Shown: piece after piece, positions 1-35,484 of the stretch
Numbering within the stretch: the first letter of the stretch is position 1
How the letters are laid out: the number at the start of each line of letters is the position of its first letter
IMG/VR virus record: IMGVR_UViG_3300010354_000261
Span: 1-35,484 of that record
Source of the DNA: a virus
Strand: one strand, 5' to 3'
DNA length: 35,484 nt
Notes under the pieces: model-generated
What the model was told of the DNA's origin: nothing
What the model saw: the letters and a program-made list of their open reading frames with translations, nothing else
Database searches by the model: none
Made by a program: the position numbers and the translations under genes

Positions 1-261
1 CGTTACAGTGGCGGTCGGCCGGTACCACGAGCTCAGTCTTTTCCGACGGCAGGCACATATAAACACGCAGACGTCTATATGTCCGTTAGGGAATTACCCT
101 TCTTTTTTGCCTTGTTGTTACCTATTCAAACAACCAAATCACGGCTTAGTGATCTTCATCCGGGTAGGGTAGTGGTTGAGTTCTCACTACGGCGGTGAGC
201 ATTCCGTCCCTGCGACATAGAGTCCAGGTCTAGGGCGCATGAAGTTAGCCTGCGCTAGCCG
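1..261. ncRNA. GC-rich gene-free stretch, candidate structured RNA
   Basis: No convincing reading frame covers this stretch. By hand count it is about 51% G+C over the first 240 bases, far above the AT-rich genes beside it. Several perfect stems can be drawn: GTCGG (14-18) with CCGAC (43-47); ACATATA (about 54-60) with TATATGT (about 76-82); AGGG (88-91) with CCCT (97-100), followed by six T; GTTGTT (114-119) with AACAAC (129-134); ATCAC (138-142) with GTGAT (149-153); CTCAC (183-187) with GTGAG (195-199). High GC and serial hairpins in an AT-rich phage are what a structured non-coding RNA looks like. The strand is undecided and the element probably runs past the left edge. It does not fit a tRNA, and I cannot name a family. 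Confidence 0.35.
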
Positions 262-696
262 TTAACCGAGTAATTTGCCTTTGATATGTGAGCCATGTAC
301 ACGAACACTAATCTGTCCGTTATAATATTCGTCTGATTCTAATACTTTTCTTGTGAATTGTTCGCGTGCCTCGATATAACTACATTCTGCTTTAGATTTA
401 CAATAATACAAAATTTCTCTTGTAAATTTATCTACACCTAATGTGGCCACATCTTGATTTAATTGATCGTTTGAGCCGTAATATGTCTGCCAGTCTGAGT
501 CTATTTTTGATTTTATACGTTTACGTTTTTTATTACCGTTTTTTAGTTTGATAGTTTTATATGTTGTTTTAGAAAATTTACTTAGTTTTTTGCCTATATA
601 TTTTTTTTCTGTGACTGTATTGGTAATGAGGTAAACAAATCCAACACAGTCCTCGGGTAATTCTTCTATTATTCTACCTTGATATGACCAAGACAT
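262..696 (-). CDS. GIY-YIG-family endonuclease-like protein
   Basis: A 144-residue protein with the N-terminal GIY-YIG layout: G19-F-V-Y22 stands for the GIY strand and Y33-I-G35, followed by K36 and K37, for YIG. The candidate metal-binding glutamate is E109 or E112 in the helix reading YIEAREQF. A basic lysine/arginine-rich insert (residues about 46-64) separates the YIG strand from a W-Q-T-Y-Y-G-S segment (69-75). GIY-YIG proteins cut DNA and in T4-like phages include free-standing homing nucleases and host-DNA nucleases; which applies here is not visible. It is the last gene of the leftward block, 3 bases after the Hc1-like gene, and no strong ribosome site precedes its ATG. The candidate structured RNA lies directly downstream. 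Confidence 0.72.
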   Translation of the reverse strand: MSWSYQGRIIEELPEDCVGFVYLITNTVTEKKYIGKKLSKFSKTTYKTIKLKNGNKKRKRIKSKIDSDWQTYYGSNDQLNQDVATLGVDKFTREILYYCKSKAECSYIEAREQFTRKVLESDEYYNGQISVRVHGSHIKGKLLG

Positions 697-699
697 TGA

Positions 700-897
700 T
701 CATTTTGCGGTCTTGGCTTCCTTACGGGCTGCTTTTTCCGCGGTTATCTCATTGCGTCTTGTCTTAACTGCCTTAGACATTTCCGCCAAAGCCTTACGAG
801 CTCGTGTTCCTGCTGCCGAGTTTCCGCTTGAAAATTTTTCATCTTCTTTTAGAAACTCTTCAAATAATCTTTGTAATTGTGCTGTAGTTGTATCCAT
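700..897 (-). CDS. Histone H1-like (Hc1-type) small basic protein
   Basis: A 65-residue, Lys/Arg/Ala-rich protein. An N-terminal helix (TTAQLQRLFEEFLKEDEKF) is followed by G-N-S-A-A-G-T-R-A-R-K-A-L and a basic C-terminal tail. The glycine-loop-plus-arginine arrangement resembles chlamydial histone-like Hc1 and the short Hc1-like proteins of T4-like marine phages; that link rests on pattern memory only. A role in DNA binding or nucleoid compaction follows from the family but is not shown here. The ATG is supported by a good ribosome site (AAAGGAAA) on the coding strand just upstream. The overlapping frame on the other strand lacks any family signature and is treated as a shadow. Confidence 0.6.
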   Translation of the reverse strand: MDTTTAQLQRLFEEFLKEDEKFSSGNSAAGTRARKALAEMSKAVKTRRNEITAEKAARKEAKTAK

Positions 898-907
898 ACT
901 ATTTCCT

Positions 908-1555
908 TTAATTCGCTGAGACTGATACCTTGATATTCTCTAGAACAGAATATAAGCGTATGCTATCATTTATAAAATAATTTGTCCCTATGGCATATCT
1001 TTTGATATTTCCGTTCTCTGGCAAAGTCTTATGCATTAAATGCGCTGGAAAAATAAACATTCTATTGGTTATAGGATATAATGTATATTCGGTATAGTTG
1101 TACATATTATTTTCATTTATATCCATTAAAAACTTAAAATTTGGAAATATATTATCTGTGCCGGGTATGGTTACAATTAATGGAGCCATGGGATCGGCTG
1201 TCATTGTCTCATTAAAGTATAACACCGCAGCTATCATAGAGTTAGGATGAAAATGGTTATGATGTTCAGATCCTTCATTATGTACAGTAAGCCATGATTG
1301 CGTTCTAGAAAATCTATTTTCTAATCCTAAGATCTGTTTTACATAATAATCAACATATCTATCAAATACTTGACCTATTCTTTCCAATCCGGTTTCTTCT
1401 ATTAATTTATAAGAAACGCTTAGTCCCATGTTGAATTTATCATACAATTCTAATTCTTTCAACTTATTAACTTCTTCTAGAGTTATAAATTCGTGAGGTT
1501 GCAGATCTATTTTAACTATAGGTATAGGATTAACATTGTGAACAAATACATTCAT
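908..1555 (-). CDS. 2OG-Fe(II) oxygenase-like protein
   Basis: A 215-residue protein with the phage-type 2-oxoglutarate/Fe(II) dioxygenase pattern: W88 in SWLTVHNEGS, then H98-H-N-H-F-H-P-N-S106 at the first metal strand, a strand AAVLYFN (109-115), and FPAHLMHKT (169-177) followed by R186 in NIKRYAIG. The distal histidine (H172 or H175) plus the arginine that pairs with 2-oxoglutarate's carboxylate complete the fold signature. Such proteins are common in T4-like marine phages with unproven substrates; hydroxylation of a protein, nucleotide or sugar are all possible. Its ATG overlaps the end of the upstream small gene by 4 bases, suggesting translational coupling. Fold assignment is fairly firm; substrate is unknown. 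Confidence 0.72.
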   Translation of the reverse strand: MNVFVHNVNPIPIVKIDLQPHEFITLEEVNKLKELELYDKFNMGLSVSYKLIEETGLERIGQVFDRYVDYYVKQILGLENRFSRTQSWLTVHNEGSEHHNHFHPNSMIAAVLYFNETMTADPMAPLIVTIPGTDNIFPNFKFLMDINENNMYNYTEYTLYPITNRMFIFPAHLMHKTLPENGNIKRYAIGTNYFINDSIRLYSVLENIKVSVSAN

Positions 1556-1848
1556 TTTGTTGTAATTTTCTTTTTATATCTATATATTTTTTTTTCTCTT
1601 TTGGCCTGTTCTTTGAGATATTTTTGCCTCACCTTATAATTCTCTAAAGCTTCTTTATATGCATACCTACTTGCGGCGATCAACATTTTTTGAATTGTTA
1701 TAAGGTCTTTAAGAGTACTTCTTATTTCTCTTGATATTCTATAACCTTTACTTTTTTCAAATTGGCAATTGAGATTATGTAGGTCAACAGACCTTTCTAT
1801 ATATTTTGAATATAATTCTTTATATTTGTCTTGCTTTTCAGTCGACAT
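1552..1848 (-). CDS. Small charged coiled-coil-like protein, function unknown
   Basis: A 98-residue protein very rich in Lys, Arg, Glu and Tyr, predicted by eye to be almost wholly helical. It begins STEKQDKYKELYSKYIER and ends in a strongly basic tail (about residues 75-98). No catalytic motif, signal peptide or membrane segment is visible. It is sandwiched by overlaps, 11 bases into the end of the gp46 gene and 4 bases over the start of the oxygenase gene, so it belongs to the same leftward transcript. A nucleic-acid-binding or assembly-accessory role would suit its charge but is only a guess. I do not recognise the family. Confidence 0.6.
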   Translation of the reverse strand: MSTEKQDKYKELYSKYIERSVDLHNLNCQFEKSKGYRISREIRSTLKDLITIQKMLIAASRYAYKEALENYKVRQKYLKEQAKREKKIYRYKKKITTK

Positions 1849-3619
1849 AATCTACGTCATTGGCATAACTTGTAAACCCATTTTCTTTGATTACACGAAG
1901 CACACTGTTAACTCTGCCCTGTAGTTCATCTTTATGGCTGATTAGATAAATGTTTTTACCGCGTTCTCTGCTCATTTTCTTTAAAATAGCTAAAGCACTT
2001 TCTACTCCAGCAGAGTCCATGCCCGAGTCTACCAGTTCATCTATGAACAGTAAGTTGATACTTTGATATATTCCTTCCCAAACATCTCTAAAAGCAAAAC
2101 TCATTGATAGAATTAATCTATTTCGTTCACCACGACTTAGGTTATCGAAGTCTAGTTCTTGTCCTAATTGAGTAATTTCCACAGTTAAATCATTTTGAAA
2201 CTTTACAATATGAGGTAAACCTAACTTATCAATATAATATCCTAGGCGTTTGTTTAGGTAGTTTAAATTTTGATCGATTATTTTTTTCCTAATAAAACTA
2301 TCTTTATTAGTTAAAAGTTTATACAATAGTTCTTGATGATCCTTTAACTTGGTTAATTCGTTTACAGTAGTCCAATCAATTTCTTGTATAGCAGTATTCT
2401 TTAATTCTTCTATTTGTTCTTCGAATGGATTAGTTTCATTTGCTTTTTCCAGTAGACTCTTTTCTAAGTTCGCTAGATTATTCTTATGACCTAGTGCCTC
2501 TGCTTCTGTATCGTAAAATGTTTCTGGCTTTTTTGGCTGTTTCAGTATAGGTTCGATTTCATTAATGATAAGGCCAAGGTCATTTACTACCTTTAATGCG
2601 TATGTTTCTGCTTCTACCTTATGTGTTAGAGCCTCGTTTAACATTTCTTCATGTTTATGATCGTGTAATTCTTGATCACAGGCGTGACAGCGTTTGTCTT
2701 TTAATTTTTCAACTTCAGTTTGATATTTGTTTACAGTTTTCTCGGCCTGTGCTATGGCAGTTTCTAGTGTAGCCTGTTGTTTTCGTAATTGAGTTAATTT
2801 CTTATCATTCTCTAACCATAGTCGTAGATCACGATGAGCAGATAATTCTGCTTCTATGTCCACCGATTCTAAATTTACAATGGCACGACCAAGAGTTTCT
2901 AAATCAGTTTGGTGCTTGGTGTCCCAGGCATTGCTTTTAATACCTAGACTATCAATGCTTTTTTGTACATTTTCGTTTGCTGATTTTATAGCTTCGATTT
3001 TGTTAGTTTCTTGTTGAATTAGGTCTTTGGTCTGCTTGTTTAAATTTTTTAAAAGTTCGGCTTTTTCACTTAATAAAGTAATACCTAACAATTGTTCGAT
3101 AACTTCTCTTTGGTCTGCTGCCTTCATGTTCAGGAAAGGTTCAGTATATGTGTTCAAAGCCACCAAATGTTTGAACATGGTATGACTCATCTCTAAGAGA
3201 TCATCTATACTTTTTTGAGTTTCTCTGCTGTCACCTTGGCTTTCATCTTCTGAATCTTCTGTTTTTAATTGTGTTTCATTGACAAACAGTCTTAAGAGAT
3301 TTGGTTTGCGTCCTCGCTCTATACGATATGTGCTATTACCTTTTTCAAATTCCACTGTTACTAACATGTTCTTACCATTTATTTTGTTGATAAGATTTTC
3401 TTTTCTAATATTAGTAAGTGCCTGTCCGTATAGCGCATAACTCAGCGCATTGATTATAGTAGTTTTACCTGTTCCGTTCCGAGATCCTGTATCATCTCCT
3501 CCGAGATCTAGATTAGATCCAAGCACCAATGTAAGGAATTGTTTGTCAAAGTCCACGGCTTGAGTTTGATTACCCACGCTCATGAAGTTTTTCACGGTAA
3601 GATTTTTAATTTTAAACAT
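1838..3619 (-). CDS. 46: gp46 recombination nuclease subunit (Rad50/SbcC-like ATPase)
   Basis: A 593-residue SMC-type ATPase. The N-terminal P-loop (residues 45-54, RNGTGKTT core) is followed by long charged helices forming a coiled coil. The zinc-hook motif C311-H-A-C314 sits at its apex. The C-terminal half has the ABC signature LSRGERNRL and the Walker B LLFIDELVD, then the D-loop region. This is the T4 gp46 layout; T4 gp46 is about 560 residues. With gp47 it forms the Mre11/Rad50-type nuclease that resects DNA ends for recombination-dependent replication and degrades host DNA. The ATG lies 8 bases inside the end of the glycosyltransferase gene that separates it from gp47. Identification is secure. 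Confidence 0.95.
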   Translation of the reverse strand: MFKIKNLTVKNFMSVGNQTQAVDFDKQFLTLVLGSNLDLGGDDTGSRNGTGKTTIINALSYALYGQALTNIRKENLINKINGKNMLVTVEFEKGNSTYRIERGRKPNLLRLFVNETQLKTEDSEDESQGDSRETQKSIDDLLEMSHTMFKHLVALNTYTEPFLNMKAADQREVIEQLLGITLLSEKAELLKNLNKQTKDLIQQETNKIEAIKSANENVQKSIDSLGIKSNAWDTKHQTDLETLGRAIVNLESVDIEAELSAHRDLRLWLENDKKLTQLRKQQATLETAIAQAEKTVNKYQTEVEKLKDKRCHACDQELHDHKHEEMLNEALTHKVEAETYALKVVNDLGLIINEIEPILKQPKKPETFYDTEAEALGHKNNLANLEKSLLEKANETNPFEEQIEELKNTAIQEIDWTTVNELTKLKDHQELLYKLLTNKDSFIRKKIIDQNLNYLNKRLGYYIDKLGLPHIVKFQNDLTVEITQLGQELDFDNLSRGERNRLILSMSFAFRDVWEGIYQSINLLFIDELVDSGMDSAGVESALAILKKMSRERGKNIYLISHKDELQGRVNSVLRVIKENGFTSYANDVDYVD

Positions 3620-4433
3620 TGTCTCTGTCTAAGTCCTGTTGATACTTTTCAAAAATAAGTCTAACATCTTCTGGTACTTCGTGCCTATCTGCTTTGACAT
3701 ATTCTTGTCCTCTTTCAAATAGATCCTTACCTTGAGCTATATGTTGTTTAATATAATCACTATTATTGTATTTTTCATTATTAAGTTCTTGGTGTGCAAA
3801 TGAACTTAATTTCTTTTGTATGTCCCATATGGTGCCCCAATAGGTAAGATGCCATCCACCTTCGGGAAAGTAAGGCATGAGATACCTTTGATATCTAAGC
3901 CATTGCGGAGTTTGCTGTTGAGCATACCAATTTTTTGTTATTACGCTGCCTCGCCATGTGGCATTTAATTTTTGGTGAAAGTTATAGGCAAAGTAAGTTT
4001 GATTTAACGCAAAGGCTAACCAATCGGTTGTGAAAGATGATTCAGCCATCGGTATACAACTTTTATGAGGAATTTCATCTAGATCACTGATTATAATCGT
4101 AGCGTTGTCTGGAAAAAATCTTAGAGCGTTACTGATATAATTTCTGTGAGCATTTTCAATTTTCCATGTGCCTGCTTCAAAGTCGTGGTCATTGATTGGT
4201 TTACGCTCAAAGTCATAATCATTGCGATTAGCATAGAAAGGAAAATATAAAATTTTATCTAAATATTTTTTGTATCTAGGAATATTTTCTAGGTATCTTA
4301 ATGGTTTTGTTTCTCCACTATGAGTAAGATTAGATTCGACTATGATAAAAAAATCTACACTGTCGTATAGGTATTCTAATCTACCTTCTAATATATCAAT
4401 TTCGTGAGAAAATAAAAAACAATCTAGTATCAT
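3612..4433 (-). CDS. Glycosyltransferase family 17-like protein
   Basis: A 273-residue protein resembling GT17 (the beta-1,4-N-acetylglucosaminyltransferase type). It opens MILDCFLFSHEIDILEGRL, continues with a F-F-I-I-V-E-S stretch (28-34) and carries the nucleotide-sugar/metal motif S116-D-L-D-E120 followed by IP. A GGWHLTYWG segment lies towards the C terminus. GT17 enzymes move a sugar from a nucleotide donor to a glycan; in phages of this type a virion glycan, host surface glycan or DNA base are all conceivable acceptors. Its ATG overlaps the gp47 stop by 4 bases (ATGA) and its end overlaps gp46 by 8, so it is an in-line insertion between two partner genes, translated with them. Confidence 0.82.
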   Translation of the reverse strand: MILDCFLFSHEIDILEGRLEYLYDSVDFFIIVESNLTHSGETKPLRYLENIPRYKKYLDKILYFPFYANRNDYDFERKPINDHDFEAGTWKIENAHRNYISNALRFFPDNATIIISDLDEIPHKSCIPMAESSFTTDWLAFALNQTYFAYNFHQKLNATWRGSVITKNWYAQQQTPQWLRYQRYLMPYFPEGGWHLTYWGTIWDIQKKLSSFAHQELNNEKYNNSDYIKQHIAQGKDLFERGQEYVKADRHEVPEDVRLIFEKYQQDLDRDNV

Positions 4434-5443
4434 AAATTTTTATATATGTCTAACAACATATTTTTGTTAAATTGTTCGTATTCTAAATTTAGTAATTGTT
4501 CTAGCACTATTTGATCTACACTTTCAAATTTTGTTTCAGGGTTATCTTCATATGTACCATCGAGATTAGTCTTGTCCTGTATTAAACTTATTTCTCGTAT
4601 GTCATAATCTGACATGAATGTTTCTTTAATAAAATTTGCTTCTTCAAAACTGATATCTATATCTAAGTGTACCTTTAGATACATTTTAGATTTCATAATT
4701 TCTTCTTTGCGATCTATCAGGTCTGATAATTTCACTACTCTATATTTTGGACAATCTGGCCAATCTATAAATTCTGGCTTCCCTCCCCATTCTAAAATCA
4801 TCATTCCACGCTCATCATCCCAATTGTCTGCGAAGTTATGTGGAAAAGCATTACCTATATAGATGACCTTGTCGCGTTGTTGACGCTTATGAAAGTGACC
4901 GCTGAATACATAATCTGGATATTTGAAATGATGACTTTGTAGTTCACCATGATCAGGCATTTGTACCATGGCATTCATATAGAACAACGGCAGTTCAAAA
5001 TGACCAAATATGTATTTGCTCTTGATCTTTTCTATAGTTTTCCACTCATCACCTACTAACCAAGGAACAAGAGTGACACCACCTAGAGTGGTGACAGTGT
5101 CTACGACAGTAACGCCGGGTATGTGGCGACCGAACGCACTGCTATGGATGTCACGCTTGTCTTTATAGTATAGGTCATGATTTCCTGGGAACCAAAAGAA
5201 CTTTTCGAAAGCCTTACCAAGTTTCTCTAAACACCGTAGACTGGTATCTAGTGTTATTAAGTTTAGACTATTCCGGTTATGACTCCAATCTCCGAGAAAG
5301 ATTCCTGTTTCACATCCTTGGGCTTGAGCAGTTTCGATATACCAATCTACAAATTCTTCGCAGTCATCTAGGTGTGTAGTACTGTTGGATTTTAAACCGA
5401 AATGAATATCTGTAAAACAGGCTACCTTCTTAAAAAGATTCAT
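4430..5443 (-). CDS. 47: gp47 recombination nuclease subunit (Mre11/SbcD-like)
   Basis: A calcineurin-type metallophosphoesterase of 337 residues from the chosen ATG. The phosphoesterase motifs come in order: D12-I-H14, G51-D52, G87-N-H-D90 and SGHFHK, the last in the DYVFSGHFHK segment. Together they bind the two metal ions of the Mre11/SbcD nuclease. It pairs with gp46 to resect DNA ends. A longer frame exists back to a TTG at 5482. The ATG at 5443 is preferred because AAGGAG lies 6 bases before it and the motif-containing sequence starts straight after it, as in the family. It lies 42 bases downstream of the end of the gp55 gene, in the same direction. Confidence 0.95.
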   Translation of the reverse strand: MNLFKKVACFTDIHFGLKSNSTTHLDDCEEFVDWYIETAQAQGCETGIFLGDWSHNRNSLNLITLDTSLRCLEKLGKAFEKFFWFPGNHDLYYKDKRDIHSSAFGRHIPGVTVVDTVTTLGGVTLVPWLVGDEWKTIEKIKSKYIFGHFELPLFYMNAMVQMPDHGELQSHHFKYPDYVFSGHFHKRQQRDKVIYIGNAFPHNFADNWDDERGMMILEWGGKPEFIDWPDCPKYRVVKLSDLIDRKEEIMKSKMYLKVHLDIDISFEEANFIKETFMSDYDIREISLIQDKTNLDGTYEDNPETKFESVDQIVLEQLLNLEYEQFNKNMLLDIYKNL

Positions 5444-5449
5444 GTATGT

Positions 5450-5455
5450 CTCCTT
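5450..5455 (-). promoter_or_regulatory. Ribosome binding site fixing the gp47 start
   Basis: The coding strand reads AAGGAG, then six bases, then ATG at 5443. This near-perfect Shine-Dalgarno decides for the ATG at 5443 over the in-frame TTG at 5482. Confidence 0.8.
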
Positions 5456-5485
5456 AAAAAAGTATAACTTGTTTTCAGACAAAGG

Positions 5486-6403
5486 TCAAGCCTTTGTATT
5501 TTCATCTTCGACTTCTTCGTCCAAAATCTCGTCTTCACTTTTTGGCATACGAAGGTTTTTATACAGTTCTGCCTGTCGGGCAGTTTCTTCGGCATATTCA
5601 TGACTGTTTTGTCTTGTTGAGCTTGGAGTAAGTCCTGCTTCTTCTAGCATGTCGTCTCTGATGTTTTGATTTTTCTTTTCTATGTTTAATATTCTAGTAA
5701 ATGAATTAGTCACTGCGGCAGTGTAATAGGCGAATGGATTTTCTGATTTCGATTCGTCGAACTGCAGACCAATCTGACTGAGCTGTAGAATAGCCTGGCC
5801 TTTCATTTCGTCAATGTAGGTATAACCCCGCCAGTTACTACGTTGAGCATATCTTTCTGATAATTTTATAAACATACGGCCTAGACCTTCGGTAATTCTT
5901 CCATGTTCCTTACTAAATTTGCCAGTCTTGATTCCGCCCTTCCAATGGCTTTTACCGACACAAATTAATTCATCCTCGTCATTGAATTTCCAATGTTGGA
6001 ATGGAGGGAAGTTAACTTTTTCGTGACTATCTGCTGTAGTTTTTGTAGTTTTTTTTCTTCCTGGTGCTAATGGAATATGTTCAAATGTCATGATACGTAT
6101 GACAACATCAGTTTTTGGAATACTCTTATAGTCGGGGGTAATTTCAGCCAATTTAACTTTTTTATCTCCCGCCATCCTTGCCGCAGTGAATGCCTGTATT
6201 CCCAGTCTTTTGGCACGATTACGTTTGGCTTCGGCTATGGTTCTAATGTTTACTTTTTCTAAATTAGGTAAAATTATGTCGTATTGTTGGTATTCTGGTT
6301 TGCTAAAACTTGAAAAACTACATTTGCTTCGGTGTATTTCTGTTAATAAATCGCGATTGTTAAGATATTTCACTTTTCTAGTGGGTATAAGTCCTGTGGT
6401 CAT
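5486..6403 (-). CDS. 55: gp55-like late-transcription sigma factor
   Basis: A 305-residue protein from the ATG at 6403. The C-terminal half carries the gp55/sigma-region-2-like core: LGRMFIKLSERYAQR, then NWRGYTYIDEMKGQA, then FDESKSENPFAYYTAAV and TRILNIEKKNQNIRDD. The N terminus has V-K-Y-L-N-N-R-D-L-L, as in other gp55 proteins. Between them lies a segment of about 130 residues absent from the 185-residue T4 protein. The C terminus is acidic. gp55 directs RNA polymerase to late promoters of the TATAAATA type, several of which occur in this window. The longer frame to a GTG at 6460 would place the promoter inside the gene, so ATG 6403 is chosen. First gene of the leftward recombination block. 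Confidence 0.85.
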   Translation of the reverse strand: MTTGLIPTRKVKYLNNRDLLTEIHRSKCSFSSFSKPEYQQYDIILPNLEKVNIRTIAEAKRNRAKRLGIQAFTAARMAGDKKVKLAEITPDYKSIPKTDVVIRIMTFEHIPLAPGRKKTTKTTADSHEKVNFPPFQHWKFNDEDELICVGKSHWKGGIKTGKFSKEHGRITEGLGRMFIKLSERYAQRSNWRGYTYIDEMKGQAILQLSQIGLQFDESKSENPFAYYTAAVTNSFTRILNIEKKNQNIRDDMLEEAGLTPSSTRQNSHEYAEETARQAELYKNLRMPKSEDEILDEEVEDENTKA

Positions 6404-6428
6404 ATTGTTATTATAGTTCCTTTGATTT

Positions 6429-6456
6429 ATTATAACATAGAATTGCTCTATGTCAA
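6429..6456 (-). promoter_or_regulatory. Consensus sigma70-type promoter for the gp55-gp47-gp46 block
   Basis: On the minus strand TTGACA (6451-6456) is followed by a 16-base spacer and TATAAT (6429-6434), both perfect consensus hexamers. Transcription would start near 6422, giving a short leader that begins close to an AAGG and reaches the gp55 ATG at 6403. This matches early or middle expression by the unmodified host polymerase. It is also the argument against the longer GTG start of gp55. Confidence 0.75.
6435..6453. repeat. Inverted repeat in the promoter spacer, operator candidate
   Basis: A perfect 7-base inverted repeat, ACATAGA (6435-6441) and TCTATGT (6447-6453), with a 5-base centre. 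It fills the spacer and covers half of the -35 hexamer of the gp55 promoter. A symmetrical site here would let a dimeric repressor block polymerase; it could equally form a hairpin. Binding is inferred from position only. Confidence 0.5.
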
Positions 6457-6488
6457 CCACGCTTATAAAGTTAGTAGTTTATTTAGTG

Positions 6489-6496
6489 GTTAAATA
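6489..6496 (+). promoter_or_regulatory. Weak late-promoter-like box before the baseplate block
   Basis: GTTAAATA matches 6 of 8 positions of the T4 late -10 box TATAAATA and lies 19 bases before the ATG at 6516, with AGAGGA (6503-6508) as the ribosome site. A TATAAAG at 6464-6470 is an alternative. It is the only stretch that could start rightward transcription in the divergent gap, but the match is imperfect. Confidence 0.35.
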
Positions 6497-6515
6497 ACGG
6501 ATAGAGGATGTATTT

Positions 6516-7328
6516 ATGGCAGAAAATGTAATTGGACCAGATCCCATTATTCAACGATTTGACGACGGAAGTTCGATTCAACAATTCGATGATGGGTCAT
6601 CTATTATAACAGACAATGAAGGTGGAGTAACAGGAGTACCTCCCGGTGCCGAGCCCGCCGGACCTACAGCTAGATCTGTTAACATAACCAGTATAAGGGG
6701 TGTAACTAAAACTCAAGATCAGCGTGTTAAGATCAAAGTTCCTGATTTTTATCTAAAAAAGTTAACAACTGGGCTGTACGGTGAGTTGGGTCGAATTCAA
6801 GGTATCATATTTCCTTACACACCTAGTATATCATACGACGTTAGAGCAGAATACACTGCGGCTCCTACTATACATTCAAATTATACGATGAACTTCTTTC
6901 AAAGATCTAGCATCGGCACAATTAATATTACTGGTAAGTTTACTGTACAGAATGAAAAAGATGCTGGAGTGTATTTGGCAACCATGAATTTAATAAAGGC
7001 CTTAACAAAAATGCGTTCAGGAGATGATTCATTATCAGGCAGTCCACCGCCTGTGTGTAGGTTACATGCCTACGGACCTTATATGTTTAATAATGTTCCG
7101 ATAGCAATTACAAGCTACAGAATTGAAATGCCCGATAGTGTAGATTATTTTACCTTAGGCAAACAACAGGAAAATCCAGTATATGGTGTAAACGCAGTTC
7201 CTACTTTAAGCACTATTGCTATTAATTGTATACCAATGTACAGCAGAAATGAGATGCAGTCATTCACGGTTACAGATTGGCTTAATCAAGTTAAGGGAAC
7301 AAAGTTTAGAAATTCAGGATACTTATAA
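6516..7328 (+). CDS. Baseplate tail-tube cap/initiator-like protein (gp48/gp54 type)
   Basis: A 270-residue protein. Residues about 10-45 are a flexible leader containing a doubled F-D-D-G-S-S-I motif and a Pro/Gly-rich linker. The body has IIFPYTPSISYDV, HSNYTMNFFQRSS, ITGKFTVQNEKDAGVYLATM, a SPPPVCRLHAYG loop and MFNNVPIAITSYRIEMPD. This beta-rich pattern (strand ITGKF, then a helix with a variable loop) resembles tail-tube-like proteins that start or cap the tube in T4-like phages. Position immediately before gp53 agrees with gp48 of cyanophages, but gp54 is not excluded, so no symbol is given. A ribosome site AGAGGA precedes the ATG. It overlaps gp53 by one base. Confidence 0.6.
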   Translation: MAENVIGPDPIIQRFDDGSSIQQFDDGSSIITDNEGGVTGVPPGAEPAGPTARSVNITSIRGVTKTQDQRVKIKVPDFYLKKLTTGLYGELGRIQGIIFPYTPSISYDVRAEYTAAPTIHSNYTMNFFQRSSIGTINITGKFTVQNEKDAGVYLATMNLIKALTKMRSGDDSLSGSPPPVCRLHAYGPYMFNNVPIAITSYRIEMPDSVDYFTLGKQQENPVYGVNAVPTLSTIAINCIPMYSRNEMQSFTVTDWLNQVKGTKFRNSGYL

Positions 7329-7627
7329 TGACTGTTTATTCTAAAACCAGTCCGTATTATGGAACAGTAATGAATCAGGGTTATCTTGATGTAATGACGT
7401 TTCGTGATTTTGAACGTCAGGATGATGATATTGAATGGGAAGTAACAAAGGACTATGAAAATCGTCCTGATTTACTAGCTTTTAATTTGTACAACGATGT
7501 AAACTTGTGGTGGGTATTTGCCATGCGAAATCCTAATGTTATTCAAGATCCAATTTATGATCTTGTAGCAGGAACCAAGATATTTCTTCCAAAGTTAAGT
7601 ACTCTAAAACGTGATCTAGGTGTATGA
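7328..7627 (+). CDS. 53: gp53-like baseplate wedge subunit
   Basis: A 99-residue protein with the gp53/LysM-like core: RPDLLAFNLYNDVNLWWVFA (residues about 46-65), then RNPNVIQDPIYDLVAGTKIF and a proline. The tryptophan-rich helix and the final hydrophobic strand are typical of gp53 of cyanophage and related T4-like phages; T4 gp53 itself is about twice as long. The protein locks the wedges together around the hub when the baseplate closes. It starts one base into the stop of the previous gene, with AGGA 8 bases upstream, and its stop overlaps the ATG of the next gene (ATGA). Confidence 0.8.
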   Translation: MTVYSKTSPYYGTVMNQGYLDVMTFRDFERQDDDIEWEVTKDYENRPDLLAFNLYNDVNLWWVFAMRNPNVIQDPIYDLVAGTKIFLPKLSTLKRDLGV

Positions 7628-10600
7628 GCGAACTAGACATTAAAAGGAAAACTGTTGTAACAACAATTAGCAGACAGGAAAGTGGAAACGCTGTTACTGT
7701 TACTGCTAAAAAGCCTACCTTTCTTAGAGAGAATGTGTTAAACAGTTATAGATCTTACACATATAATTTTACACTTGCTGCCTTAAACAAGACTAAACTT
7801 AAAGACCCGACTAGTTATAGAGGTAAAGATGCGAAGTTTGATTTTGTAATTTTAAAAACAGGAGGTAAAGGTACTAGATCATTTAATGCTGAGGCTGCGT
7901 CAGGTATGTTGGTCACTAGATCGAATGAAAATGAATTAGGTATCTTGACCACTAATGATATACAATTAGGTCAAGATGCTGTAAAAGATTTTAATGCTAA
8001 TAGTCCTGGCAGATTTGATATGTTTATAGAAAACATAGAAGTTGATGCCCTAATGTCTTTTTCTCAGCAGACAAATACCAGTATGGCCACTAGCATAAGG
8101 TTTGATGTCTATGAACCTTATAGTATTAACGGATTTATTGAAGCTCTAAATGTAGGAGCTACTAGCTGTGGGTATACCAGTTATGTTGGAGCCAGTTATA
8201 TTCTAAAAATGGAGTTTGTGGGATATCCAGATGATTCAGATCTGCCCGATCCGCGAAAGATAGATTATTCAGAAAGATATTTCGTTATAAGGTTTACGAA
8301 AGTAGAAGTTGAAGTGACTGAAAAAGGCACAAGATATAGCTGTACATGTTTACCATTTCATGAAGGCGCAATGGGCACACCTAATAAGTTAAAAGATCCT
8401 ATTAATATGGAAGGTACTACAGTTAAGGAAATTTTAACTAATTTTATTAACAATTTAAATCAACAGATTAAAAGTAATGATAAAGAAGCTAAAGCCAGTG
8501 AAGCAGCAGGGAAAAATGACAGGTATGAAATTAAATTTGCTCAGTTGATGCCAGATGGGTCATTAAGTTATGCGGATGATGAAAATGAATTCAGTAAAAG
8601 TAAAGTATTAGAAGTTTTAAGAGATAAGGCTGTTTATAGATTCCCCGATCCGGGTAATCCAACACAGGTTGCTCCTAATCTACAAAGGCCTGCCACACAG
8701 GCAGATGTAAGAAGGGCAGATAATAATATTGTAAATAGATCTCAAGAGGCAGAATCTAAATATGTAAGATACACTCCGGATAAACCTATTATACAGTTTG
8801 CTGAAAAATCTAATATACATGAATGTATTATTGCTGTACTAAGAGACAGTCAATATACAAAGAATTTGTTAGAAAATTTAAATGCTAGCGGAACTAAAAC
8901 ACCAGATGGTATGGTAACGTATTTCCATATTTTTACCGAAGTTGAAACTGATGAAATTGATCCAGTTTCTAAACAAAATTATTCCAAATATACCTATGTA
9001 ATTGCTCCTTATAAACTCCATTATACAAGAATTCCAGGCTATAATTCGCAACAATTTAGAGCAGCCAAATTAGATGGATTGCCTGTAAGGACATACAATT
9101 ACATATACTCAGGTGAAAATGTAGACCTTATAAGTTTTAAATTAAATTATAATCATTTATTCTTTGAAGCGTTCAGTAAGAATATGGGAAGTAGTAATTA
9201 TATACCATCATCTGACGCTTTGGCAAGAAGCGGCGGTAATAAAACAAGGTTAGATAGTGAAGATATAAGGAACTTACAAAACACAGACAACGGAGTAGCA
9301 CCTACTGTAGCCAATCCTAATAGTTATGAGTTAAGTAATATAGGAACTGCTGGCCCTGTCAGTTTTAAACCCTACGATGTTATGGCAAGAAACATGCATG
9401 AGGCTATTATTAATTCTAAGGCTAGCCTGCTTACAGCAGATGTTGAGATATTAGGTGACCCTATATTTTTAACTACATCAGGTCATGGTAACTATAAACC
9501 AAAATTAGAAAGCAAAGGTGTTACCAAAGATGGTGAAGTCGCTTATTTTATCCAAGAAATTTTTGTTCGTATTAATTTTAGAAATCCAGTTGATATAGGC
9601 GAAAATGGTTTGATGAAGTTTCAACCTGAAAAAATTCCATTTAGCGGTGTATACAAGGTTCTTAGTGTAAAGAGCACGTTTAAAGAAGGTATATTCAAAC
9701 AGCAATTAAAACTAATGCGTATACCTGGACAGATTACAGCATTAGATATTCAGGAAACTGATCCTGCTGATAGAATGGAAACGTTTCCTGATACTAACGA
9801 TCAACCAGTAAGGGATATATCAAGGGCAGTTTTAAGGCCCGCCCAAGCACGAGCCGATGTAAACATTTTAACTCAGTTGGGTAAGTTGCTTGCCACTGTA
9901 CAAGGTACAGTGTCGGGCGTAACAGGAGCTATAGGACAAGTGACATCTGGGGTAACAGGGGCAATAACTCAGGTTACTTCGGGTATAACTGGAGCATTGA
10001 CAGACGTTCAAAGTAAGATTACACAGGTCACATCAGGAGTAAGTTCAGAAATTGCTAATCTTTCCGGCAGATTAGGAGTAACTCCTCAGCAGTTACAGAA
10101 TGCTTCACCTACTACACTATTAACATTAGCGGCATTGGCTAAATCTTTCCCTAAAGATGTTAATATTTCTGCAGCAGAAAACCAAGGAGTTAGTGTTAAA
10201 AACATTCCAGCAGAAAAGGTTATTAATATACCTCCTTTGGCACCCGCCTCAAAGGCTCCAGAACCTGAGGTCAATCAAACCGATATTCAAAATTTACTAA
10301 AAGTAGGTGGTATGTTAGCTTTAGCCAACGCATACGGAGTAAGCGATAGTTCTAAAATATCGACTAATTCTCTGCCTAAGTTACAAAGTTCTACATTAAT
10401 TTCTAACACACCTACATCATTAAGTAATCCATTGTCTGGTATAGTAAAGGATCGTGCTGATCAAAAAATTAATGCTGATAGAAATTTAACAACTTTAAGA
10501 AATAACTCAAATAGTGTGGAAGTTAGTTTGAGATTAGCTGGCTCCACTAATACTGATTTAGAAAAATCTGTTACATCTGTAATCGGAAGTAAAGTAGAAA

Positions 10601-10632
10601 GCCCTCTATCAAGGTTAATTAATACAGCATGA
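7624..10632 (+). CDS. Large baseplate hub-like protein
   Basis: A 1002-residue protein. The N-terminal part holds segments typical of hub proteins of the gp27/gp44 fold: SIRFDVYEPYSINGFIEAL and SYILKMEFVGYPDDSD, then YFVIRFTKVEVEVTEKG. The middle includes YTYVIAPYKLHYTRIPGY and FREN-type strands. Residues about 761-806 form an 11-residue repeat, VTSGVTGAITQ and variants, with one 7-residue unit: a probable right- or left-turned coil. The C terminus is Ser/Thr/Asn-rich. It lies between gp53 and the gp5-like spike, the place expected of a hub ring subunit, and overlaps both neighbours by 4 bases. T4 gp27 is only 391 residues, so the extension is large. Identity is inferred from position and partial pattern. 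Confidence 0.55.
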   Translation: MSELDIKRKTVVTTISRQESGNAVTVTAKKPTFLRENVLNSYRSYTYNFTLAALNKTKLKDPTSYRGKDAKFDFVILKTGGKGTRSFNAEAASGMLVTRSNENELGILTTNDIQLGQDAVKDFNANSPGRFDMFIENIEVDALMSFSQQTNTSMATSIRFDVYEPYSINGFIEALNVGATSCGYTSYVGASYILKMEFVGYPDDSDLPDPRKIDYSERYFVIRFTKVEVEVTEKGTRYSCTCLPFHEGAMGTPNKLKDPINMEGTTVKEILTNFINNLNQQIKSNDKEAKASEAAGKNDRYEIKFAQLMPDGSLSYADDENEFSKSKVLEVLRDKAVYRFPDPGNPTQVAPNLQRPATQADVRRADNNIVNRSQEAESKYVRYTPDKPIIQFAEKSNIHECIIAVLRDSQYTKNLLENLNASGTKTPDGMVTYFHIFTEVETDEIDPVSKQNYSKYTYVIAPYKLHYTRIPGYNSQQFRAAKLDGLPVRTYNYIYSGENVDLISFKLNYNHLFFEAFSKNMGSSNYIPSSDALARSGGNKTRLDSEDIRNLQNTDNGVAPTVANPNSYELSNIGTAGPVSFKPYDVMARNMHEAIINSKASLLTADVEILGDPIFLTTSGHGNYKPKLESKGVTKDGEVAYFIQEIFVRINFRNPVDIGENGLMKFQPEKIPFSGVYKVLSVKSTFKEGIFKQQLKLMRIPGQITALDIQETDPADRMETFPDTNDQPVRDISRAVLRPAQARADVNILTQLGKLLATVQGTVSGVTGAIGQVTSGVTGAITQVTSGITGALTDVQSKITQVTSGVSSEIANLSGRLGVTPQQLQNASPTTLLTLAALAKSFPKDVNISAAENQGVSVKNIPAEKVINIPPLAPASKAPEPEVNQTDIQNLLKVGGMLALANAYGVSDSSKISTNSLPKLQSSTLISNTPTSLSNPLSGIVKDRADQKINADRNLTTLRNNSNSVEVSLRLAGSTNTDLEKSVTSVIGSKVESPLSRLINTA

Positions 10633-12722
10633 GTCAAGTAGAAACCAGAGTCCCGGGCAGGTTACCTCACCCTGGCCCTTACATGGCAGAAATTACCAAT
10701 AACCTTGATCCTACGTATATGGGTTCGGTAGAAGTTGCCTTGATAAAAAATCAAGCTGTGCCTATTGATCTACAAAGTAGAACCTTTGTGGTAAAATGGA
10801 GTAGTCCATTTTTTGGTTACACAAGTTCTAGGTATGAAGGGAATAACAGCGGGGATTTCAACGATGTACAAAAGAGCTATGGTATGTGGATGGTCCCGCC
10901 GGATGTGGGTACCAAAGTATTGGTGGTATTTTTACTAGGTAATGCTAGCGATGGTTATGTGATAGGATGCATTCCTGAAACTTTTCAAAATCACATGGTA
11001 CCTGGGATCGCCGCTAGTGACCAAGCCAGCCTCACAGCCGAACAAGAACGCAGGTACGGCACAAAATATTTGCCAGTGGCAGAAATACATAAGGCCAGTC
11101 AAACGCTTAATGAAAATAAAAATCCCTATTTTATTAAAAAACCGGTACATCCTTTTGCTGAACGTTTACTTGCTCAGGGGTTGTTGTTAGACACAGTTAG
11201 AGGTGTAACAAGCAGTAGTGCCAGACGAGAAACACCTAGCAAAGTGTTTGGAATAAGCACACCTGGACCGCTCGATGAAAGCGATGGTGCTAAAAAAGGT
11301 AAGATAGGATATGCCGGAAACAGACAGTTTTATGTAAGTAGGTTAGGAGGACATTCTTTCGTAATGGACGATGGCGACTTAAATGGAGCCGACGAGTTAG
11401 TTAGAATTAGGACCAGAACGGGACATCAAATTCTTTTACATAATAGTCATGACTTAATCTATATTGCTAACAGTAAAGGTACCGCTTGGATTGAGATGAC
11501 CAGTGCGGGCAAAATTGATATATATGCTGAAGACAGTGTTAGCATTCATACTGAAGCTGATTTTAATTTCAGAGCAGACAGAGATGTGAATTTAGAAGCA
11601 GGTAGAAACATCAATATGTTGGCTTCTAATAATTTTAATCTCAATGTTAAAGAAGATTTTAACCTTATAGTAGATCAATCTGGAAAATTACAGTTCGGCA
11701 GTGTTGCTAATATATCTAGTAAGACTGATATTAAGTTAAACGCCTTAACAAATTTACATGTTAAAAGTAACGGTTCTATTTTTAACACAGCAGGAGAAAA
11801 CATTAACTTATTGTCGAATAATGGTACATATCTAACCACTAACGGTGATACAAATATCTCTAGCGCTGGCAGCATATTTGCTACAGGATTTAATATTCAT
11901 CTAAATGGTCCAACAGCGGCCAAGGCGACTACTGCCACAGATGCAGAACAGCCAGTAAGATTGCCACTGTTCAATTTACCTAATAGAGATAAACAATCTG
12001 GTTGGGCAGATGGCAATTTTTATAATGCTGATCCTATTACCAGCATAATGCAGCGTGTTCCTACTCACGAACCATGGGATCAGCATGAAAATATTAATCC
12101 AGATAGATTTAACAAAGACGCAACAGACGCCTATGCTGGTGCCAATAACTCTAATGTGGTGACAAATCAACCCTGGCCCGAGCCCAATAATAATCAGCCT
12201 AGTGATTGGATTAAAGACGAACTGTTTATAAACAAGGTAAAATCAGTGGCTAGTGGTTTAGGTTGTGATTACATCGATTTACTAGCTTGTATGGCCTTTG
12301 AAACTGGAAGGACTTTTGATCCTGCTAAACGTAATCCTAAATCTAGTGCCACAGGATTGATACAGTTTATGTCTAGTACAGCCAAAAGTCTAGGTACAAC
12401 TACGCAATTCTTAGCCGGATTAACTAGAACACAACAAATGGATTGGGTTGAAAAATACTTTAAGTCCGGGCCGTTAGCTAAAGTAGCAAGCCCTAAAATA
12501 GAAGATATTTATATGTCAATATTGTGGCCGGCAGCAGTGGGCAAATCTAACGATTATGTTCTATTTAGGGCAGGTACTCCACAATATGCCCTGAATCCTT
12601 TAGACAAAGATGGTAAAGGATTTGTAACGAAAGCAGACGCCTCCACAAAAGTTAAAGCTCAATTAGCCTATGTTCGTCAGCAGATAGTAAATTATGAGGC
12701 TTCTAAAACTAAAAAAGTATAG
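10629..12722 (+). CDS. 5: gp5-like tail spike/hub with C-terminal muralytic domain
   Basis: A 697-residue protein. Residues about 15-130 resemble the gp5 OB-fold (PYMAEITNNLDPTYMGSVEV, then VGTKVLVVFLLGNASDGYVIG). Residues about 260-428 form a beta-helix with exact octads: KIDIYAED, SVSIHTEA, DFNFRADR, DVNLEAGR, NINMLASN, NFNLNVKE, DFNLIVDQ. After a proline-rich linker, residues about 530-690 are a lysozyme/transglycosylase-like domain with E558 in MAFETGRTF and a downstream SSATGLIQFMSSTAKSLG segment. It would form the membrane-piercing spike and open the peptidoglycan. In T4 gp5 the lysozyme lies between OB-fold and helix; here it follows the helix. Its start overlaps the previous stop by 4 bases, with only a weak ribosome site. 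Confidence 0.82.
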   Translation: MSQVETRVPGRLPHPGPYMAEITNNLDPTYMGSVEVALIKNQAVPIDLQSRTFVVKWSSPFFGYTSSRYEGNNSGDFNDVQKSYGMWMVPPDVGTKVLVVFLLGNASDGYVIGCIPETFQNHMVPGIAASDQASLTAEQERRYGTKYLPVAEIHKASQTLNENKNPYFIKKPVHPFAERLLAQGLLLDTVRGVTSSSARRETPSKVFGISTPGPLDESDGAKKGKIGYAGNRQFYVSRLGGHSFVMDDGDLNGADELVRIRTRTGHQILLHNSHDLIYIANSKGTAWIEMTSAGKIDIYAEDSVSIHTEADFNFRADRDVNLEAGRNINMLASNNFNLNVKEDFNLIVDQSGKLQFGSVANISSKTDIKLNALTNLHVKSNGSIFNTAGENINLLSNNGTYLTTNGDTNISSAGSIFATGFNIHLNGPTAAKATTATDAEQPVRLPLFNLPNRDKQSGWADGNFYNADPITSIMQRVPTHEPWDQHENINPDRFNKDATDAYAGANNSNVVTNQPWPEPNNNQPSDWIKDELFINKVKSVASGLGCDYIDLLACMAFETGRTFDPAKRNPKSSATGLIQFMSSTAKSLGTTTQFLAGLTRTQQMDWVEKYFKSGPLAKVASPKIEDIYMSILWPAAVGKSNDYVLFRAGTPQYALNPLDKDGKGFVTKADASTKVKAQLAYVRQQIVNYEASKTKKV

Positions 12723-12723
12723 C

Positions 12724-12731
12724 AATAAATA
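12724..12731 (+). promoter_or_regulatory. Late promoter -10 box for gp25
   Basis: AATAAATA matches 7 of 8 positions of the T4 late box. Only five bases separate it from the ATG of gp25 at 12737 and no Shine-Dalgarno is present, so transcription would begin at or beside the start codon. Confidence 0.55.
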
Positions 12732-12736
12732 TTATT

Positions 12737-13171
12737 ATGAGTTTTAAAACAATCGAAATTACAGGATCAAAAGTAGTTGCTCAACAGAGCAGAAAGATTA
12801 GCCATTTCTACAAAGGCTTCAGCACACTAACTGGTGATACCAACACACAACTGTTTGATTTTGATTTAATTAAGCAGGATTTAATTAATCATTTTAAAAC
12901 TCGTAAAGGCGAACGTGTGATGAATCCTACATTTGGAAGTGTAATATGGGATTTATTAATGGAACCTTTAACAGATGATACTAGAGAATTACTAAAACAG
13001 GATATTTCAAATATTTGTAACAGTGATCCTAGAGTTGTCCCTACACAATTAGATTTAACTGAATATGAAAACGGTTACATTTTAGAAATTACATTAGTAA
13101 TGGCAAGTACTAACCAATCTTCTAATATGAAATTAGTGTTCGACCAAAAAATTGGCCTATCGGTTCAATAA
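12737..13171 (+). CDS. 25: gp25-like baseplate wedge subunit
   Basis: A 144-residue protein with the gp25 signature: FDFDLIKQDLINHFKTRKGE, then RVMNPTFGSVIWDLLMEPL (about residues 58-80) and the DPRV strand. The same R-x-G-E-x-x-M-x-P-x-F-G motif is shared by gp25 of contractile tails and TssE of type VI secretion. With gp6 and gp7 it makes the wedge core on which the sheath begins. Length is close to T4 gp25 (132 residues). A late-promoter box lies 5 bases upstream and no ribosome site is seen. Secure identification. Confidence 0.92.
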   Translation: MSFKTIEITGSKVVAQQSRKISHFYKGFSTLTGDTNTQLFDFDLIKQDLINHFKTRKGERVMNPTFGSVIWDLLMEPLTDDTRELLKQDISNICNSDPRVVPTQLDLTEYENGYILEITLVMASTNQSSNMKLVFDQKIGLSVQ

Positions 13172-13191
13172 TGTACCTGGATAATTTTGCC

Positions 13192-13210
13192 AATAAATAC
13201 GGTATAAATT
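13192..13210 (+). promoter_or_regulatory. Tandem late-promoter-like boxes before gp6
   Basis: Two boxes stand in the 47-base gap after gp25: AATAAATA at 13192-13199 and TATAAATT at 13203-13210, each 7 of 8 to the T4 late -10. The second is 8 bases from the gp6 ATG at 13219. The intervening bases are A/T with no Shine-Dalgarno. Confidence 0.5.
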
Positions 13211-13218
13211 AAAATATC

Positions 13219-16200
13219 ATGATACCATCTACTAATAGCAAATTATATGTAACTGAGGATTGGAAAAAGATTTATCAATCTTTTCGTAATGCCGACTTTC
13301 AAAGTTATGATTTTGAAACATTACGTAGGACTATGATACAGTATCTTCAGGAAAATTATCCTGAAGATTTTAATGATTTTATTGATAGTAGTGAGTACAT
13401 TGCTCTTATAGATCTCATAGCTTATCTAGGACAAAATTTAAGTTTTAGAATTGATCTTAATGCCAGAGAAAATTTTATAGAAACAGCCCAGCGTAGAGAT
13501 AGTATATTACGTTTAGCTCAACTTATCAGTTATGTTCCGAGCAGAAATGTTCCTTCCAATGGATTTTTAAAATTAACATCTGTGGCCACTACAGATAGCA
13601 TTATCGATTCTAACGGTATTAACCTTGCCAATGTTACAGTTGGTTGGAATGATAATACCAACAGTAATTGGTACGGACAATTTATAACCATATTAAATTC
13701 TGCCATGTCCGGAAGTTTTGTGTTTGGTAAGCCCTACGATAGAAAAACTATTGGTGGTATACTAACTGAACAGTATAGGATTAACAGTTCTAATAGGGAT
13801 ATTCCAGTTTACTCTTTCTTAAAAAGTATAAACGGTACAAGTATGAACTTTGAGATAGTTCCTTGTACATTTAGTGATAAAACTTTTATATACGAAGAAG
13901 CTCCTAGACCTGGCAGCACATTTAGTTTTGTGTATAGGAATGATAACCAAGGAGCCGGTAGTGTTAATACAGGGTTTTTCGCTCACTTTAGACAAGGTGA
14001 GTTAGCAGTTTCTACATTTACTATTGATAATCCTGTTAGTAATGAAATAGTTGGTATTAATAGTAATAATATTAATAACACAGATGTTTGGTTGTGGCAA
14101 TTAGACGGTGATGGAAATTATTCTAATCTGTGGACCAAGGTACCTGATATTATTGGTAACAACATAATCTATAATAGTTTAAGTAAAGATCAGAGAAAAA
14201 TTTACAGTGTAAGAACACGTGATCAGGACCAAGTTGATTTAAACTTTGCCGATGGTAGTTTCGGAGATCTACCAAAAGGTACATTTAGAGTATTCTATAG
14301 ACAAAGTAACGGGCTGACATATTCTGTTAGACCTGAACAAATGTCAGGAATTACAGTTGAAATGCCTTATTTTAACAAGTCGGGTCAAAGTCATACACTA
14401 ACATTAACATTTGCTCTACAATATTCTGTTAATAATGCTACTGCTGCAGAATCAAATGCCAGTATACAACAAAAAGCACCTCAGGCATTTTATGTTCAGA
14501 ATAGAATGATCACTGCAGAAGACTATAACATTGCTCCTTTAACATTAGGCAGCGATATAGTCAAAGTTAAAAGTACTAATCGCGTGTCGAGTGGTGTTAG
14601 TAAGTATTTTGAATTAAGCGACGTAAGTGGAAAATATAGTAAAACTAATATTTTTGCTGCTGATGGTATTTTATATAAAGAAACAAAAAGTAATTTCTTT
14701 ACTTTTGGACTTGGAAGTAGAAATGAAATATTAGCTGTGATTAAAAATCAGCTAGCACCGTTGGTAAAATCACCTTCCATAAGATCTTTTTATTATGACG
14801 AATATAGTAGACCTGACCTGTTGTCCTTATCGCTAGAGTGGAAAACTCCAGTAAGCACACAGGCCAAAGGTTATTTTGATAACTCTGGTACACCTGTGCC
14901 TGTAGGATCTACCGTGGCAGGTAATGCCAAATATATTTCTCCAGGTGCGCTTGTAAAATTTGTTCCACCTTCTGGCAAATATTTTACACCAGCAGGTAAG
15001 CACACAAATACCGCATCATCTACTACATCAGAATATCTGTGGGTAAAAGTAATTAGTATTGTGGGAGATGGATCTAATGGCGGTCAAGGCGAGCTAGAGG
15101 ATGGTTCGGGTCCTATAGTGTTATCTCAATTCGTCCAAGAAGATAGTATACCGGTAGAAGTATTACCAAAATTTGTAGACACCTATAGTGCTGCTTTTGA
15201 GAATGATTTAGTTAATCTCTGTTTGAACAGACAAAAGTTTGGTCTAAGTTTCAGTAGTGTGAACAGATCTTGGAACATAATTTTTGAACCTAACCTAGAT
15301 ACTACCGGACCATTTAGTCTTGCTAATCAGGGTGATACCTCAGGAACTAATTTAGATGCTAGTTGGATTTTTTATTTTAGCTTGGTAGGAAACACCTATA
15401 AAGTGACTTATAGATTAACAGATTATATTTTTGAGAGTGAAGAAGAAACTAGTTTCTTTACTGATCAAAATAATATTAATTATGACTTTGTTAACAATAG
15501 TGTAATCAAGGACCAAATTAGTGTTTTATCTGTTAATCCTATGGTAAGTTCAGCACAGGCTTTAGGCACTGATTATATATGGCAAGTAGACGGTCCTGTG
15601 GTTGAAGTTGATGGATATATAGATGCTAAAAAAGTAAAAGTCAGTTTTTATGATAGAAATAATACTGGAGAAATTATAGACCCTGATAGTTTTACTAAAA
15701 TTATAGGTACTAGTTCAAATACAAGTTATGTATTTTTTGAGAAGATAGAAGGCGATGCTGTGTATGGTGATTACAATAGTTTAATTCCTGCCAGTAATTT
15801 CATAACAACTTCTACTACAAGCTCAGTTACTACACCATTACTTGACCAGTTATACTATTTTACATCTACTAATGTAGTTAACACTTATACTGGATCGGTA
15901 TGGGTGTATAGACCTGAATACACTCGTTACGAAGGTCGCAGCGATTTAAAATTCCATTATCTGCATAATAGCAGCGATAACCGTAGAATTGATCCTAGCA
16001 AGAGCAACATCATTGATATCTATCTACTAACAGGTAGCTATGATAATGAATATAGAACCTGGTTGATTACAGGGCTGGGCAGTGAGCCCTTACCTCCGAC
16101 TAGCCAAAGTCTTGAACAGAGTTATAGTAGCATATTAGAACCGATAAAGGCTATTAGTGACGAAATCGTTTATCAACCAGTAAAATATAAAGTATTGTTC

Positions 16201-16578
16201 GGTAGTAAAGCAGTTGAAAATTTAAGAGCAACTTTTAAGGCAGTTAGGAATCCTAATCGAACAGTAAGCGATAATGACATAAAAAGTAGAATACTTGTTG
16301 CTATACAAGATTTCTTTAGCATAGAGAATTGGGATTTTGGACAGACATTTTATTTCAGTGAACTGGTAACTTATGTTATGAATATTATGACACCTGATAT
16401 AACTAACTTTGTTATTGTGCCAAACAGTAATAACGATTTTGGCAGTCTGTATGAAATAAAATGCGCCAGCAATGAGATTTTTATAAATGGAGCTACGGCT
16501 AACGATATTGAAGTAATTGATGCTATCACAGCCAGTCAGTTAAACGCTACATCTATTATCAATAGTACCGGAAGTTAA
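13219..16578 (+). CDS. 6: gp6-like baseplate wedge subunit
   Basis: An 1119-residue protein. The N-terminal signature of gp6 is plain: VTEDWKKIYQSFRNADFQSY, then RRTMIQYLQENYPEDFNDFI and SEYIALIDLIAYLGQNLSFR, followed by LNARENFIETAQRRDSILRL. The middle contains RMITAEDYNIAPL and the C-terminal third NRTVSDNDIKSRILVAIQDF, both conserved in gp6/gpJ-type wedge proteins. gp6 dimers ring the baseplate and move when it changes shape. T4 gp6 is 660 residues, so about 450 residues are extra, mainly in a Ser/Thr-rich central part. It starts without a ribosome site behind late-promoter boxes and is followed 2 bases later by the giant gp7-like gene. Confidence 0.92.
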   Translation: MIPSTNSKLYVTEDWKKIYQSFRNADFQSYDFETLRRTMIQYLQENYPEDFNDFIDSSEYIALIDLIAYLGQNLSFRIDLNARENFIETAQRRDSILRLAQLISYVPSRNVPSNGFLKLTSVATTDSIIDSNGINLANVTVGWNDNTNSNWYGQFITILNSAMSGSFVFGKPYDRKTIGGILTEQYRINSSNRDIPVYSFLKSINGTSMNFEIVPCTFSDKTFIYEEAPRPGSTFSFVYRNDNQGAGSVNTGFFAHFRQGELAVSTFTIDNPVSNEIVGINSNNINNTDVWLWQLDGDGNYSNLWTKVPDIIGNNIIYNSLSKDQRKIYSVRTRDQDQVDLNFADGSFGDLPKGTFRVFYRQSNGLTYSVRPEQMSGITVEMPYFNKSGQSHTLTLTFALQYSVNNATAAESNASIQQKAPQAFYVQNRMITAEDYNIAPLTLGSDIVKVKSTNRVSSGVSKYFELSDVSGKYSKTNIFAADGILYKETKSNFFTFGLGSRNEILAVIKNQLAPLVKSPSIRSFYYDEYSRPDLLSLSLEWKTPVSTQAKGYFDNSGTPVPVGSTVAGNAKYISPGALVKFVPPSGKYFTPAGKHTNTASSTTSEYLWVKVISIVGDGSNGGQGELEDGSGPIVLSQFVQEDSIPVEVLPKFVDTYSAAFENDLVNLCLNRQKFGLSFSSVNRSWNIIFEPNLDTTGPFSLANQGDTSGTNLDASWIFYFSLVGNTYKVTYRLTDYIFESEEETSFFTDQNNINYDFVNNSVIKDQISVLSVNPMVSSAQALGTDYIWQVDGPVVEVDGYIDAKKVKVSFYDRNNTGEIIDPDSFTKIIGTSSNTSYVFFEKIEGDAVYGDYNSLIPASNFITTSTTSSVTTPLLDQLYYFTSTNVVNTYTGSVWVYRPEYTRYEGRSDLKFHYLHNSSDNRRIDPSKSNIIDIYLLTGSYDNEYRTWLITGLGSEPLPPTSQSLEQSYSSILEPIKAISDEIVYQPVKYKVLFGSKAVENLRATFKAVRNPNRTVSDNDIKSRILVAIQDFFSIENWDFGQTFYFSELVTYVMNIMTPDITNFVIVPNSNNDFGSLYEIKCASNEIFINGATANDIEVIDAITASQLNATSIINSTGS

Positions 16579-16580
16579 GA

Positions 16581-19500
16581 ATGGCTGAACGATCAATTAA
16601 AAGTATAAATTTATTACCAGAATTTTTTAGAACAGATAAAAATTCTAAATTTCTTTCAAGCACTATTGATCAACTTATCCAACCACCTAAACTTGAACGT
16701 ATAGATGGTTATGTTGGCAGTAAGTTAACTCCTAATTATGTGTCAACATCTGATGTTTATATTACAGAGACTGATCCTTTACGTGGAAATTATCAATTAG
16801 AGCCCGCGCTTGTTGTAAAAGATAGTTTAGGCAATGTTCAAGATGTTATAGGTATTGAAGACCTAACTAATCAAATTAAGTTTCACGGCGGTAATGTAGA
16901 TAATTTTGATAAGTTATACAGGTCTAAGGTATATTCATATAGTCCACATATAGATTTTGATAAATTTGTAAATTTTCAAGAATATTATTGGTTAGTAAAT
17001 GGTCCAGAAACAGTTGAAATAACAGGAACACGGATAGCAAGCACTAGCACGTTTAGTGTTACTGACAATGCGTTAGAAACATCCTTTGTTTTTAGCCCAG
17101 ATGGTTTGACTGAAGATCCTTTATTAATTTTATATAGGGGAAATACATATACTTTTAATATTAACAGTGTTCATAAATTTTGTATCAAAAGTCAACCTAG
17201 TCCCGGTAATGAAGATCTTTACACTTCTGGATTAACAAATAACGAAATAAGTGCAGGACAACTCACTATAGTGGTAGGAGCTACCACTCCAGATACACTT
17301 TATTATGCTGCTGACGATCAGGCTTTGGCAACAGGTATATTTGTGGTTAAGTCTATAGACCAAGATGCTATAATAGATGTAGAAGATGAAATTATAGGTA
17401 AGGTCAATTATACCAGCGGTACAGGTGTTAATCTAACCAACGGTATGAAAATCAGATTTGGTGGATATGTGTACCCTGAATCTTATAGAGACAAAGAATT
17501 TATTGTAGAAGGCGTAGGGTCTTCTATCAAACTGGTTGATTTTAATTTATTAATTACACCTGAATCTATAGCAGATAGATATCCGGAAACTTTTGATTCA
17601 ACAGACTTTGATTCTTATCCGTTCGATAATGATAAAAAGTTACCTGCCGATCCTGAATATGTTACTATTAATAGGGCTAGTCAAGATTTAAATTCTTGGA
17701 GTAGATATAATAGGTGGTTCCATAAGCAAGTAATAGACGCCAGTGCTCAAGCCAATAATGTTAATGCTGTATATCCAAATGACTTACGTGCCCGCAGGCC
17801 TATTATTGAATTTGTACCAAACATAAAACTTTACAACTTCGGTGATATAGGTGTTAGAGACGTTCAGGTAATAGATACTAGCACTACAGATGCGTTCAGT
17901 ATAATAGAAGGAACATCCACCAATTATGTTGTGGATGGGCATGCCTTACAACAAGGCGACAGAATTATATTTACAGCTGACACAGACGCAGATGTAAGGT
18001 CTACTATATTCGAAGTAAATTATATTAACGAATTGGATAGACTTGAGCTACAGGTTTCTGAAACAGTCTCTAATGGTATTTGTACTGTAGTTACCACAGG
18101 TACAAACTATAAGGGTACGAGTTGGTGGTACAACGGAACACAATGGTTAGAAGGACAGCAGCATACAGTTATAAATCAGGCACCTAAGTTTGATTTATTT
18201 GATGAAAATGGTAGAAGTTATAGTTTAGACTATGTTAGTACATTTGATGGTAATCAAGTTTTTGGATACGATGTAGGCACAGGAACCCCTGATAGCATTT
18301 TAGGATTTCCGTTAAAATATAGAAATAGTTATGGAGTAGGAAGCTATCTATTTAAGAATTATTTCTGCGAAGAGTCAATTGTAATTACCACAGGCTTTGA
18401 CACTACTTCTACACGCGGTCCTATGGAAACGTTCCTTAGGATTAAGACTGATAATGATTACATTTTTAAGAATGTATGGGAAACAACACCTAGTTACCAA
18501 ATTCCTATTATTGAAATACAGGCTACTTCAGTATCTACTTCCAGTGTAGAAGTTACTAGTATAAACCAAGCCGGTTTAGTTAATTTCGATTTATTAGTCT
18601 ATATAAATGGAAATAAACTTGATAACGACAAGTTTACCATTGTCAATACTGGAACTAGGTCTTTTGTTAATTTTAATACAATTTTACCTAAAGATACAGA
18701 TGTAGTTTACAAAATTTACACAAATTCTACCCCAAATAAAAACGGTTATTATGAACCTAGTGCTGGTTTTACTAATAACCCACTTAATCAATTCTCGAGT
18801 AATTTAACATTAAGTCAAGTAACAGACCATGTAGAAACTATGGTTGATAGGATTGATAGTTATACAGGTCAATTTCCTGGAACTAGCAATCTTAGAGATT
18901 TGTCTGATGTAGGATCTAATGGAAGATTAATAGTTGCGCATGAAAATCCTTTAGCATTTTCACAATTATTTTTAGGTAAAAAAGAACACAGCTTAATTAG
19001 TGCTATTGATAAGGGCAGAGAGCAGTATGCTCAATTTAAATTAGCCTTACAACGAAAAATTAGTGATATTGAAATACAAGATGACCCCGTTCGAGCCCTT
19101 GATATTGTATTAAAGGAGCTTAACAAAGATAAAGATCTTTTAAGTTCTTATTATTATAGTGATATGTTAGGCTACGGTACAAATAGAAAGATTACCTCTT
19201 GGACAGTATCTAATGTAAACACTAAAGTTTATCCTATTAGTGATGAGTTTAAATTAGATGGCTTAAGTTTAAGATCTGTATTGGTATATATTAATAATAA
19301 TCAATTATTATATGATATTGATTATGTTTTTGTTGAGAATGATTCGTCGATAGAATTGTTACTTGATTTGTCTTTAGGTGACCTTATCGAAGTTTATGAT
19401 TATGTAGATACTAGTGGGAGTTTTGTTCCTTCTACTCCTACTAAATTAGGACTTTATCCTAAGTTTGTTCCTTCTAAATTTATAGACAATAGTTACTTAA

Positions 19501-22500
19501 CTCCTATAGAAGTTATACAAGGCCATGATGGCAGTATTACAGTTGCCTATGATGATTACAGAGATGACATTATATTAGAATTTGAAAAAAGAATATTCAA
19601 CAATCTTAAAGTAAACTATAGACCAGAATTGCTAGACATAAACATGGCTAGCCCGGGATTGTTTAGAGATATTGGATATTCTAGAGATCAAGTAAATGGT
19701 ATTTTAGTTAAAGATTTTCTGTCATGGGCGGGTACTTATGGTATTGAGCAATATGATAATTCTGCCTTCGACGAAGGAAATAGTTTTACCTACAATTATA
19801 CTAAAGCATATCATACGGCCCTAAATGAAAACTTAGTAGGTTCTTGGAGAGCAATTTACAAATATTATTTTGATACTGATCGTCCTCATTCACATCCATG
19901 GGAAATGTTAGGATTCAGTGTTAAACCGTTATGGTGGGAAGATGAATACGGTCCTGCTCCGTACACTAGCGGTAATTCTATATTATGGGATGATATAGAA
20001 CAAGGTTTAATCAGACAAGGTTCTAGACAAGGCATAGATTTAAATTATTCAAGACCGGGCTTATCTACATTTTTACCTGTAGATGATGGTGGCGATTTAA
20101 TTGATCCACAAACTTTATTAGCATCTAATTTAACAGATTTTAATATCAGACAGAATTGGACATTTGGTGATATGGGCCCGGCAGAAACGGCTTGGCGTAG
20201 AAGTAGTCAATGGCCTTTCGTTGTACAGAAATTATTAGCATTGACCAAGCCTGCCGATTATTGTGCCATAATGTATGACCCATACAGACTTAATAAGAAT
20301 GCGGCTAACCAATGGGTATACGGCACTGAAAAAGTATTTTTAAGTCCAAAATCAGTTAAGGTTCATGCTGACGGTAATACATTATGTAGCGGATACGCTG
20401 TGTATGTTGTAGAGAATGGACTTGCTAGAAATAGAAATTATGTTCAGGCACTAAAAACTGACCTTACATATTTAGATTATAACCTATTTTACAAAGTAGG
20501 GGGTTTTGTAAGTAAGGATAAGTTACAAATTATAATAGATGCAATTGATCCGACTAGTAGAAGTCCTGGAGCAATTTTGCCTCCTGAAGATTATGACCTG
20601 TTTTTAAATGTAAGCAATCCTATCCAGACAACAAATATATCAGGAATCATTGTACAAAAACTTAATGGAAAGTTTGTTGTAAGAGGATATGATAATACAA
20701 ATCCATACTTTAAAATATATTCTCCCTTACGTACAATTAATACCCCTACTATAACAGTAGGTGGAAAATCAGAAAGTTATGTTTTATGGGGAGCTAGACA
20801 AACTGATGTTAATAGAGGTATAAGTGATGCTGATCTTACATCGGCTAAGTCTACAACTTCTGGAATATTTTATGAAAAAGGTCAAATAGTTTTTTACCAA
20901 AACAACTATTATAGAGTAATTGTTAATCATAAGTCTGGAAATAGTTTTGTTGAAGAATATTTTTCAAGAATGCCATATTTGCCTACCAAAGGCGGTGTTG
21001 TCGTTCAATCGGCTGCTAGATTCTCTGACGTGGTTGTCTCAGTTCCCTATGAGACTGAATATGAAACAGTTCAAGAAGTTTATGACCTAATATTAGGTTA
21101 TGGCGAATGGCTAAAAAAGCAAGGATTTGTTTTTGATGAATATAACACAGAATTATCTGACACAATTGATTGGAAATTTACAGGTAAAGAATTTTTATAT
21201 TGGACCACGCAGAATTGGTCAGATAACAGCATTATAACTTTAAGTCCTTTTGCTAATAAAGTTAAATTTAAATTAGCAAACAGTGTTGTTGATAATATTT
21301 TTAACACTTTTTATGATTATAGTATTCTAAGTGCTAACGGTACAGCATTTAATCAACGCAATCTAACAGTCAATAGAGAAGATGGATTGTGTACAATAGA
21401 AACAGCCAATACTACAGATGGCATATATTTTGCCAGTTTACATAATGTTCAAAAAGAACATGCTATGGTGTTTAACAATGCCACCATGTTCAATGATACA
21501 ATTTATGATATAACAACTGGTTATAGACAGCGTAGAATTAAATTGTTAGGCTTTAGAACTAGAGATTGGGACGGAGATTTCTTTAGTCCCGGTTTTGTTT
21601 ACGATACAGCCTACATTTCTGATTGGACTTCTTATAAAGATTATAAGAATGGAGATGTGGTAAAATTTGCTGGCAAGTACTACAGTGCTAAATCGAATAT
21701 TTTTGGTACAGAAAAGTTTGATTTTTCAAAGTGGAGTTTGTTAGGAGAATATCCTGTAGCAAAATTACTGCCCAATTTTAGTTATAAGATTGAGCAGTTT
21801 GAAGATTTTTATAGTTTAGATATAGATAATTTCGATCCAGTACAAGAAGATCTAGCACAACATTTAATTGGGTATACACCAAGAGTATATCTGTTCAATG
21901 TGTTTACCAATCCTATTAGCCAATATAAATTTTATCAAGGATTTATTAGAGAAAAAGGTACACGTAATGCTATTAGTAAATTAGCCAAGGCAAGTATTCA
22001 AACTCTAAAAGGTGAAATAGATTATACAGAAGAATGGGCATTTAGAGTAGGACATTATGGTTCATTCAGTTCATTCCAAGAAATAGAAATTCCGCTAAGA
22101 GAAGGTGAGTTTATCGAAAATCCTCAAATAATAAAATTTGATGAGGATGATAAACCTGATGCTAACGATTTTATATATTATGTAACTAGTTCGGATGTAG
22201 TTTTATATTCTAAGGATTATGATGTAACACGTACATTTGTAACCAGTGATAATCCTGATATTGTCAAATTACAAACAGCAGGATTTGTAAGATTGGACGA
22301 TATCAATTACACTGCTTACAATGAGAATACTCTTTTAGATATTCTTAATAATAATCAATTAACTGAAGGTGATTATGTTTGGATAGGATTTAAAAATAAC
22401 GGCGACTGGGACGTTTATAGATATACTTTGATTAGTAGCGAAGTAGTCCGTTCTTTCATGGACGCCCTTACAGCTAACGTGATGACTATTGTTACAAAAG

Positions 22501-25500
22501 GCATGCATACATTAAGGCCTGGGGATATAATTAGCCTAAGTCAATTCGATAGTCAAATTGATGGTGTTTATACAGTTCAATCTGTGCCTAAACTTAATCA
22601 ATTTACAATAACATTTGATAATGCGTTCGTAGGAGAAACATTACCAGATGTTCCTGGTTTATTATTCAAGTTTCAAAGTAACAAATATGTTTCATTCGAT
22701 AAATTACCTAAAGATAGCCAGCTTTTACAATTACCATATGAAAGTAAAGTATGGTTAGAGGACGATGGAAGTGGTAAATGGATCGTATATCAGAAAGTTA
22801 ATAACTATTCTAATACCAATGCCTTAAAACATCTAGATAGAAATACTGGTTGGGCAATTACTAAAACCTATAATGGGTTATTTGCCCTAAGCGAACCGGG
22901 TATCGATGACGGGACTGATGCTAATACCGGAACTGTTTATATCTATAATACTTCAAGCATAAGCACACCAGTAATAACTCTTACAACCACTACAGGCAAT
23001 TTAGACTATGGTTATGATATAGCATTTGACGGTGAATTATTAGCAGTAGGCGCACCTGGACATAACAGTAATAGAGGGCAGGTTTGGTTATATAGTATAG
23101 TTAACACATCTATGCCCTACATTATTAACAGTATAACTCCTACAGTATTTGGTAGATTTGGTGAAAGTTTGTCTGTTAAGAAGTTGTCTACTAATACTCA
23201 TATGTTAATGGTAGGCGAACCTAAATCCGGCGAAGCATTTAGAACTACAATTACTACGGGTACTACAATTACTGAAAGTATATGGACCGGCCTTGCTCCT
23301 ACTAATCCTCTTACTACAAATTCAGAATACGGTTATTCGCTTGATGCCTATCCTGCCAATAATATCTATGTAGTAGGTGCTCCTGGTCAGACAGATAATA
23401 AAGGTAGCGTATTTGTATTCACTAGTACAAATAATACAGAAATAGTTTCTCCGTTCATTGATTACGGAAGTAGAGGTAGGTTCGGTCATGCTGTAAAACT
23501 TTCGGATGACGGTAACTATTTGTTTGTGGGTGCGCCTGATGTACGCAATGGAGATATAGGTAGTTTAAGTTTCGGTAAAGTTCAAGTTTACAAATTTAAT
23601 GGAACAACATATTCCTCTCATCAAACCATTTCAAATCCTGTTGACATTCCTGGAATGAAGTTTGGTTATGAGATTGATGTTAACCACGATGGTACTGAAC
23701 TAGTAATCGGTGCTCTTGGTACAAATAGAAATGTTAGATTGACATTTAACAAGTACAGTACCTTATTACCCATGAGTGTTCAGCCTCCGGGATCTAGGTA
23801 TGTTAATGATTCTGAAAGTGATTTGAGTGATGTAGAAACTACGTTTGATGGCGGTACAACTAAATTCTTTGATCAAATAAATTATTCAGGTACAGCTTAT
23901 ATCTATAATAGAAAGAACAATCTGTTTAAGATAGCTGACGAATTATTACCTACATCCATTAATTATGTAGAAGGAAACGGAACCAATTTTGGTCATAGTA
24001 TTGCTTTAAATAATGACACTATATATGTAGGAGCCCCGGCTTACAACAATAAACCATGGCAAGATAATGTACAGAGTATGGTTTATAAATTTAATAAAAT
24101 AGATCAAAAAGTAAAAAGCTGGAATGAATTTAGAACACAAGATAACCTAGTTGATGTAGACACAATTAAAAAAATTACTGTGTTAAATTCATTAACTGAA
24201 CAAGTTATAGATTATCTTGATGTAATTGATCCTTTAAAAGGACGTATTTCAGGCATAGCAGATCAAGACATAACTTATAAATCTACAATTGATCCTGCCG
24301 TCTACTCCATAGGTGATACCACTACACTCAATGACCTAAATTCAAATTGGACAGATGAGCATGTTGGTGAGTTATGGTGGGATCTAAGTAGTGTAAAATA
24401 CATTTGGTATGAACAAGGTGAGCTAAATTACAGGAAAAATAATTGGGGTAAATTATTTCCAGGATCTACCATTGATATATATGAATGGGTAGGAAGTGAA
24501 CTACTACCCAGTGAATGGGCCGAACAAGCAGACACTAATGCCGGACTGACTTTTGGAATAAGTGGTCAACCTAAGCATCCTGATAATAGCGTATTAAGTG
24601 TAAAACAAGTTTACAACTCGATTACTAATTCATTTATTAATGTTTATTATTATTGGGTAAAGAATAAAACTCTTGTGCCTAATACAAAAAATCGAAGGAT
24701 CAGTGCTTTCCAAGTAGCCAGCATAATTGAAAATCCATTATTATATGGATTACAATATGCCACCGTATTAGATAGTAATGCTATATCTGTAGCCAATTTG
24801 AATGGACAGTTAGTAGAAGATACTATACATCTCAATATAACAAGTGACAAGATTAAAAACAAAGTTCCGTTACATACCGAATGGATGTTAATGCAGGAAG
24901 GTGATGAAGATAGCGTACCAAATAGTAGATTAGAAACTAAATTATTTGACAGTCTTTTAGGACAAGATAAGTTAGAACAACCTGTTCCTGATCCAAATCT
25001 AAAAGAGCGTAATCGTTACGGTATTGAGATTAGACCAAGACAGAGCATGTTTAAGAATCGTAATGATGCTCTAAGGAATTTGTTTGATTTTGCTAACGAT
25101 GTATTAGCCAATGAAAGAATAGCTGGTTATTATAGTTTTATTAATCTTAACAAGAAAGATTTACCACCTGACGAATTTTCAAGAGAATATGACCGTGTTG
25201 TTGAAGATAACGAAGGGTTATTATATGTAACTACTGCTACATTAGTACGTGCTGTTCTAACTTCTACCGTGGTCAATGGTAAAATTAATTCTGTGTCTAT
25301 TGTAACATCTGGAACAGGCTATGAATCTGCTCCATTAGTAACTATAGATTCAGATACCTCGGCCGAGATAACAGTTTCTTTAAACACTACTACAAATATA
25401 AGCACAGCCACTATAATTGACGCAGGCTATGGATTTGTCAATCCGCCCAGTATCACTGTTAGACCTTACACAATATTAGTGTTGGCAGATAGTACACAGG

Positions 25501-28500
25501 GAGGTAAATGGGCCAAATATGAATGGACAGGATCATGGACCTTAGCAGAAACGCAAAGTTATGATACAACCTTATATTGGGATAGAGTGGATTGGTCTAG
25601 TAACAACTATAATCAGTTTGTAGATTATGTTTACACGGTTGATAGTTTATACCAATTAGCTACTATAGAAGATATCAACCTTGGAGAATATGTAAAAGTC
25701 AATGATGCCGGATTAGGGTATTTTATTATTCTAGAAAAAGTATCCGATCAAGGAACTTACGGCAACGGATATGATATTGTCTTTGCTGAAAAAGGCACTA
25801 TAAAATTTAACGACAGTTTATGGAATTCTTCAGTTGATAATACTGAAGAACTTAAGAACATTTTAACTGCCTTAAAAGAAAACATTTTTATAAACGAACT
25901 TAAAATATATTGGAATTTATTTTGGTTCCAGGCAGTTAAGTATGCTCTTACTGAACAAAAGTTATTAGACTGGGCGTTCAAAACTTCATTTATTAATGTT
26001 ACCAATTATGCCGGAGAACTAGGTCAACCTAGTTTTTATAAATTACAGAATAGCGAGTTTTACGAAGATTATATCAGAGAAGTAAAACCATATCATACTC
26101 AAATTAGAAGTTTTACTACCAATCATAAACAGTTAGAAGTTTCAAACAATTATATAACTGATTTTGATTTGCCTGCTACATACGATGAAATTAATAATAA
26201 ATTTGCCATAGTCCAACCTACAGATCCTGAAGCCAATCAATATCCTTGGAAAGAATATTTTAATAATTACAAATTTGAGATAGATTCTATAGATGTAAGT
26301 GATGGTGGAAGTGGATACGGTGAAGTACCCAGTGTTATTATTGTAGCTAAAACGGGTGACACAGGAGCAGGTGCTACAGCAGTTGCTTATATTAGATCAG
26401 GTAAAGTCTATCATATAGAAGTAACTAATCCGGGTAGTGGTTATACTACATCACCCTATGTTTACATTGTAGGAGGAGGAGCAGGAGTTACTAAAACTGC
26501 TGTTGCTTATGCTCGTATTAAAAATAACAAAGTTAGATCTTTTAATATTAGTTTAAAATTTGATAGAACTTCTAGGAATGAAGAACAGGGCACTAATTTA
26601 TCAGTTACAGATATATTTTCTTGTAACGGTTCTACAACAGAGTTTGTGTTAAGTTGGTTGGCGGAACCAGATAAAAGTCAGTTTGTTGTTACCCTAGATG
26701 ACGTAGCCGTATTGAGTAGTGATTACACAATAGAATATTATAATAATTTTATAGGATTAGGTACTGAGTACAATAAAGAATATAACAAAATTGTGTTTAC
26801 AAACTTTATACCAGAATCCGGAACAACTTTAAAAGTAATTTACAATAAAAATACAAAACTACTAAATGCTGTTGATAGAATTGTAAATTATTATGCTCCT
26901 ACAGCAGGTATGCCAGGGTTAGATCTAGGGCAGTTAATGTCCGGAATAGTATATCCAGGTGCTATGATAGGCGGGCTGAATTTTAATAGTAGTGAAGATT
27001 CCATACGAGATAGTGATATAAGTGGCGGAGCTTGGACTACATCTACAGGTTTAACTGCTACAGATACATTATATTATCAAACTTTATTCGGAGTTGATCC
27101 AGACAGATTTGCAACTACTACAACAGATATTGGTGTAAATGTTCTTACTGTGGGCGCACAGGGCAAGTATGCTGACGAGATAATAATTGACGGTGACGGG
27201 TTTATCACGCCGTACACCAGTCATGCTCCTGAAGAACTTTTACCAGGTGAAGTAAACGAAAGTGTTTCAATAAGTGTGTTTACTAAACATATAGAAGGTG
27301 CTCCTACTGTTATCTCATCTTATTTTAATGTTGAAGCCGGCTCTACAACTACCAAATATATGAGTGTACTGCCTGCTAACAGCGATAGTGTAATAGTAAC
27401 ATATCAAAATAAGATTTTTGATTATACAACTACGACTAATTTTACAACATCTACGCAGTTCACCATTGACTGGTCAGCCAGAGAAATCATTCTAAGTCCT
27501 CAGTCACAGTCCGGAAAAGCTGGTTATACTATTATTAGCATAGGTGGAGGTAGAGGATCAGAGGATACAGCAGTAATAGATCACCCTAGTATGACAGTGA
27601 ATACATCTATGGGCGAATTCACTTCTACACAGTTACAAAGTTTATCCATATTTGACACTGTTAAAAGTGCTTATGTAACAGTTAACGGAGAAAGCATACC
27701 TGAATTGACTACCAGTACAAGTATTCAACTGGGTTATATGTTAACTCGTTCGCATTCTAATAACAAAAGAGCTGCTGTGAATGTTTATAATTTACCTGAC
27801 GGAGAAAATACAGTTACAGCATGGTTCTTTGGATCTGCCAACAAGTATTTTAATGAAGTAAATGAAGAAATATTTTCTTGGACATCTACTCAGACTACGT
27901 TTACATTGAGTATGCCTCCTGGTATCATAGAACCATTAGTTGGTCAAGTTATTGTTGAACTTGATACAGGTTCAGGAAAACATATTTTACGTCCACCTAA
28001 GATTGACTATTATGAAGTACTGGATACTGCTAATACATATTATGATATATCAGAGACAACGTCTACAATTCGTGTGTACAAAAATGGTGTAGAGTTAGTT
28101 CATCCTTCAGATTATAACACTACACCTGGAAATACTCATGTAATATTGTATGCTCCTCAGCAGTTAAAAGATGTAATCGCCATTGTTAATTTAACTAATG
28201 AACATGATTATGATTTAGTAAATGATACTTTAACTCTCAACCAAAATCATACAGTAGGTGAATTGCGTGTGATAACCTTTAATAATCACGACGATATGTT
28301 GATGAGGACAGAAACATTTGAAGGAAACACATTTAGAAGATACAAAATTAGCCGACCTGCTCTGGATCAAGATTATGTATGGGTTATTGTAAATGGTATA
28401 CCTTTAATTAATCATTATGATTATGAAATATTAGATGACAGTTTGACCATACAGGTTAGTGATGCCTTTGAACACAGCTCGTCTGATGAGATAATTATTA

Positions 28501-29636
28501 TAAGCATATCAAGCAGCCAGCTTTCTGACAGCGTCATCGGATATAGGATTTTCAATGACTTTTTAAGTAGAGTTCATTATAAGAGGTTGAGTAAACAAAA
28601 TACAACATATCTTACACAGGAATTATATCTCGGTGATAAAGAAATTCATGTTGCTGATAGTTCGGTTTTAAGTAATCCTATTGTAGAAAAGAATATTCCC
28701 GGCGTTGTTTACATTGACGGTGAACGTATAGAATATTTTGTTAAGGATGGAAATATTCTAAAACAACTACGCAGAAGCACATTATGTACTGCCCCTGCGT
28801 TGTATTCTGAAATTAATTCTAAGGTTATAGATCAAGGAACAGACCAAAATATTCCTTACACTGATAGATTATTAAGACAAGACAGATTAACAACGGCTTC
28901 AGTAACCACATATACAATACCGATTAATAATCATGTGTTAGATTATACAATTACAGGTACAAGCACTGTTGTGTTTTCTAATAAGGGCATTAGATTGAAC
29001 ACAATTAGCACAAATACTTTTATTAAAAACACAGTAAGATTAGAAGATCAAATTAGTGTATATTATGGTGGCAGACAATTACGTAAGACAGGAGTTTACC
29101 GACAGGTTACTACAGCATCTTATGACAGTCCAGTGATTAATTTTACAACAATTAGTAATGTTGCGTTGTTAACTACATCAACATCAACAGCATTACCGAT
29201 TACTAATGTGGTGGGCACCGCTTATGTAGTTACTTCTACTAATCAGGTTTGGGTTTACAATAATTCGTCAAGATATGGTGCGGTAAACGGATATGAATAT
29301 ACCGGATTTGATTACTTGCCACCTGAATTTAGTATTAATGTTAGTGGGTCTAATCAAACAATTCAATTAAATATTGAAGATGGCATAGCTAGTAGTGTGT
29401 TATTAACTATCACTAAGAAAGAATTTGATGTAGCTAAAGTGTGGAACGATATAGATCCTGAAAATACCGCTACAACTATTTCGTTGATTGAAAGTTCGAG
29501 CGCACCTGCTAGATTCTTACAGGCAAGACCTGCTGAATTGCCAGACACTTACTACTATGGAGGGGATCCGACACTGACAGAAGATACAGGATTTGCTCTA
29601 ACTGATGAGGATGATGAACCATTAGAGGAATATTGA
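16581..29636 (+). CDS. 7: Giant gp7-like baseplate wedge protein with beta-propeller
   Basis: A single 4351-residue frame, more than four times T4 gp7 (1032 residues). Position after gp25-gp6 and an N terminus of the marine T4-like wedge type ([40 protein letters not shown]) argue for gp7. Residues about 2090-2508 hold seven FG-GAP-type repeats. Residues about 2897-2963 and 3235-3317 hold G-x-G-Y repeats ([27 protein letters not shown]). [17 protein letters not shown] segment lies near residue 3170. The C terminus ends in an acidic tail ([14 protein letters not shown]). There is no signal peptide or membrane segment. GGAA 8 bases before the ATG serves as ribosome site. The gp7 name covers the N-terminal part and position; most of the length has no T4 counterpart. 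Confidence 0.75.
22848..24105 (+). other. Seven FG-GAP-type repeats (beta-propeller) inside the gp7-like protein
   Basis: Seven similar units of about 60 residues follow each other: [38 protein letters not shown] with [88 protein letters not shown]. Each has the FG...VGAP core of FG-GAP repeats, mostly followed by a VxVY-type strand. Seven units is the number that closes an integrin-alpha-like propeller. Some blades keep a short D-D-G or H-D-G turn, but a full calcium loop is not evident. Confidence 0.7.
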
Positions 29637-29637
29637 T

Positions 29638-30564
29638 ATGCCAAAGATTACACAAATACCAGTTTTAAATACTGCTACTCTTAATACTTCATCAGACCAA
29701 ACATATTTTATTGTTGCCGATAGAGGTTTGAGTAAGCGTATAAAATATAGTACTCTATTAGACCAGGTAGCCGTAGCTAATTTAATGGGGCCACAAGGAC
29801 CTACAGGGGCTCAGGGTGATGTCGGCGCCACAGGAATACCGGGAGCTACCGGAGTTAGCAATGTACCTGGTCCTACAGGTCCAGTAGGTCCACAAGGCCC
29901 GATAGGGCTAACAGGTTATGCTGGTGCTACAGGATCAACTGGGCCGGAAGGCGCTACTGGTTATCAAGGAGCAACAGGTATTGGAGCTACAGGTGCTACT
30001 GGTATAACTGGATCTACAGGTGCTACCGGACCAGCAGGAGCTACAGGGCCAAGTGGGGCTCAAGGAACACCTGGCGGTGCTACCGGACCAGTTGGACCAC
30101 AAGGACCACAAGGTCCGACTGGTGCTACAGGTTTTACAGGTGCGACTGGTATAGGCGCAACGGGTCCTACAGGACCACAGGGTAATCCTGGATTAGTAGG
30201 ACCTCGTGGTGCTACAGGATCTACAGGGCCTATTGGTGCTACTGGGATTGTAGGGCCACAGGGACCACAAGGTGTTCAGGGTCCACAAGGACCACAGGGA
30301 CCACAAGGTGTTCAAGGACCACAAGGACCACAGGGTGTAACTGGGCCCCAAGGACCAACAGGGCCAGAAGTAACCGGACCCCAAGGACCGCAAGGTGTAG
30401 GCGGACCACAAGGACCACAAGGACCTGCTACATGGACTGTTGTTACTGTGCCTTTAACAAATTCTAGTCCCGGTAGTGTAGGTGATTTTGCCTATGATGC
30501 CAGTTTCATTTATTTTTGCGTAGCTCCTAATACATGGGTTAAATGGTTTAGAGCACCGTTTTAA
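29638..30564 (+). CDS. Collagen-like tail fibre protein
   Basis: A 308-residue protein in three parts. Residues 1-50 are a compact N-terminal domain ([15 protein letters not shown], then [20 protein letters not shown]) likely to anchor it to the baseplate. Residues 51-264 are Gly-X-Y triplets (GPQGPTG, GATGPAG and similar) with a few short breaks such as VSNVP, giving a collagen-type triple helix. Residues about 265-308 form a C-terminal tip with [20 protein letters not shown] and two Trp. The tip resembles the end of the fibre-like protein at 31248. A receptor-contact fibre is the likely role. AGAGGA lies about 8 bases before the ATG, and the gp7-like stop is only 1 base away, so the two are translated together. 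Confidence 0.78.
29788..30429 (+). repeat. Collagen-type 9-base repeat array
   Basis: Codons for Gly-X-Y triplets repeat with a 9-base period, mostly GGN-CCN-CAR and GGN-GCY-ACN. The most regular part is about 30244-30426, where GGACCACAA-type units recur. The array is a substrate for slippage or recombination, so fibre length may vary between relatives. Confidence 0.85.
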
Positions 30565-30569
30565 TTTAA

Positions 30570-30577
30570 TATAAATA
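30570..30577 (+). promoter_or_regulatory. Late promoter -10 box overlapping a start codon
   Basis: A perfect TATAAATA whose last base is the A of the ATG at 30577. A second in-frame ATG at 30583 lies five bases after the box, the same spacing as at gp25. If this is a real late promoter, the leaderless start would be 30583, two residues shorter. Confidence 0.6.
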
Positions 30578-31245
30578 TGAATATGAATAATAATAACAAC
30601 AATACCACGCAGCAACAGGTAAAACCTAATCCTAGTTCAAAACCAAATGAACAGGGAAATGTTAGTATTCAAGGACACATAAAAATTTATGATCCTGTTT
30701 CTAAGGAAGTATTTGTTGATAAACGCAATGCCATACACTATGAAAATTTTAGTTTAGCCTTGGCTAGAAGCATCAGTAATCAAGGGTTCGGAACCATAGA
30801 AGGCATGGCATTTGGTAATGGGGGAACTCGTGTTGATGAGACTGGCATCATAACTTATCTAACACCTAATACGGTGGGGTTGAACTCTGCTTTGTATAAC
30901 CAAACCTATTATAAGATAGTAGATGCTAAACAACCAACCAGTATAGACCCTGCTAGAAATTATATGGAAGTACGGCATATATTAGGAACAACTTATAGTG
31001 ATATACTTGTTAGTTGTTTATTAGATTTCGGCGAGCCTTCCGGACAGCAAGCATTTGATAATGCAACCAATTCAGAAAGCACTTATGTTTTTGATGAATT
31101 AGGATTAAAAGCATATAGCCCCGATGGCGAAGGCATGGGCGATTTGTTAACTCATGTTATCTTCCATCCTGTACAAAAATCTTTGAATAGAATGATTCAG
31201 ATTGATTATACAGTTAGGATACAGAGTTTGGCTAATGGGATATAA
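30577..31245 (+). CDS. Conserved-looking virion-associated protein, function unknown
   Basis: A 222-residue protein. It begins with an Asn/Gln/Pro-rich flexible leader (residues 1-28, with a run of six Asn) and then a compact domain: HIKIYDPVSKEVFVDKRNAI, FSLALARSISNQGFGTIEGM, AFGNGGTRVDETGIITYL and, near the end, RMIQIDYTVRIQSLANG. The pattern resembles small structural proteins of T4-like marine phages that sit between fibre genes. I cannot equate it with a T4 gene. It lies in the virion block behind a perfect late-promoter box and is 2 bases from the next gene. It could be a fibre-attachment or baseplate peripheral protein. The ATG at 30583 is an alternative start. Confidence 0.65.
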   Translation: MNMNNNNNNTTQQQVKPNPSSKPNEQGNVSIQGHIKIYDPVSKEVFVDKRNAIHYENFSLALARSISNQGFGTIEGMAFGNGGTRVDETGIITYLTPNTVGLNSALYNQTYYKIVDAKQPTSIDPARNYMEVRHILGTTYSDILVSCLLDFGEPSGQQAFDNATNSESTYVFDELGLKAYSPDGEGMGDLLTHVIFHPVQKSLNRMIQIDYTVRIQSLANGI

Positions 31246-31247
31246 TC

Positions 31248-32021
31248 ATGGCATATACCATTAAAAATGCAGATGGCACTACTTTAGTAATTGTAGCGGA
31301 TAGAAAGATAGATCAGGCCACTTCTAGTCTTACCTTAGTGGGTAAAAATTGGTCTGGGTATGGTGAGTATCTTAATAATAATCTTATAAAACTTTTAACT
31401 AATGAATCTGGTACAGCTCCACCTTCTAATCCTTTAACAGGACAGTTATGGTATGATACAGTTTTAAAACGACTAAAGGTATTTGATAATCAATTCAAAG
31501 TTATCAGTGGATCTATTGTGGATGATCAACCAGTTGATACAATAACAGACAAAATAGTAGGTGATACATACTGGGATAGAACTGAAGAATTATTTTATGT
31601 TTATGATGGAACCGAATGGCAACAAGTGGCGCCAGAATTTCCTAGTTATGCTAGAGAATCTGGTTTCAGATTACCTAATCCTGTAGAAGGTGAATATATT
31701 CTTGTTGACGATCAAGATGAAAATAGAGATGCTATACTAATTAAGAATTTTGGTAAGGTGCTAGGATTTTTAGCGAGTGATCCTTTTTATATTAGCACAT
31801 CAACTGAGTTTAATTATATTACTACCATAACAACTGCTACGGTTGAAGGTCTCAACATAATGGGCGATATAAAGGCTACTGGTAGTTTACATATGGGCGA
31901 AAAAACACCGGCTACAGCCTCTTCTCCCGGTAAGAAGGGCGAAATGTGTTATGATAGCGGTCATTTGTACATATGTGTAGAAAATAATACTTGGAAACGG
32001 GTAGCTATAAGTTCTTGGTAG
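31248..32021 (+). CDS. Fibre-like virion protein with shared C-terminal tip
   Basis: A 257-residue protein. The N-terminal domain has KNWSGYGEYLNNNLIKLLTN, then PPSNPLTGQLWYDTVLKRLK, a module that recurs in structural and fibre proteins of cyanophage-like myoviruses. The middle has a second W-x-x-x-E-E-L-F-Y-V-Y-D-G-T-E-W strand pair. The C terminus ends in SSPGKKGEMCYDSGHLYICV and NTWKRVAISSW, matching in layout the tip of the collagen-like fibre at 29638. A role as a short fibre or fibre adaptor is likely. GGGA precedes the ATG. It is the last rightward gene; only 2 bases part its stop from the stop of the convergent thymidylate synthase gene. Confidence 0.68.
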   Translation: MAYTIKNADGTTLVIVADRKIDQATSSLTLVGKNWSGYGEYLNNNLIKLLTNESGTAPPSNPLTGQLWYDTVLKRLKVFDNQFKVISGSIVDDQPVDTITDKIVGDTYWDRTEELFYVYDGTEWQQVAPEFPSYARESGFRLPNPVEGEYILVDDQDENRDAILIKNFGKVLGFLASDPFYISTSTEFNYITTITTATVEGLNIMGDIKATGSLHMGEKTPATASSPGKKGEMCYDSGHLYICVENNTWKRVAISSW

Positions 32022-32023
32022 AG

Positions 32024-32920
32024 TTATACTGCCATTTCCGCCCTAATAGCAGCATGTGATTCATAGTTTAACAATTCCACATCTTCCATTCCGAAATCAG
32101 TTATAACATCAATATTAGGATTTAATTTTAGTTGAGGTAACGGTAAAGGGGTTCTGCTTAATTGTTCCTTTACCTGATCTATATGATTGTTATAGATATG
32201 TGCGTCACCGAACGTGATAATTAGTTCGTCTGCTTCTAGGTTACATACTTGTGCTAACATATGCGTAAAAAGAGCATAACTAGCAATATTAAACGGCACT
32301 CCTAAAAACATATCTGCGCTACGCTGATACATTTGACAACTTAACCTACCGTTACTAACATAAAACTGTGCCATCATATGGCATGGCGGTAATGCCATAA
32401 GTTCTAGCTCTCCTGGGTTCCATGCTGTAATAATGTGACGTCTGCTATACGGATCATGTTTAAGTCCGTTAACTAATTCTATAAGTTGATCATGATTTTG
32501 CAGAATAACTTTGTTAACACGAATTAAAGGTTTACGCCATTTTCTCCATTGAACTCCATAAATTCTGCCCAAGTCGCCAGCATGTCGTTGAAGTCTTTTA
32601 CTGGTCCAATAAGGTGCGGTAGCATTATCGGTCCATATTGTTTTATTTTGAGAATATCGGTCTCCGTGTAAAATTTCACGCAGTCTGAATTCATCTCCGC
32701 TACCCTCAATGAACCATAAAAGTTCTGATACCACACTGCGCCACGCAAGTTTTTTAGTTGTTAGTGCGGGAAATCCTGCTGTTAAGTCAAACCTCATTTG
32801 TAGTCCGAACAGACTTTTTGTTCCTACTCCTGTTCTGTCTGGCCTATCATCTCCATTTTCTAAAATTTGTTTTAGAGCGTTTAGATATTCATGTTCAGGA
32901 TGCGTCTCTGTTGTATTCAT
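32024..32920 (-). CDS. thyA: Thymidylate synthase
   Basis: A 298-residue enzyme from the chosen ATG, making dTMP from dUMP with methylene-tetrahydrofolate. Motifs: RPDRTGVGT for phosphate binding (about 26-34), SELLWFIEGS, GRIYGVQWRKWR, the catalytic C180 in ALPPCHMMAQFYV, CQMYQRSADMFLGVPFNIAS and HIYNNHIDQ. The length resembles the longer L. casei type rather than E. coli ThyA (264). Motifs are intact, so it should be active. The frame runs back to a TTG at 32947, but the ATG at 32920 is the better start and agrees with the family's N terminus. It overlaps the DHFR gene by 26 bases, coupling the two steps of the folate-thymidylate cycle. T4 calls it td. Confidence 0.93.
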   Translation of the reverse strand: MNTTETHPEHEYLNALKQILENGDDRPDRTGVGTKSLFGLQMRFDLTAGFPALTTKKLAWRSVVSELLWFIEGSGDEFRLREILHGDRYSQNKTIWTDNATAPYWTSKRLQRHAGDLGRIYGVQWRKWRKPLIRVNKVILQNHDQLIELVNGLKHDPYSRRHIITAWNPGELELMALPPCHMMAQFYVSNGRLSCQMYQRSADMFLGVPFNIASYALFTHMLAQVCNLEADELIITFGDAHIYNNHIDQVKEQLSRTPLPLPQLKLNPNIDVITDFGMEDVELLNYESHAAIRAEMAV

Positions 32921-33386
32921 ATATTTTATATTCCACTGGTGATTCAAATGAGGCTATTTCTATTTTATTTGGGAAATTATTTCTAACATAGGTTAGGTCA
33001 AAAAAGCTATCGCAATTATAATTGCTATTGATTTCAGTAACATACCATCTATCTACTTTATCAAGACATTGTTGGTAGATGTTTGCGCCGCCGATGATAT
33101 ATAGTTCTTTCTTTCTACTGTGGATTTTATAGTATTCTAGTGCGTTGTCTATACTTTTCATCCAGATATCCATGTCGAAGTCTACACGACTAGAAACCAC
33201 AATATTCTTTCTATTAGGTAATGTTCTTTTTCCTAAACTTTCCCAGGTATTCCTGCCCATTAATATGTATTGCCCATCTGTCATATGTTTAAACCATAAC
33301 ATGTCACAATGAAGATGAGGCCAGGGCAATGAATTATTAAGTCCAATGCCCTGGTTTATATCTACTGCTACGATACCATTAATCAA
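32895..33386 (-). CDS. folA: Dihydrofolate reductase
   Basis: A 163-residue enzyme regenerating tetrahydrofolate with NADPH, needed because thymidylate synthase consumes it. Visible motifs: GIVAVDINQGIGLNNSLPW at the N terminus, the catalytic Asp in HCDMLWFKHMT, MGRNTWESLGKRTLPNRKNI (NADPH site) and IIGGANIYQQ. It aligns better with the bacterial FolA pattern than with T4 Frd. No ATG fits: a stop lies four codons upstream, so the start is most likely TTG at 33386, with AAGG about 11-14 bases before it. It overlaps the upstream 204-residue gene by 8 bases and thyA by 26, so translation is probably coupled. Confidence 0.93.
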   Translation of the reverse strand: MINGIVAVDINQGIGLNNSLPWPHLHCDMLWFKHMTDGQYILMGRNTWESLGKRTLPNRKNIVVSSRVDFDMDIWMKSIDNALEYYKIHSRKKELYIIGGANIYQQCLDKVDRWYVTEINSNYNCDSFFDLTYVRNNFPNKIEIASFESPVEYKIYEYNRDAS

Positions 33387-33993
33387 TGCTAGCAGTTACC
33401 TTTTTTACTCTACGTTTAGGTGGATCTATTTCGTCTGCCTGTTTACGTAATAGTTGAGCTTCTTTGAATAGTTTGTCTGCTTTTGATCTTAGCTGAGCTG
33501 GAGTTAAAGTTTCTGGTGCTTTAGACTTTTCTAGAGTTTGTTCCACAACCTCTTCACCTGCGTTGACGCTTACCGATGTAGTTTTGGTTACATCGTCTAC
33601 CTTTTTAGGAGTGCCGTCGTTAACAGCAAGTTCATCGATACTAACACCTTTCTGCTCGGCGATAAGGACATTAAGTTCATCTAGTTGAATACTTTGATTA
33701 GGTGATGGTGTAATCAATACATTATTAGTAGGGACCTTTTTTAAATGTCCGCCTGTATGTAGATATACCAACATGTTAGATCCATCCGGGAAATTTCTTA
33801 CCGCTAAAATATCGGCTAGCTCATTTGCTTGTTGTCCGCTAGGATCTTCAATTACAGAAATCAAGGCATTATGATAAGATTCGTCTAATGCGTTGGTTCC
33901 TACAACTAAGGCACTGTAAGGATCTCCGGGCAATGTTCTATATACTACTGCGACTCTTGCTCCGTTGTTTTTCATCTTCCCTACGTGTTTCAT
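33379..33993 (-). CDS. Conserved-looking protein, function unknown
   Basis: A 204-residue protein. The N-terminal half is compact: ARVAVVYRTLPGDPYSALVV, then ALISVIEDPSGQQANELADI, RNFPDGSNMLVYLHTGGHLK and a PTNNVLITPSPNQSIQLDEL stretch. From residue about 130 it becomes a low-complexity charged region, and the end is a Lys/Arg-rich helix (LRSKADKLFKEAQLLRKQAD) with a basic tail. This architecture recalls proteins of T4-like marine phages without known function. AGGAG lies 6 bases before the ATG. The gene follows the 77-residue gene in the same leftward transcript and overlaps DHFR. No catalytic motif is apparent. The basic tail may bind nucleic acid or a partner. Confidence 0.65.
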   Translation of the reverse strand: MKHVGKMKNNGARVAVVYRTLPGDPYSALVVGTNALDESYHNALISVIEDPSGQQANELADILAVRNFPDGSNMLVYLHTGGHLKKVPTNNVLITPSPNQSIQLDELNVLIAEQKGVSIDELAVNDGTPKKVDDVTKTTSVSVNAGEEVVEQTLEKSKAPETLTPAQLRSKADKLFKEAQLLRKQADEIDPPKRRVKKVTASID

Positions 33994-34005
33994 ATTAAAC
34001 TCCTA

Positions 34006-34239
34006 TTATTGTTGTGGTTCTTGAGGAGCAGGTTCTTGTTTAGGCAATACTGCTGTTAAAAAGTTGTTGAGTCTATCATATACAGCACCTATAGCACTCA
34101 TTTCAGCAGCTGCAAAAGCACCTCTGCGTGATGCTGTCTCTACAATGGTTCGTAAATTTTGTAAATCAGCAATGCTTAATTCTGGTTGCGGGGCAGGTCC
34201 TGCCGGGCCTGTTACGGTTGTTGCTTGTTCATTTTCCAT
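34006..34239 (-). CDS. Small protein, function unknown (helical core, Pro-rich ends)
   Basis: A 77-residue protein. Both ends are Pro/Ala/Gln-rich (GPAGPAPQPE near the start, PKQEPAPQEPQQ at the end). The middle is an amphipathic helix pair, LSIADLQNLRTIVETASRRG followed by AFAAAEMSAIGAVYDRLNNF. The central ASxRGAFxAxEM pattern is one I associate with short proteins of cyanophage-like myoviruses, without a known function. An AAAGGAAT ribosome site lies about 8 bases upstream. Its ATG shares a base with the stop of the gene before it, and it ends 12 bases before the 204-residue gene. Confidence 0.62.
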   Translation of the reverse strand: MENEQATTVTGPAGPAPQPELSIADLQNLRTIVETASRRGAFAAAEMSAIGAVYDRLNNFLTAVLPKQEPAPQEPQQ

Positions 34240-34535
34240 TAAAAAATTCCTTTATCTTTGTGAATATACGGACATCCTAAAGATAGCATAAGCAATTCTT
34301 TAGGATCTTCTAATCCTATCTCTAACACGTCAACTAATTTATTACTTTCGTTAACATCATGTCCTCTTTTCAGGGCATATCGTCCGTTTAGGTTGTAGAC
34401 TATCCATTGTTCTAACATTTTAATATCAACAGTGAACGGCTCAACTTTAAGTTTGACAAAATGTTTTGGAATAAACCTTAGTTTTCTTAATTTAAGAATA
34501 CCTAACGGGTTTACTTCTCCTCTGTTTAAGGACAT
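34239..34535 (-). CDS. Small protein, function unknown
   Basis: A 98-residue protein starting MSLNRGEVNPLGILKLRKLR, with a basic N-terminal third (PKHFVKLKVEPFTVD), then a helix (MLEQWIVYNLNGRYAL) and a C-terminal ELLMLSLGCPYIHKDKGIF. No catalytic motif, membrane segment or known family is evident. There is no Shine-Dalgarno before the ATG; instead a perfect TATAAATA stands 13 bases upstream, within the end of the VWA gene, so it may be transcribed late on a near-leaderless message. Its stop shares one base with the start of the 77-residue gene. Confidence 0.6.
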   Translation of the reverse strand: MSLNRGEVNPLGILKLRKLRFIPKHFVKLKVEPFTVDIKMLEQWIVYNLNGRYALKRGHDVNESNKLVDVLEIGLEDPKELLMLSLGCPYIHKDKGIF

Positions 34536-34547
34536 AATGTATCTACT

Positions 34548-35484
34548 TTATTTATAGTGTGCTGTCTGACCGAATGGTGCGATTATGGATTCATTGCCAT
34601 GTATAATAAACAATGTGTCGCAATAATCTTCATCTCCCCAACTACCGCAGGGATACCCATCTGTAAACATAATGAATTTTTTAGGAGCGATTCCTTCACG
34701 ATCCATAAAGGTATAATTTACTTCAAAGTCTGTGCCACCTCCACCTGCTACCTTATAGTCCATAATTTCATCAGAGGTATCTCCTGTAAATTCAGCATAA
34801 TTATAAACATCTGTATCAAAACACCATAATTTGATTTTAAAATCTTTGTACTCATCCATGATGCCTTTGACTTCGCTTAGAAAATCTTTGGCTTGAGCAT
34901 CGCTAATACTACCACTCATATCAATACCAATACAGACATCGATAGTTTCCTCATTCATCATGCCTGGTAGAACAGCACCGGAGTGTTGGCTTTTACGATT
35001 TGGTCGAGCAAAGCTAAAATTACTTTTGATAAGACTTTGGATATTCATCCGCAACATTTGACGCCAATCCATTTTAGGTTCGGTGAAGTCTTTAATTAGG
35101 CGTGCTACACCTGCCGGAACTTTACCTGCGCCGGCACTCTGTGCAGCGGCTACCATAGCCTCCTTGATCTCGTCACGAATGGCTTTCTTTTCTTCTGGAG
35201 TAAGTTTCGGACGACCTTTCTTACCTTCTTCATCGCCGTCCCCTTCACCGTCACCCTCGCCATCGAGGTGCTCGTCTAACAATTCTCCTAAAGTAGTAAT
35301 GTCAATCTTAGAGGCTTTTTGTTCTAACTCTGCATAAATCTGTTCGTAGCTCCAACCCCTGTATTTGTTATCTTGAAAGATTTGGATCCAGGAAGGCACT
35401 TCGCCGATGCGCTCATCTTTAAGGATTTGATTAGCGGCATAGTCCGCGGCAATGTTGGATAATATAGGATGACGACCTTCACGA
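34548..35484 (-). CDS. VWA-like/metallopeptidase-domain protein, 5' end outside the window
   Basis: The frame is open to the window edge, so the N terminus is missing; an in-frame GTG at 35399 is not a convincing start. The first visible residues (RHPILSNIAADYAANQIL) match the end of the DUF2201 N-terminal metallopeptidase-like domain. A very acidic Asp/Glu/Gly linker follows. The C-terminal half is a VWA-type domain with a MIDAS: D-M-S-G-S in CIGIDMSGSIS, the Thr of GGGGTDFEVN and the Asp of MFTDGYP. MIDAS domains bind Mg and partner proteins. In bacteria and some large phages such proteins are coded beside a MoxR-type AAA ATPase, which if present would be to the right of this window. Function in the phage is unknown. 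Confidence 0.8.
   Translation of the reverse strand, partial: REGRHPILSNIAADYAANQILKDERIGEVPSWIQIFQDNKYRGWSYEQIYAELEQKASKIDITTLGELLDEHLDGEGDGEGDGDEEGKKGRPKLTPEEKKAIRDEIKEAMVAAAQSAGAGKVPAGVARLIKDFTEPKMDWRQMLRMNIQSLIKSNFSFARPNRKSQHSGAVLPGMMNEETIDVCIGIDMSGSISDAQAKDFLSEVKGIMDEYKDFKIKLWCFDTDVYNYAEFTGDTSDEIMDYKVAGGGGTDFEVNYTFMDREGIAPKKFIMFTDGYPCGSWGDEDYCDTLFIIHGNESIIAPFGQTAHYK
34549..34556 (-). promoter_or_regulatory. Late promoter -10 box inside the 3' end of the VWA gene
   Basis: The minus strand reads a perfect TATAAATA, 13 bases before the ATG at 34535. It covers the last codons of the upstream gene (Tyr-Lys-stop). It would give late expression of the small-gene/DHFR/thymidylate synthase run independently of the VWA gene. 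Confidence 0.55.

Follow-up and report, generated by a model that had tools for sequence, protein, structure and literature searches.

The locus analysed here raises the question of whether a structural protein encoded beside the baseplate wedge genes of a phage contains the propeller of integrin alpha chains, and what such a domain would do there. The phage is an uncultivated T4-related myovirus, and the window (the whole stretch of DNA that was analysed, 35,484 nucleotides) holds a run of FG-GAP-type repeats within the largest gene of the following cluster:

12737–13171, plus strand: baseplate wedge subunit of 144 aa (phrog_261, E = 1.8e-16; phrog_43, E = 7e-16)
13219–16578, plus strand: gp6-like baseplate wedge protein (phrog_10646, E = 6.5e-283; phrog_219, the T4 gp6 family, E = 3e-25)
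16581–29636, plus strand: giant virion structural protein of 4351 aa, phrog_10938 family, directly 3' of the gp6-like gene (ESI-MS/MS flag on the PA5oct relative); carries the propeller

The 144-aa wedge subunit is gp25-like, as judged from its PHROG matches, size and position. The genes are ordered gp25-like, gp6-like and then giant ORF, as gene 6 is followed by gene 7 in T4, and a collagen-like fibre gene lies immediately 3' of the giant ORF. The sequence-only reading of this DNA had called the giant protein gp7-like. Its place after the gp25-like and gp6-like genes agrees with that name; its sequence does not, as the hhalign probabilities against T4 gp7 (phrog_964) were 0.09% and 0.53%, with no detectable homology, and the two proteins belong to different PHROG families. 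Because homology to T4 gp7 was not found, "gp7-like" denotes position only. Homology to T4 gp8 was looked for and was not detected either. The same reading was right in stating that T4 gp7 has no propeller domain.

The giant protein matches phrog_10938 with 1142 bits, and its backbone is matched by 87 phage records. Members of phrog_10938 include 121Q gp582 and PA5oct gp355, and the latter carries a mass-spectrometry (ESI-MS/MS) flag in its database record that marks it as a virion protein. These two and the RaK2-like giant virion protein share a homologous backbone with the window protein at about 26–30% identity and occupy the same place after gp6. CBB_236, which is numbered beside the gp6 gene of phage CBB (CBB_237), was detected in CBB virions (PMC5259590), and its position suggests that it belongs to the same family. 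Among solved structures, the backbone profile matched only chitin-binding modules (solved chitinases and deacetylases). A phrog_460 match labelled "head closure Hc2" (26262–26507, residues 3228–3309) falls on glycine-rich GxGY...P repeats, and the label is probably misleading.

Seven FG-GAP units were located at residues about 2082–2520 of the giant protein (22824–24140), preceded by a beta segment. In the list below, bit scores refer to a blade HMM built without the window and without its 89%-identical relative (held-out HMM), A1 is an alignment of 28 family sequences, and AF2 denotes the predicted model that was run on A1:

22686–22823, plus strand: segment with beta strands ahead of blade 1 (AF2 model; conserved G-x-W-x-V-Y-x-K in A1)
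22824–23000, plus strand: FG-GAP blade 1, degenerate, SEPG replacing GAPG (7.2 bits, held-out HMM; A1; AF2 strands 1a–1d)
23001–23147, plus strand: FG-GAP blade 2, YGYDI...LAVGAPG (30 bits, held-out; sub-threshold PF01839 hit at 23040–23093)
23148–23315, plus strand: FG-GAP blade 3, degenerate, FGESL...MVGEPK (A1 and AF2)
23316–23459, plus strand: FG-GAP blade 4, YGYSL...VVGAPG (27 bits, held-out)
23460–23648, plus strand: FG-GAP blade 5, FGHAV...LFVGAP (49 bits, held-out)
23649–23972, plus strand: FG-GAP blade 6, long b-c loop, partial DVNHDG in the a-b region (20 bits, held-out; invariant T/D columns in A1)
23973–24140, plus strand: FG-GAP blade 7, FGHSI...IYVGAP (34 bits, held-out; best FG-GAP_2 stretch)

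The propeller region matched Pfam FG-GAP_2 (PF14312) at E = 4.2e-13, its 49.7 bits exceeding the cut-off of 23, whereas the score with PF01839 was only 14.8 bits, below the cut-off of 22.1. PF14312 was also matched by 25 of the 28 members of A1. A blade HMM built from the relatives found seven units in residues 2036–2550 and no blade elsewhere in the 4351 residues that could form a second propeller. With the held-out HMM, units 2, 4, 5, 6 and 7 scored 20–49 bits, unit 1 scored 7.2 bits and unit 3 less than 5 bits. In 200 shuffles of the segment the maximum was 7.7 bits and none had two hits above 8, which together with the held-out profiles rules out a chance or compositional artefact. Units 1 and 3 are degenerate, having lost the GAP motif (SEPG and GEPK, respectively), yet in A1 they align with intact units of relatives; since their held-out scores are low, these two blades rest on A1 and the AF2 model, both of which place a blade there. 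Seven consecutive units had been claimed at 22848–24105. The count was confirmed, as five strong and two weak units, and the span was nearly right; the blades actually occupy ~22824–24140 and are preceded by the beta segment, which might contribute the strand that closes the ring. A TFD...TTFD motif (23727–23882) that is kept in nearly all relatives lies in the long b-c loop of blade 6.

The AF2 model of the window propeller has a mean pLDDT of 83.3 and a pTM of 0.84, and exhibits seven sets of four strands, of which strand 3d is weak. A Foldseek search of the PDB returned integrin alpha heads at all of ranks 1–16, with E values down to 1.8e-9 and TM-scores by target length of up to 0.59 over about 520 alignment columns; the TM-scores with integrins stay at only about 0.5–0.6, and the sequence identity over the fold alignment is about 13–14%. 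The A1 family profile matched integrin alpha-4 with E = 1.2e-18 and many further integrin alpha chains. The AF2 model of the homologue L045, which is 39% identical (backbone query), gave a pLDDT of 79.4 and a pTM of 0.82, and integrin alpha chains accounted for nearly all of its top 50 fold matches, alpha-M and alpha-X first. The seven sets of four strands and the full-length matches to closed integrin propellers suggest that the predicted seven-bladed ring is closed. Assignment of the segment as a seven-bladed beta-propeller that is built of FG-GAP units and has the integrin-alpha fold is well supported by the profile match, the predicted fold and the conserved blade number, and an integrin-alpha-like propeller is what had been proposed from the sequence, together with a role as a binding head. 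Fewer than about five repeats, a missing FG-GAP match and a predicted fold other than a propeller were each checked for, and none was found.

The integrin alpha head (PF01839; PDB 3v4p and 2vc2), the best match by profile and by fold, likewise has seven FG-GAP blades. The window propeller differs from it in belonging to a viral structural protein, in the low identity given above and in its calcium-binding motifs: the strict motif DxDxDGxxD does not occur in the window propeller, where one relaxed DVNHDG at residue 2366 (a partial DxNxDG) was the only related sequence. The domain therefore resembles integrins in its fold without being an integrin alpha chain. Endosialidase NF and neuraminidases ranked further down among the fold matches. 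Phages do employ propeller enzymes, and the domain might accordingly act enzymatically on the cell surface in the manner of sialidase-like phage propellers; this is very improbable given that integrin matches predominate, that no catalytic family was matched in Pfam, and that most of the invariant columns are fold positions occupied by glycine, proline or aromatic residues.

Relatives were collected from IMG/VR with a backbone query (187 relatives) and with a propeller profile (184), and 80 were kept from each. In the first set, 74 ORFs contained both anchors that flank the propeller, and the region between the anchors measured 401–1284 aa in 71 of them (duplicates included). In the three others (L054–L056), loci that share one region, it measured 21 aa and holds no propeller. 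Blade counts in the first set were mostly seven, including L041, L045 and L057, which were outside the HMM training; only four to five units were recognisable in the longest regions (L061, L063, L066, L068, L069 and L073). Blades were also counted in 58 distinct members found only in the second set: 50 had seven blades, seven had six and one had eight. Seven is, as far as units can be recognised in sequence, the conserved blade number despite a region length of about 400 to 1280 aa. A varying blade number as the source of the length differences was ruled out, the count staying at seven in most members; the differences arise because modules are inserted between strands.

Unlike the window protein, the backbone proteins of five cultured relatives (PA5oct, SCTP-2, Atu_ph07, 121Q and Sinorhizobium phage Phosso) gave no significant blade match, so a baseplate can in general work without the propeller. 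The sequence that fills the propeller site had no Pfam match in Atu_ph07, SCTP-2 and Phosso. This site spans about 880 aa in Atu_ph07 (L086 12444–15089) and in Phosso (L089 12480–15107).

Insertions of at least 25 aa numbered 82, counted over related sequences rather than as independent events, and 73 of these are in b-c or d-a loops. The sites are the 3d-4a loop (32), the b-c loops of blade 2 (26) and blade 4 (15), the c-d loop of blade 5 (7) and the interior of strand 4d (2), and the loop from blade 3 to blade 4 receives the largest insertions. The b-c and d-a loops form one face of a propeller, the face on which integrin alpha chains also carry their extra domain; the integrin I-domain is inserted after blade 2, whereas the largest insertions of the phage propellers follow blade 3. 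The L045 model contains extra strands in the 2b-2c, 3d-4a and 4b-4c loops, the same three sites as the main insertions. CBM_5_12 scored above the Pfam cut-off among the inserted modules of six relatives (L045, L036, L042, L064, L065 and L081). Insertions of 560–810 aa occur in the propellers of L063 (13022–17158), L066, L068, L069 and L073; the long insertions of L063, L069 and L073, which were scanned, matched nothing in Pfam other than FG-GAP and CBM5/12. Modules of this type also occur in the window protein outside the propeller, where two CBM5/12-type stretches lie within 20700–22200. The better one is:

20862–20942, plus strand: CBM5/12-type module outside the propeller, same giant protein (PF02839, E = 1.1e-6, 29 bits against a cut-off of 26.2)

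The most probable reading, to which we assign a probability of roughly 0.6, is that the propeller in the giant protein encoded 3' of the gp6-like gene serves the baseplate as a rigid, exposed head for binding surfaces. In this reading the ring stays constant, whereas the face made up of the b-c and d-a loops is variable and, in relatives, bears plugged-in modules, CBM5/12 among them; this face would contact glycans or proteins of the host surface as the baseplate lands. We infer the location on the baseplate, the exposure, the binding and the kind of ligand. The case for host-surface binding is circumstantial, and comprises the one-sided insertions, the CBM5/12 modules of relatives and a divergence faster than that of most of the protein. 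The CBM5/12 modules may be general decoration, as they are also found outside the propeller, and the divergence might be due to relaxed constraint or to protein partners that co-vary with the propeller.

Among the closer relatives no segment is less conserved than the propeller, which is 43, 35, 40 and 33% identical to that of L004, L005, L007 and L011, respectively. The corresponding values are 75, 63, 72 and 72% for residues 1700–1850 and 70, 65, 63 and 66% for residues 2506–2700; over the closer relatives, the propeller ranges over 30–43% and these two segments over 57–75%. Residues 1850–2085, ahead of the propeller, are nearly as variable as the propeller itself (53, 41, 43 and 40%). The dN/dS of the propeller between the window phage and its nearest relative is 0.044, like that of the rest of the protein, which indicates purifying selection at short range. 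This value and the conserved blade number weigh against a decayed repeat or neutral filler that comes from a cellular FG-GAP protein and has no present role, a reading suggested by the two degenerate blades of seven in the window and by the family members that are without the domain; we regard it as the least probable of those considered.

Propeller distances correlate with backbone distances (Pearson r = 0.86, reached in none of 1000 permutations), which argues for vertical inheritance of the propeller. Horizontal swapping left no clear sign, and only L020 is somewhat off the correlation. Such co-inheritance with the backbone would also suit a built-in part, and the main rival to a surface-binding head is an internal docking platform that holds baseplate or fibre proteins and makes no contact with the host. 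Integrin-type propellers bind protein partners, and the giant gene is situated within the wedge cluster with the fibre gene next to it. Nonetheless, few segments of the protein vary as much as the propeller, and modules as long as about 800 aa fit into its loops, which is unusual for a buried docking surface; we consider a docking platform unlikely, though clearly more probable than an enzyme or a filler.

Propellers on phage baseplates are already known; for an FG-GAP propeller inside a wedge-region protein, no report was found in a literature search that was thin on subscription journals. The C-terminal domain of phiKZ gp131 (PDB 4GBF) is a seven-bladed propeller at the baseplate periphery of a jumbo phage and a suspected receptor binder, and the description of it mentions no FG-GAP relationship (PMC4901313). 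It is described as a peripheral tail protein, whereas the window propeller is an internal domain of the 4351-aa wedge-region protein, and 4GBF is outside the top 50 fold matches of the latter. The receptor-binding protein gp45 of Staphylococcus phage phi11 is described there too, as a baseplate propeller with a putative glycan site (PMC4901313); unlike the window propeller, it has five blades and forms a trimeric receptor-binding protein of a siphophage. CBB_552 of phage CBB is a propeller protein in a jumbo-phage virion (PMC5259590) and differs in being a separate protein with Kelch repeats. FG-GAP or same-fold propellers also occur in UFOVP1367_22, the Atu_ph07 hemagglutinin protein, the 3692-aa protein of Phosso and the structural protein H6WG31 of cyanophage S-TIM5, all of which are separate proteins and not the gp6-adjacent giant. 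A search of the S-TIM5 genome from its start to 50 kb did not identify the propeller gene. In Phosso, whose gp6-adjacent protein has no blades, a separate 11-kb hypothetical gene (record 57900–68978; L088 2997–10462) encodes about 30 FG-GAP blades in its first 2498 residues alone (FG-GAP_2, E = 2e-157), and its product probably consists of several propellers in a row.

These results place an integrin-alpha-type propeller, whose ring is fixed and whose insertions are modular and one-sided, in a structural protein of the baseplate cluster of dozens of distinct uncultivated phages. Tentatively, and with somewhat more doubt than belief, widespread uncultivated myoviruses may use the integrin-alpha plan of a constant ring with interchangeable binding modules on one face; the wedge region itself, and not the tail fibres alone, would then contribute to host recognition. 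Should the propeller indeed bind, metagenomes would allow this share of host recognition to be read straight from a single domain, and phages would offer a testable counterpart of integrin-like modular adhesion.
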